A stretch of DNA of 64,000 nt from NCBI RefSeq assembly GCF_024281235.1, contig NZ_JAHWXY010000003.1, positions 124,001-188,000 on the forward strand, read 5' to 3'. Position 1 is the stretch's first letter. Each line of letters opens with the position of its first letter. The translations under genes and the position numbers were made by a program. Shown piece after piece: positions 1 to 64,000 of this stretch. This stretch comes from Shinella daejeonensis. Lineage in GTDB: Bacteria > Pseudomonadota > Alphaproteobacteria > Rhizobiales > Rhizobiaceae. Under the pieces are notes generated by a model that did not search any database, had not been told where the DNA came from, and was given only the letters and a program-made list of their open reading frames with translations.

Positions 1-286
1 GGCTGCGGACGACCGGACCGTGTGCGGTGCCACCGCCGCGGAACTGCGGAGCGCGAGCGGAATGGTGCCGGGCGCGGCCGGTGCCCTTCTGCTTGTACAT
101 CTTCGCGCCGGTCCGGGAGATTTCCGAACGGCCCTTGGACTTGTGGGTGCCCTGCTGCTTCTTGGCGAGCTGCCAGCGCACAACGCGGGCAATGATGTCT
201 TCGCGCGGCTCCAGGCCGAAAATCGCGTCGGAAAGGGAGACCTTGCCGGCGTCCTTCCCCTCGAGGGTCGTGACTTTGAGATCCAT
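1..286 (-). CDS. rplD: 50S ribosomal protein L4 (partial, C-terminus beyond window)
   Basis: Ribosomal protein L4, which binds domain I of 23S rRNA early in assembly and lines the exit tunnel. The first 95 residues are visible, starting [14 protein letters not shown] at the ATG read from 286. They include the basic loop that reaches the tunnel ([20 protein letters not shown], then [16 protein letters not shown]). The gene lies 12 bp after rplC in the S10 operon order rpsJ-rplC-rplD. In enterobacteria L4 also represses the S10 operon; nothing visible here tests that. The gene is cut only by the window edge. Confidence 0.97.
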
Positions 287-298
287 GATCAGGCTCCC

Positions 299-982
299 TT
301 ACTTGGCTGCGGCACGGACGCCAGCCGGACGCGGAGCGTCGGCGGGAATGCCGGACTTGATGGCGTCGCGAACGACGATCCAGGAACCCTTGGAACCGGG
401 AACCGCGCCCTTGACGAGAATGAGACCACGCTCCTCGTCAGTGGACACGACTTCGAGATTCTGGGTGGTGACGCGGGTCTGGCCCATATGGCCGGCCATG
501 CGCTTGCCCTTCCAGACACGACCCGGATCCTGGTTGGAGCCGGTCGAACCATGCGAACGGTGCGAGATGGAAACGCCGTGAGACGCGTGCAGGCCGCCGA
601 AATTGTGACGCTTCATGGCGCCGGCGAAGCCCTTACCGATCGTCGTGCCCGTGACGTCAACATACTGACCGGCGATGAAATGGCCGGCGGTCAGCTCCGA
701 ACCGACCTCGATGAGGTTGTCCGAAGACACGCGGAATTCAACGATCTTCGCCTTGGGCTCGACGCTGGCGGCGGCGAACTGGCCGCGAAGGGCCTTCGCC
801 GTGTTCTTGACCTTGGACGAGCCGGCGCCGAGCTGAACGGCCGTGTAACCGTTCTTTTCCTCGGTGCGCTGGGCCAGAACCTGGCAGTTGTCCAGTCGCA
901 AAACCGTTACGGGAATGTGTTCTCCTGCGTCGTTGTAGACGCGGGTCATTCCTACTTTCTGTGCAATAACACCTGAACGCAT
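299..982 (-). CDS. rplC: 50S ribosomal protein L3
   Basis: Ribosomal protein L3, an early-assembly 23S rRNA-binding protein whose central loop reaches towards the peptidyl transferase centre. At 227 residues it is somewhat longer than the 209-residue E. coli protein, with an Ala/Pro-rich C-terminal tail ending GVRAAAK. The N-terminus [20 protein letters not shown] and the central [19 protein letters not shown] segment are characteristic. The ATG at 982 is preceded by an AGAGGA ribosome-binding site. It lies between rpsJ and rplD on the minus strand, as in the S10 operon. Confidence 0.97.
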
Positions 983-1149
983 GGTTCAATCCTCTTAGAA
1001 GTCCTGCCGGAGATCCCGTCGATGCCGGGAGCCCGTCATGCCTCTGGTTTAAGGATTCCACGTCGGCAAGAAGCCTCCGGGTTTCCCGTTTTTGGAAGAC
1101 GTCGGCTTAACGCCACGTACCTTCCTTGTTATTTCGGCTTTCGCCGGAC

Positions 1150-1458
1150 TTAGAGTTTGATCTCTACGTCTACACCGGCCGCAAGGTCGAGCTTCATCAG
1201 GGCGTCGACGGTCTGCGGGGTCGGATCTACGATGTCGAGCAGGCGCTTGTGCGTGCGCATCTCGAACTGTTCACGGCTCTTCTTGTCGACGTGGGGCGAC
1301 CGGTTGACCGTGAACTTTTCAATTCGCGTCGGCAGCGGCACGGGGCCGCGGACGCTGGCGCCGGTGCGCTTCGCCGTCGACACGATTTCACGCGTGGAGG
1401 CGTCAAGAATCCGGTGGTCAAACGCCTTGAGGCGGATGCGGATGTTCTGGCCGTTCAT
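1150..1458 (-). CDS. rpsJ: 30S ribosomal protein S10
   Basis: Ribosomal protein S10 (NusE), a 30S head protein that also joins the NusB/NusG antitermination complex. It has the usual 102 residues, beginning [19 protein letters not shown] and including the conserved [20 protein letters not shown] region. AAGGA lies 9 nt before the ATG. It is first gene of the S10 operon and follows tuf by 154 bp, so the str and S10 operons are contiguous. Confidence 0.98.
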
Positions 1459-1558
1459 TACGACTTGTCCTTATTCGTGATTCTGGCGCTTCCCATAACG
1501 GAATGCGCGTGGAAACTCAATTGATGTTCGACCAATCCGCCATCTTTTCAAAGATCGG

Positions 1559-1580
1559 AGGGACGGGTTGCCCCGTCCCT
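1559..1580 (-). terminator. Stem-loop between tuf copy 1 and rpsJ
   Basis: A perfect 9-bp stem (AGGGACGGG with CCCGTCCCT) closes a 4-nt loop. On the minus strand it lies just after the tuf stop codon. No T-run follows directly; the next minus-strand bases are CCGATCTTTGAAAAG. It is therefore more likely a weak terminator, a processing site or a 3'-end protector than a full stop. It may separate str-operon from S10-operon messages. Confidence 0.5.
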
Positions 1581-1612
1581 GCCCTTAACAGCGGCCTTAG
1601 TCGGCCTGCTGC

Positions 1613-2788
<1,176 letters not shown>

Positions 2789-2854
2789 TTCCGGCTCTCC
2801 GTTGCTTGTCCCGCTCGCGGGAATTCATTCAACCTTGTTCGGGCTGCACCCCGG

Positions 2855-4954
2855 TCACTTCTGACCGGAGTACTTTGCCTGGATTTCCGCCGCGACGTTC
2901 GTCGGGACCGGCGCGTAATGGTCGAAGACCATCGAATACTGGGCGCGCCCCTGCGACATCGAGCGCAGGCTGTCGACATACTTGAACATGTTCGCCAGCG
3001 GCACATGGGCGGAGATGACCACGGCAATGCCGCGGCTTTCCTGGCCCTGGATCTGGCCGCGACGCGAGTTCAGGTCGCCGATAACGTCGCCGACGTAATC
3101 TTCCGGCGTTACCACCTCGACCTTCATCATCGGCTCGAGGAGCTGCGCGCCGGCCTTCTTCGCCGCTTCACGGAAGCAGGCGCGGGAGGCGATTTCAAAC
3201 GCGAGCACCGAGGAGTCGACGTCGTGGAAGGCACCGTCGATGAGCGTCGCCTTGACGCCGAGCATCGGGAAGCCGGCCAGCGGACCCGAAGACAGGACAC
3301 TTTCGATGCCCTTCTGGACACCGGGAATGTATTCCTTCGGAATAGCGCCGCCGACGATCTTGGACTCGAACTTGAAGTCTTCACCTTCCGGGTTCGGTTC
3401 GAAGATGATCTTGACGCGCGCGAACTGTCCGGTACCGCCGGTCTGCTTCTTGTGCGTATAGTCTTCTTCGCAGTTCCGCGTGATCGTTTCGCGATAGGCG
3501 ACCTGCGGCGCGCCGATGTTCGCCTCGACCTTGAACTCGCGACGCATGCGGTCGACGAGAATGTCGAGATGAAGCTCGCCCATGCCGGCGATGATCGTCT
3601 GGCCGGATTCCTCGTCGGTCTTGACGCGGAACGACGGGTCTTCGGCTGCCAGGCGGTTGAGCGCGAGGCCCATCTTTTCCTGGTCGCCCTTGGACTTCGG
3701 CTCGATCGCGATCTGGATGACCGGCTCGGGGAATTCCATGCGCTCGAGGATGACCGGCTTCAGCGGATCGCAGAGCGTGTCGCCCGTGGTGGTTTCCTTG
3801 AGGCCCGCAAGAGCGACGATGTCGCCGGCGAAGGCTTCCTCGATATCCTCGCGCGAGGACGAGTGCATCTGCAGCATGCGGCCGACGCGCTCGCGCTTCT
3901 CCTTCACCGTGTTCATCAGCGACGAGCCCTTTTCGAGCTTGCCGGAATAGATGCGGCAGAAGGTGAGCGAACCGACGAAGGGGTCGTTCATGATCTTGAA
4001 GGCGAGCAGGGAAACCGGCTCGTTGTCGTCCGGATGACGCTCGATCTCGGCTTCCGTCTTGACGTCGATGCCCTTGATCGCAGGGATATCGGCCGGCGAC
4101 GGCAGGAAGTCGACAACCGCATCGAGAAGCGGCTGGACGCCCTTGTTCTTGAAGGCCGTACCGCAATAAACCGGATGGAACTTCACGTCGATCGTGCCGC
4201 GGCGGACAAGTTCGCGAATCTTGTCGTTATCCGGATAGTTGCCTTCCAGATAGGCCTCCATCGCGGCCTCGTCCAACTCGACGACGGTCTCGATCAGCTT
4301 CTCGCGGTATTCCTCGGCAAGCGCCTTCATGTCTTCCGGGATATCGACAACGTCCCACTGCGAGCCGAGCGCTTCGTCGTGCCAGATGAGTGCGTTCATC
4401 TCGATGAGATCGACGACGCCCTTGAATTCGCTTTCAGCGCCGATCGGCAGCTGCATGGCGACCGGAATCGCACCGAGACGCGACTTGATCATGCTGAGGC
4501 AGCGGAAGAAATCGGCGCCCGTCTTGTCCATCTTGTTGCAGAAGATCATGCGCGGAACATGATACTTCTCGGCCTGACGCCAGACGGTTTCCGTCTGGGG
4601 CTCCACGCCGGCGTTCGAATCGAGCAGCGCGATCGCGCCGTCGAGAACACGCAGGCTGCGTTCGACTTCAATCGTGAAGTCGACGTGGCCGGGGGTGTCG
4701 ATGATGTTGAAACGGCGCATCCTGCCGTCACGGCCCTTCCAGAAGGTCGTGGTGGCGGCCGACGTGATCGTGATGCCGCGTTCCTGCTCCTGCGCCATCC
4801 AGTCCATGGTGGCCGCACCGTCATGCGTCTCGCCCATCTTGTGGGACTTGCCGGTGTAATAGAGGATACGCTCGGTCGTCGTGGTCTTGCCGGCGTCGAT
4901 ATGCGCCATGATACCGAAATTTCGGTAGTCTTCGATCTTGTATTCGCGAGTCAT
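2855..4954 (-). CDS. fusA: Elongation factor G
   Basis: Translocation GTPase EF-G, also active in ribosome recycling with RRF. It has 699 residues, which is full length. The P-loop AHIDAGKT is at residues 17-24, followed by the switch region [12 protein letters not shown] and the G3 motif DTPGHVDF. Domains II-V follow, ending YSGQK. It sits between rpsG (32 bp upstream) and tuf (66 bp downstream), the standard str-operon order. No odd features. Confidence 0.99.
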
Positions 4955-4986
4955 GAAGGGACTCCTTTCGAGACGTCTAGTTTCGG

Positions 4987-5469
<483 letters not shown>

Positions 5470-5512
5470 TCACTTGAATGGACTGGCCGGCGGAATGGCG
5501 CCGGTTACAATA

Positions 5513-5884
5513 TTACTTCGGACGCTTCGCACCGTACTTGGAGCGGCGCTGCTTGCGGTTCTTCACACCCTGCGTATCGAGGACGCCACGGATGATATGA
5601 TAACGGACACCCGGAAGGTCCTTGACGCGGCCGCCGCGGATCATCACCACGGAGTGCTCCTGAAGGTTGTGGCCTTCACCCGGGATGTAACCGATGACTT
5701 CGAAACCATTGGTCAGACGGATCTTTGCGACCTTGCGCAGGGCCGAGTTCGGCTTCTTCGGGGTCGTCGTGTAGACGCGGGTGCAAACGCCGCGCTTCTG
5801 CGGGTTTTCCTGCAGGGCAGGAACCTTGTTGCGCTTTACCTGCGCCTGGCGCGGCTTGCGGATCAACTGGTTTACGGTAGGCAT
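5513..5884 (-). CDS. rpsL: 30S ribosomal protein S12
   Basis: Decoding-centre protein S12, 123 residues. The motif [12 protein letters not shown] carries Lys43, and the [13 protein letters not shown] motif carries Lys88 and Asp89. Lys43 and Lys88 are the positions classically mutated in streptomycin resistance, and both are wild type. Asp89 is the residue methylthiolated by RimO in bacteria that have that enzyme. First gene of the str operon, about 255 nt downstream of a good sigma-70 promoter. Confidence 0.98.
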
Positions 5885-6147
5885 AGAACCATCCCTTGGT
5901 AAATCTTGTCTCGTTACCCTTGCGGGCGAATGTATGCCGTCACCGGCAACTGCGACACGCTCGTCTCCATGCGCAAAACGAGGCCGATCCGCACACGGCG
6001 AATGGCCCGATTAGGCAGAGGACGCGACATCAACCGCGTCATGCGTGCAGCAGTCATGTTTCCAACGTGCGTCGAACCCTGTTTGAGGCGAACTCCAGAA
6101 CGAGTCGTTCCGAACCAGCCAGCCTCACATAGGCTCTGATGGCGTGC

Positions 6148-6176
6148 GGTCTACTGGCTTAAGGGTTAAACGTCAA
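6148..6176 (-). promoter_or_regulatory. Putative sigma-70 promoter of the str operon
   Basis: On the minus strand CTTGACG is followed, after exactly 17 bp, by TAGACC (-35 at 6171-6176, -10 at 6148-6153). This fits the alphaproteobacterial preference for CTTGAC in the -35 box. Transcription would start near 6141. No competing match of this quality was seen in the region. Confidence 0.6.
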
Positions 6177-6383
6177 GGGGAGCGACGAAAGAAACTTGCT
6201 CGCATCCGGCCGGACGCCCTGAGGCGTAGGGCTTTCAGCCCCCTGTTCGACGCCGGATACCGCATCGCCGACACTCCGTCGGAACATCGAAATCTTAACA
6301 GGCCGTATAGACAGAATCAATCGGGATGCATGGGCCGGGCAACGATTCCCCGACGGCCGGAAAGCTCCGCGGAAATTTATCGG

Positions 6384-6412
6384 TTGGGTTGGCCTCCCCT
6401 GCCCTGTATAGA
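6384..6412 (+). promoter_or_regulatory. Putative promoter of the small gene at 6445
   Basis: TTGGGT, a 17-bp spacer, then TATAGA. This would give a leader of about 25 nt before the GAAGGAGA ribosome-binding site of the 99-residue gene. Confidence 0.45.
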
Positions 6413-6444
6413 GACCCGTAAATTCTGCCCCGAAGGAGACGCCC

Positions 6445-6744
6445 ATGGCGGCCAATGCCCATAATGACAACAGCACGTCCGACGAGCCGATGGTCTTCAT
6501 CATCATCGGCAAGGCCTATGAACGCGACGGGGACGAGGAAGGCATCGATATCCATGTCATGCTGAGCGCCCCTGACGACGACACCGCCGTACGCGAGGCG
6601 CTGAACGCGCTCTCCGAGGAAGGTTTCCTCGAAGCCGACCTCGACCAGATCGGCACGCTCACCGAAGTGCCGGAAGACGAGCCCCATGCCTCGGCCTATC
6701 GCGGCGCGCTCGAAGGCGAAGTGGCGATCATCCGCTTCGCGTGA
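6445..6744 (+). CDS. Conserved-looking small acidic protein of unknown function
   Basis: A 99-residue, strongly acidic, probably cytosolic protein without signal peptide or membrane segment. I do not recognise a named family. The core has a regular alpha/beta pattern: a hydrophobic strand MVFIIIGKAY, then ISO-like alternation in IDIHVMLSAPDDDTAVREAL, a helix, and a final strand GEVAIIRFA. Translation signals are strong, with AAGGAG 8 nt before the ATG. It is the only plus-strand gene between the str operon and rpoC and is convergent with rpoC. It shared a bidirectional terminator with rpoC until the insertion sequence at 6835 split it. Confidence 0.8.
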   Translation: MAANAHNDNSTSDEPMVFIIIGKAYERDGDEEGIDIHVMLSAPDDDTAVREALNALSEEGFLEADLDQIGTLTEVPEDEPHASAYRGALEGEVAIIRFA

Positions 6745-6809
6745 TGACGGCCTCCCCCGGCTCCCCGAGCTCTCCGCCCCGCCGGCATCGAGCGCACGCA
6801 TAAACAAAA

Positions 6810-6834
6810 AGCCGCCCGGTTTTGTCGGGCGGCT
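6810..6834. terminator. Left copy of the duplicated terminator hairpin (target duplication)
   Basis: A 25-bp sequence made of a 9-bp stem (AGCCGCCCG with CGGGCGGCT) and a 7-nt loop. An A-tract lies on its left. It is identical to 8361-8385 on the other side of the insertion sequence. For transcripts from the small plus-strand gene the T-tract that should follow is missing, because the insertion sequence begins at the next base. Confidence 0.9.
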
Positions 6835-6846
6835 CAGACTGCTGAC

Positions 6847-6878
6847 AAACCCCGTCATGTTTGGCGGGGTTTTGTTTT
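6847..6878 (+). terminator. Terminator at the left end of the insertion sequence
   Basis: Stem AAACCCCGTC with GGCGGGGTTT (10 bp, one T-G pair) and loop ATGTTT, followed by TGTTTT. On the plus strand it is a good intrinsic terminator for transcripts entering from the 6445 gene. It may also end the transposase message on the minus strand. Its left arm overlaps the terminal inverted repeat. Confidence 0.7.
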
Positions 6879-6936
6879 AGGCTGATATTCTTGAGTGGAA
6901 TGTCGTGCTGTTTTTGGATGGCAGATGGTTTGGGCC

Positions 6937-8307
6937 TCAAGCGAGGCCGGGCTTCGGTGCTTTGGTGAGCGCCAGGGCGATTTTCTTGATGTTCTGAGCG
7001 GCGGCGGCCAGCAGGCACTGGCACGCGACCCGGGTCAGACTTCGGAAACGGGCATAGCGATGCCCGTGAAGCTGCTTGGCATCGGCAAAGGAGCGTTCCA
7101 CCGTCTCTTTTCTGCGTTTGTAGATCGCCTTGCCCCAAGGTGTCAGCCGATGCGCATCAGTGCGCTCGCGGGCGTCAGACCATACATGGCGGGTAATGGT
7201 GCGGGTTGCGGCGGCGTTTGAGGTGCAGGAGGCGAGCAGCGGGCAATCGCGGCAGATCTTTGGGTCTGAGCGATAGTGGCGATAGCCGTTGCGGTCGGTG
7301 GTGGCGTAGGGGAGCAACTGACCTTGTGGGCAGACATAGCCATCTTGCTGACCCTCATAGACGAACTTTGATTTGCGCATCATGCCGGGACGCGGTGGCG
7401 TCGGGTTACGGTAGCCGGTGACGCCAAGGATAGCGCGATCCTCCAGCCCCTTGGCAATGCCGGACGTGGCATAGCCTGCATCAAGCCCGACGGCCTGAAC
7501 ATCGAAGGCGAAGCGTTGGCGCTGTCGGTCCAGCCGGTCGAGATAGACGATCGAGTCATGCACATTGGCTGGCGTGACATATGTGTCGGTGATGATCGCA
7601 TGGCGGCCATCGACGGTGCGGTGATCGAGGTAGAAAAACCCTTTCGGCTTGCCCTCGCGCACCATGTAGCCGGCATCGGGATCAGTGCGCGACACCTTGG
7701 TTTCCTTGACCTCAGCTTCGCGCTCCTTCTCCTTCAACGGCTTTTGGCCATGCAGCGCCCGCTCGGCCTCGATCGCCCGGTCAAGATCGGCCCAATAGTC
7801 CGAGCAAGACTTTTCGATTATCTGCAGATCATATTTGCCCTTGTTGGCATTCACCTTCAGATGGGTCGAATCCGTATAAAGCACCTGGCCATCCACCAGC
7901 CCGTGGCGGATCGCCTGTTCGACGATGTGATCGAAGAAGTCCTGCACCACATCCGTGTCGTTGAAGCGGCGGCGACGGTTTTGCGACAGGGTCGAGGCGT
8001 CGAACACCCGATCCGTCAACTTCATGCGCAGAAACCAGCGATAGGCAACATTGACCTCGATCTCGCGCACCAACTGGCGCTCCGAGCGGATGCCAAACAA
8101 ATAGCCGATGAACAAAGCCTTGAACATCAAGGTCGGATCGAGCGGCGGACGACCATTGTCGGCGCAATAGAGCCCCGCAACCCGATCATGAATGAACGAA
8201 AAATCGATCACCGCGTCGATCTTGCGAAGCAGATGATCCTTCGGCACCAAACCATCGAGTGTCACCATCTCGAGAGCGGTCTGTGCGGGGCTGGGTTTCT
8301 TCAACAT
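6937..8307 (-). CDS. IS1182-family transposase
   Basis: DDE transposase that cuts and joins the ends of the element. With the ATG at 8307 it has 456 residues; the frame also extends upstream to a TTG at 8322, and the start is uncertain because no clear ribosome-binding site is seen. The N-terminal region (GRPPLDPTLMFKALFIGYLF) matches the DUF772 type common in this family. Candidate acidic residues are the D of YTDSTHLKVNANKG, the D of VGLDAGYATSG and the E of RKETVERSFADAK. A cysteine cluster (CPQG, then CRDCPLLASC) precedes the last motif. The frame is intact. Confidence 0.92.
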   Translation of the reverse strand: MLKKPSPAQTALEMVTLDGLVPKDHLLRKIDAVIDFSFIHDRVAGLYCADNGRPPLDPTLMFKALFIGYLFGIRSERQLVREIEVNVAYRWFLRMKLTDRVFDASTLSQNRRRRFNDTDVVQDFFDHIVEQAIRHGLVDGQVLYTDSTHLKVNANKGKYDLQIIEKSCSDYWADLDRAIEAERALHGQKPLKEKEREAEVKETKVSRTDPDAGYMVREGKPKGFFYLDHRTVDGRHAIITDTYVTPANVHDSIVYLDRLDRQRQRFAFDVQAVGLDAGYATSGIAKGLEDRAILGVTGYRNPTPPRPGMMRKSKFVYEGQQDGYVCPQGQLLPYATTDRNGYRHYRSDPKICRDCPLLASCTSNAAATRTITRHVWSDARERTDAHRLTPWGKAIYKRRKETVERSFADAKQLHGHRYARFRSLTRVACQCLLAAAAQNIKKIALALTKAPKPGLA

Positions 8308-8322
8308 GACCCAGTGAATCAA

Positions 8323-8348
8323 AAACCCCTAGCCAAAGCTAGGGGTTT
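8323..8348 (-). terminator. Terminator at the right end of the insertion sequence
   Basis: A perfect 11-bp stem (AAACCCCTAGC with GCTAGGGGTTT) with a 4-nt loop. On the minus strand it is followed by a T-tract (GGGGTTTTTGATTC), so it should stop transcripts arriving from rpoC before they reach the transposase gene. Confidence 0.75.
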
Positions 8349-8360
8349 GTCAGCAGTCTG

Positions 8361-8385
8361 AGCCGCCCGGTTTTGTCGGGCGGCT
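8361..8385. terminator. Right copy of the duplicated terminator hairpin (target duplication)
   Basis: Identical to 6810-6834. It lies 28 bp after the rpoC stop codon. On its right is a T-tract on the plus strand (an A-tract for rpoC transcripts). The T-tract that would complete the terminator in the rpoC direction is now on the far side of the insertion sequence. Confidence 0.9.
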
Positions 8386-8413
8386 TTTTCATTTGTCGGA
8401 AGATCGCTCCGGC

Positions 8414-12625
<4,212 letters not shown>

Positions 12626-12665
12626 GCCTATCTCCTTCGTGGGCCTAAGCCCTCTTTTGTCTGAC

Positions 12666-12711
12666 GCAATTCCGGACGGAAAACCGCTACGCACTTTTCC
12701 TGGAATTGCTC
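12666..12711. repeat. Dispersed palindromic repeat (RIME-like), rpoB-rpoC intergenic copy
   Basis: A 45-bp imperfect palindrome with outer arms GCAATTCCGG and CTGGAATTGC and inner arms GGAAAA and TTTTCC. It aligns along its length with copies at 47841-47884 (same orientation) and 61864-61907 (opposite orientation). In the rpoB-rpoC message it would form a long hairpin. It resembles one palindrome of the Rhizobium-specific intergenic mosaic elements. Confidence 0.7.
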
Positions 12712-12837
12712 CTAGCAAGCGATTGCGGCGATACCCGGGTGCCGCAAGGCTGCCTGAAACGGATGAGCCGCCCCGCGCCGATGATCTGGCGGAGGCGGAA
12801 ACGGTGCGCGCCTTTCGGGCGCGCACCCTAGTCAGGC

Positions 12838-16980
<4,143 letters not shown>

Positions 16981-17141
16981 CGTCGCTCCTTCAAATTTTT
17001 GCATCCGGGCCTGCAACGGACGGGGTTCGCTGGCCAGGCGATCCCGTCGATCAATGGGTTGGTTCAAACTCGTCTCGCCAGCCGGGCGACGGGCCGGATT
17101 GCCACATTCGCCTGGCGGAAGACCATCCTCTTGAAGAACCC

Positions 17142-17178
17142 ATTACCCAAAAGCCGGTTTTCGCGGCTTTTGGGTAAT
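17142..17178 (-). promoter_or_regulatory. Perfect 15-bp palindrome between rplL and rpoB (candidate attenuator)
   Basis: ATTACCCAAAAGCCG and its exact complement CGGCTTTTGGGTAAT surround a 7-nt loop. On the minus strand the inner part is terminator-like: CGGC followed by TTTT, then GGGTAAT within the stem. In E. coli an attenuator and an RNase III site lie in this interval and set the ratio of L7/L12 to RNA polymerase. A similar role is inferred from position and structure only. Confidence 0.6.
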
Positions 17179-17237
17179 CAGTTCGCTGGAAGCGTCGAAG
17201 GGAGAGGACCGAAGCCCTCCCCCAGCGCATTCCGGTA

Positions 17238-17615
17238 TTACTTGACGTCGACCTTGGCGCCGGCGTCCTCAAGCTTCTTCTTGAGGTCAGCGGCTTCGGC
17301 CTTGGAAACAGCTTCCTTGACCGCCTTCGGCGCGCCTTCGACGAGATCCTTGGCTTCCTTGAGGCCAAGACCGGTGATGGCGCGGACTTCCTTGATGACG
17401 TTGATCTTGTTGGCGCCAGCGTCCACCAGGATAACGTCGAACTCGGTCTTTTCTTCTTCGGCAGCAGCCGGAGCAGCGCCACCGCCAGCAGCGGCAACGG
17501 CGACCGGAGCAGCAGCCGAAACGCCCCACTTCTCTTCGAGAAGCTTGGAAAGCTCAGCAGCTTCCAGAACGGTCAGCGACGAGAGTTCTTCAACGATCTT
17601 TGCGAGATCAGCCAT
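17238..17615 (-). CDS. rplL: 50S ribosomal protein L7/L12
   Basis: Stalk protein present in several copies per ribosome; it recruits and activates translation GTPases. It has 125 residues: an N-terminal dimerisation helix pair ([20 protein letters not shown]), an Ala/Gly-rich flexible hinge near residues 37-52, and a C-terminal domain containing [18 protein letters not shown]. It follows rplJ by 60 bp. Confidence 0.98.
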
Positions 17616-17675
17616 TTTCTTAAGTCCTTATATTCGGTTCGAACTGGTATTTCTGATTTACAGCGAAAAACCGCC

Positions 17676-18194
17676 TCAAGCGGCTTCGTCCTTCTTGGCG
17701 TAGGCTGCGAACACGCGGGCAAGCTGGCTTGCCGGTGCGGCCGTGACCGTGGCGACGCGCGTTGCCGGGGCTGCAAGCAGGCCCAGAAGCTTTGCGCGAA
17801 GCTCGTCGAGCGAAGGCAGCGTCGCAAGCGACTTGACAGCTTCCGCGTCGAGCGTGGTCGAGCCCATGGCGCCGCCGAGAACAACGAGCTTGTCGTTGGT
17901 CTTGGCGAAATCCATGGCAACCTTGGGAGCCGTGATCGGGTCGTCGCTGTAAGCGATCAGCGTCTGACCCTGGAAGAGATCAGACATCCCTTCCGACTCC
18001 GTACCCTGAAGGGCGATTTTGGCCAGGCGGTTCTTCGCGACCTTGACGGTACCGCCCGCAGCACGCATCTTCGAACGAAGATCGTTCATCTGCGAAACGG
18101 TGATACCGGCATAGCGGGCCACGACAACCGAGCCGGAAGCCTTGAAGACCCCGTTCAGCTCCGTGACGAATTCGCGTTTTTCCGCTCTTTCCAC
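17676..18194 (-). CDS. rplJ: 50S ribosomal protein L10
   Basis: L10 anchors L7/L12 dimers to the ribosome through its C-terminal helix (here ending [11 protein letters not shown]). It has 172 residues and starts [20 protein letters not shown]. It is preceded by a 341-nt structured leader, consistent with the known feedback in which the L10-L7/L12 complex binds its own leader and represses translation. Confidence 0.98.
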
Positions 18195-18535
18195 TGCCTA
18201 TCTCCAGTTGGCAGGATCCGTGAAAACTCACGGGGGACCTGCCGGGTTTGCCTTTGCCGCCAGGGATCCGCCTGATCGGAAGATCCCGAGCGACGCTCGA
18301 GGATCCTGTCCCCTCGCGCTCGGCTTTCTGCAAAGCCGCGGCACAAGGCAAGGTAGGTTCGAACCGAATTCCGCGTCATCCGACGCCTGAATTGCGGGTC
18401 TTACCCGTCTCATGCAGGCAAAGTGATTAAGGGATAACCACCTGCAATCTCGGACAGGAGTTCCGGGTTGCCCCGGAAATCCCCGGCCCGAAGGCCGGGA
18501 ATTCTATACGTGCTCCGGTCGGGGCCGGACCACGA
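18195..18535 (-). promoter_or_regulatory. rplJ leader region (candidate L10 autoregulatory leader)
   Basis: 341 bp without a gene between rplA and rplJ. On the minus strand it begins with two adjacent hairpins with stable loops: CCCGGCC-TTCG-GGCCGGG, then TTCCGGG-GCAA-CCCGGAA. A further stem pairs GGGATC with GATCCC around 18264-18288. No clean sigma-70 promoter was found. Position and structure suggest the L10-binding leader; the specific L10 kink-turn was not identified. Confidence 0.5.
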
Positions 18536-19234
18536 TCAGGCGACGGTGAGCGTCGCCAGGTCGATCTTGACGCCCGGTCCCATCGTGGACGAAATGGCGA
18601 CACGCTTGACGTAGTTGCCCTTCGCGCCGGTCGGCTTCGCCTTGATGACGGCATCGGCGAAAGCCTTGATGTTCTCTTCAAGCGCCTTGGCGTCGAAGGA
18701 AGCCTTGCCGACGCCCGCATGGACGATACCGGCCTTCTCGACGCGGAACTCGACGGCGCCGCCCTTGGACGCCTTGACGGCGCCGGCGACATCCATGGTC
18801 ACCGTGCCGACCTTCGGGTTCGGCATCATGCCGCGGGGGCCGAGAACCTTGCCGAGACGACCGACCAGCGGCATCATGTCCGGCGTGGCGATGCAACGAT
18901 CGAAATCGATCTTGCCGCCCTGGACGATTTCGAGCAGGTCTTCCGCACCGACGATATCCGCGCCGGCAGCCTTGGCTTCGTCCGCCTTGGCGCCACGGGC
19001 GAAAACGGCGACGCGAACGTCGCGGCCCGTGCCGTTCGGCAGATTGACGACGCCGCGAACCATCTGGTCGGCATGGCGCGGGTCAACCCCGAGGTTCATG
19101 GCGACTTCGACGGTTTCATCGAACTTGGCGGTGGCGCGTTCCTTGACGAGCGCGATAGCCTCGGAAATGTCGTAGAGCCTGACCGGATCCACGCCTTCAC
19201 GGGTCTTCTGAATACGCTTTGCGATTTTGGCCAT
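18536..19234 (-). CDS. rplA: 50S ribosomal protein L1
   Basis: L1 forms the mobile stalk beside the E site and represses its own operon in bacteria. It has 232 residues from the ATG at 19234 ([16 protein letters not shown]); an upstream TTG at 19240 is also in frame but lies inside rplK. Conserved segments include [16 protein letters not shown] and [10 protein letters not shown]. Only 2 bp separate it from rplK, so translation is probably coupled. Confidence 0.98.
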
Positions 19235-19236
19235 GG

Positions 19237-19668
19237 TCAACCTACCACTTCCAGGCCCATGGCGCGGGCGGAGCCCTCGACCATCGCCATTGCGCCTTCG
19301 ATATCGGCGGCGTTGAGATCCTTCATCTTTGCTTCGGCGATCGTCTTGACCTGGGCCCTGGTGATCGTGCCGATCGCCGCGCCCTTGCCCGGCGTCTTCG
19401 AGCCGGACTGGATCTTCGCTTCCTTCTTCAGCAGATACGTCATCGGCGGCTGCTTCATGATGAAGGTGAAGGACTTGTCCTGGTAATAGGTGATGACGAC
19501 CGGGATCGGCATTCCCTTTTCCATTTCCTGCGTGGCGGCATTGAACGCCTTGCAGAATTCCATGATGTTGATGCCACGCTGACCGAGCGCAGGTCCGATC
19601 GGCGGCGACGGATTTGCCGCGCCGGCGTTTACCTGCAGCTTGAGCTGGCCTGCTACTTTCTTAGCCAT
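19237..19668 (-). CDS. rplK: 50S ribosomal protein L11
   Basis: L11 binds the GTPase-associated region of 23S rRNA and is needed for the stringent response to uncharged tRNA. It has 143 residues from the ATG at 19668 ([20 protein letters not shown]). The proline-rich [20 protein letters not shown] segment, target of thiopeptide antibiotics, is intact. The open frame extends further upstream, but that part has no family features. Confidence 0.98.
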
Positions 19669-19838
19669 TTCTCTCTGCCTTTCACTGTGCGGCCGGTCGC
19701 CCGGCCCTCGATGCCGACCAGAAGGCCGGCGGCTGCGGTTGCGTGGTACGGCCGGCACGCCCGGCTTGAAGGTCGCCCGGCCTTCCACGCGATTGGCGGA
19801 TCACCGCCACCGGCGCCCGGAGACGCCGAATTCCCGGC

Positions 19839-19858
19839 GGCGGCGCCATAGCGCCGCC
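19839..19858. repeat. GC-rich stem-loop between nusG and rplK
   Basis: Perfect 8-bp stem GGCGGCGC with GCGCCGCC and loop CATA, just after the nusG stop on the minus strand. There is no T-tract, so a processing or stabilising role is more likely than termination. The rest of the 200-bp nusG-rplK gap is GC-rich and shows nothing else clear. Confidence 0.4.
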
Positions 19859-19868
19859 CACCAGCGGA

Positions 19869-20399
19869 TCAGGTCTTCTCGACCTGGCTGTATTCCAATT
19901 CCACGGGCGTGGCGCGACCGAAGATCGACACCTCCACCTTGAGCCGCGAACGCTCCTCGTCGACATCCTGAACGATGCCGTTGAATGAGGCGAAGGGACC
20001 GTCGGACACCCGGACCTGCTCTCCGATCTCGAAGGAGACCGAGGGCTTCGGCCGCTCGACGCCGTCCTGGACCTGCGACAGGATACGCTCGGCTTCCGAA
20101 TCCGGGATCGGAACCGGCTTGTTGTCCGAACCGAGGAAACCCGTGACGCGCGGCGTGGTCTTGATCAAGTGATAGACCTCATCCGTCAGGTTCGCCCGCA
20201 CCAGCACGTAGCCGGGGAAGAACTTGCGCTCGGAATCCACCTTGCGGCCGCGACGGATCTCGACGACCTTCTCGGTCGGAACGAGAATCTTCTCGAAGAG
20301 ATGATCGAGACCCTTCTGGCGGGCCTTGTTCTCGATATCCTCGGCGACCTTCTTCTCGAAATTCGAATAGGCGTGGACGATGTACCAACGCGAAGCCAT
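19869..20399 (-). CDS. nusG: Transcription termination/antitermination factor NusG
   Basis: NusG binds RNA polymerase and links it to Rho or to the ribosome through S10. It has 176 residues from the ATG at 20399, chosen because GGAG lies at the right distance. The N-terminal NGN domain starts ASRWYIVHAYSNFEKKVAE and contains KFFPGYVLV. The C-terminal KOW domain contains VRVSDGPFASFNGIVQDVD. It lies 16 bp after secE. Confidence 0.98.
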   Translation of the reverse strand: MASRWYIVHAYSNFEKKVAEDIENKARQKGLDHLFEKILVPTEKVVEIRRGRKVDSERKFFPGYVLVRANLTDEVYHLIKTTPRVTGFLGSDNKPVPIPDSEAERILSQVQDGVERPKPSVSFEIGEQVRVSDGPFASFNGIVQDVDEERSRLKVEVSIFGRATPVELEYSQVEKT

Positions 20400-20415
20400 G
20401 TTCATCTCCAACCAA

Positions 20416-20616
20416 TCACGCGCCGACGTTCAGGACGAGCCCGATCACCCAGCCGATCAACTGGTCCGACGCAAAGAAAAACAGCGCGGCGAGAAAAGCC
20501 ATGACCAGAACCATGATGGTGGAGATCATCGTCTCACGCCGCGACGGCCAGGTCACTTTCGACGTTTCAGAGCGAACCTGCTGGAGAAACGCTATCGGAT
20601 TCGTTTTAGATGCCAT
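20416..20616 (-). CDS. secE: Preprotein translocase subunit SecE
   Basis: Essential small subunit of the SecYEG channel. It has 66 residues with one membrane segment (about residues 30-58) after an amphipathic N-terminal helix containing the conserved VRSETSKVTWPSRRET. This single-span form is usual outside the enterobacteria. It is co-transcribed with nusG. Confidence 0.96.
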   Translation of the reverse strand: MASKTNPIAFLQQVRSETSKVTWPSRRETMISTIMVLVMAFLAALFFFASDQLIGWVIGLVLNVGA

Positions 20617-20686
20617 TGAATGCCCACGCCATTACGGCGCGTAAAGCTGAAATCTCAGCCCCACGCACCGCGTGTCTGTTGTGCCC

Positions 20687-20715
20687 TACATAAAGCCCGA
20701 TTCGTATTTCCACAA
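20687..20715 (-). promoter_or_regulatory. Putative promoter of secE-nusG
   Basis: On the minus strand TTGTGG, a 17-bp spacer and TATGTA. The promoter lies inside an inverted repeat whose arms are AAAGCCCG (20692-20699) and CGGGCTTT (20724-20731). That repeat could act as a weak terminator for tRNA-Trp transcripts while placing the promoter in its loop. Confidence 0.5.
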
Positions 20716-20805
20716 GGGGCAACCGGGCTTTTCATGAATTTAGGCGGATGCTTCCGCCATGCCACGTCGACCGCCGCTGCACGCTTCCCGCGCTGACCGG
20801 CCGGA

Positions 20806-20881
<76 letters not shown>

Positions 20882-20930
20882 ATGACCAGACCGGAGAAGA
20901 CGAACCGCCGCCGCCAGCCAAGGCATGGCG

Positions 20931-20959
20931 TCTTTACGGCGCGCCGCGGCGCTTGGCAA
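20931..20959 (-). promoter_or_regulatory. Putative promoter of tRNA-Trp
   Basis: On the minus strand TTGCCA, a 17-bp GC-rich spacer and TAAAGA, about 50 bp before the tRNA. A separate promoter is expected because the tuf terminator at 21076-21105 lies upstream. Confidence 0.45.
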
Positions 20960-21075
20960 GTGCGAAACGCGCATTTTCCGTAATAAGTCAGTCCTTTCGG
21001 CAAAGGCCCGGACCAACACCCGGAAGCGCTCCCCTGCCCCGTCTTTTCGCGGCCCCCGGAAACCGGAAGGAATAT

Positions 21076-21105
21076 AAAAAAGCCCCCGCGGTTTCCCGCA
21101 GGGGC
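21076..21105 (-). terminator. Intrinsic terminator of tuf copy 2
   Basis: On the minus strand GCCCCTGCGG and CCGCGGGGGC form a 10-bp stem (one T-G pair) with a GAAA loop, followed by six T. This is the strongest intrinsic terminator in the first 23 kb. It closes the tRNA-Tyr to tuf transcription unit. Confidence 0.85.
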
Positions 21106-21142
21106 CTTGTTCGTAACAGCGGCCTTAGCCGGCCTGCTGCTT

Positions 21143-21174
21143 ACTCGACGATCGAAGCGACGATGCCGGCGCCG
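21143..21174. repeat. Detached copy of the tuf 3' end (direct repeat A)
   Basis: 32 bp identical to 21255-21286, the true end of tuf copy 2. Together with the TT before it, it reproduces the original TAA stop and last ten codons as found in tuf copy 1. The flank to its left (from about 21116) also matches the 3' flank of tuf copy 1 with a single difference. It is thus the ancestral 3' end, now separated from the gene. Confidence 0.85.
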
Positions 21175-21252
21175 CGTGCAAATCGCGCTCACGCGCCATT
21201 TGCACATTCCTGTTTCCGTCGGCAGACGTGCGGCATCACCGCACTTCGATCG

Positions 21253-21254
<2 letters not shown>
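21175..21254. repeat. 80-bp insert between two copies of the tuf 3' end
   Basis: The insert holds two hairpins: GTGCAAAT with ATTTGCAC (21176-21205, with an inner CGCG/CGCG pairing) and GTGCGG with CCGCAC (21228-21244). Its right edge, CTTCGATCGTC, forms a 26-bp palindrome with GACGATCGAAG inside the tuf coding sequence (21244-21269). It supplies the new TGA stop codon of tuf copy 2. It may be a small palindromic element or a template-switch product. Confidence 0.7.
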
Positions 21255-22428
<1,174 letters not shown>

Positions 22429-22484
22429 GTCTTTTAATTCCTGTGAACGAACAATAGGCTAACCGGCCTTTCCGGTTTGGCAGC

Positions 22485-22513
22485 CGTTTAAGGCTTTCGA
22501 AAAGAATGCGCAA
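22485..22513 (-). promoter_or_regulatory. Putative promoter of tuf copy 2
   Basis: On the minus strand CTTGCGC, a 17-bp spacer and TAAACG, about 60 bp before the gene. The -10 box is weak. Transcription from the tRNA-Tyr promoter may also contribute. Confidence 0.35.
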
Positions 22514-22651
22514 GCCTTAATGCGCGGGAAAATCCGCCGCAAACGCGTGGCGTCGGGCCGGATTTTCCAAAACACCACGCTTCCGAATCGCTTTCCCGGG
22601 GCGACACCCCGGCGAAACACGGCCGCCCGGCAGGACCGGCGCCCCTGCCCT

Positions 22652-22936
22652 CTAGCGGTAGAAACCGGGGATGATATCAATCCGGCGCCGGGAAATGATC
22701 TCCAGCGACCGATCCGGACGAATCCGGTAGCGCTCGACATACTCCCGCCCGACAGGAGCGGTGAAACGATGCTCGAACGTGCTGCCGACGGGGGATTTCG
22801 TCAGCTTCGTGCGGGGCTGGCCATTATAGGTGATGCTTCCCGGGATCGGCTCCAGAACCGGCGAGGACGTCGACGCCACACAGCCGGCGAGCATGAGGGC
22901 ACCCGCGAGAAGCAAGAGGTTTCCGATCTGTCGCAT
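22652..22936 (-). CDS. Small predicted lipoprotein of unknown function
   Basis: 94 residues with a clear lipoprotein signal peptide: charged N-terminus MRQ, hydrophobic stretch, and lipobox LAGC with Cys19. Ser/Thr-rich residues follow, then a beta-rich part (YVERYRIRPDRSLEIISRRR). AGGAGA stands 6 nt before the ATG. I do not recognise the family. It lies between tRNA-Gly and tuf on the same strand. Confidence 0.8.
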   Translation of the reverse strand: MRQIGNLLLLAGALMLAGCVASTSSPVLEPIPGSITYNGQPRTKLTKSPVGSTFEHRFTAPVGREYVERYRIRPDRSLEIISRRRIDIIPGFYR

Positions 22937-23095
22937 CCGTTTCTCCTGTCAGATCGCCAGCAACTCCGCGCGTGGACAAATGGTTCCGCAAGCATGGACC
23001 GATCAGGACGATAGACGCAAAAGCCTATCATCGCCCCTGCGGAAAAACCATCGCCCGACGACGGGATGGATAGCAGCGACAAGAAGGGAGTTTGT

Positions 23096-23169
23096 TGGAG
23101 CGGGTAGCGGGAATCGAACCCGCGTATTCAGCTTGGAAGGCTGCTGCTCTACCATTGAGCTATACCCGC
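23096..23169 (-). tRNA. tRNA-Gly (anticodon TCC)
   Basis: 74 nt with encoded CCA. Acceptor GCGGGTA pairs with TACCCGC, anticodon loop CTTCCAA, T-loop GTTCGATTC. It follows tRNA-Tyr by 24 bp on the same strand and is probably processed from the same transcript. Confidence 0.97.
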
Positions 23170-23193
23170 GGGTCTTTGATCCTGCTGACGAAA

Positions 23194-23278
23194 TGGTGGA
23201 GGGAGTTGGATTTGAACCAACGTAGGCGAAGCCAACGGATTTACAGTCCGTCCCCTTTAACCACTCGGGCATCCCTCC
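23194..23278 (-). tRNA. tRNA-Tyr (anticodon GTA)
   Basis: 85 nt including CCA, with the long variable arm of a class II tRNA. Acceptor GGAGGGA pairs with TCCCTCC, anticodon loop CTGTAAA, T-loop GTTCAAATC. First gene of the unit that includes tRNA-Gly and tuf copy 2. Confidence 0.97.
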
Positions 23279-23358
23279 ATATTTCGTCGGGACCAAGCGA
23301 CCAGGCATCGATCGGAAGAGCCGCTGCCGTGAGCCCCGGTGTCTTCGATCTGGCGCGG

Positions 23359-23387
23359 TATATGACCGGACGAAATCATCCTGTCAA
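23359..23387 (-). promoter_or_regulatory. Putative promoter of the tRNA-Tyr/tRNA-Gly/tuf unit
   Basis: On the minus strand a perfect TTGACA, then 17 bp, then CATATA. It lies about 80 bp before tRNA-Tyr in the space shared with the divergent rlmB gene. It is the best -35 match in the window. Confidence 0.65.
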
Positions 23388-23485
23388 CACGAGGCTACGG
23401 AAAAATATGGGAAAAACACAAAGCGGCGACAGCGCCGGCGCATGTCGGCATTTGCGCCGCCCGCAAGGACCGTTATAAGGTCTGC

Positions 23486-24370
23486 ATGAGCAAGGACGAG
23501 ACCGGCGGCCGCTCCGCCAAGGACACCCATTACGCCAAGCTGCGCCGTACGTACCGCGACCAGCGGCGCGAACGCGGCGAGATTCCCACGCCCCGGGACG
23601 ACCGCCGCCGCAAGCAGGCAGAAAACTGGAAGGCGCCGGCCGTCGCTGCCGATGAGGTGCGCCTCTACGGGCTGCATACGGTCCGGGCGGCGCTCGACAA
23701 TCCCGAGCGCGAGATCCTCCGCCTTTCGGTGACGCTGAATGCCGCCCAGCGGCTCGGCCTGCCCGATCCCGCAACGCTGCCCTATCCGGTCGAAAGCGTC
23801 TTGCCGTCGGATCTCGACCGGGCGCTCGGTCCCGAGGCGATCCATCAGGGAGTGATGCTGGAAACGCGCCCCCTGCCCGTTCGCCGGCTGGAGGCGCTGA
23901 AGGACAGCCCCCTGCTCCTCGTCCTCGACCAGGTGACCGACCCGCACAACGTCGGCGCCATCATGCGCTCGGCTGTCGCCTTCAACGCCGGCGGGGTCAT
24001 CACGACGCAACGCCACTCACCGGCCGAATCGGGCGTGCTCGCCAAGACGGCCTCCGGCGCGCTGGAACTCATTCCCTATATCCAGATCACCAATCTGGCC
24101 GAAGCGCTGGAGGAACTCCACCGGCTCGGCTTCCTGACCGTCGGGCTCGATTCGGAAGGGCCGGCGCCGCTCGAAGGCACGCTTTCGGGCAAGCGAATCG
24201 CCCTCGTCATGGGCTCGGAGGGCAAGGGCCTGCGCCAGAAGACGCGCGCGACCTGCAAGGCGCTCGCCCGGCTCGACATGCCGGGCGCCATCAAGTCCCT
24301 CAACGTCTCGAATGCGGCGGCGATCGCCCTTTACGCCTCGCGCCGTTTCCTGGCGGAAGCCACCGGCTGA
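23486..24370 (+). CDS. rlmB: 23S rRNA (guanosine-2'-O)-methyltransferase RlmB (SpoU family)
   Basis: SPOUT-class enzyme expected to methylate the ribose of a 23S rRNA guanosine (G2251 in E. coli) with S-adenosylmethionine. It has 294 residues. A basic 50-residue N-terminal extension precedes the substrate-binding domain (YGLHTVRAALDNP). The three SpoU motifs follow: LDQVTDPHNVGAIMRSA, ALVMGSEGKGL and KSLNVSNAAAIALY. The extension is common in alphaproteobacterial homologues, so a related TrmH-type target cannot be excluded. Confidence 0.92.
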   Translation: MSKDETGGRSAKDTHYAKLRRTYRDQRRERGEIPTPRDDRRRKQAENWKAPAVAADEVRLYGLHTVRAALDNPEREILRLSVTLNAAQRLGLPDPATLPYPVESVLPSDLDRALGPEAIHQGVMLETRPLPVRRLEALKDSPLLLVLDQVTDPHNVGAIMRSAVAFNAGGVITTQRHSPAESGVLAKTASGALELIPYIQITNLAEALEELHRLGFLTVGLDSEGPAPLEGTLSGKRIALVMGSEGKGLRQKTRATCKALARLDMPGAIKSLNVSNAAAIALYASRRFLAEATG

Positions 24371-24445
24371 GACGACCCGCGCGCAAGGCGGATCGGCCCA
24401 CGGGACGGAGCGGCCTGTCCGGCCACATCGCCGCCCGACCGGCGA

Positions 24446-25069
24446 TCAGCCGGTCTGCTTCATGGGTTCGGCGCCCGAGATGACGCGCTCGGCCTCGGAA
24501 ATCGCCGCCAGTTTCGAATCGGCGCTCAGGTTCAACCCCTCAGCGCGCACGATCTGCACGTCATCGATCCCGATGAAGCCGAAAACCGTGCGAAGGTAGC
24601 TCTCCTGATGGTCCATCGCGGAGGCCGGGCCGACGCTGTAAAGGCCGCCACGGGTGGAAAGGATGATCACCCGCTTGCCCTTCGCCAGCCCCTCCGGCCC
24701 GTCCGCCGTATAGCGGAAGGTCTTTCCGGCGACGGCGATGCGGTCGATCCACGCCTTGAGCTGGCTCGGCAGGGAGAAATTATACATGGGGGCGCCGATG
24801 ACGATCGTATCCGCCGCCAGGAACTCCTCAAGCACGGCATGGCTTTCGGCGACATCGGCCGCCGTGTCCGCGTCCACCTCCGCCGCCGGCGCGTTGGCCG
24901 CAGCGAGGTGCGTACCCGACAAATGGGCAAGCGGACGGGCGACGAGATCCCGATAGAGGACGGTCATTTCGGAATTCTCCGCGCGCAACTGCGCCACCGC
25001 CGCTGCAGTAAGGCGGCGGGACACGGAGTTTTCTCCGAGAATTCCGGAATCGATATGGAGGGTCTTCAT
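24446..25069 (-). CDS. azoR: FMN-dependent NADH-azoreductase / quinone reductase
   Basis: Flavodoxin-like oxidoreductase that reduces quinones and azo compounds with NAD(P)H, usually a dimer. It has 207 residues from the ATG at 25069 ([20 protein letters not shown]), with AGGTG upstream. FMN-binding motifs [18 protein letters not shown] and STRGGLYS are intact. It is divergent from a LysR-type gene 294 bp away, which probably controls it. Reduction of electrophilic quinones is the likely physiological job. Confidence 0.92.
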
Positions 25070-25123
25070 GAAATGCACCTGTTTTGGGTTGTGGTGCACC
25101 GCATATGTTACAAAAACAATCGC

Positions 25124-25129
25124 ATTATA
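25124..25129 (-). promoter_or_regulatory. Putative -10 box of azoR
   Basis: A perfect TATAAT on the minus strand, 55 bp before the azoR ATG. No good -35 box stands at the expected distance, as expected for a promoter that needs an activator such as the divergent LysR-type protein. Confidence 0.4.
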
Positions 25130-25146
25130 AGACGGCAAATATCCAA

Positions 25147-25175
25147 TTGACCGTTTCCTACAGGAAACAATAAGA
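25147..25175 (+). promoter_or_regulatory. lysR promoter with palindromic operator in its spacer
   Basis: TTGACC at 25147-25152, then a 17-bp spacer, then ATAAGA at 25170-25175. The spacer is almost entirely the perfect palindrome GTTTCCTACAGGAAAC (25153-25168, arms of 7 bp around AC). A protein bound there would block this promoter and would sit just upstream of azoR. Promoter and palindrome are seen; the binding protein is inferred to be the adjacent LysR-type regulator. Confidence 0.6.
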
Positions 25176-25363
25176 GTAGCTGACAAAACCTCCGGGCGGA
25201 GAATAGCCGAAGGATTTTCGTTCGCCTGCAAGGACCCGACCGCCGTCGATGCCGGAGGCATCGGCTGAGGATTGACGACACGGCGGGCGACGAGAAGAAC
25301 CGGCCAGCCGATCCCATGAGGTTTTGTCAGGCGCTCTGAGACGGGCCGAACAGGAGACCGGAC

Positions 25364-26311
25364 ATGCAGGACCTCAACGATCTTGCGCTTTATGCAGCCG
25401 TGGTGCGCCATCATGGCTTCACGGCGGCGGCCAAGGCGCTCGGCATACCGAAGTCGAGGATCAGCAAGCGGATCGCGACGCTGGAACAGCGCCTTGGCGT
25501 GCGGCTCATCGAGCGCTCCACGCGCAAGCTGAACATCACGGATGTCGGCCAGGCCTTCTACGAACGCTGCGAGGCGGTGCTGGCGGGCGTCGAGGCGGCC
25601 GAAGCGGTGGTGGCGGTGGCGAAGGCCGAGCCGACCGGTACGGTCCGCATCGCCGTGCCGCCGGGTTTCGCGCCGGCGGTGGCGGATATCCTGCCGGCCT
25701 TCATGAAGAGCCATCCGCAAGTCAGGCTGTCCGTCATCGTCACCGGCCGGCCGGTGGATCTCATCGAGGAGAGGATCGACATCGCGCTGCGGGTGCGCGA
25801 GGGCTACGAGATGGACCAGTCGCTGGTGGTGCGCCGCTTTGGCGGGACGCGCCGCTATCTGGCCGCAAGCCCGCAGTTCCTCGATCGACATGGCCCTGTC
25901 ACCTTCGATGCGATCTCCCGCCTGCCCACGCTCTCCATGCAGGAAAACAGGTCGAAGCCGACCTGGACGCTCGTCAACGCGGATGGCGAGGCCCGCGACA
26001 TTCCGCACGATCCCGTGCTCACCTGTTCGGATTTCACCATTCTGGAGCGCGCCGCCGTCGCCGGTATCGGCCTTGCGCTGTTGCCGGACATCATCGTCGA
26101 ACGGGGCTTTCGCGCCGGGCTGCTTTCGCCGGTCCTGCCGGAATGGTCCTCGACCGAGGCGACGGTCCATGCGGTTTTCACGTCCCGGCACGGCATGCTG
26201 CCGGCGGTGCGGGCGCTGATCGACTACCTCGCCAAATATCTGCCCCGCTCCATGCAACGCTGCCAGGAAATGGCCGTCGCCTCGCTGCTGTCGGCCGACT
26301 GGTCCATCTGA
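25364..26311 (+). CDS. LysR-family transcriptional regulator
   Basis: 315 residues. The N-terminal winged helix-turn-helix reads [20 protein letters not shown]; it is followed by the linker helix and an effector-binding domain of periplasmic-binding type starting near residue 90 ([14 protein letters not shown]). The divergent arrangement with azoR makes azoR the likely target. The inducer cannot be read from the sequence; quinones or azo dyes are plausible. Its leader of about 180 nt contains no other gene. Confidence 0.9.
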
Positions 26312-26365
26312 CCCGGCCTTTTTCCCTTTACAGCCGCCCGATTTATGATAACTCCCTGTCGGAGC

Positions 26366-26441
<76 letters not shown>

Positions 26442-26522
26442 AAAATTCCCTGGTTTCAGAGACTTATCGCAACCGGCAGCCTCGCTTTGGCTGTCAGGGA
26501 AACCGTCGCACCGGTTGCGTTC

Positions 26523-26774
26523 TCAGGGCGGATGAAGCCAGATCATGCGATCCCAGATCGAGATCGGTCCGACGATGGACAGAACGATCTCCCGCGCCCT
26601 CTGCGCGGCTTCCGGCGTGGCGAAACCGGACAGGACAACCGCTTGCGGCTCCAGTGAAACTTCGATCCGCGAGCCGGAACAGATCGGATCATAGGCGATG
26701 GCCGCGACGAGGGACGCCCTGAGCCCGTCGCCGCGAGCGCCAAACGGCCCGCCCGGATAACCGGCTCCGCTCAT
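26523..26774 (-). CDS. Small BON-domain-like protein
   Basis: 83 residues with no signal peptide. Residues 25-70 resemble a BON fold: an alpha helix, then a strand RIEVSLEPQAVVLSGFA followed by a helix TPEAAQRAREIVLSIVG. BON domains usually bind phospholipid or act as periplasmic linkers. The family call is weak because the domain is short. It is divergent from nadK. Confidence 0.55.
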   Translation of the reverse strand: MSGAGYPGGPFGARGDGLRASLVAAIAYDPICSGSRIEVSLEPQAVVLSGFATPEAAQRAREIVLSIVGPISIWDRMIWLHPP

Positions 26775-26906
26775 CGTGCCCTCCCGAATTTTATTGTTTC
26801 AGGGAGAATGCCGATGGGCGGAACTAAGTTCCTGTTGCAAATGGCGAATATCTCCGCATGATCCGCCGGGACAGGCGACGCTTGCAAGAGGATGCGGACC
26901 GGCGGG

Positions 26907-27680
26907 ATGACGCGAGACTTCAAATCCATTTCCTTCGTCGCCTCCCAGACGTACGAAGCGCAGGAAGCCCGGCAGGAACTGATCGGCATCTACGGCAATG
27001 CCGATCCCGAGCAGGCCGATATCATCGTGGCGCTCGGCGGCGACGGCTTCATGCTGCAGACGCTGCATACCACCATGAATTCCGGCAAGCCCGTCTACGG
27101 CATGAATCGCGGCTCCGTCGGCTTCCTGATGAACCGTTATGACAGCACGAACCTCCTGGAGCGCATCGCCGGGTCCATCGAAAATGCGTTCCGTCCGCTG
27201 GAAATGATCACGGAGGACGTCAGCGGCCAGAGGCGGCGCGCGCTGGCGATCAACGAGATCTATGTGTTCCGGCAGTCCTATCAGGCCGCCAAGCTGCGCG
27301 TGAGCGTCGACGGGCGGGTGCGTCTGGAGGAACTCATCTGCGACGGCCTGCTGCTGGCCACTCCCGCGGGCTCGACCGCCTATAATCTCTCCGCGCACGG
27401 CCCGATCCTGCCGCTGGAAGCACCGCTGCTCGCCATGACGCCGGTCAGCCCGTTCCGTCCGCGCCGCTGGCGCGGCGCGCTGCTGCCCAACAAGGTGACC
27501 GTAGACATCGAAGTGCTGGAGGCGGAGAAACGGCCGGTCAACGCCGTTGCCGACAATACGGAAGTGAAATCCGTGACCAGCGTCCATATCGCCGAATCGC
27601 GCGATACCGAAGCCCGGATCCTGTCGGATCCGGATCATTCCTGGTCGGATCGTATTCTTGCCGAACAATTCGATCATTGA
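26907..27680 (+). CDS. nadK: NAD kinase
   Basis: Phosphorylates NAD to NADP with ATP or polyphosphate. With the ATG at 26907 it has 257 residues; an in-frame ATG at 26892 adds five. Motifs: GGDG at residues 44-47 (catalytic Asp46), NRGSVGFLMN, NEIYV, and TPAGSTAYNLSAHGPI for nucleotide binding. The following gene for a secreted protein begins 55 bp downstream. Confidence 0.95.
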   Translation: MTRDFKSISFVASQTYEAQEARQELIGIYGNADPEQADIIVALGGDGFMLQTLHTTMNSGKPVYGMNRGSVGFLMNRYDSTNLLERIAGSIENAFRPLEMITEDVSGQRRRALAINEIYVFRQSYQAAKLRVSVDGRVRLEELICDGLLLATPAGSTAYNLSAHGPILPLEAPLLAMTPVSPFRPRRWRGALLPNKVTVDIEVLEAEKRPVNAVADNTEVKSVTSVHIAESRDTEARILSDPDHSWSDRILAEQFDH

Positions 27681-27735
27681 AGCCATGGCGGCAGCCCGCC
27701 GCTCCTGCCGACCCGACGAGAAAGTCCGTTCCGCC

Positions 27736-28218
27736 ATGATCCGTCTCCTGCTGCTTGCCGCGCTTGCCGCCCTGCCCGTCCTCTCCGCCCCGGCGACGGC
27801 GCAGGAGAATTCCCCCGTGCCGGCATCCGTCATCTTCGTCGTCAGCACCGGCTTCTGGGAGGAGCCGGACGAGACGGATGGCGAGAGCGAAGCCGATCAG
27901 CCATCGGCGATGCGGCGCGGCTATTACAAGCTCATCGCCGAACGCCAGCCGGACGGCACGGCTGAAGTGCATCTCCAGCAGATCGAGGCGACGCCCGAAG
28001 GGCCGTCCATCACCTCCTCCACCGTGCTGGAGGAGTTTTCGGCCATGAAGCCCTATGTCACGGATATCCGTCCGGAGAATTCCACCGGCATCACCCGGCA
28101 GGCCGGGCTCTTCGCCACCGTCTATCTCAAGACGGATCCGCAAACGGTCGAGCCGGAAAGCTGGACCGTGCTGATCGACGATCTCGGCGAGATCCGGGTC
28201 GAGCGGGCGACCAACTGA
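27736..28218 (+). CDS. Secreted protein of unknown function
   Basis: 160 residues from the ATG at 27736, chosen because it starts a clear signal peptide (MIRLLLLAALAALPVLSAPA) with likely cleavage after ATA. The mature part is small, acidic and rich in Glu and Thr, with strands such as SVIFVVSTGFWEE and ESWTVLIDDLGEIRVE. I do not recognise a family. It probably shares a transcript with nadK and converges with prfB. Confidence 0.75.
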   Translation: MIRLLLLAALAALPVLSAPATAQENSPVPASVIFVVSTGFWEEPDETDGESEADQPSAMRRGYYKLIAERQPDGTAEVHLQQIEATPEGPSITSSTVLEEFSAMKPYVTDIRPENSTGITRQAGLFATVYLKTDPQTVEPESWTVLIDDLGEIRVERATN

Positions 28219-28265
28219 ACGGACGGGATTTCCGTCCGGGGAGACCGGCGCTCCCGAAATGCAAA

Positions 28266-28283
28266 CGGGCGCCGAAGCGCCCG
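28266..28283. terminator. Stem-loop between convergent genes (prfB terminator candidate)
   Basis: CGGGCGC and GCGCCCG form a perfect 7-bp stem with a CGAA loop (TTCG on the minus strand). On the minus strand it is followed by TTTGCATTT, so termination of prfB is plausible. Confidence 0.5.
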
Positions 28284-28307
28284 CCTGTCGTTCGGTCTGG
28301 AGCGAGA

Positions 28308-29439
28308 TCAGGCCAGGTCGTCGACCGCGGCGCCGCTGCCGCCGTTGACGCGATGCGCCAGGGCGGCTTCCATGAACTCGTCCAGATCTCCATCCAGAAC
28401 GTCGGACGGCGCAGTGCTTTCGACACCGGTGCGCAGGTCCTTCACGAGCTGGTACGGCTGAAGCACATAGGAACGAATCTGGTGGCCCCAGCCGATATCG
28501 GTCTTCGAGGCCGATTCGGCGTTGGCCGCTTCCTCGCGCTTCTTCAGTTCCGCCTCGTAAAGGCGCGCGCGCAGCATGTCCCAGGCCTTGGCCCGGTTCT
28601 TGTGCTGGGAGCGTTCCTGCTGGCAGGCGACGACGATTCCCGTCGGAATATGCGTGATGCGCACCGCCGAATCGGTCGTATTGACGTGCTGGCCACCCGC
28701 GCCGGACGAGCGGTAGGTATCGATGCGGCAATCGCTCTCGTTAACCTCGACATTGATCGAATCGTCGACCACCGGATAGATCCAGATCGAGGAAAACGAC
28801 GTGTGGCGGCGGGCATTGCTGTCATAGGGCGAGATACGCACCAGCCGGTGCACGCCCGATTCGGTCTTCAGCCAGCCATAGGCGTTATGCCCCTTGACGA
28901 GGATCGTCGCCGACTTGATGCCGGCCTCTTCTCCGTCGTGGACTTCCAGCAGTTCCACCTTGAAACCGGAGCGCTCCGCCCAGCGGGTGTACATGCGCAG
29001 CAGCATGTTCGCCCAGTCCTGGCTTTCGGTGCCGCCGGCGCCGGAATGGACTTCAAGATAGGTATCGTTGCCGTCGGCCTCGCCGGAAAGCATGGCCTCG
29101 ACCTGCTTGCGCGCGGCCTCGGTCCTGAGCGCCTTCAGCGCTTCCTCGGCTTCCGAGACGATATCGTCGTCGCCCTCTTCCTCACCGAGCCCGATGAGTT
29201 CGATATTATCCCTGAGCTGCTGCTCGATCGCCTTGACGCCGGCGATGCCCTCGTCGAGCTGCTGACGCTCGCGCATCAGCTTCTGCGCCTCCTGCGGGTC
29301 GTTCCACAGGTTGGGATCCTCGGCCTTGTTGTTCAACCAGTCCAGTCGTCTTATCGCCTGGTCCCAGTCAAAGATGCCTCCTCAGCAGGCTTATGGCCTG
29401 CTTGATTTCGTCGACGACATTCTCGATTTCCGCTCGCAT
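28308..29439 (-). CDS. prfB: Peptide chain release factor 2 (programmed +1 frameshift)
   Basis: Recognises UGA and UAA stops. The gene starts at the ATG at 29439, reads 23 codons to CTT, then meets TGA at 29370-29368. A +1 shift at CTT-TGA-C (skipping base 29370) joins the main frame down to 28308, giving 376 residues. The signal AGGAGG lies 3 nt before CTT, as in the classical site. The main frame holds the GGQ motif ([14 protein letters not shown]). The stop-recognition tripeptide is SPY ([14 protein letters not shown]), where E. coli has SPF. Confidence 0.96.
29367..29382 (-). promoter_or_regulatory. prfB frameshift signal
   Basis: AGGAGGCATCTTTGAC on the minus strand: an internal Shine-Dalgarno-like AGGAGG, then the slippery CTT, the in-frame TGA and a C that weakens termination. 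Low RF2 lets the ribosome pause and slip, so RF2 controls its own synthesis. This mechanism is known for the family, and all elements are present here. Confidence 0.95.
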
Positions 29440-29538
29440 GTCCGCTTTCTTCGCTGCTGATTTTCGGGTGGCCGTGAAATAGTCAGGGCGGACGCGGATG
29501 TAAAGCCCCGTGTCCGCCCGCAAAACAATGGAAAGCGG

Positions 29539-31992
29539 TCAGAACAGGCCGCCGCTGCCGCCGGTGATCGCCTGATTGGCCTGGGGCGAATTGCGCAGGA
29601 TTTCCTCCGGCGTGGCGTAATCGTCGCCGCCGATGACCGAGAAGATGTCCGCCGGGCCGGTGCCGGGCTTGAAGGCTTCCATGATCGTATCCGGGTCGCC
29701 CGCCTCGGCCTGCATGCCCGTCTTGCGATTGACGGGAATGAGCTTCATCCCCTCGGGGATGATGAATTTCGTCGGCCTGGTGCCTTCGACCGCCAGTTGC
29801 AGGAACTCGTTGAAGATCGGTGCGGCGAGCGAGCCGCCCGTGGCGCCGCGACCGAGCGGCGCGGGACTGTCGAAACCAAGATAGAGGCCCGCGACGAGAT
29901 CCGGCGTATAACCGACGAACCAGGCGTCCTTCTCATCGTTGGTCGTGCCGGTCTTGCCGGCAACCGGGCGATCGACCTTGATCTTGCCGGCGGCCGTACC
30001 GCGGGTGACGGCGCCCTCCATCATGGAGGTGATCTGATAGGCCGTCATCGGATCGAGGACCTGTTCGCGGTTGTCGATCAGCACCGGCTCTTCCTGGTGC
30101 TCCCAGTCGTTGGCGTTGCAATTCTCGCAGGCCCGCTCCTCATGGCGGAAGATCGTCTTGCCGTAGCGGTCCTGGATGCGGTCGATCAGCGACGGCTTGA
30201 TCTGCTTGCCGCCATTGGCCAGCACGGAATAGGCCGACACCATCCGCAGCACCGTCGTTTCGCCCGAGCCGAGCGACATGGCGAGAACCGGCAGCATCTT
30301 GTCGTAGATACCGAAGCGCTCCGCATATTCGGCGACGAGGTTCATGCCCATGTCGTTGGCGAGCCGGACCGTCATGAGGTTGCGCGAACGCTCGATGCCG
30401 AGCCGCAGCGTCGAGGGGCCGGCCGAGCCGCCGCCGTAGTTCTGCGGCCGCCAGACCTGACCGCCCGAAACGATCTCGAAAGGCGCATCCATCACCACGG
30501 AGGCCGGCGTATAGCCGTTGTCGAGCGCGGCGGCGTAGACGAAGGGCTTGAAAGACGAACCCGGTTGACGCATCGCCTGGGTCGCGCGGTTGAACTCCGA
30601 CTGCGCGAAGGAAAAACCGCCGACCATGGCGAGGACACGCCCCGTATGCGGGTCCATGGCGACGAGGCCGCCCTGAACCTTCGGCGGCTGACGCAGACGA
30701 TAGGAGCCCTCCCCGTCGTTCGTCGGCTCGACATAGACCACATCGCCGGCATTCAGCACGCCGACCGGCGTTTTCGTCGTCTTGCGGTCCCCCTTGGCCG
30801 AGCGGTAGGCCCAGGTCATGTTCTTGGCGTCGATGCGGCCGGTCACCCGATCCGCCACGACCTTGCCCGAAGCCTCCTTGCGGGGCTGGAGTCCGATGTC
30901 GACCCCCCGGTCGTCCACCGCAAGAACGGCGGCGAGCTTCCATTCCGGCACGTCCGAATAGGCGTTGACCTTTGCAAGCTCCACGCCCCAGTCGCCACCG
31001 ATCTCGATCGTCTCGATCGGGCCGTGGAAGCCGCGCCGCTCGTCGTAATTCAGCAGCCCCCGCTGGAGGGTCTTGCGCGCGGCCACCTGGAGACGGGGAT
31101 CAAGCGACGTACGCACCGAAAGCCCGCCCTCGTAAAGCGCATTGTCGCCATAACGCTCGATGATCTGGCGGCGAACCTCCTCCGCGAAGAATTCGGATGC
31201 GAAGAGATAGGAGCCGCGATGACGGGGGGTGACGCCGAGCGGCTGTTTCTTGGCGTCCGCGCCCTCGCTCGCCGAAACGTAGCCGTTCTCCGTCATCCGG
31301 TCGATCACCCAGTTGCGGCGCTCGATCGCCGCCTCGACACGGCGGAACGGATGGTAGTTCGACGGTCCCTTCGGCAAGGCGGCGAGATAGGCCGTCTCGG
31401 CCAGCGAAAGCTCGGTGACGGACTTGTCGAAATAGGTGAGCGCGGCCCCGGCGATGCCGTAGGAATTCAGCCCGAAGAAGATCTCGTTCAGATAGAGTTC
31501 GAGGATGCGATCCTTGGAATAGGCCTGTTCGATGCGGAAGGAGAGGATCGCCTCCTTGACCTTGCGGTCGATGGTCTGGTCGGAGGTCAGGAGGAAATTC
31601 TTGGCGACCTGCTGGGTGATCGTCGAAGCGCCGACCGGGCGGCGGCCCGAACCCATGTTCTGGATATTGACCACGATGGCGCGGAACAGGCCGGTCACAT
31701 CGACGCCGGGATGCTGGTAGAAATTCTTGTCCTCGGCCGAAAGGAAAGCGGCCTTCACCCGATCCGGGATGGCCTGGATAGGCAGATAGAGGCGGCGTTC
31801 ACGCGCATATTCGGCCATCAGCGCGCCGTTGCCGGCATGGACCCGTGTCGTCACCGGCGGCGCGTAATTGTTCAGCACCTCGTAGTCGGGCAGGTCCTTT
31901 GCGACACTTCCGAGATAAAGCGCGACCGCCCCCGCAACGACGAGGAAGAAAACTGCGCCGATCCCGAAAAAATATCCAATCAATCTGACCAT
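29539..31992 (-). CDS. mrcA: Bifunctional penicillin-binding protein 1A
   Basis: Inner-membrane enzyme that polymerises glycan strands and cross-links peptides. It has 817 residues: a membrane segment at about 4-28, a GT51 transglycosylase domain with catalytic Glu87 in SAEDKNFYQHPG and the motif GASTITQQVAKN, then a transpeptidase domain with Ser479 and Lys482 in GSSFKPF, an SRN motif, and KTGTTNDEKDAWFVG. An OB-like insertion lies between the domains. The amiC gene lies upstream in the same direction, 258 bp away. Confidence 0.96.
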   Translation of the reverse strand: MVRLIGYFFGIGAVFFLVVAGAVALYLGSVAKDLPDYEVLNNYAPPVTTRVHAGNGALMAEYARERRLYLPIQAIPDRVKAAFLSAEDKNFYQHPGVDVTGLFRAIVVNIQNMGSGRRPVGASTITQQVAKNFLLTSDQTIDRKVKEAILSFRIEQAYSKDRILELYLNEIFFGLNSYGIAGAALTYFDKSVTELSLAETAYLAALPKGPSNYHPFRRVEAAIERRNWVIDRMTENGYVSASEGADAKKQPLGVTPRHRGSYLFASEFFAEEVRRQIIERYGDNALYEGGLSVRTSLDPRLQVAARKTLQRGLLNYDERRGFHGPIETIEIGGDWGVELAKVNAYSDVPEWKLAAVLAVDDRGVDIGLQPRKEASGKVVADRVTGRIDAKNMTWAYRSAKGDRKTTKTPVGVLNAGDVVYVEPTNDGEGSYRLRQPPKVQGGLVAMDPHTGRVLAMVGGFSFAQSEFNRATQAMRQPGSSFKPFVYAAALDNGYTPASVVMDAPFEIVSGGQVWRPQNYGGGSAGPSTLRLGIERSRNLMTVRLANDMGMNLVAEYAERFGIYDKMLPVLAMSLGSGETTVLRMVSAYSVLANGGKQIKPSLIDRIQDRYGKTIFRHEERACENCNANDWEHQEEPVLIDNREQVLDPMTAYQITSMMEGAVTRGTAAGKIKVDRPVAGKTGTTNDEKDAWFVGYTPDLVAGLYLGFDSPAPLGRGATGGSLAAPIFNEFLQLAVEGTRPTKFIIPEGMKLIPVNRKTGMQAEAGDPDTIMEAFKPGTGPADIFSVIGGDDYATPEEILRNSPQANQAITGGSGGLF

Positions 31993-32250
31993 GAGCCGCG
32001 TACCGATGCCTTAAATATAGTGATTATGGTGAACATTGCCGCCGGGCCTGCCCTCAAGCCGGCAGACATGCCCCGCCGAAACGCTCGACGTCATAGACTC
32101 ATCTATCGATTTTCACACCCGTCTAGCGTTCGGAATGTGAGGAAAATAGGGCTTAGCGCAAGCGTCGGCCCCTGACCACCGCACAATGGCGCCGGTTGTC
32201 ACTTTTCCAGCACAGCGCGGCAAAGACGGGAAGGTCCGTCGCCGCCCCGC

Positions 32251-33492
32251 TCAGCCGCCATTCGACACGACGGACAGGCGGTAGCGCTCGACCGCCTTGG
32301 CGATGAGACCGGCCACCTTTTTCTGCCAGTCGGGATCGACCAGAAGCTTCTCGTCCTCCTTGTTCGAGAGGAAACCGAGTTCCAGCAACACCGAGGGCAC
32401 ATCCGGCGCGGTCAACACCCGGAAACCGGCGTGACGATGGGGGTTGTTGATCAGCAGCACCTCGCCTTCGAAGGTGCGCACCACCTCGCGGGCGACGCTG
32501 ATGGAAAAGGCCTGCGTCTCGCGGCGGGCGAGATCGATCAGGATATCGGCGACCTCCGCCGGCTCGCTGTCGAGCGAGATGCCGGCGATCTGGTCCGAAA
32601 GGTTCTCGCGCTCCGCAAGACGGGCGGCGAGACTGTCCGATGCCTTGTCGGAAATGGTGTAGACCGTCGCGCCGCGGATATCCTTCTGGCGCAGGGTGTC
32701 GGCGTGAACCGAGACAAGCAGGTTCGCCCCCTCGCTGCGCGCAAGCTGCACGCGCTGGGAAAGCGACAGGAATTCATCCTTGTCGCGGGTGAGGACGGCG
32801 CGGGTGTCGGGAAGGGCATTCAACGCGTCGGCAAGTTTGCGGGCAAAGGCCAGCGTGATGTCCTTTTCCACCGTCTTGCTGGAAGCGCCGGTCGCGCCAT
32901 TGTCGATGCCGCCGTGGCCGGCGTCGACGGCGACGACGAAGGGTCCCCGATTCGCCCCGGCTGCGGGCAGCATCAGCGGCGCGGTCTCCTGCGCCGCCGC
33001 CTCCGCCTTGCGCCATGTCTGTTTGTCGAGATGTTCCTGGAAGACCTGGTCGGTGACGATCGCCGCGTCGATCACCAGGCGGAAGGTCGAGGCTCCATCC
33101 TCCTGCTGCACCTCGGCGAGCGCGACGGCTACGGGTCGTTCCGCCGTCAGCACGATCCGCGAGCGACCGGCGGCCATCGTGCCGTAGCGTATATCGGCAA
33201 AGATGCCGCGCGCCGCCAGCTGGTCTTCCTCCATCGCGAAATCGGTTTCCGGCAGATCGACCAGCACCCGATACGGATTGGCGACGTAATGCACCTGGAA
33301 GTCCGGCTTCCTGTCGAAATCAATGACGAGCCGCGTGCGGGCATCGTCGCCGGCGACACGCGCGGCGAACGCCAGCAGCGGCCGGTCCGCCTCCGGCGCG
33401 GCGGCAAAGACCGTTCCCCAGCACAACAGCCAGACGAAGACCGCAACGGCGGCGCGGCGCAGAAGACCGGTCGGAGGGAATATCATCAGCAC
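32251..33492 (-). CDS. amiC: N-acetylmuramoyl-L-alanine amidase (AmiC type, AMIN domain)
   Basis: Periplasmic zinc amidase that cuts the peptide from glycan strands during cell separation. It has 413 residues. A signal peptide (about 1-31) is followed by an AMIN domain (about 40-145) that targets the septum, then the Amidase_3 domain. Zinc and catalytic residues lie in VDAGHGGIDNGATG, SKTVEKDIT, LLVSVHADT and LLELGFLSNKED. It probably works with the mrcA product encoded next to it. Confidence 0.94.
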   Translation of the reverse strand: MLMIFPPTGLLRRAAVAVFVWLLCWGTVFAAAPEADRPLLAFAARVAGDDARTRLVIDFDRKPDFQVHYVANPYRVLVDLPETDFAMEEDQLAARGIFADIRYGTMAAGRSRIVLTAERPVAVALAEVQQEDGASTFRLVIDAAIVTDQVFQEHLDKQTWRKAEAAAQETAPLMLPAAGANRGPFVVAVDAGHGGIDNGATGASSKTVEKDITLAFARKLADALNALPDTRAVLTRDKDEFLSLSQRVQLARSEGANLLVSVHADTLRQKDIRGATVYTISDKASDSLAARLAERENLSDQIAGISLDSEPAEVADILIDLARRETQAFSISVAREVVRTFEGEVLLINNPHRHAGFRVLTAPDVPSVLLELGFLSNKEDEKLLVDPDWQKKVAGLIAKAVERYRLSVVSNGG

Positions 33493-34126
33493 GTCAAGCC
33501 CGTTCGAAAAGGTGGAGATGGCGCGACGCGACGCGCGACAACGCCCGCGAATGCGCCCCTATGGTTAACCGGTCGTCGCCGGACCGGCGCGCCACAAACA
33601 TCGGAGCAAATTCATCAATATTATGACACCTTTGGCTTTTCCCTTGCCATTGTGACATATAGGCCATAAAAACATGTCCGGAAAGAAAGATTGGACGGGA
33701 TAGAATCGTCCGACCAGGCAGCCACCTTCCTCGGGACGCCACCTTCCCCGGGACTTGGCGCCGAAACGGGCCTTCATCCGCCGTCGAACCGCTTTCTTCC
33801 AGCCGATTGAATCGCGTAATCCGGCGGTGGCCGGAACAGTCAGGGCGGTTTTCCGCCGCCCGCCCCTTTCCGGGGCAACTTCATCGGACCGGACAGGTCT
33901 ATGGCATTGGCATTTTCGCGTGGACGTTGATGTTGTCACAGCGGCTTTATCCAGACGGTAGCAGATGCCGGGCGGCTTTCGCCCCTGCTTCGGTCTGGTC
34001 GCTGCTGGCGCATCCGTGCCCGGCGGGAACTTATTTATTCGACGCAGCCCCTTATCGTTCCGGCTCGTCCCTTTCGGGGGACCTTTCGCCAGACGGAATG
34101 CGCTTGCGTCGAGGAGCACAATCTAA
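33493..34126. other. 634-bp divergent region with long rne leader
   Basis: No convincing gene; a minus-strand open frame here lacks family features. On the plus strand TTGGCT, an 18-bp spacer and CATATA (33632-33661), or TTGCCA-17-TAAAAA (33644-33672), could start an rne leader of about 450 nt. The leader holds several hairpins, for example GGCGG-TTTT-CCGCC near 33845. Long leaders that let RNase E control its own message are known in other bacteria; here this is inferred. Confidence 0.5.
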
Positions 34127-37100
34127 ATGGCAGAAAAAATGCTTATCGACGCGTCTCACGCCGAGGAGACGCGCGTTGTCGTCGTACGCGGGAACCGCAT
34201 AGAAGAATTCGACTTCGAATCCCAATACAAGAAGCAGATCCGCGGCAATATCTATCTCGCCAAGGTGACACGCGTCGAACCGTCGCTTCAGGCGGCCTTC
34301 GTCGATTACGGCGGCAACCGCCACGGCTTCCTGGCCTTCGCGGAAATCCATCCCGACTATTACCAGATCCCGCTTGCCGATCGTCAGGCCCTGTTGAAGG
34401 CCGAGGCGGAAGAGCATCGTCACGACGACGATATCGAACCGGTGGAAACCGGAACGGACGTTTCCGATGACGATGCAGGCGCTCACGCCGAAACGGCCGG
34501 GCCCGCCGCCGTCGAGGCTGCTGCTCCCGTAGCGGAGGAACTTCCGGCAGAACCGGCAGAACCGGCAGCCGCAGTCTCCGAGACAGCGGCCGAAAGCGCG
34601 GCGGAGGCGTCGCCTGCCGAGGCCGAGGCCGAGGTCGCGCCGTCCGTGGAAGAGCCGGCGAAGAAGCCGCGCCGCACCCGCCGGGCCAAGGCGAAGGTCG
34701 AAGATGCGCCCGAGGCCACCGAAAGCGCGCCGGCGTCGGAAGGCGGCAGCGACGACGAAACACCCGGCGGGGCGATGGCCGCCGCCGTGGACACGGACGA
34801 GATTTCCGAACCCGCCGGGCCGCGCGAACCGGCAGACGACAATGGCGATGACGACGACAGCGACGACGATGATCACGATCACGGCGGCGACGAAAAGGAA
34901 GTCATCGAATCCGTCGGCGCGGAAGACGCGATGGAAGAGGTTCCGGACCGCGTGGTGCGCAAGCCGCGCAAGCAGTACCGCATCCAGGAAGTCATCAAGC
35001 GCCGCCAGATCCTGCTCGTGCAGGTCGCCAAGGAAGAGCGCGGCAACAAGGGCGCGGCGCTGACCACCTATCTTTCGCTTGCCGGCCGCTATTCGGTGCT
35101 CATGCCGAACACGGCGCGCGGCGGCGGCATTTCCCGCAAGATCACCAATGTGCAGGACCGCAAGCGTCTCAAGGAGATCGCCCGCAGCCTCGAGGTTCCG
35201 CAGGGCATGGGCGTGATCCTTCGCACCGCCGGCGCCAACCGCACCAAGGTCGAGATCAAGCGCGACTTCGAATATCTCATGCGCCTGTGGGAAAACGTCC
35301 GCACGCTGACGCTGAATTCGACCGCGCCGTGCCTCGTCTATGAGGAAGGCTCGCTCATCAAGCGGTCGATCCGCGACCTCTATAACAAGGACATCGGCGA
35401 AATCGTCGTGGCCGGCGAGGAAGGCTACAAGGAAGCGAAAGCTTTCATGCGCATGCTGATGCCGAGCCATGCGAAGGTCGTGCAGCCCTATCGCGACGTC
35501 CATCCGATCTTCTCGCGCTCCGGCATCGAGGCGCAGCTCGATCGCATGCTGCAACCGCAGGTGACGCTGAAATCCGGCGGCTACCTCATCATCAACCAGA
35601 CCGAGGCGCTCGTCGCGATCGACGTCAACTCCGGCCGCTCGACGCGCGAGCAGTCCATCGAGGAGACCGCCCTCCAGACGAACCTCGAAGCCGCGGAAGA
35701 AGTGGCGCGCCAGCTCCGGCTGCGCGACCTCGCCGGCCTTGTCGTCATCGACTTCATCGATATGGAGGAGAAGCGCAACAACCGTGCGGTCGAGAAGCGC
35801 CTCAAGGATCACCTCAAGAACGACCGCGCCCGCATCCAGGTCGGCCGCATCTCGCATTTCGGCCTGCTCGAAATGTCGCGCCAGCGCATTCGCGCCTCGG
35901 TGCTCGAATCGACGATGCAGACCTGCCCCCACTGCAACGGCACGGGTCATATCCGCTCGCAGTCTTCCGTTGCGCTGCATGTGTTGCGCGGCATCGAGGA
36001 ATATCTGCTCAAGAACACCACCCATAACATCACGGTCCGCACCACGCCGGATATCGCGCTCTACCTGCTTAACCACAAGCGCGGCACGATCACCGACTAC
36101 GAGGCCCGGTTCGGCGTCCAGATCATCATCGAGGCGGACGCGCATGTCGGCGCGCAGCATTTCGCCGTGGATCGGGGCGAGCCGGTGGAAAATCCGGTCA
36201 AGATCGAGCAGATCGTCCATTTCGAACCTGAACCGGAAGACGACGACGTCGTGTTCGAGGAAGAGATCGACGAGGAAGAGGCCGAAGCCCGGCCGGCGGC
36301 GCAGGCCTCCGGCAATGGCAATGGCAACGGCGACGACAACGGTCGCAAGCGCAAGCGGCGCCGGCGTCGTCGCGGACGCGGACGCGACGGTGACGACGGC
36401 GCCGATACCGCCTCCTTCGGTGGCGAGCAGGCCGGTGACGTCGATACGCTGGACGACGACGAAAGCACGGATGGCGAAGACGACAATGGCGAGGACGCAT
36501 CCGCCAACGGCTCCGAAACCGACGAGCCCCGTCGCAAGCGCCGCCGCCGCGGCAAGCGTGGCGGCCGCCGCAACCGGCCGGAAGACGAGATGACGGCGGA
36601 AGCCGACGACGCTGACTCCGGGGAAAACGGGAGCTCCGACGACACCGCGGACGCCGACGGGAACGAAGCCCCCGCCGGGGACAGCGAGCCGGCGATCGAC
36701 GGGGAGATTGCGCAAGAGCAGCCGCAAGCCGCCACCGGGACTCCAGCAAGCGATGCTCCCGCCGGCGAAGCCGCCGCCGACGCTCCGGCAGCCGAGGCGG
36801 AGGCCAAGCCGAAGCGCCCTCGTCGCAGCCGCAAGGCCGTGACCGAGGAAACGGCGACCGACGCCGTCGCGCGCGCCGAGATCGAGGCTGCGCCGGAGCC
36901 TGTCATCGAACAGGCGCTGGAAGGCGAAGCCGCGCCGGTCGAGCCGGATGTCGAGACGGCAGCCGCCGCTCTCGACGAGCCGCAGAAGCCCGTCCGCGCC
37001 AATCGCGACATCTCGCAGATTGCATCGGAACCGGTGGTGACCTCGTCCGCCGAGCAGAAAGCCGAGCCGGACGCAGAACCGGAGAAGCCGAAGCGCGGCG

Positions 37101-37129
37101 GATGGTGGCAGCGTCGCGGCTTCTTCTGA
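34127..37129 (+). CDS. rne: Ribonuclease E
   Basis: Essential endoribonuclease for rRNA processing and mRNA decay, scaffold of the degradosome. It has 1000 residues. The S1 RNA-binding domain starts near residue 38 and is split by an acidic Ala/Glu/Asp-rich insertion at about 95-280. The DNase I-like catalytic part has IDVNSG near 500 and VVIDFIDM near 543. The zinc link CPHCNGTGHI is near residue 602. From about 720 onward the chain is low-complexity, alternating acidic runs with arginine-rich clusters (near 745 and 805) that probably bind RNA and partners. Confidence 0.96.
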   Translation: MAEKMLIDASHAEETRVVVVRGNRIEEFDFESQYKKQIRGNIYLAKVTRVEPSLQAAFVDYGGNRHGFLAFAEIHPDYYQIPLADRQALLKAEAEEHRHDDDIEPVETGTDVSDDDAGAHAETAGPAAVEAAAPVAEELPAEPAEPAAAVSETAAESAAEASPAEAEAEVAPSVEEPAKKPRRTRRAKAKVEDAPEATESAPASEGGSDDETPGGAMAAAVDTDEISEPAGPREPADDNGDDDDSDDDDHDHGGDEKEVIESVGAEDAMEEVPDRVVRKPRKQYRIQEVIKRRQILLVQVAKEERGNKGAALTTYLSLAGRYSVLMPNTARGGGISRKITNVQDRKRLKEIARSLEVPQGMGVILRTAGANRTKVEIKRDFEYLMRLWENVRTLTLNSTAPCLVYEEGSLIKRSIRDLYNKDIGEIVVAGEEGYKEAKAFMRMLMPSHAKVVQPYRDVHPIFSRSGIEAQLDRMLQPQVTLKSGGYLIINQTEALVAIDVNSGRSTREQSIEETALQTNLEAAEEVARQLRLRDLAGLVVIDFIDMEEKRNNRAVEKRLKDHLKNDRARIQVGRISHFGLLEMSRQRIRASVLESTMQTCPHCNGTGHIRSQSSVALHVLRGIEEYLLKNTTHNITVRTTPDIALYLLNHKRGTITDYEARFGVQIIIEADAHVGAQHFAVDRGEPVENPVKIEQIVHFEPEPEDDDVVFEEEIDEEEAEARPAAQASGNGNGNGDDNGRKRKRRRRRRGRGRDGDDGADTASFGGEQAGDVDTLDDDESTDGEDDNGEDASANGSETDEPRRKRRRRGKRGGRRNRPEDEMTAEADDADSGENGSSDDTADADGNEAPAGDSEPAIDGEIAQEQPQAATGTPASDAPAGEAAADAPAAEAEAKPKRPRRSRKAVTEETATDAVARAEIEAAPEPVIEQALEGEAAPVEPDVETAAAALDEPQKPVRANRDISQIASEPVVTSSAEQKAEPDAEPEKPKRGGWWQRRGFF

Positions 37130-37152
37130 GGCAGGCGACACGCAGACAGCAG

Positions 37153-37186
37153 AAAGGCCCGCCGATACCCATCGGCGGGCCTTTTT
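37153..37186. terminator. Bidirectional terminator between rne and the aminotransferase gene
   Basis: A perfect 14-bp stem (AAAGGCCCGCCGAT with ATCGGCGGGCCTTT) and loop ACCC, with a T-tract on the plus strand and an A-rich start that gives T's on the minus strand. It ends both convergent genes. Confidence 0.9.
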
Positions 37187-37207
37187 CTGTCGTCCGGCCG
37201 GACGAGA

Positions 37208-38362
37208 TCAGCGCAGCCAGGCTGCGATACGGTCGACCGCCTCGTTCATTTCCTCATGGGAACCGGCATAGGAAAAGCGCAGCGCATGGTGACCGTCGCC
37301 CGGGTCGAAATCGAGGCCGGGGGTGGCCGCGACATCGATTTCCGCCAGCATCCGGCGGGCAAAGTCCATGCTGTCATTGGTGAAGCGGGCAACGTTGACA
37401 TAGGCGTAGAACGCGCCGTCCATCGGCGAGGCGACGGTGAAGCCCAGCACCGGCAGGCGCTCGGCGAGAAGATCGCGATTGCGTCGATAGGCGTCGCGAT
37501 GGACATCGAGTTCCCCGGCCGCCCCGAGCGCCGCCTCGGCCGCGATCTGCGACAGTTCCGGCGCGGAGATATAGAGGCTCTGGGCAATCCGTTCGACGGA
37601 CCGCACCAGCGCCGCCGGCAGCACCATCCAGCCGATGCGCCACCCGGTCATGCAATAATATTTCGAGAAGGAATTGATCACCACGGCGTCCTCGCCGAAG
37701 GAGAGCGCCGTCGCTTCTTCACCGACGAAGGTAAGGCCGTGATAGATCTCATCGGAGATGAAGGCGATGTCGTTATTGCGGCAATAGCCTGAGAGCGCGG
37801 CAAGGTTTTCCCGGCGTGTCACGGTGCCGGTCGGGTTGGCGGGACTTGCCAGCAACACACCGTGGATACGGCCATGGTCGGCGGCGGCCTTTTCGAGCGC
37901 CTCGGGCGTCAGCGTGAAGCCGTTTTCGGCATTCACCTCGATCTCCACCGTCTCGATGCCGAGCGCGGCCAGTATATTGCGATAGGCCGGATAGCCCGGC
38001 CGGGCGATCGCCACGCGGTCGCCCGCATCGAACAGGGCGAGAAAAGCAAGGTTGAAGCCGGCAGAGGAACCGGTCGTGATCGCGATGCGGCCGGGATCGA
38101 TCTCGATACCGTGCCTGGCGCGGTAGAAACCGGCGATGGCGCGCCGCAACGACAGCAGTCCGAGCGCATCCGTATAGCCGATACGTCCGTGGTCAAGCGC
38201 CGCGCGCGCGGCTTGAAGCGCAACCTGCGGCGCGGAATGGACCGGCTGGCCCACCGCCATCGAAATGACCGGCCGGCCCGCCGCCCGCCGCTTCGTCGCC
38301 TCCGCCAGTACGTCCATTGCGTGGAAGGGCTCGACGGCGCCGCGTTTTGAAAGTCTCATCAT
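37208..38362 (-). CDS. Class I/II pyridoxal-phosphate aminotransferase
   Basis: 384 residues of the fold-type I aspartate aminotransferase family. The PLP-binding Lys234 lies in NSFSKYYCMTGWRIGW; other conserved parts are ASPANPTGTV, SDEIYHGL and the late LRFSYAG containing the substrate-carboxylate Arg. The substrate is not evident; aspartate, aromatic or branched-chain amino acids are possible. An in-frame ATG at 38359 is an equal start candidate. It is divergent from the DsbA-like gene, with a 274-bp gap that shows no clear signal. Confidence 0.9.
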   Translation of the reverse strand: MMRLSKRGAVEPFHAMDVLAEATKRRAAGRPVISMAVGQPVHSAPQVALQAARAALDHGRIGYTDALGLLSLRRAIAGFYRARHGIEIDPGRIAITTGSSAGFNLAFLALFDAGDRVAIARPGYPAYRNILAALGIETVEIEVNAENGFTLTPEALEKAAADHGRIHGVLLASPANPTGTVTRRENLAALSGYCRNNDIAFISDEIYHGLTFVGEEATALSFGEDAVVINSFSKYYCMTGWRIGWMVLPAALVRSVERIAQSLYISAPELSQIAAEAALGAAGELDVHRDAYRRNRDLLAERLPVLGFTVASPMDGAFYAYVNVARFTNDSMDFARRMLAEIDVAATPGLDFDPGDGHHALRFSYAGSHEEMNEAVDRIAAWLR

Positions 38363-38636
38363 ATCCGTTCCGTTTCGAAGTCGCGCCCGGAAGGAGACCG
38401 GGCGAAAGCGTGCGGTGGTTTTGCGGCAAGGACGGGGGCAAGATCAAGTGTCGCCGCTGCCGCCCTCTTCGCCGCCCTCCTCCCCGATGACCCGCATCGG
38501 TCGAAAATCCGCCGCTTTTGCCCTATCGTTTGCACCCTCGCGCTTCTAAGGTTGCGGAAACGCCAGCGCCCGGATTGACGTCACCGGGGCGAAATGACAG
38601 TTGGACGCAACGCTACTCGTCGAGGACAGGTAAGAC

Positions 38637-39395
38637 ATGAATTTCCGGACATTGCTGACGGTCTCCGCCGCGCTCTCCATCGCCGCCGCAGCCCCCCTTC
38701 CCGCGCTCGCGCTCGACGACATGCAAAAGAAGGAAATGGGCGACTTCATCCGCGAATACATTCTGGAAAACCCGGAAATCCTGCTCGAGGCGCAGGAGGC
38801 CCTGCAACACAAACAGCAGCAGGAGCAACTGGCCAAGGCCGGGCAGAGCATTGCCGACAACCAGAAGGCGATCTTCGCTTCGGATCACGATATCGCTCTT
38901 GGAAATCCCGACGGCGACGTTACCGTCGTCGAGTTCTTCGACTACAACTGCGGCTACTGCAAGCGGGCGCTCTCCGACATGGAGGAAATCCTGAAGAAGG
39001 ACAAGAACGTCCGCTTCGTGCTGAAGGAACTGCCGATTCTCGGCCCCGATTCGCTTGCCGCCCACAAGGTCAGCGCCGCCGTTCGCGACATCGCGCCGGA
39101 AAAATACGGCGCGTTTCATCGCGCCCTCCTGGGCAGCGAAGGCCGCGCCTCGGAGGAAAGCTCGATTGCGGTGGCCGTCGGCCTAGGTCTCGACGAAGCG
39201 GAGATCCGCAAGACGATGCAGGAAAGACCGCATGACGACGCCGTACGCGAGGCCTATTCGCTCGCCAACGACCTCGGCATCACCGGCACGCCGTCCTATG
39301 TCATCGGCCGCGAGACGGTCTTCGGGGCGGTCGGCGCCGAGGAACTGGAGGAAAAGATCGCCAATATCCGGGCCTGCGGCGAGGCGAGCTGCTGA
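38637..39395 (+). CDS. DsbA-family periplasmic thiol oxidoreductase
   Basis: 252 residues with a signal peptide (MNFRTLLTVSAALSIAAAAP, cleavage near ALA). A helical N-terminal segment rich in Gln and Glu (about 27-78) precedes a thioredoxin fold. The active site is CGYC (Cys105, Cys108) in FFDYNCGYCKRAL, and the cis-proline loop is TGTPSYVIG. This resembles Com1/BdbD or ScsC-like proteins, in which the N-terminal segment mediates oligomerisation. Oxidase or isomerase activity cannot be decided. Confidence 0.92.
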   Translation: MNFRTLLTVSAALSIAAAAPLPALALDDMQKKEMGDFIREYILENPEILLEAQEALQHKQQQEQLAKAGQSIADNQKAIFASDHDIALGNPDGDVTVVEFFDYNCGYCKRALSDMEEILKKDKNVRFVLKELPILGPDSLAAHKVSAAVRDIAPEKYGAFHRALLGSEGRASEESSIAVAVGLGLDEAEIRKTMQERPHDDAVREAYSLANDLGITGTPSYVIGRETVFGAVGAEELEEKIANIRACGEASC

Positions 39396-39554
39396 ACGTC
39401 GGCACAATTCCACCCGGCCCCGCCGGAGCGGGCGCAGGTGGCCGCCACTTGTGGACAGACCGCGTCGGCACGCGACGCCGCCGCACGCTTGGGGCTTTCC
39501 CTGCGGGAACCACCGGTCTATAGGTAATCGTCTATCCAGCTTGCGGAATTTCGA

Positions 39555-39995
39555 ATGGTATCCTCCACCGTCTTCGTGCTCAACGGTCCCAATCTGAACG
39601 CGCTCGGCAAACGCGAACCCGGCATCTATGGAAGCCAGACCCTTGCCGATATCGAGGCGCTTTGCCGGACCGAAGGAGAGAAACTGGGTTTCGCCGTCGA
39701 TTTCCGCCAGTCGAACCACGAGGGCGACCTCATCGGCTGGATCCATGAGGCTGGAGACAACGCCATCGGCGTCGCCATCAATGCCGCCGCCTATACGCAC
39801 ACGTCCGTCGCGCTGCACGACGCCATCCGCGCCGTGGGCGTACCGGTGATCGAAGTGCACCTTTCCAATGTGCACGCCCGCGAGGAATTCCGTCACAGAT
39901 CGATGATCGCGCCGGCGGTCAGGGGTGTCATCTGCGGCTTCGGCGCGCATAGCTACATCCTTGCGCTCCAGGCGCTTTCATCCATCACGCGATAA
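39555..39995 (+). CDS. aroQ: 3-dehydroquinate dehydratase, type II
   Basis: Third step of the shikimate pathway. It has 146 residues and forms dodecamers in this family. It begins VFVLNGPNLNALGKREPGIY with catalytic Tyr25, then INAAAYTHTSVALHDA for substrate binding and the catalytic His in EVHLSNVHAREEFR. It lies 23 bp before accB, an arrangement common in alphaproteobacteria. Confidence 0.97.
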   Translation: MVSSTVFVLNGPNLNALGKREPGIYGSQTLADIEALCRTEGEKLGFAVDFRQSNHEGDLIGWIHEAGDNAIGVAINAAAYTHTSVALHDAIRAVGVPVIEVHLSNVHAREEFRHRSMIAPAVRGVICGFGAHSYILALQALSSITR

Positions 39996-40018
39996 CAAGA
40001 ACAAGAGGCTCATTTCCC

Positions 40019-40483
40019 ATGGCTGACAAGAAACAAGGCATCGATCAGGTCCTGATCCGCGATCTCGCCAATATCCTCAACGAGACCGACCTGACCGAAA
40101 TCGAAGTGGAGCAGGACGATCTGCGCATCCGCGTCTCCCGCGCCGGCACGCCGCAATACATGCAGGCGCCCGTGACCGCTTCCTTCGCCGCCCCGCCGCC
40201 GGCCGCAGCCGCACCGGCCGCCGTCCCCGCAGCCGACGCCCGCAACAACAAGAACGCCGTGACCGCGCCGATGGTGGGCACCGCCTATCTCGCTCCGGCT
40301 CCCGGCGCCCGTTCCTTCGTGGAAGTCGGCTCGATCGTCAAGGAGGGGCAAACCATCCTCATCATCGAAGCCATGAAGACCATGAACCAGATTCCCGCGC
40401 CGCGCTCGGGCAAGGTCACGGAGATCCTGATCGAGGACGCCGCTCCGGTCGAATACGGCGAGCCGATGATTGTTATCGAATAA
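40019..40483 (+). CDS. accB: Biotin carboxyl carrier protein of acetyl-CoA carboxylase
   Basis: Carries the biotin that is carboxylated by AccC and then used to make malonyl-CoA. It has 154 residues: a short N-terminal domain, an Ala/Pro-rich linker (about 44-75), and the biotinyl domain with Lys120 in [12 protein letters not shown]. The neighbour accC starts 10 bp downstream. Confidence 0.98.
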
Positions 40484-40493
40484 GGCGGGACAG

Positions 40494-41837
40494 ATGATCT
40501 CCAAAATCCTCATTGCCAATCGCGGCGAGATCGCGCTCCGGGTCCTTCGGGCCTGCAAGGAGCTGGGCATCGCCACGGTTGCCGTGCATTCGACGGCCGA
40601 CGCCGACGCCATGCACGTCCGCCTTGCCGACGAAAGCGTCTGCATCGGCCCGCCGCCGTCGCGCGAAAGCTATCTCAACATCCATCAGATCGTCGCGGCC
40701 TGCGAGATCACCGGCGCCGACGCCGTGCATCCGGGCTACGGCTTCCTTTCGGAAAACGCCAAGTTCGCCGAAATCCTCGACGCCCACGGCATCACCTTCA
40801 TCGGCCCGACGGCCGAACATATCCGCATCATGGGCGACAAGATCACCGCCAAGAAGACGGCGGAGGAACTCGGCATCCCCGTGGTGCCCGGTTCCGACGG
40901 CGAGGTCCTGCCGGAAAACGCGCTCGAGATCGCCCGGGAGATCGGCTTTCCCGTGCTGATCAAGGCCACCGCCGGCGGCGGCGGACGCGGCATGAAGGTG
41001 GCGAAAACCGAAGCCGATCTGGAGGAAGCGGTCTCCACCGCCCGCTCCGAGGCGCTGGCCGCCTTCGGCAACGATGCCGTCTACATGGAAAAATATCTCG
41101 GCAAGCCCCGCCATATCGAAGTGCAGGTGATCGGTGACGGCGAAGGCGACGCCATCCACCTCGGCGAACGCGACTGCTCCTTGCAGCGCCGCCACCAGAA
41201 GGTCTGGGAGGAAGCCAATTCCCCTGCCCTGAATGTCGAACAGCGCATGAGGATCGGTCAGATCTGCGCCGACGCCATGAAGAAGCTGAAGTATCGCGGC
41301 GCCGGCACGGTCGAGTTTCTCTACGAGAACGGCGAATTCTATTTCATCGAGATGAATACCCGCCTGCAGGTGGAGCATCCGATCACCGAAGCCATCACCG
41401 GCATCGACCTGGTGCATGAACAGATCCGCGTCGCTTCGGGCGCCGGCCTGTCCGTCCGCCAGGAGGATGTGGTCTTTTCCGGCCATGCCATCGAATGCCG
41501 CATCAATGCGGAAGACCCGCGCACCTTCGTTCCCTCACCGGGCACGATCACCCATTTCCATGCGCCGGGCGGGCTTGGCGTGCGTGTCGATTCGGGCGCC
41601 TATCAGGGCTATCGCATCCCCCCCTATTACGACAGCCTCATCGGCAAGCTGATCGTGCACGGGCGCACGCGCGTCGAGTGCATGATGCGGCTGCGGCGGG
41701 TGCTCGACGAATTCGTCATCGACGGCATCAAGACGACCCTGCCGCTGTTTCAGGACCTGATCGCCAATCAGGACATCGCCAACGGCGACTATGACATCCA
41801 CTGGCTGGAAGACTATCTGGCCAGAACCAGCGCCTGA
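40494..41837 (+). CDS. accC: Biotin carboxylase of acetyl-CoA carboxylase
   Basis: ATP-grasp enzyme that carboxylates biotin on AccB. It has 447 residues from the ATG at 40494 ([20 protein letters not shown]), with AAGGCGGG upstream. Motifs: GGGGRGMKV for [25 protein letters not shown] and [16 protein letters not shown]. The next gene, aat, starts 15 bp downstream in the same unit. Confidence 0.98.
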
Positions 41838-41852
41838 GGAGGTCGGCTCGCG

Positions 41853-42470
41853 ATGGCAGGGCGGCGGCGCAGACGGAACCCGGAGATCACGCCGGAGCTT
41901 CTGCTGCGCGCCTATTCCATCGGGCTCTTCCCGATGGCCGATTCGGCGGACGACCCGGAACTCTTCTGGGTCGATCCGGATATGCGCGGGATCATTCCGC
42001 TCGACGGGTTCCATGTTCCCCGCAGCCTCGCCCGGACGATCCGCCGGAAGCCTTTCGATATCCGCTTCGACACCGCCTTCGACGCGGTGATCGCCGCCTG
42101 CGCGGCGGCGGCGCCCAACCGTCCCACGACCTGGATCAACACGCCGATCAGATCGCTTTATTCCACGCTGCACCGCCTCGGCCACGCGCATTCCGTGGAG
42201 GCCTTCGAGGGCGACGAACTGGTCGGCGGGCTTTACGGCGTGTCGCTCGGCGCGGCATTCTTCGGGGAAAGCATGTTTTCCCGCCGCACCGACGCCTCCA
42301 AGATCTGCCTCGTCCATCTGGTCGAAAGGCTGAAGGCGCGGGGATTCCGGCTGCTCGACACGCAGTTCACCACCGAGCATCTCAAGACGTTCGGCGCCAT
42401 CGACGTTCCGAAGGCCGATTACGAGGATCTTCTGGCCAATGCGGTCGCCTCGCCGCATCTGCCGTTCTGA
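41853..42470 (+). CDS. aat: Leucyl/phenylalanyl-tRNA-protein transferase
   Basis: Adds Leu or Phe to proteins with N-terminal Arg or Lys, marking them for ClpSAP degradation (N-degron pathway). It has 205 residues with family motifs [38 protein letters not shown] and [16 protein letters not shown]. It is the last gene of aroQ-accB-accC-aat and converges with the DUF2155 gene. Confidence 0.96.
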
Positions 42471-42525
42471 GCGGCGGCAACCAGCGTCATCGCCCCTCGG
42501 GGTCTACGGAAAAGAAAGAGCCCGC

Positions 42526-42969
42526 CTATTCCGCCGTATCGTCCGGCGGCGGCACATCCGACGTTGCCTTGCATTCGGTGAGCCACACGTCATAGACGGG
42601 GTGCTCGACCGCATTCAGGCCCGGGCTGTCGGCGAACATCCAGCCGGTGAAGATGCGGCGGATCTTGCGGTCGAGGGTAATCTCGTCGACCTCGATAAAG
42701 CTGGTGATCTTCTGCGCTTCCGTATCGTCGCGGCTGTAGCAGACGCGCGGCGTGACCTGAAGCGCGCCGAACTGCACCGTTTCTCCGACATAGACGTCGA
42801 AGCTGGTGATGCGGCCCGTGATCTTGTCGATGCCGGAGAAGACGGCGACGGGATTCTCGATCCGCGCGGCATCCGAGACCGCCGGCAGGGCGGTCATCGC
42901 CGCCACGGCGAGAACGGCCGGAAGAAGCCGTCTTCCGGCGTTGACCAGCGAAATCCCGAATGTCATCAA
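42526..42969 (-). CDS. DUF2155 domain protein, exported
   Basis: 147 residues with a signal peptide ending near SDA (about residue 34). The body reads FDVYVGETVQFGALQVTPRV, then CYSR and a conserved FTGWMFADSPGLNAVEHPVYDVWLTEC; this is the DUF2155 pattern, found mainly in alphaproteobacteria and of unknown function. Two cysteines could form a disulfide in the periplasm. It lies 73 bp after the NDUFA12 gene, as often seen in this group. Confidence 0.88.
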   Translation of the reverse strand: MMTFGISLVNAGRRLLPAVLAVAAMTALPAVSDAARIENPVAVFSGIDKITGRITSFDVYVGETVQFGALQVTPRVCYSRDDTEAQKITSFIEVDEITLDRKIRRIFTGWMFADSPGLNAVEHPVYDVWLTECKATSDVPPPDDTAE

Positions 42970-43042
42970 GCCGTCTCCTGCGATCCGTACCGACGCGACG
43001 CCGGGCTGTCAGCGCTACCGGCGAAATGTGGCCAAATCGGTG

Positions 43043-43438
43043 TCAGTTACCCGGCGTCCAGGCGTTATAATCGCCGGTCACCCGCGGGCGTTCGCCGGCG
43101 GCGGCGATGGAACCCGGCGGACGGTAGGCCTGCGCGGTTCCGGTTGCATTGGGGCGATGCGCTTTCTGCCACTCGCGCGCCTCGTAGCGCTCATCGACCG
43201 GCGGCACGTCCGTGCGGTGGTGCATCCAGCCGTGCCATTCGGCCGCGATGGCGGAGGCGTCGGCATAGCCCTTATAAACGACCCAGCGGCGCGTGCGCCC
43301 CTCGGAATCCTTGCCGCCCTGGTAATAGACGTTGCCGAATTCGTCCTGGCCGACCCGGGTTCCGAAACGCCAGGTATGGAAGCGGGTCCCGATCGTCTGA
43401 CCGTTCCACCAGGTGAAGATCTGCGTGAGAAGGCTCAT
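43043..43438 (-). CDS. NDUFA12-family supernumerary subunit of complex I
   Basis: 131 residues from the ATG at 43438 (MSLLTQIFTWWNGQTIGTRF). Hallmarks are GNVYYQGGKDSEGRTRRWVVYKG, then EWHGWMHHRTDVPP, the pattern of NDUFA12/B17.2. This is one of the few accessory subunits shared by mitochondrial and alphaproteobacterial complex I. It is encoded away from the main nuo genes. The product should be peripheral to the membrane arm junction on the cytoplasmic side. Confidence 0.93.
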   Translation of the reverse strand: MSLLTQIFTWWNGQTIGTRFHTWRFGTRVGQDEFGNVYYQGGKDSEGRTRRWVVYKGYADASAIAAEWHGWMHHRTDVPPVDERYEAREWQKAHRPNATGTAQAYRPPGSIAAAGERPRVTGDYNAWTPGN

Positions 43439-43564
43439 GGGCGCGTGTCCTTGGCATGATCGCGCGGGCACGGGACCCGCGACGGAATTTCCCCCGCTTA
43501 TGGCGCGGCGTGTCCGGAATGTCCAGCGTTTCCGCCGCCTGCCCCCGCGCCTTTTCGTCCCCTC

Positions 43565-44065
43565 TCAGACGGCCAGCGGCTTTTCGTATACATGTAGCGG
43601 CACATCGGAAAAATCGTCCACGCTATGCCGCGCCTCTCCGACCTTGACGAAGCCGTGGGCGATATAGAAGGCGATCGCTGCGGGGTTGCGCGGATCGACC
43701 TCCAACCGCATGGCGCTGGCGTCGGGAAAGCAGGTTTCGAGTTCCGCGAAGATGTCCCGGCCGATCCCCTGCCTCTGGTATTTTGGCGACACATAGAGCT
43801 GATGCAGGAAAATGGTCTTCGCCTCGCCCTTCAAGGGTGCGGCATAGCCCATGCCGGTGATCTCGACGCCGTTGTCGGCGACGACGAATTCTCCATCTTT
43901 CCGGTCGAGCCGCGCTTTCAACGCCGGCACTGAATACCAGCGGGCGACGACCGCGCTCACCTTCTCCGCACCGTAAAGCGCATCGTAACTGGCGTGCCAT
44001 GTCTCCGCCAGAAGCACACTGACCTTCGCCAGATCGGGTTGCGACGCCGTACGGACAAAGAACAT
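43565..44065 (-). CDS. GNAT-family N-acetyltransferase
   Basis: 166 residues. The acetyl-CoA-binding motif A reads LYVSPKYQRQGIGRDIFAEL, preceded by a strand KTIFLHQ and followed by RLEVDPRNPAAIAFYIAHGF (motif B). The substrate is unknown. It lies just downstream of gatB on the same strand. Confidence 0.88.
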   Translation of the reverse strand: MFFVRTASQPDLAKVSVLLAETWHASYDALYGAEKVSAVVARWYSVPALKARLDRKDGEFVVADNGVEITGMGYAAPLKGEAKTIFLHQLYVSPKYQRQGIGRDIFAELETCFPDASAMRLEVDPRNPAAIAFYIAHGFVKVGEARHSVDDFSDVPLHVYEKPLAV

Positions 44066-44128
44066 GGAAGGGCCTTTCGTTGATGCGGCTTGCGGCGAAA
44101 AGCACGCCGCAGGCTTGCCCGGCGTCCG

Positions 44129-45631
44129 CTACTCGTCGATACCGAGCTTGGTCTTGACGAGCGTCTGGACAGCCTGCGGATTGGCCTTTCCGCCCGTCGC
44201 CTTCATCACCTGGCCGACGAACCAGCCGGCAAGCGCCGGCTTCGCCTTGACCTTCTCGACCTGTTCGGGGTTGGCGGCGATGATCTCGTCCACCGCCTTT
44301 TCGATCGCGCCGGTGTCCGTCACCTGCTTCATGCCTCGCGCCTCGACGATCGCTGCCGGGTCGCCACCCTCGTTCCAGACGATTTCGAACAGATCCTTGG
44401 CGATCTTGCCTGAAATCGTCCCGTCCTTGATCAGGTCGATGATACCGCCGAGCTGGGCCGGGGAAACCGGAGTCTCTTCAATGGCTTTGCCGTCTTTGTT
44501 CAAGGCGCCCAGCAAGTCGTTGATAACCCAGTTGGCGGCAATCTTGCCGTCGCGTCCGGCGGCCACGACCTCGTAATAGTCGGCAATCGCCTTTTCCGAA
44601 ACGAGCACCGAGGCGTCATAGACGGAAAGGCCGAGATCCTTGACGAAGCGGGTCTTCTTGTCGTCCGGCAGTTCCGGCAGGTCGGCAAGCAGCCTGCCGA
44701 CGAATTCATTGTCGAATTCCAGCGGCAGGAGATCCGGATCGGGGAAATACCGATAATCATGCGCGTCTTCCTTCGAGCGCATGGAGCGCGTCTCGCCCTT
44801 GCCGGGATCGAAAAGACGGGTTTCCTGATCGATGACGCCGCCATCCTCCAGAATGCCGATCTGGCGGCGGGCTTCATATTCGATTGCCTGACCGATGAAA
44901 CGGATGGAGTTGACGTTCTTGATCTCGCAACGCGTGCCGAAGGGCTCGCCCGGACGGCGCACCGAGACGTTGACGTCGGCGCGCATGGAACCTTCGTCCA
45001 TATTGCCGTCGCAGGTGCCGAGATAGCGCACGATGGAGCGCAGCTTCGTCATATAGGCCTTGGCCTCGTCCGACGAGCGCATATCCGGCTTGGAGACGAT
45101 CTCCATCAGCGCCACGCCCGACCGGTTGAGATCGACATAGGACATCGTCGGATGCTGGTCGTGCATCGACTTGCCGGCGTCCTGCTCCAGATGCAGCCGC
45201 TCGATGCCGATCTCGATATCCTCGAAGTGCCCCTGACGATCCGGGCCGAGCGAGATCACGATCTTGCCCTCCCCGACAATCGGGTCCTTGAACTGGGAAA
45301 TCTGGTAGCCCTGCGGCAGGTCCGGATAAAAATAGTTCTTGCGGTCGAAGATCGAGCGATGATTGATCTCAGCCTTCAGGCCGAGACCGGTGCGCACCGC
45401 CTGTTTCACGCATTCCTCGTTGATGACCGGCAGCATGCCGGGCATGGCGGCGTCGACCAGCGAGACATTGGCGTTGGGAGCCTTGCCGAATTCGGTCGAC
45501 GCGCCGGAGAAAAGCTTGGAACTGGAAAGAACCTGCGCATGCACCTCCATGCCGATGATCACTTCCCAGTCGCCAGTTGCGCCGGGAATCAAACGTTTCG
45601 GATCGGGAGTGCGGACGTCGACGAGGGTCAT
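44129..45631 (-). CDS. gatB: Asp/Glu-tRNA amidotransferase subunit B
   Basis: Subunit of GatCAB, which converts Glu-tRNA(Gln) or Asp-tRNA(Asn) to the amidated form. It has 500 residues from the ATG at 45631 ([20 protein letters not shown]); the frame extends further but without homology. Motifs: [28 protein letters not shown], and [20 protein letters not shown]. The C-terminal YqeY-like tail ends [17 protein letters not shown] gene separates it from gatA. Confidence 0.97.
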
Positions 45632-45716
45632 GGGATGCTCTTTGGAAAGCTTCGGATTTGCCTGCTTCGGTAGAACATATGGCCGGCGCGTGCAAGGCTT
45701 TGCCGGTCCCTCCGTC

Positions 45717-46229
45717 TCAGAAGCCGCCGGGTCCGTATCCGTCCGTGCGCTCCTGGCGCAACCAGCGGCGCAGGCCGATCGATTCGATATCCCGGTCGAG
45801 ACGGGCGGACCACGCGACCGACAGCCAATGCACCTGATAATCCCGATTGCGGAAGAAGCGGACGGCGGCCTCGTTGCGGGCATGGGTCTGGAGGCGCACG
45901 GCGTCGTGACCGGCCGCCGCGATATCCGCCTCCAGCGCGCCGAGCAGCGCACCGCCGACCCCTGCGCCCTGCCGGCCTGGATCGACCCAAAGATCGGTGA
46001 TCTCGTCGTCTAGCGCCTCGCGCGCGCCCCAGCCGGCGATCACGCCCGACTGTTCGGCCACGGTGACCTGCAACCAGTGATCGACGAGAAAACGGCGGAA
46101 GGCAAGCAGCGCGTTTTCCCGCAACGCCGCAAGGTCGGTAACGCCGGCTGCGGCCTGCGCCCAGGCCGCAATGCCGATCGCGACCAGCAGGGGAACATCG
46201 TCCGCGCGCGCGTTGCGGGTGACGATCAT
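45717..46229 (-). CDS. GNAT-family N-acetyltransferase
   Basis: 170 residues from the ATG at 46229 ([20 protein letters not shown]). Motif A reads [20 protein letters not shown], and [20 protein letters not shown] corresponds to motif B. Substrate unknown. It lies between gatA and gatB on the same strand, 43 bp after gatA. Confidence 0.88.
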
Positions 46230-46272
46230 GACGCCGGACCCCGCTGGCGCCCTCTGGCCCCGATGCGCTTTG

Positions 46273-47754
<1,482 letters not shown>

Positions 47755-47783
47755 GGGGACTTCTTTCGAATACGGTCGGCTCT

Positions 47784-47884
47784 GGAGCGGTTCCGGTTTT
47801 CACAGGTTCGGCAGAACCGCTCCATCTCTTTGTCTTAGCCGCATTTCCGGACGCAAAACCGTTTCACACTTTTGCTGGAAATGC
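47784..47884. repeat. RIME-like composite of two palindromes, gatC-gatA intergenic
   Basis: Palindrome 1 (47784-47823) has arms GGAGCGGTTC and GAACCGCTCC. Palindrome 2 (47841-47884) has outer arms GCATTTCC and GGAAATGC and inner arms GCAAAA and TTTTGC. Total length is 101 bp. Palindrome 2 is shared with copies at 12666-12711 and 61864-61907. Two palindromes in about 100 bp match the described form of Rhizobium-specific intergenic mosaic elements. Confidence 0.75.
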
Positions 47885-47904
47885 TTTGAGGCGGTTTTGA
47901 CGCT

Positions 47905-48192
47905 TTACTCGACCACCTTGGGAACCAGGAAGAAGTTGCGGTCGGAAACCGGCGCATTGGCGACGATATCGTCGGCAATTCCGCCGTCGGCGACGACGTC
48001 CCGGCGCTCCCGCATCGCCATGGGCATAACCGAGGTCATGGGCTCGACGCCCTCGATATTCACTTCGGAAAGCTGCTCGACGAAGCCGAGGATGCCGTTC
48101 AGTTCGCCAGTCATGCGGCTCGCCTCCTCCTCGCTGACAGCGATGCGGGCAAGACGCGCGACGCGTTTCACGGTGTCGATATCTACGGACAT
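47905..48192 (-). CDS. gatC: Asp/Glu-tRNA amidotransferase subunit C
   Basis: Small subunit that holds GatA and GatB together. It has 95 residues from the ATG at 48192 ([20 protein letters not shown]) and contains [16 protein letters not shown] and the C-terminal [14 protein letters not shown]. It precedes gatA; the palindromic element between them may affect relative expression. Confidence 0.96.
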
Positions 48193-48296
48193 GAATGGTC
48201 TCCGATCGGAAATTTCCTCTCCGCTATACTGACCAAGCCGAGGGGGCGCAACGGGGGAGTGCCCGGATTGCGCCATCCCTTCCGTTTTCTGCCGGT

Positions 48297-49001
48297 TCAG
48301 CGCAGGAGCGTATCTCCGACGCGCGGAACCTCCACCTTCGACGAATTCCCGTCCATGGCGGCAAGGAATGTGTCGGCGGTCTTCTCGATGATGCCGAAGG
48401 AGCCGTAATGGCAGGGGATGATCGTGCGGAAGGAGAAGAAGCGCTGGCAGGCGAGCGCCGCCACCGCACCGCCCATGGTGAAGCGGTCGCCGATCGGCAC
48501 GAGGCCGATCTCCGGCTGGTGCAGTTCGTTGATCAGGCCCATATCGGAGAAGATATCGGTATCGCCCATGTGGTAGAGCGTCGGCTCGTCCTCGATATGC
48601 AGCACGAGGCCGTTGGCGTTGCCGAGCGAATGGGAGACGCCGTCCTCGGTGATCTGGGCGGAAGAATGCAGCGCATTGACGAAGGTGGTGGAAAATCCGT
48701 CATAGTGGACCGTGCCGCCGGTATTGCCCATGTCGACGTTCTCCACCCCTTTCGAACCGAGCCAGGCGGCCAGATCCGCATTGGCGAGCACCGTCGCGCC
48801 GGTCTCCCCGGCGATCCGGATCGTGTCCCCGACGTGGTCGCCATGGCCGTGGGTGAGCAGAACATGCGTCAGATCCGCCACCGCATCCTTGCGGGTCGAT
48901 TCGTCGAAGGCCGGATTGCCCGTGAAGAAGGGATCGATCAGGATCCTGGCTTTCGCGGTTTCGATGCGGAAGGCGGAATGGCCGAGCCAGGTAATTTTCA
49001 T
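48297..49001 (-). CDS. Metal-dependent hydrolase of the UPF0173 family
   Basis: 234 residues of the metallo-beta-lactamase fold. Metal ligands are visible in [11 protein letters not shown] (HxHxDH), in [15 protein letters not shown] and [11 protein letters not shown] (Asp), and in [10 protein letters not shown] (His). Family members are usually annotated as metal-dependent hydrolases without a known substrate. It lies 104 bp before gatC on the same strand. Confidence 0.92.
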
Positions 49002-49145
49002 GGATGGTCTCCTGTTTGTCCTCGCGAGACATTATAGAGCAGGCGAAGGGCGTTTCCATCCGCGGCCGGATCGTTATAAGCGGAACGTTCCAAACCAAGC
49101 AACGCCGGCCCCGGCCGGCCGCCGCCGACCATGTGAGGAGAGATC

Positions 49146-49442
49146 ATGAGCGACGACGACTATGTTTACGACGAAGCGACCGGCGAATGGCGCCCGGCTT
49201 CGGAAATCGCTGCCGAACGCGCGGCGCAGAATACGGTGCGCGACGCCGCCGGCAACACGCTTGCCGACGGCGATTCGGTGGTCCTCGTCAAGGACCTGAA
49301 GGTGAAGGGCGCCGGCCAGACGCTGAAGCAGGGCACGGTGATCCGCTCGATACGCCTCACCGACAATCCCGAGGAAATCGACTGCCGCCATGATACGATC
49401 AGGGGGCTGGTGCTACGCACCGAATTCGTGCGCAAGCGCTGA
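49146..49442 (+). CDS. PhnA-like (alkylphosphonate utilisation-type) protein
   Basis: 98 residues matching the C-terminal PhnA domain: [20 protein letters not shown], then [20 protein letters not shown] and [18 protein letters not shown]. The zinc ribbon found at the N-terminus of longer PhnA proteins is absent; residues 4-40 are acidic instead. Despite the name, a role in phosphonate use is not supported for most members. A GAGGAGA ribosome-binding site precedes the ATG. Confidence 0.85.
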
Positions 49443-49467
49443 CCCTCGTCCACGCAAGGCTCCGTTC

Positions 49468-49959
49468 ATGACGACACTGACGCTGGAAGAACTGGCCGGG
49501 GTCCTTAGGCCCGGCCAACCGATCGCCGGCCTCGACCTCGGCACCAAGACCATCGGGCTGTCGGTTTCCGATCTCGGGCGGCGGCTCGCCACACCGCGGC
49601 CGGTGCTGAAACGGGTGAAGTTCACGCAGGATGCCGAGGCCCTGCTGGCCTTTGCGGCCCGCGAACGGATCGTTGCCTTCGTGATCGGCCTGCCGGTCAA
49701 TATGGACGGCTCTTCCGGCCCGCGCGTCCAGGCCACCCGCGCCTTCGTCCGCTCGATGGCGGAGAAGACCGATATTCCCTTCACCTTCTGGGACGAGCGG
49801 CTTTCGACGGTCGCCGCCGAGCGCACACTGATCGAGATGGACGTATCGCGGAGGAAGCGGGCCGAGCGGATCGATTCGGCGGCCGCCTCCTTCATCCTTC
49901 AGGGTGCGCTTGACAGACTGTCCCTGCTCGCGGCGACGGCCGAGGACGACGACGCCTGA
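49468..49959 (+). CDS. ruvX: RuvX/YqgF-family Holliday junction resolvase-like protein
   Basis: RNase H-like protein, linked to pre-16S rRNA 5'-end processing and proposed as a Holliday junction resolvase. It has 163 residues from the ATG at 49468. Motifs: [15 protein letters not shown] (catalytic Asp), [29 protein letters not shown] and the late [13 protein letters not shown] with another Asp. Its 3' end overlaps the convergent DUF6105 gene by 61 bp. Confidence 0.94.
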
Positions 49960-50231
49960 CGGCGTTCCCGCCACCAGGCGGCGATCTTCCGGCGACGGCG
50001 GAAGACGATGAGGCCGAGCACCAGGAAACTGTCGACGACGATCGCGCGCGCGACCAACGGCGGCAGGTCCTGCGGCGGGATGCCCAGAATATTGCCGTAG
50101 ATCCGAAACACCAGATCATGCGTCTCGCGCGTCAGCATGAAGAAGCCGAAGTTCATGTCGTAATAGGACAGGCCGTACCAGCCGCCCAGAAAGGCGACCG
50201 GCATCGCCCAGAGGAAGAGGAACCACTTCAT
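49899..50231 (-). CDS. DUF6105-like small membrane protein
   Basis: 110 residues. One membrane segment covers about residues 3-24 ([20 protein letters not shown]) and a second about 64-80 ([15 protein letters not shown]), followed by an Arg-rich, cytoplasmic-looking stretch and a Ser/Ala tail. I associate this pattern with DUF6105, a Rhizobiaceae family of unknown function. Its start overlaps the stop of the next small gene by 4 bp (ATGA), so translation is coupled. It overlaps ruvX on the opposite strand. Confidence 0.75.
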
Positions 50232-50386
50232 GCCGCCCTCCGGCTCAGCGTCATGAAGTCGCCGACGACGAAGACCGCCGCGCTCACCGCCAGCCCCGCC
50301 GAAAGAACGAGGAGCGGCACCGTGATATCCAGCGCCAAAGAGGCGAAAAGGGTCGTCATGACCGATATACGGGCCATTCTGGCCAT
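50228..50386 (-). CDS. Very small membrane protein of unknown function
   Basis: About 52 residues from the ATG at 50386, or 43 from the in-frame ATG at 50359. It has a single long hydrophobic segment (LDITVPLLVLSAGLAVSAAV) and ends [13 protein letters not shown]. The stop overlaps the start of the DUF6105-like gene (ATGA), which supports that it is a real gene in a two-gene unit. The ribosome-binding site is weak, so the start is uncertain. Confidence 0.6.
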   Translation of the reverse strand: MARMARISVMTTLFASLALDITVPLLVLSAGLAVSAAVFVVGDFMTLSRRAA

Positions 50387-50521
50387 CCGGGTACTTTCTT
50401 CACAGGGTTGCGTGACGTGAAGAAAGAGTGTCGCGTTAACCGCGCGGGCGCAACGTAAACCATTCGTTAAGGTTAATTTCCACACGCCCGCCGGCTGCGG
50501 ACGCTACCCCCGCAAGAGGAT

Positions 50522-52174
50522 CTATCGGACCGGCGGATAAAGAAGATCGACGATATAGGCGGAATCGAAACGCGAATCGAGCATGCCATAGGTCGAGCGC
50601 CAGCCGGAGGCGAGCCGCGTTTCGAGGAAGGCGTCGGCGATCCGGCCGGCACCGATCCGGTAGAGTTCCGCCGCCGCCGCCGCCAGCGCCAGCTGCTCGA
50701 CGAGCAGGCGCGCGGCGCCCTCGTCGCGCTCGCACAGCGACAGCGCGGCCCGCAGGACGTCCACCGTCTTCTTTCCGGCCGGCCCGAGATCGCGCGCCAG
50801 CATGGCGAAAAGCTGATCGAAGTGGTCGCGGCCATGGCCAAGAACGCGCAGGACGTCGAGCGCCATGACGTTGCCGGATCCTTCCCAGATGGCGTTGACG
50901 GGAGCCTCGCGATAGTGGCGGGCGATCGGCCGTTCCTCGACATAGCCGCTGCCGCCGATGCATTCCATCGCCTCGTAGATCAGCGCCGGGGCGATCTTGC
51001 AGCACCAGTATTTCGTGACCGGCGTCATGATGCGGGCGTAGGCCGCCTCCTCCGCGCTGTCGCGCGCCCGGTCGAACGATTCGGCAAGGCGAAAGGCGAG
51101 CGCCGTGGCGGCGGCGACATCCAGCGCCATGTCGGCCAGCACGCGCGTCATGATCGGCTGGGCGACCAGCGCCCTGCCGAAAACCTGGCGGCCGCGCGTA
51201 TGATGCACCGCCTCGGCAAGCGAGGCCCGCATGATGCCGGCGGAAGCCAGCGCGCAGTCGAGACGCGTCAGCGTCACCATGTCGAGGATCGTGCGGACGC
51301 CGGCATCGGGCGCGCCGAGCAGGAAGCCGAACGTATCGGAGAACTCGACCTCGGAAGAGGCGTTGGAACGGTTGCCGATCTTGTCCTTCAGGCGCTGGAA
51401 ACGCAGGCCGTTGGTCGAGCCGTCCTCCAGAAGACGCGGCACGAGGAAACAGCCGACGCCTTGGCGGGTCTGCGCCAGCATGACGAAACCGTCGCTCATC
51501 GGCGCCGACATGAACCACTTGTGCCCGGACAGCCGGTAGATGCCCTCGCTCACGCGCTCGGCCGTCGACGTATTGGCGCGCACATCCGTCCCGCCCTGCT
51601 TCTCGGTCATCCCCATGCCGATGGTGATGGCGCTCTTCTGCATGGCCGGCTTGTTGGCCGAATCGTATTTCCGCGACAGGATCTTCACGCCCCACTCGCG
51701 CTGCACCTGCGGCGAAGCCGAAAGCGCGGCGGCGGACGCACTGGTCATGGTCAGCGGGCAGAGGTGGCCGCATTCGAGCTGCGCCGTGAGATAGAAGCGC
51801 ACCGCGCGCGCCTTGTGCGCCCTGCCCCGTTCGTCGGGAAGGTTTTCCCACAGCGAGGAATGCAGGCCGTTCGCCATCGACCGGCGCATCAGCGCATGCC
51901 ATGCGGGATGGAAATCCACCACGTCGATGCGCTCGCCGCGCGGCCCGTGCGTGCGAAGCTGCGGCACGCCCTGATTGGCCATGCGCGCCAGTTCCTGCGC
52001 CTCCGGCGATGTCGCATAGCGGCCGATAAGCTCGAAATCGTCGCGCAAGGACTTGGGCATGGCGTCGGTCGCATCGACCACCAGCGGGTCGGAACGATAG
52101 GCGTTGATGCCCGACCAGAGCGGCGGCTGGTTGAGATCGGCAAGTTTCTTTTCGGTGCGGCTGTCGCGAGTCAT
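50522..52174 (-). CDS. aidB: AidB-type acyl-CoA dehydrogenase
   Basis: Flavoprotein of the acyl-CoA dehydrogenase superfamily, 550 residues. The long N-terminal region ([15 protein letters not shown], then [17 protein letters not shown]) and the segment [18 protein letters not shown] are typical of AidB. The FAD and catalytic part contains [20 protein letters not shown] and [17 protein letters not shown]. In E. coli AidB is part of the adaptive response to alkylation and binds DNA; whether the rhizobial protein shares this is unknown. It is divergent from pyrB. Confidence 0.9.
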
Positions 52175-52360
52175 GAAGGGGTTCTAGCCCAAATCCGCAG
52201 CCGGCGAAACGGGTCTCGCGCCCGCCCGCGCCCGCCGGCTTCACAAAAGCGTGGGGCAAGGAGCAGGAATGTCGCAAAGCTGCCGTCTTCACCTTGCCGC
52301 GGCGAAGGCGAGGTTCTATGGAGAGCCCGCATATCCACGACAGTTGAGGCGGAGCCCCCG

Positions 52361-53302
52361 ATGGACCTCTTTCCGCATCGCCACCTTCTCGGCATCAAGG
52401 GCCTGACCGAGCAGGAAATCACCCACCTGCTCGACCGCGCCGACGAGGCGGTCAAAATCTCCCGTCAGCGCGAAAAGAAAACCGCGACGCTGCGCGGGCT
52501 CACCCAGATCAACCTGTTCTTCGAAGCCTCGACGCGCACGCAGGCCTCGTTCGAACTGGCCGGCAAGCGGCTCGGCGCGGACGTGATGAACATGTCCGTC
52601 GGCAATTCCTCGGTGAAGAAGGGCGAGACCCTGATCGACACCGCCATGACCCTGAACGCCATGCATCCGGACGTTCTGGTGGTGCGCCATTCCTCCGCCG
52701 GCGCGGCAGCGCTTCTTTCGCAGAAAGTCTCCTGTTCCGTCGTCAACGCCGGCGACGGCCAGCACGAGCACCCGACCCAGGCGCTCCTCGACGCGCTGAC
52801 GATCCGCCGCGCCCGGGGCAAGCTGTCGCGCATCATCGTCGCCATCTGCGGCGACGTGCTGCATTCGCGCGTCGCCCGCTCCAATATCCTGCTGCTCAAC
52901 GCCATGGGCGCACGGGTCAGGGTCGTCGCCCCGGCCACGCTCCTGCCAAGCGGGATCGCGCAGATGGGCGCGGAGGTCTGCCACTCCATGAAAGAGGGAC
53001 TGAAGGACGCCGACGTCGTCATGATGCTTCGTCTCCAGCGCGAACGCATGTCCGGCGCCTTCGTGCCTTCGGTGCGCGAATATTTCCATTACTACGGCCT
53101 CGACGCGGAGAAGCTGAAGGCGGCCAGGGACGATGCGCTGGTCATGCATCCCGGCCCCATGAACCGCGGCGTCGAGATTGCCTCCGACATTGCCGACGGT
53201 CCGCAAAGCGTGATCGAGCAGCAGGTCGAAATGGGCGTCGCGGTGCGCATGGCGGTGATGGAAACACTCCTCCTTTCCCGTAACCCGGAGCTTCGCGCAT
53301 GA
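52361..53302 (+). CDS. pyrB: Aspartate carbamoyltransferase catalytic subunit
   Basis: Joins carbamoyl phosphate and aspartate in pyrimidine synthesis. It has 313 residues from the ATG at 52361. The carbamoyl-phosphate site is [20 protein letters not shown], followed by [19 protein letters not shown] and [11 protein letters not shown]. The frame extends far upstream through the aidB antisense strand; that part is not coding. It overlaps the next gene by 4 bp (ATGA). No pyrI regulatory gene is present. Confidence 0.97.
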
Positions 53303-54591
53303 CCCGCACGACCGTCCTCAGGAACCTGCGCATCCTCGACCCGTCGCGCGATCTCGACGAGGCGGGCGCCATCGTCATCGAGAACGGCCGGATCGCCGCC
53401 GCCGGGGCGGGCGCCTTGAACCAGGGCGCGCCGGAAGGCGCGGACATCGTCGATTGCACCGGGCTGGTCGCCGCTCCCGGACTGGTCGACGCACGCGTCT
53501 TCGTCGGCGAGCCCGGCGCGGAGCATCGCGAGACGATCGAATCGGCCTCGCGGGCCGCCGCCGCCGGCGGCGTCACCACCTTCATCATGATGCCCGACAC
53601 CGCGCCGGCGATCGACGATATCGCGCTCGTGGAATTCGTGCTGAAGACGGCGCGCGACAAGGCCATCGTCAATATCCACCCGGCCGCCGCCCTCACCAGG
53701 GGCCTTGCGGGCGAGGAAATGACGGAGTTCGGTCTGTTGAAGGCGGCCGGCGCCGTCGCCTTCACCAATGGTCGCAAAGCCATCCACAATGCGCAGCTGC
53801 TGCGCCGCGCCATGACCTATGCCCGCGAGTTCGACGGCGTGATCGCGCTCGAAACGCGCGACAGGCACCTGGGCGCGGGCGGCGTGATGAACGAGGGGCT
53901 GCTGGCAAGCTGGCTCGGCCTTTCCGGCACGCCGCGCGAGGCCGAACTGATCCCGCTGGAGCGGGACCTGCGCCTTGCCGGCCTCACGGGCGCGGCCTAT
54001 CACGCCGCACAGATCTCCGTGCCCGAGTCGGCGGAGGCCGTACGCATCGCCCGCGCGCGCGGCGCGAACGTCACCTGCGGCATCTCCATCAACCACCTGT
54101 CGCTCAACGAAAACGACATCGGCGAATATCGCACCTTCTTCAAGCTTTCGCCGCCGCTGCGCGGCGAGGACGACCGCAAGGCGATGGTCGATGCGCTGGC
54201 GCGCGGTGAAATCGACATCATCGTCTCCTCGCATGACCCGCAGGATGTCGACACCAAGCGCCTGCCCTTCGCGGATGCCGCGGACGGGGCGATCGGGCTG
54301 GAAAGCCTGCTGGCGGCGGCGTTGCGGCTATATCACAGCGGCGAGGTGCCGCTGATGCGCCTCATCAATGCGCTGTCGACCCGGCCGGCGACGATCTTCG
54401 GGCTCGACGCCGGAAGGCTTTGCCCCGGCGCACCCGCCGATATCGTGCTGATCGACCTCGAAGAACCCTGGCTCGCCACGAAGGACACCATCCTGTCCCG
54501 TTCCAAGAACACGCCTTTCGAGGACGCCCGCTTTACGGGACGCGCGGTTCATACCTATGTTGGCGGCAAACGGGTGTACGCGCTGGGCTGA
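53299..54591 (+). CDS. pyrC: Dihydroorotase homologue lacking metal ligands (PyrX-type)
   Basis: 430 residues aligned with type I dihydroorotases: [38 protein letters not shown] and the C-terminal [20 protein letters not shown]. The first metal site, normally DxHxHxR, reads DARVF (residues 64-68), so both histidines are lost. The His of HxxH near 235-238 is half kept (YHAAQ), and the usual TDHAPH loop reads SSHDPQ (310-315). The protein is probably not catalytic. In Pseudomonas an inactive homologue next to PyrB is needed to assemble ATCase; the same role fits here and would require a second, active pyrC elsewhere. Confidence 0.88.
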
Positions 54592-54643
54592 ACGAGCGGG
54601 TCCACGACAGCCAAACGCAGAATGGACGGATTGGGGGAACGAC

Positions 54644-55258
54644 GTGTCCGATATCTTCACATGGCAGCTCGCGGCGCTGCCGACGTTCATCGCCCTTGTC
54701 TTCGGCTACCTGCTCGGCTCCATTCCCTTCGGGCTCATCCTGACCCGCGTGGCGGGGCTCGGCGATGTGCGCAAGATCGGCTCCGGCAATATCGGTGCGA
54801 CCAATGTCCTGCGCACCGGCAACCGCAAGCTGGCGGCGGCAACCCTTCTGCTGGACGCCCTCAAGGGCACCGCCGCGACGGCGATCGGCCTTTGCTGGGG
54901 CCTTGAAGCCGGGCTTGCCGCCGGGCTCGCCGCTTTCCTCGGGCATCTCTTTCCCGTCTGGCTCGGGTTCAGGGGCGGAAAGGGTGTCGCGACCTATGTC
55001 GGCCTGCTGCTTGGCCTTGCACCGCTGGTCGCCGCCGTCTTCGCCGCGATCTGGATCGGCGTCGCCTGGCTCAGCCGCTACTCCTCGCTTTCCGCCCTGG
55101 TTGCAACGGCAGCGTCTCCGGTTGTATTGTGGCTGACGGGCAACGAGAAGACCGCACTCCTTTTCGCGGTTCTCACCCTCATCACCTGGTGGAAACACCG
55201 GAAAAACATCAGCCGCCTGCTTGCCGGCGACGAGAGCAGGATCGGCGACAGGGGATAG
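54644..55258 (+). CDS. plsY: Glycerol-3-phosphate acyltransferase PlsY
   Basis: Membrane enzyme that acylates glycerol-3-phosphate from acyl-phosphate, the first step of phospholipid synthesis. It has 204 residues from a GTG at 54644, supported by GGGGGAA 8 nt before it. There are about five membrane segments. Motifs: [40 protein letters not shown]. dprA starts 14 bp downstream. Confidence 0.95.
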
Positions 55259-55272
55259 CCCCGGGGACGGCC

Positions 55273-56424
55273 ATGGATCAGCGCAGCGCAAGGACACGGG
55301 GCATTGCGCTGACGGAGAGGCAGAAAATCGCCTGGCTGCGTCTCATCCGCAGCGATAACGTCGGGCCGGCGACCTTCCGGGAACTCATCAACCATTGCGG
55401 CAGCGCGGAAACCGCGCTGGAGATGCTGCCGGAACTCTCGCGGCGCGGCGGCGCACGGCGCGGCATCCGCGTGGCGGGCCTCGACGAGGCGGAACGGGAG
55501 ATGGACGCCGCCCGCCGCCACGGCGCGGCTTTCGTCGGGATCGGCGAGCCTGACTATCCGCCGTTCCTGCGGCTTATCCACGGCGCGCCCCCGCTTCTCG
55601 CCGTCAAGGGCGATCGCGGTGTGGCCACCGCCCCGGCCGTTGGCGTGGTCGGCGCACGCAACGCCTCGATCGCCGGCATGAAATTTGCCGGGCTGATTTC
55701 CCGCGATATCGGCCGCGGCGGCTTCGTCATCGTTTCGGGCCTTGCCCGCGGCATCGATGCGGCAGCGCACAGGGCGAGCCTGAGCACCGGGACGATCGCC
55801 GCCATGGCGGGCGGACTGGACCGCCCCTATCCCCCCGAAAACATCGCGCTTCTGGAAGAGATGGTCGACGGCCCGGGGCTGGCGATCAGCGAGATGCCCT
55901 TCGGCTGGGAGCCGCGCGCCCGGGACTTTCCCCGCCGCAACCGGCTGATCGCCGGCATAGCGCTCGGCCTCGTGGTGATCGAGGCGGCGGCGCGCTCCGG
56001 CTCGCTGATCACCGCGCGCAACGCCGCCGATTTCGGCCGGCTGGTCTTTGCCGTACCGGGCTCGCCGCTCGATCCGCGCTCGGAGGGAACCAACAACCTG
56101 CTCAAGGACGGCGCGACGATCACCACCAGACCGGAGGACGTTCTGGAAAGCCTGCGTCCGCTCTGCGAACCCGATCTGTTCGGCGCGCCGGCCCAGGCCG
56201 ATGAACCGCCGGAAAACGAGACCCCGGCCCTCAGCCTGCCGCCGTCCGACAACGAGCGCGAGCGGATCGCAGGCGGACTGGGGCCTGTTCCGACCGAGAT
56301 AGACGACATCATCCGCGAGACTGAAATTGCCGCGGCCACCGTCTATCTCGTCCTGCTAGAGCTTGATCTTGCGGGCCGCCTGAACCGGCATCCCGGCGGA
56401 CGGGTTTCCCTCGCGCCGGACTGA
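55273..56424 (+). CDS. dprA: DNA processing protein DprA
   Basis: Protects incoming single-stranded DNA and loads RecA in transformation; also widespread in bacteria not known to be competent. It has 383 residues from the ATG at 55273. The Rossmann-like core shows VGVVGARNASIAGMKFAG, SGLARGIDAAAHRASL, FPRRNRLIAGIALGLVVIEA and ARSGSLITARNAADFGR. A winged-helix domain follows near residue 320. Its last 69 bp overlap a small gene on the other strand. Confidence 0.95.
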   Translation: MDQRSARTRGIALTERQKIAWLRLIRSDNVGPATFRELINHCGSAETALEMLPELSRRGGARRGIRVAGLDEAEREMDAARRHGAAFVGIGEPDYPPFLRLIHGAPPLLAVKGDRGVATAPAVGVVGARNASIAGMKFAGLISRDIGRGGFVIVSGLARGIDAAAHRASLSTGTIAAMAGGLDRPYPPENIALLEEMVDGPGLAISEMPFGWEPRARDFPRRNRLIAGIALGLVVIEAAARSGSLITARNAADFGRLVFAVPGSPLDPRSEGTNNLLKDGATITTRPEDVLESLRPLCEPDLFGAPAQADEPPENETPALSLPPSDNERERIAGGLGPVPTEIDDIIRETEIAAATVYLVLLELDLAGRLNRHPGGRVSLAPD

Positions 56425-56610
56425 AAGGGGCTTTATGCCGGCCTGAATTTCCCCCGCCTCCAGATAGGCCATCTCGATGAGATAGCTCAACATGTCCGCT
56501 CCTTCGTTCTGGCAGATCTTACGCAATTCACCGAGCATCTGGCGTACATAGGCTATGTTTTCCGAAGCACTGAACGAAGGAGGAGCGGGCCTCACCCTAT
56601 TCTGGCTCAT
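56356..56610 (-). CDS. Small protein of unknown function overlapping dprA
   Basis: 84 residues, mostly helical: SENIAYVRQMLGELRKICQN, then EGADMLSYLIEMAYLEAGEI. Residues 62-84 are encoded in the overlap with dprA and are basic. The pattern looks like a conserved small rhizobial protein, but I cannot name a family. An AT-rich region with repeated TTGCA motifs lies upstream. Confidence 0.6.
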   Translation of the reverse strand: MSQNRVRPAPPSFSASENIAYVRQMLGELRKICQNEGADMLSYLIEMAYLEAGEIQAGIKPLSVRREGNPSAGMPVQAARKIKL

Positions 56611-56760
56611 ATCACCCCCGGTTGAATCGTCTGAAAATCCACCCTGATGGATTGCGTTTCACACCGCACAAACGATACATCCTTTATCTATAATTGCAAG
56701 TTTCAATGCAACCCTTATAAGTTGCAGCCCGTTGCAAAGGACTTATTTCACCCCTCCCCC

Positions 56761-56789
56761 TTGACCCGAACGCTTTCCCTGTTCATGTC
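56761..56789 (+). promoter_or_regulatory. Putative promoter of topA
   Basis: CTTGACC, a 17-bp spacer and CATGTC, about 75 bp before the topA ATG. The -35 box is good and the -10 box weak, as would fit a supercoiling-sensitive promoter, though that is only an inference. Confidence 0.4.
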
Positions 56790-56866
56790 GGATCGAGATC
56801 CAGCGGCGGAACGCCTGTTTCCGCCTTCCCCGGACCGGTTGTGGCGTCCGGCATCAGAGAATTGCG

Positions 56867-59506
56867 ATGAATGTTGTAGTTGTGGAATCGCCTGCCAAGG
56901 CCAAGACGATCAACAAATATCTCGGCCCCGGCTACAAGGTGCTTGCCTCCTTCGGCCATGTGCGCGACCTGCCGGCCAAGAACGGATCGGTGCGCCCGGA
57001 CGAGGACTTCGACATGTCCTGGGAGGTCGACAGCGCATCCGCCAAGCGGATGAAGGAAATCGCCGACGCGGTAAAATCCTCCGATGGCCTCTTCCTCGCA
57101 ACCGACCCCGATCGCGAAGGCGAAGCGATCTCCTGGCATGTGCTCGACCTGCTGAAGAAGAAGCGCGTCCTTGGCGACAAGCCGGTCAAGCGGGTGGTTT
57201 TCAACGCCATCACGAAGGCGGCCGTTCTCGATGCGATGAGAAATCCGCGCGATATCGATATCGCATTGGTGGACGCCTATCTCGCCCGCCGGGCGCTCGA
57301 TTATCTCGTCGGCTTCAACCTGTCTCCGGTCCTGTGGCGCAAGCTGCCGGGCGCACGTTCGGCCGGGCGCGTTCAGTCGGTCGCGTTGCGCCTCGTCTGC
57401 GACCGCGAAGGGGAAATCGAACGGTTCGTCTCGGAGGAATACTGGAATCTTTCCGCGCTGCTGAAAACGCCGCGCGGCGACCTGTTCGAGGCCCGCCTGA
57501 CCTCCGCCGACGGAAAGCGGCTCCAGCCGCGGGCGATCGGCAACGGCGAGGAAGCGAACCGCCTGAAGGCCCTGCTGGAAGGCGCGGTCTATCGCGTCGA
57601 AAGCGTCGAGGCGAAGCCGACGAAGCGCAACCCCGCACCGCCCTTCACCACCTCCACCCTGCAACAGGCGGCGTCCTCCAAGCTCGGCTTTTCCGCCTCA
57701 CGCACCATGCAGGTGGCCCAGCGCCTTTATGAGGGCACCGACATCGGCGGCGAGACGGTCGGTCTCATCACCTATATGCGAACCGACGGCGTACAGATGG
57801 CGCCCGAGGCGATCGACGCCGCCCGCAAGGCGGTGGCCGAGCAGTTCGGCCCGCGCTACGTTCCGGAGAAGGCCCGCTTCTACTCCACCAAGGCGAAGAA
57901 CGCCCAGGAGGCCCATGAGGCGATCCGCCCGACCTCCTTCGATCGCACGCCGGATCAGGTCAGGCGATTCCTCGATTCCGATCAGCTTCGGCTCTACGAT
58001 CTGGTCTGGAAGCGCGCCATCGCCAGCCAGATGGCGTCCGCCGAGATCGAGCGGACGACCGTCGAGATCGATGCCGACAACGGCGGCCGGAAAGCCGGCC
58101 TGCGCGCCACCGGTTCGGTCATTCGCTTCGACGGCTTCATCGCCGCCTATACGGACCAGAAGGAAGACGGCGAACAGGCCGACGAAGGCGACGAGGACGG
58201 CCGCCTGCCGGAGATCGTCGCGAAGGAAGCGCTGGCCAAGGACAAAATCAACGCCACACAGCATTTCACGGAACCGCCGCCGCGCTATTCGGAAGCCTCG
58301 CTGATCAAGAAGATGGAAGAACTCGGCATCGGCCGCCCGTCGACCTACGCCGCGACGCTCGCGACCCTGCGCGACCGCGAATATATCACCATCGACAAGC
58401 GCAAGCTCATTCCCGAAGCCAAGGGCCGGCTCGTCACCGCCTTCCTCGAAAGCTTCTTCACCCGCTACGTCGAATATGATTTCACCGCCGATCTGGAGGA
58501 GAAGCTCGACAAGATTTCCGCGGGCGAACTCGACTGGAAGCAGGTGCTGCGCGATTTCTGGAAGGACTTCTTCGCCCAGATCGAAGACACCAAGGAACTG
58601 CGTGTCACCAATGTGCTCGACGCGCTCAACGAGGTGCTCGCCCCGCTCGTCTTCCCCAAGCGAGAGGATGGCTCCGATCCGCGTCTCTGCCAGGTCTGCG
58701 GCACCGGCAAGCTGTCCCTCAAGCTCGGCAAGTTCGGCGCCTTCGTCGGTTGTTCCAATTATCCGGAATGCAACTATACCCGCCAGCTGTCGGCCGACGG
58801 TTCGGCGGATGGCGAGGCCGGCGCGGCAAACGAGCCGCAGAACCTCGGCAAGGATCCGCACACCGGCGAAGACATCACGCTGCGCTCCGGCCGCTTCGGT
58901 CCCTATGTCCAGCGCGGCGAGGGCAAGGAGGCCAAACGGGCGAGCCTGCCCAAGGGATGGGAACCGGCAAGCATCGACCATGAGAAAGCCGTGGCTCTGC
59001 TTTCGCTGCCGCGCGATATCGGCGCGCATCCGGAGAGCGGCAAGATGATCTCCGCCAGCATCGGCCGCTACGGGCCCTTCCTGCTTCATGACGGCAGCTA
59101 CGCCAATCTGGAAACCGTCGAGGACGTCTTCTCGATCGGCCTCAACCGCGCCGTTTCGGTGATCGCCGACAAACAGTCGAAAGGCGGCGGCCGCGGCCGC
59201 TCCACGCCGGCCGCGCTGAAAACGCTCGGAGACCATCCGGACGGCGGAGCGGTGACGCTGCGCGACGGCCGCTACGGCCCCTATGCCAACTGGGGCAAGG
59301 TCAATGCGACGCTGCCCAAGGGCAAGGACGTCGACAGCGTCACGCTGGAGGAAGCCCTGGAGCTGATCGCCGCCAAGGCAGGCAAGAGCGCGAAGGGCGG
59401 CAAGGCGAAAGCCCCGGCCAAGGCCGCCAAACCCAAGGCTGCCGCCAAACCCAAGGCAAAGGCGAAAGCCCCGGCCAAGGCCGCCGCCAAGGCGAAAAAG
59501 GCCTGA
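56867..59506 (+). CDS. topA: DNA topoisomerase I
   Basis: Type IA enzyme that removes negative supercoils. It has 879 residues. The Toprim domain starts MNVVVVESPAKAKTINKYLG (catalytic Glu7) and contains LATDPDREGEAISWHV. The active-site Tyr303 is in GLITYMRTDGV. One zinc finger (CQVCGTGKLSLKLGKFGAFV, then CSNYPEC) and several Topo_C repeats (GRFGPYVQ, GRYGPFLL, GRYGPYANW) follow. The last 40 or so residues are Lys/Ala/Pro repeats like a histone H1 tail. rnr starts 4 bp downstream. Confidence 0.97.
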   Translation: MNVVVVESPAKAKTINKYLGPGYKVLASFGHVRDLPAKNGSVRPDEDFDMSWEVDSASAKRMKEIADAVKSSDGLFLATDPDREGEAISWHVLDLLKKKRVLGDKPVKRVVFNAITKAAVLDAMRNPRDIDIALVDAYLARRALDYLVGFNLSPVLWRKLPGARSAGRVQSVALRLVCDREGEIERFVSEEYWNLSALLKTPRGDLFEARLTSADGKRLQPRAIGNGEEANRLKALLEGAVYRVESVEAKPTKRNPAPPFTTSTLQQAASSKLGFSASRTMQVAQRLYEGTDIGGETVGLITYMRTDGVQMAPEAIDAARKAVAEQFGPRYVPEKARFYSTKAKNAQEAHEAIRPTSFDRTPDQVRRFLDSDQLRLYDLVWKRAIASQMASAEIERTTVEIDADNGGRKAGLRATGSVIRFDGFIAAYTDQKEDGEQADEGDEDGRLPEIVAKEALAKDKINATQHFTEPPPRYSEASLIKKMEELGIGRPSTYAATLATLRDREYITIDKRKLIPEAKGRLVTAFLESFFTRYVEYDFTADLEEKLDKISAGELDWKQVLRDFWKDFFAQIEDTKELRVTNVLDALNEVLAPLVFPKREDGSDPRLCQVCGTGKLSLKLGKFGAFVGCSNYPECNYTRQLSADGSADGEAGAANEPQNLGKDPHTGEDITLRSGRFGPYVQRGEGKEAKRASLPKGWEPASIDHEKAVALLSLPRDIGAHPESGKMISASIGRYGPFLLHDGSYANLETVEDVFSIGLNRAVSVIADKQSKGGGRGRSTPAALKTLGDHPDGGAVTLRDGRYGPYANWGKVNATLPKGKDVDSVTLEEALELIAAKAGKSAKGGKAKAPAKAAKPKAAAKPKAKAKAPAKAAAKAKKA

Positions 59507-59510
59507 CGAC

Positions 59511-61862
59511 ATGACGAGACCTCCACGCGACCGGACGGGACACGCAAACAGGGCCGGCCGCGCGGGGCGCGACAGAACGACGGAAGCCAGGCCGCCGATC
59601 ATCCACGGCGTCGTGCCGCCGCGCGACGTGCTGCTGAAGTTCATCGCCGACAATCCCGAACAGGCGTCCAAGCGCGAGCTTGCGAAGGCCTTCGGCCTGA
59701 AAGGCGAGGCCCGGGTCGAACTCAAGGCCCTGCTGAAAGCCTTCGAGGAGGAAGGCCTGCTTGAAAAGCGGCGCAAGTCGCTGGTCCGGCCGGGCGCGTT
59801 GCCGCCGGTCGCGGTGCTCGACATCACCACCCGAGACGTCGACGGCGAACTGGTCGGCCGGCCAGCCGAATGGCCGGAGGACAACGGCGTCGCCCCCGCC
59901 GTGACGATCCGCCAGCCCACCGCCGGACGGCGCGACAAAGGGCCCGTCGCCGGCCTCGGCGACCGGATCCTGGCAAAGATATTTCCCGCCCGGGATCGCG
60001 GCGGCCCCGCCTATACGGCGCGGGTGATAAAAGTTCTCGACAAGCGCAAGAATGCCGGCATGGGCGTCTATCGGCCGCTTGAGGGCGGCGGCGGACGCAT
60101 CCTGCCGATCGACCGGCGCGGCCAGGAAATGGACGTGGACCCCGCGTTCACCGCCGACGCCAGGGACGGCGACCTGGTGGAGATCGACGTCGTTCGCATC
60201 GGGCGCTACGGACTTCCGCGCGCCCAGATCAAGTCGGTGATCGGATCGGTGGCGTCGGAAAAGGCGCTCTCGATGATCGCCATCCATTCCCACGGCATTC
60301 CCTACATCTTTCCCGACACGGTATTGCAGGAAGCCGAAGCGCTCGGCTCCGCCTCCATGGCGCATCGCGAGGACTGGCGCAGCCTGCCGCTCATCACGAT
60401 CGACCCGGCCGATGCGAAGGATCACGACGACGCCGTGCATGCCGAACCGGATCCCTCCCCCGACAATCCGGGCGGCGTGATCGTCACGGTCGCCATCGCC
60501 GACGTCAGCTATTACGTGCGGCCGGGATCGGCGCTCGACCGCGAAGCGCTGAAGCGCGGCAATTCCGTCTATTTTCCCGACCGCGTCGTGCCGATGCTGC
60601 CGGAGCGCATCTCAAACGACCTCTGCTCGCTTCGCGAAGGCGTGGACCGGCCGGCTCTGGCAGTCCGCATGGTCTTCTCGAAGGACGGCCGCAAGGCAAG
60701 CCACAGCTTCCACCGCATCATGATGAAGAGCGCCGTCAAGCTCTCCTACGGAGAGGCGCAGGCGGCGATCGACGGCGCGCCTAACGACAGGACAGGCCCG
60801 ATCCTCGAAACGGTGCTGAAGCCGCTTTGGGAGGCCTATCGCATTCTCGGCATCGGCCGCACGCGCCGCCAGCCGCTGGAACTCGACCTGCCGGAGCGCA
60901 AGCTCCTGCTGAAGTCCGACGGCACCGTCGACCGGGTCTTCGTGCCGCCCCGCCTCGACGCGCACCGGCTGATCGAGGAAATGATGATCCAGGCCAATGT
61001 CGCCGCCGCCGAGACGCTGGAAACGCGCCGGCAGCCGCTGGTCTACCGCGTCCATGACGCCCCCTCGCTCGCCAAGCAGGAAACGCTCAGGGAATTTCTC
61101 CACACGCTGGAGATCGCCATGATCAGGAGCGGCAACCTCCGCTCCAATCATTTCAACGGCATTCTCGCCAGGGCCAAGGGCAAGCCCTATGAGCAAATGG
61201 TCTCGGAAATGGTGCTGCGCTCCCAGAGCCAGGCGATCTACACGCCGGAGAATATCGGTCATTTCGGCCTCAACCTGATGAAATACGCGCATTTCACCTC
61301 GCCGATCCGCCGCTATGCCGACCTCATCGTGCACCGGGCGCTGGTGTCCTCGCTGGGGCTCGGCGAAGGCGGCATGACGCTGGAGGAGGAAGCCCGGCTG
61401 GAGGATATCGCCGCAGAGATATCCACCTTCGAGCGGCGCGCGATGGCCGCCGAACGGGAGACCGTCGACCGGCTGATCGCCCATCATCTGGCCGGCCGCA
61501 TCGGCGAGGAGTTCGACGGCCGCGTTTCGGGCGTCACCAAGGCGGGACTTTTTGTCGCTTTGCCCGACTATGGCGCGGACGGTTTCGTGCCTATATCCAG
61601 CGTAGGAAACGATTACTATATCTACGACGAGGCGCATCAGGCTCTGGCGGGAGAAAAGACCGGCATGGGCTTCCGGCTCGGCGACGACGTCCGTGTGCGG
61701 CTGGCCGAAGCGGTTCCGTTTGCCGGTGCGCTTCGTTTCGACGTGATCAGCGAGGGGCGCAAGATGCCGACGGCCATGCGCTCCTTCCACAAGTCCGGCC
61801 GGCGGGACCGGAATGGGCCGCGGCGGCACGCAGGAACCCGGGCGCCGCGCGGCAGACGCTAG
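59511..61862 (+). CDS. rnr: Ribonuclease R
   Basis: Processive 3'-to-5' exoribonuclease that degrades structured RNA. It has 783 residues. An N-terminal winged-helix region (ASKRELAKAFGLKGEARVEL) and cold-shock domains precede the RNB domain, with catalytic Asp residues in TIDPADAKDHDDAVHAEPD. Late RNB motifs are YAHFTSPIRRYADLIVHRAL. The S1 domain starts near 665 (FDGRVSGVTKAGLFVALPDY). A basic Arg-rich tail ends the protein. It is translationally close to topA (4-bp gap). Confidence 0.96.
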   Translation: MTRPPRDRTGHANRAGRAGRDRTTEARPPIIHGVVPPRDVLLKFIADNPEQASKRELAKAFGLKGEARVELKALLKAFEEEGLLEKRRKSLVRPGALPPVAVLDITTRDVDGELVGRPAEWPEDNGVAPAVTIRQPTAGRRDKGPVAGLGDRILAKIFPARDRGGPAYTARVIKVLDKRKNAGMGVYRPLEGGGGRILPIDRRGQEMDVDPAFTADARDGDLVEIDVVRIGRYGLPRAQIKSVIGSVASEKALSMIAIHSHGIPYIFPDTVLQEAEALGSASMAHREDWRSLPLITIDPADAKDHDDAVHAEPDPSPDNPGGVIVTVAIADVSYYVRPGSALDREALKRGNSVYFPDRVVPMLPERISNDLCSLREGVDRPALAVRMVFSKDGRKASHSFHRIMMKSAVKLSYGEAQAAIDGAPNDRTGPILETVLKPLWEAYRILGIGRTRRQPLELDLPERKLLLKSDGTVDRVFVPPRLDAHRLIEEMMIQANVAAAETLETRRQPLVYRVHDAPSLAKQETLREFLHTLEIAMIRSGNLRSNHFNGILARAKGKPYEQMVSEMVLRSQSQAIYTPENIGHFGLNLMKYAHFTSPIRRYADLIVHRALVSSLGLGEGGMTLEEEARLEDIAAEISTFERRAMAAERETVDRLIAHHLAGRIGEEFDGRVSGVTKAGLFVALPDYGADGFVPISSVGNDYYIYDEAHQALAGEKTGMGFRLGDDVRVRLAEAVPFAGALRFDVISEGRKMPTAMRSFHKSGRRDRNGPRRHAGTRAPRGRR

Positions 61863-61863
61863 A

Positions 61864-61907
61864 GCATTTCCAGCAAAAGTGTGAAACGCTTTTGCATCCG
61901 GAACCGC
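61864..61907. repeat. Dispersed palindromic repeat (RIME-like), copy after rnr
   Basis: A 44-bp imperfect palindrome starting one base after the rnr stop codon, with arms GCATTTCCAGCAAAA and TTTTGCATCCGGAACCGC. It matches the reverse complement of 47841-47884 with few differences. It could protect or process the rnr 3' end. Confidence 0.7.
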
Positions 61908-61952
61908 AGGAACAGAAAGGCCGGGTCCCCGGCGGCAGGAAGGAAGAGGGCC

Positions 61953-62423
61953 ATGCAAACCAATGATGTATCCGCAGATGCGCTGCAATTCGGCAGCGAG
62001 GACGCGCCGATCCGCAACGAGCGCCCCGTCGGACGGGCCATCAAGCGTGGCCTGCTCAACCGTTGCCCGGCCTGCGGCACCGGCCGCCTCTTCCGCGCCT
62101 ATGTGAAGTCCGTCCATCATTGCGCCGCCTGCGGCGAGGATTACACCCATCAGCGCGCCGACGACCTGCCGCCCTATCTCGTCATCACGCTTGTGGGGCA
62201 TGTCGTCGTCGCCGCCTATATGGCGACCGACCTGACCTGGTCGCTCAGCACCTGGCAGCATCTGGCCATATGGGTGCCGATCACGCTGATTCTTTCCCTC
62301 CTGATGCTCCAACCCGTCAAGGGAGGGGTCATCGGCCTGCAATGGGCCATGAGAATGCACGGTTTCGACCAACGGCCGGAAAATGCGTCCGAGAATGCGG
62401 CGCTCAACGATTCCGCCGCATGA
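61953..62423 (+). CDS. DUF983 membrane protein
   Basis: 156 residues from the ATG at 61953, preceded by GGAAGAGG. A zinc-ribbon-like part with two CxxC pairs (CPACGTGRLFRAY and CAACGEDY) is followed by two membrane segments (LVITLVGHVVVAAYMATDL and HLAIWVPITLILSLLML). This is the DUF983 pattern; function unknown. The stop overlaps the start of the NUDIX gene (ATGA). Confidence 0.88.
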   Translation: MQTNDVSADALQFGSEDAPIRNERPVGRAIKRGLLNRCPACGTGRLFRAYVKSVHHCAACGEDYTHQRADDLPPYLVITLVGHVVVAAYMATDLTWSLSTWQHLAIWVPITLILSLLMLQPVKGGVIGLQWAMRMHGFDQRPENASENAALNDSAA

Positions 62424-63079
62424 CGACAGCCATCCGGCCGGTGGACGCCGCTTCCGTGCTGCTGGTCGATCGAACGGGCGGTGACATGCGCGTGCTCATC
62501 GGCCGTCGCAGCAGCCGTCACGTCTTCATGCCCGACGTCTATGTCTTTCCCGGCGGCCGTCGCGACGCGACGGACCGGCTCGTTCCCGTTTCCGGGCCGC
62601 TGCATCCGCTGGCGCACGAGCGGCTGGCCAGCCGCGCCGGCGCCCGCTGCTCTCCGGCGCGATTGCGCGCCCTCGGCGTCGCGGCGCTGCGCGAACTCTA
62701 CGAGGAAGCCGGAATCAGCGTCGGCGCGCAAGAACTAGCGGATACCCCGCTTCCCTTCCGGCCGGATCTCTCGCGCTTGCGTTTCCTCGCCCGCGCCATC
62801 ACCCCCGCCGGTTATCCGCGTCGCTACGATACCCGGTTCTTCACCCTTTTTACCGATGACGCCGACGTCGATCCCGCCAGCGCGACGGCGAGCCACGAAC
62901 TGGAAGACCTCCGCTGGATGGATGTTTTCGACCATGGCGGCATAAACATGCCGGACATCACCCTGATGATCCTTGAAGAGCTGCGAAAAAGCATTCAGGA
63001 AGATCCGTCGTTACCCTTCGGAAGACCGGCGCCGCTCTATCACACGCGGCGCGGACGCTTCCTGCGGGAACTCCTTTGA
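62420..63079 (+). CDS. NUDIX hydrolase
   Basis: 219 residues. The NUDIX box is split around a loop: VYVFPGGRRDATDR, then LRALGVAALRELYEEAGISV, which carries the REL-x-EE-x-GI core for metal binding. The long insertion between these parts resembles NUDT7/8-like or peroxisomal CoA pyrophosphatase relatives, but the substrate is not determined. Translation is coupled to the DUF983 gene by a 4-bp overlap. Confidence 0.88.
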   Translation: MTTAIRPVDAASVLLVDRTGGDMRVLIGRRSSRHVFMPDVYVFPGGRRDATDRLVPVSGPLHPLAHERLASRAGARCSPARLRALGVAALRELYEEAGISVGAQELADTPLPFRPDLSRLRFLARAITPAGYPRRYDTRFFTLFTDDADVDPASATASHELEDLRWMDVFDHGGINMPDITLMILEELRKSIQEDPSLPFGRPAPLYHTRRGRFLRELL

Positions 63080-63092
63080 GGATCAAGGCTCC

Positions 63093-64000
63093 ATGACCAA
63101 GCCGCATTCCGGCGGATCCGGCGCAGCGGACTCCATCCACTGGCCCTCGCTCATCGCGGCGATATCCGCCATCTCGGCTGTCGGCATCGCCATCGGCCTC
63201 GGCCTTCCCCTTCTCGCCCTCATCATGGAGAAGCGGGGCATCTCCTCCACACTGATCGGCGTCAATTCCGCCATGGCCGGGATCGCGGCGATGCTCGCCG
63301 CGCCCTTCACCGCCCGGATCGCCCATGTCTGGGGCACGGCCACCACGATGATCGCCGCCATTCTCGTCTCGGCGATAAGCGGACTCGGCTTCTACTACAT
63401 CGAGAATTTCTGGTTGTGGTTTCCCCTGCGCATCCTGTTCCACGGCGCGACCTCGATGCTTTTCATCCTGTCGGAGTTCTGGATCAACGCGGCCGCCCCG
63501 CCGTCGCGGCGCGGGTTCGTGCTCGGCATATACGCCACCGTTCTGGCACTCGGCTTCGCCGCCGGCCCCCTGCTCTTCTCCCTGCTCGGCAGCGACGGCT
63601 TCCTGCCCTTCGCCGTGGGCGCCATCATCATCCTCCTCGCCTGCGCGCCGGTTTTCGGCGCGCGGCGCGAGAGCCCGAGAATCGAGGAAAAACCGCAGCT
63701 GCATTTCATGCGCTACATCCTTCTCGTTCCGACAGCGACGGCGGCGGTCTTCGTCTTCGGCGCGGTTGCGGTGGGCGGCATGGCGCTCCTGCCGATCTAC
63801 GCCACCCGCGCCGGATTCACCGAGCAACAGGCGGCCTTGCTGCTCACCGTGATGGGCCTCGGTAATGTCGTCTTCCAGATCCCGCTCGGCATGCTCTCCG
63901 ACCACATACGCGACCGGCGGCGGATGCTGACCGGCCTGTCGGTGATCGGGCTGGCCGGCGCACTGGCGTTGCCGACACTGTCGCAGGGCTGGCTGACCAT
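63093..64000 (+). CDS. MFS transporter (partial, C-terminus beyond window)
   Basis: The first 302 residues of a major facilitator protein, open to the window edge. About nine membrane segments are visible, beginning SLIAAISAISAVGIAIGLGL. The loop after the eighth segment contains the inter-domain copy of motif A-like residues (GMLSDHIRDRRRML). The family resembles the YcaD/SetA-type small exporters, but the substrate is unknown. It follows the NUDIX gene by 13 bp. Confidence 0.88.
   Translation, partial: MTKPHSGGSGAADSIHWPSLIAAISAISAVGIAIGLGLPLLALIMEKRGISSTLIGVNSAMAGIAAMLAAPFTARIAHVWGTATTMIAAILVSAISGLGFYYIENFWLWFPLRILFHGATSMLFILSEFWINAAAPPSRRGFVLGIYATVLALGFAAGPLLFSLLGSDGFLPFAVGAIIILLACAPVFGARRESPRIEEKPQLHFMRYILLVPTATAAVFVFGAVAVGGMALLPIYATRAGFTEQQAALLLTVMGLGNVVFQIPLGMLSDHIRDRRRMLTGLSVIGLAGALALPTLSQGWLT

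Follow-up and report, generated by a model that had tools for sequence, protein, structure and literature searches.

A conserved 16-bp dyad between the divergent azoR and lysR genes of Shinella daejeonensis as the proposed recognition site of the adjacent LysR-type regulator

Between the divergently transcribed genes azoR and lysR, the 64,000-nucleotide stretch of Shinella daejeonensis DNA analysed here (hereafter the window) contains a 16-bp dyad that is conserved across orthologous gene pairs and accompanies the regulator rather than the oxidoreductase. From these sequence comparisons we put at roughly 80% the probability that the dyad is the recognition site of the adjacent LysR, which would bind as a tetramer, repress its own gene and activate azoR in response to an inducer.

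The two genes are separated by 294 bp in the window (Table 1). The regulator carries both domains of a LysR-type transcriptional regulator (Pfam HTH_1, 3.1e-19; LysR_substrate, 9.8e-37) and shows the characteristic arrangement, i.e. divergent from its target with a shared regulatory region, in the window and in 68 of 105 loci gathered by LysR similarity. Its closest relatives among named records are from Shinella (73-76% identity), with one 'Phyllobacteriaceae bacterium' record at 77%; its best solved relative is 3hhg (3.3e-35 over residues 5-295), a match that indicates closeness, not orthology, and a structure named as CrgA of Neisseria meningitidis in the available text of PMC6422896. AzoR matches Flavodoxin_2 (PF02525, 3.3e-55), its best solved relative is 4c14 (FMN-dependent NADH-azoreductase 1, 3.1e-56), and its matches to NCBIfam azoreductase models all fall below the curated cut-offs; judged by fold and homology, it belongs to the flavodoxin-like oxidoreductases, and among solved proteins the azoreductases come nearest to it.

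Table 1. Features of the azoR-lysR region and its surroundings (window coordinates).
Feature	Position	Strand	Remarks
tRNA-Trp	20806-20881	minus
tRNA-Gly	23096-23169	minus
tRNA-Tyr	23194-23278	minus
azoR	24446-25069	minus	azoR-family FMN-dependent NADH:quinone/azo oxidoreductase
CATATG, candidate azoR -10	25102-25107	minus	ATATG at fixed offset -50 in 54/55; putative promoter role
AAAACAAT half-site	25113-25120		near-copy of right half-site GAAACAAT, same orientation, 51 bp off; putative role
GAT[AT]AG block, azoR -35 region	25126-25131	minus	offset -27 in 51/55; TATAAG in the window
lysR core promoter, TTGACC-N16-AATAAG	25147-25174	plus	spacer is exactly the dyad
16-bp dyad, GTTTCCT-AC-AGGAAAC	25153-25168		proposed LysR recognition (repressor) site; core GTTTC-N6-GARAC, then AAT
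Repeat element with inverted ends	25173-25337		about 165 bp, separates lysR promoter from lysR start; boundaries approximate, the left one reaching the -10
lysR	25364-26311	plus	LysR-type regulator
tRNA-Thr	26366-26441	plus	directly after lysR

The site was originally put forward as a perfect palindrome within the lysR promoter. TTGACC (25147-25152) and GTTTCCTACAGGAAAC (25153-25168) are both present, and the symmetry extends to 14 of the 16 positions, i.e. two 7-bp arms about an AC centre, so that 'perfect' overstates it. Taken alone the palindrome is unremarkable, because dinucleotide shuffling of the intergenic region produces comparable ones (7-bp arms, gap of at most 2) in 128 of 3000 cases, and 41 occur in the 64-kb window; the remarkable part is its conservation. 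These frequencies, together with a count of GTTTC-N6-GAAAC in the same genome that is close to that of the reversed pattern (10 places versus 7), are what might be expected of a chance palindrome with no function in this genome, an explanation rendered exceedingly improbable by the conservation of the site in every intergenic region compared and by the fixed register of the neighbouring blocks, which holds in 49-54 of 55 rhizobial sequences.

The 105 loci were gathered in sets of 1, 24 and 80, some loci being repeated between sets and two being the window. The 68 with azoR divergent beside LysR, two of them again the window itself, yielded 63 distinct intergenic regions including that of the window, 55 rhizobial and eight other. 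Presence of the palindrome in orthologous pairs, the check on which the original prediction staked itself, was borne out: GTYY-N8-RRAC occurs in 63 of 63 distinct azoR-lysR intergenic regions. Its form is GTTTC-N6-GARAC in all 55 rhizobial examples, and GTCC-N8-GGAC or GTTC-N8-GAAC in the remainder (seven from Pseudomonas and one from a metagenome bin). Within the rhizobial group positions 1, 2, 4 and 5 of the dyad are paired in all 55 sequences, position 3 is a T-G combination in four, and positions 6-8 vary, so that the 7-bp arms of the window exceed the 5 bp that are conserved. Information per column in these 55 averages about 1.96 bits in the arms and 0.71 in the inner six positions, and is 1.76 in the following AAT and 0.14 further downstream.

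The T-N11-A box is common in the LysR family and is not known to be required for membership. It had been stated that the palindrome lacks this form, which proves incorrect as to the letters, since T25154/A25166 and T25155/A25167 both provide it, and correct as to its centred version: the spacings symmetric about the dyad centre are T-N12-A and T-N10-A, and no symmetric T-N11-A box is found. On this ground a repressor of another type had been thought possible. In Firmicutes, quinone-sensing MarR-type repressors run azoreductase genes. A different repressor (e.g. of MarR, TetR or HxlR type) could accordingly own the palindrome whilst LysR binds elsewhere, an explanation to which both the missing symmetric T-N11-A and the existence of such quinone sensors (among them, in a source available in part, MhqR of Staphylococcus aureus) lend some substance; we nevertheless consider it very improbable, given that the site follows LysR and not azoR and that LysR relatives standing next to short-chain dehydrogenase (SDR), pirin and other genes have this frame upstream as well, as set out below.

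Of 121 family genomes, 55 contain an azoR relative, and 30 loci among the matches listed served as a control, with the motif sought within 300 bp upstream. The strict motif was present at 10 of 10 azoR loci paired with an orthologous LysR (the window included; the genomes of these ten also contribute to the 63 intergenic regions), at none of 15 without a LysR relative in the locus, and at none of five with a LysR of 26-32% identity. Relaxing the motif gave one match among the 15 azoR loci without a LysR relative, versus 0.96 expected. Conversely, for LysR relatives without azoR, the 16-bp frame was found upstream in 32 of 37 loci, versus 2.0 expected. A second set of LysR relatives with any neighbour (n = 113), fetched after the motif had been fixed and searched within 250 bp upstream, contained it in 76 loci, versus 6.1 expected; no exact 80-mer is common to any of the 113 and the first set, and ten of them had been examined earlier in the azoR control (motif in nine, azoR relative in the locus in four). 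In most motif-bearing loci (69 of 76) the distance from the beginning of the dyad to the LysR start is 17-42 bp. The 37 loci in which the motif is absent from the 250 bp upstream include many more distant relatives, and some of their starts may be wrong. Pfam identifies neighbours of dyad-bearing LysR relatives as a short-chain dehydrogenase (locus L012) and a pirin (L076), and others appear similar by eye. Because the site tracks LysR rather than azoR, and because the same frame recurs beside SDR and pirin genes, the dyad most likely belongs to LysR, rather than to azoR or a foreign repressor, and the earlier doubt on this point is mostly settled in favour of LysR.

Several loci merit separate mention. 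In L012, L013, L014, L015 and L023, an SDR-like gene and a related LysR are transcribed divergently, and GTTC-N8-GAAC lies near the start codon of the regulator; in L022 tandem GTYY-N8-RRAC sites lie 42 and 21 bp upstream of LysR, 21 bp apart. Residue 35, in the recognition region of LysR, was considered as a specificity switch and rejected. In the first set K35 coincided with T at site position 4 in 62 of 62 loci and R35 with C in 29 of 31 (loci not de-duplicated), and in further loci R35 again coincided with C (62 of 68); the K35-T association held in only two of eight. As K35 thus failed on further loci, and as the K pattern of the first set comes mostly from one lineage, we claim no general residue-35 code.

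The lysR promoter had been read as TTGACC-N17-ATAAGA, of which the first hexamer is upheld; ATAAGA matches TATAAT at one of six positions, compared with four of six for AATAAG (25169-25174) at a 16-bp spacing. With AATAAG as the -10 element the dyad occupies all 16 of the 16 spacer bases. A sigma-70 scan at its own thresholds returned no promoter on either strand in 25000-25420. Among the 55 rhizobial intergenic regions, 22 have TTGAC beginning 6 bp ahead of the dyad and 15 have it at 10 bp.

For azoR, a TATAAT had been proposed as a -10 element with no -35 box. The letters are present on the minus strand (25129-25124) and a -35 box is indeed missing (GGTCAA at 17-bp spacing); the role is not supported, ATTATA occurring before the dyad in one of the 55 rhizobial sequences, that of the window. 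It arises there because the conserved GAT[AT]AG block is changed to TATAAG, and the resulting TATAAT might serve as a new azoR -10. The candidate supplied by conservation is CATATG, which matches the -10 consensus at three of six positions. If CATATG is the azoR -10, transcription would start near 25095 and the dyad centre (25160.5) would lie near -65, the classical position of LysR recognition sites at an activated gene; the dyad itself is conserved, and its placement at -65 rests on CATATG as the putative -10. Counted ungapped relative to the dyad, as were the ATATG and GAT[AT]AG registers, AAAACAAT stands at a fixed offset of -40 in 49 of the 55, which makes it a candidate activation or secondary LysR site, and its 51-bp distance, almost five helical turns, suggests a LysR tetramer on the dyad and AAAACAAT together.

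Accordingly, the proposed mechanism would run as follows. LysR on the dyad would cover the spacer of its own promoter and thereby repress lysR, as the position of the site suggests, and, seen from the azoR side, the same bound LysR would be placed some 65 bp ahead of the probable transcription start. Two further subunits on AAAACAAT, together with the GAT[AT]AG block around -35 of azoR, would serve azoR activation, the tetramer shifting when inducer is present. The inducer is probably a quinone or a related electrophile reduced by AzoR, since the promoters of the regulator YhaJ answer hydroquinone (see below) and Pseudomonas aeruginosa azoreductases show quinone oxidoreductase activity, according to the available text of PMC4051601. 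The suggestion that one bound dimer represses lysR and activates azoR thus survives as regards a dual-role site, which overlaps the lysR promoter, lies upstream of azoR and is backed by footprinting across the intergenic regions and by the control with paired and unpaired loci; a single dimer is unlikely to be the whole story, given the half-site 51 bp away. Alternatively, LysR on the dyad could repress both genes without inducer, azoR being induced by derepression with no true activation. The overlap with the lysR promoter would suit this, and a subunit on AAAACAAT, which is flanked by the azoR -35 region on one side and the candidate -10 CATATG on the other, could block azoR; nevertheless, a dyad some 65 bp ahead of where azoR transcription probably begins is in the position from which LysR-type proteins usually activate, and no -35 box can be recognised for azoR, so that we regard derepression as unlikely and retain inducible activation of azoR by a LysR tetramer as the preferred reading.

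The window differs from its relatives in the lysR leader. The other 62 distinct intergenic regions measure 110-180 bp in 60 cases and 211 and 241 bp in two, and the excess length of the window's region is a repeat element with 20-nt inverted arms that are 85% complementary. Elsewhere in the same genome there are four long copies (83-91% identity) and fragments; a search of 20 other genomes of the genus gave no match at 1e-10, and at 1e-6 four of 121 family genomes match, its own included. A short, hairpin-only version of the repeat is seen in locus L116. The RIME elements of rhizobia were considered as its identity. Since the element begins at the lysR -10 or inside it, transcripts of lysR are expected to include it, and the RNA of 25173-25363 folds at -86.5 kcal/mol (z -4.65), with none of 200 shuffles as good. 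Since the GAT[AT]AG block is broken here and the repeat separates promoter and gene, regulation may work less well in this genome than in related ones.

Searches beyond the locus concerned the possibility of a wider regulon, for which no second target in this genome is claimed: the other matches fall mostly in frames and their number is near that of the control. GTTTC-N6-GAAACAAT with at most one mismatch occurs at three places, and the two outside the locus have no azoR or LysR relative within 3 kb. Apart from the window's own site, eight of the other nine GTTTC-N6-GAAAC places lie inside frames of more than 190 codons (a mechanical test that also puts the window's intergenic site in a long frame), and the ninth lacks the AAT flank and overlaps a GntR-type frame at its GTG start. 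Across the family, YGTTTC-N6-GAAACAAT is found in 23 of 121 genomes, in eight of them at the azoR-lysR pair, and 14 of the other 15 have neither gene within 3 kb, so that a pattern match alone means little. The exception is genome G108 (Rhizobiaceae; L131/L140, near 1502-1522), in which a full ATTGTTTC-N6-GAAACAAT dyad directly precedes a LysR gene of 34% identity. Genomes G103 and G113 possess the pair but escape the exact pattern, from which their sites depart in the last three bases. A search of Rfam gave a sub-threshold match only, and a literature search of open-licence papers found none on this azoR-LysR pair.

More generally, we incline by a narrow balance to the view that GTYY-N8-RRAC, an even dyad of 16 bp lying on the regulator's own promoter, takes the place of the symmetric T-N11-A box as the sequence read by a large LysR subfamily of proteobacteria, whose partner genes range from azoreductase to short-chain dehydrogenase and pirin, and that the copy in one genome has been rewired by a repeat that landed between the regulator gene and its autorepressed promoter. 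Such a rule, with the binding site just upstream of the regulator's own start, would extend to a whole LysR group, several members of which stand beside redox genes, and would make targets and specificity residues predictable; as regards how rhizobia detoxify azo dyes and quinones, it points to the likely switch of azoR.

The autoregulatory design of the site is ordinary for the LysR family, the subfamily-wide 16-bp motif and the leader repeat being the more interesting by-products. By analogy, CrgA-mdaB of Neisseria meningitidis and YhaJ-YhaK of Escherichia coli appear to be the nearest described systems. The former gene mdaB is divergent from crgA and encodes a quinone oxidoreductase. CrgA, likewise LysR-type and, as 3hhg, the best solved relative of the present LysR, binds the crgA/mdaB promoter region, acts as repressor or activator, forms an octamer and recognises a T-N11-A box, according to the available text of PMC6422896; the regulator of the present pair, in contrast, is partnered by azoR and has an even dyad of 16 bp as its proposed site, and as regards CrgA-type autorepression with activation of the neighbour it is only the site position that appears compatible. 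In the portions available of PMC5031710 and PMC7315121, YhaJ is likewise a LysR-type activator with a divergently transcribed gene and overlapping promoters; its target promoters are induced by hydroquinone and DNT, its box, TCA-N7-TGA, is compared with T-N11-A, and its targets number at least six, whereas the search of the present genome found only the local one. OxyR, IlvY, MetR and GcvA, as described in the available part of PMC5002191, combine self-repression with activation of the neighbouring gene through two or three intergenic inverted repeats of common spacing, with the consensus CTATA-n9-TATAG in place of the GTYY-N8-RRAC seen here.
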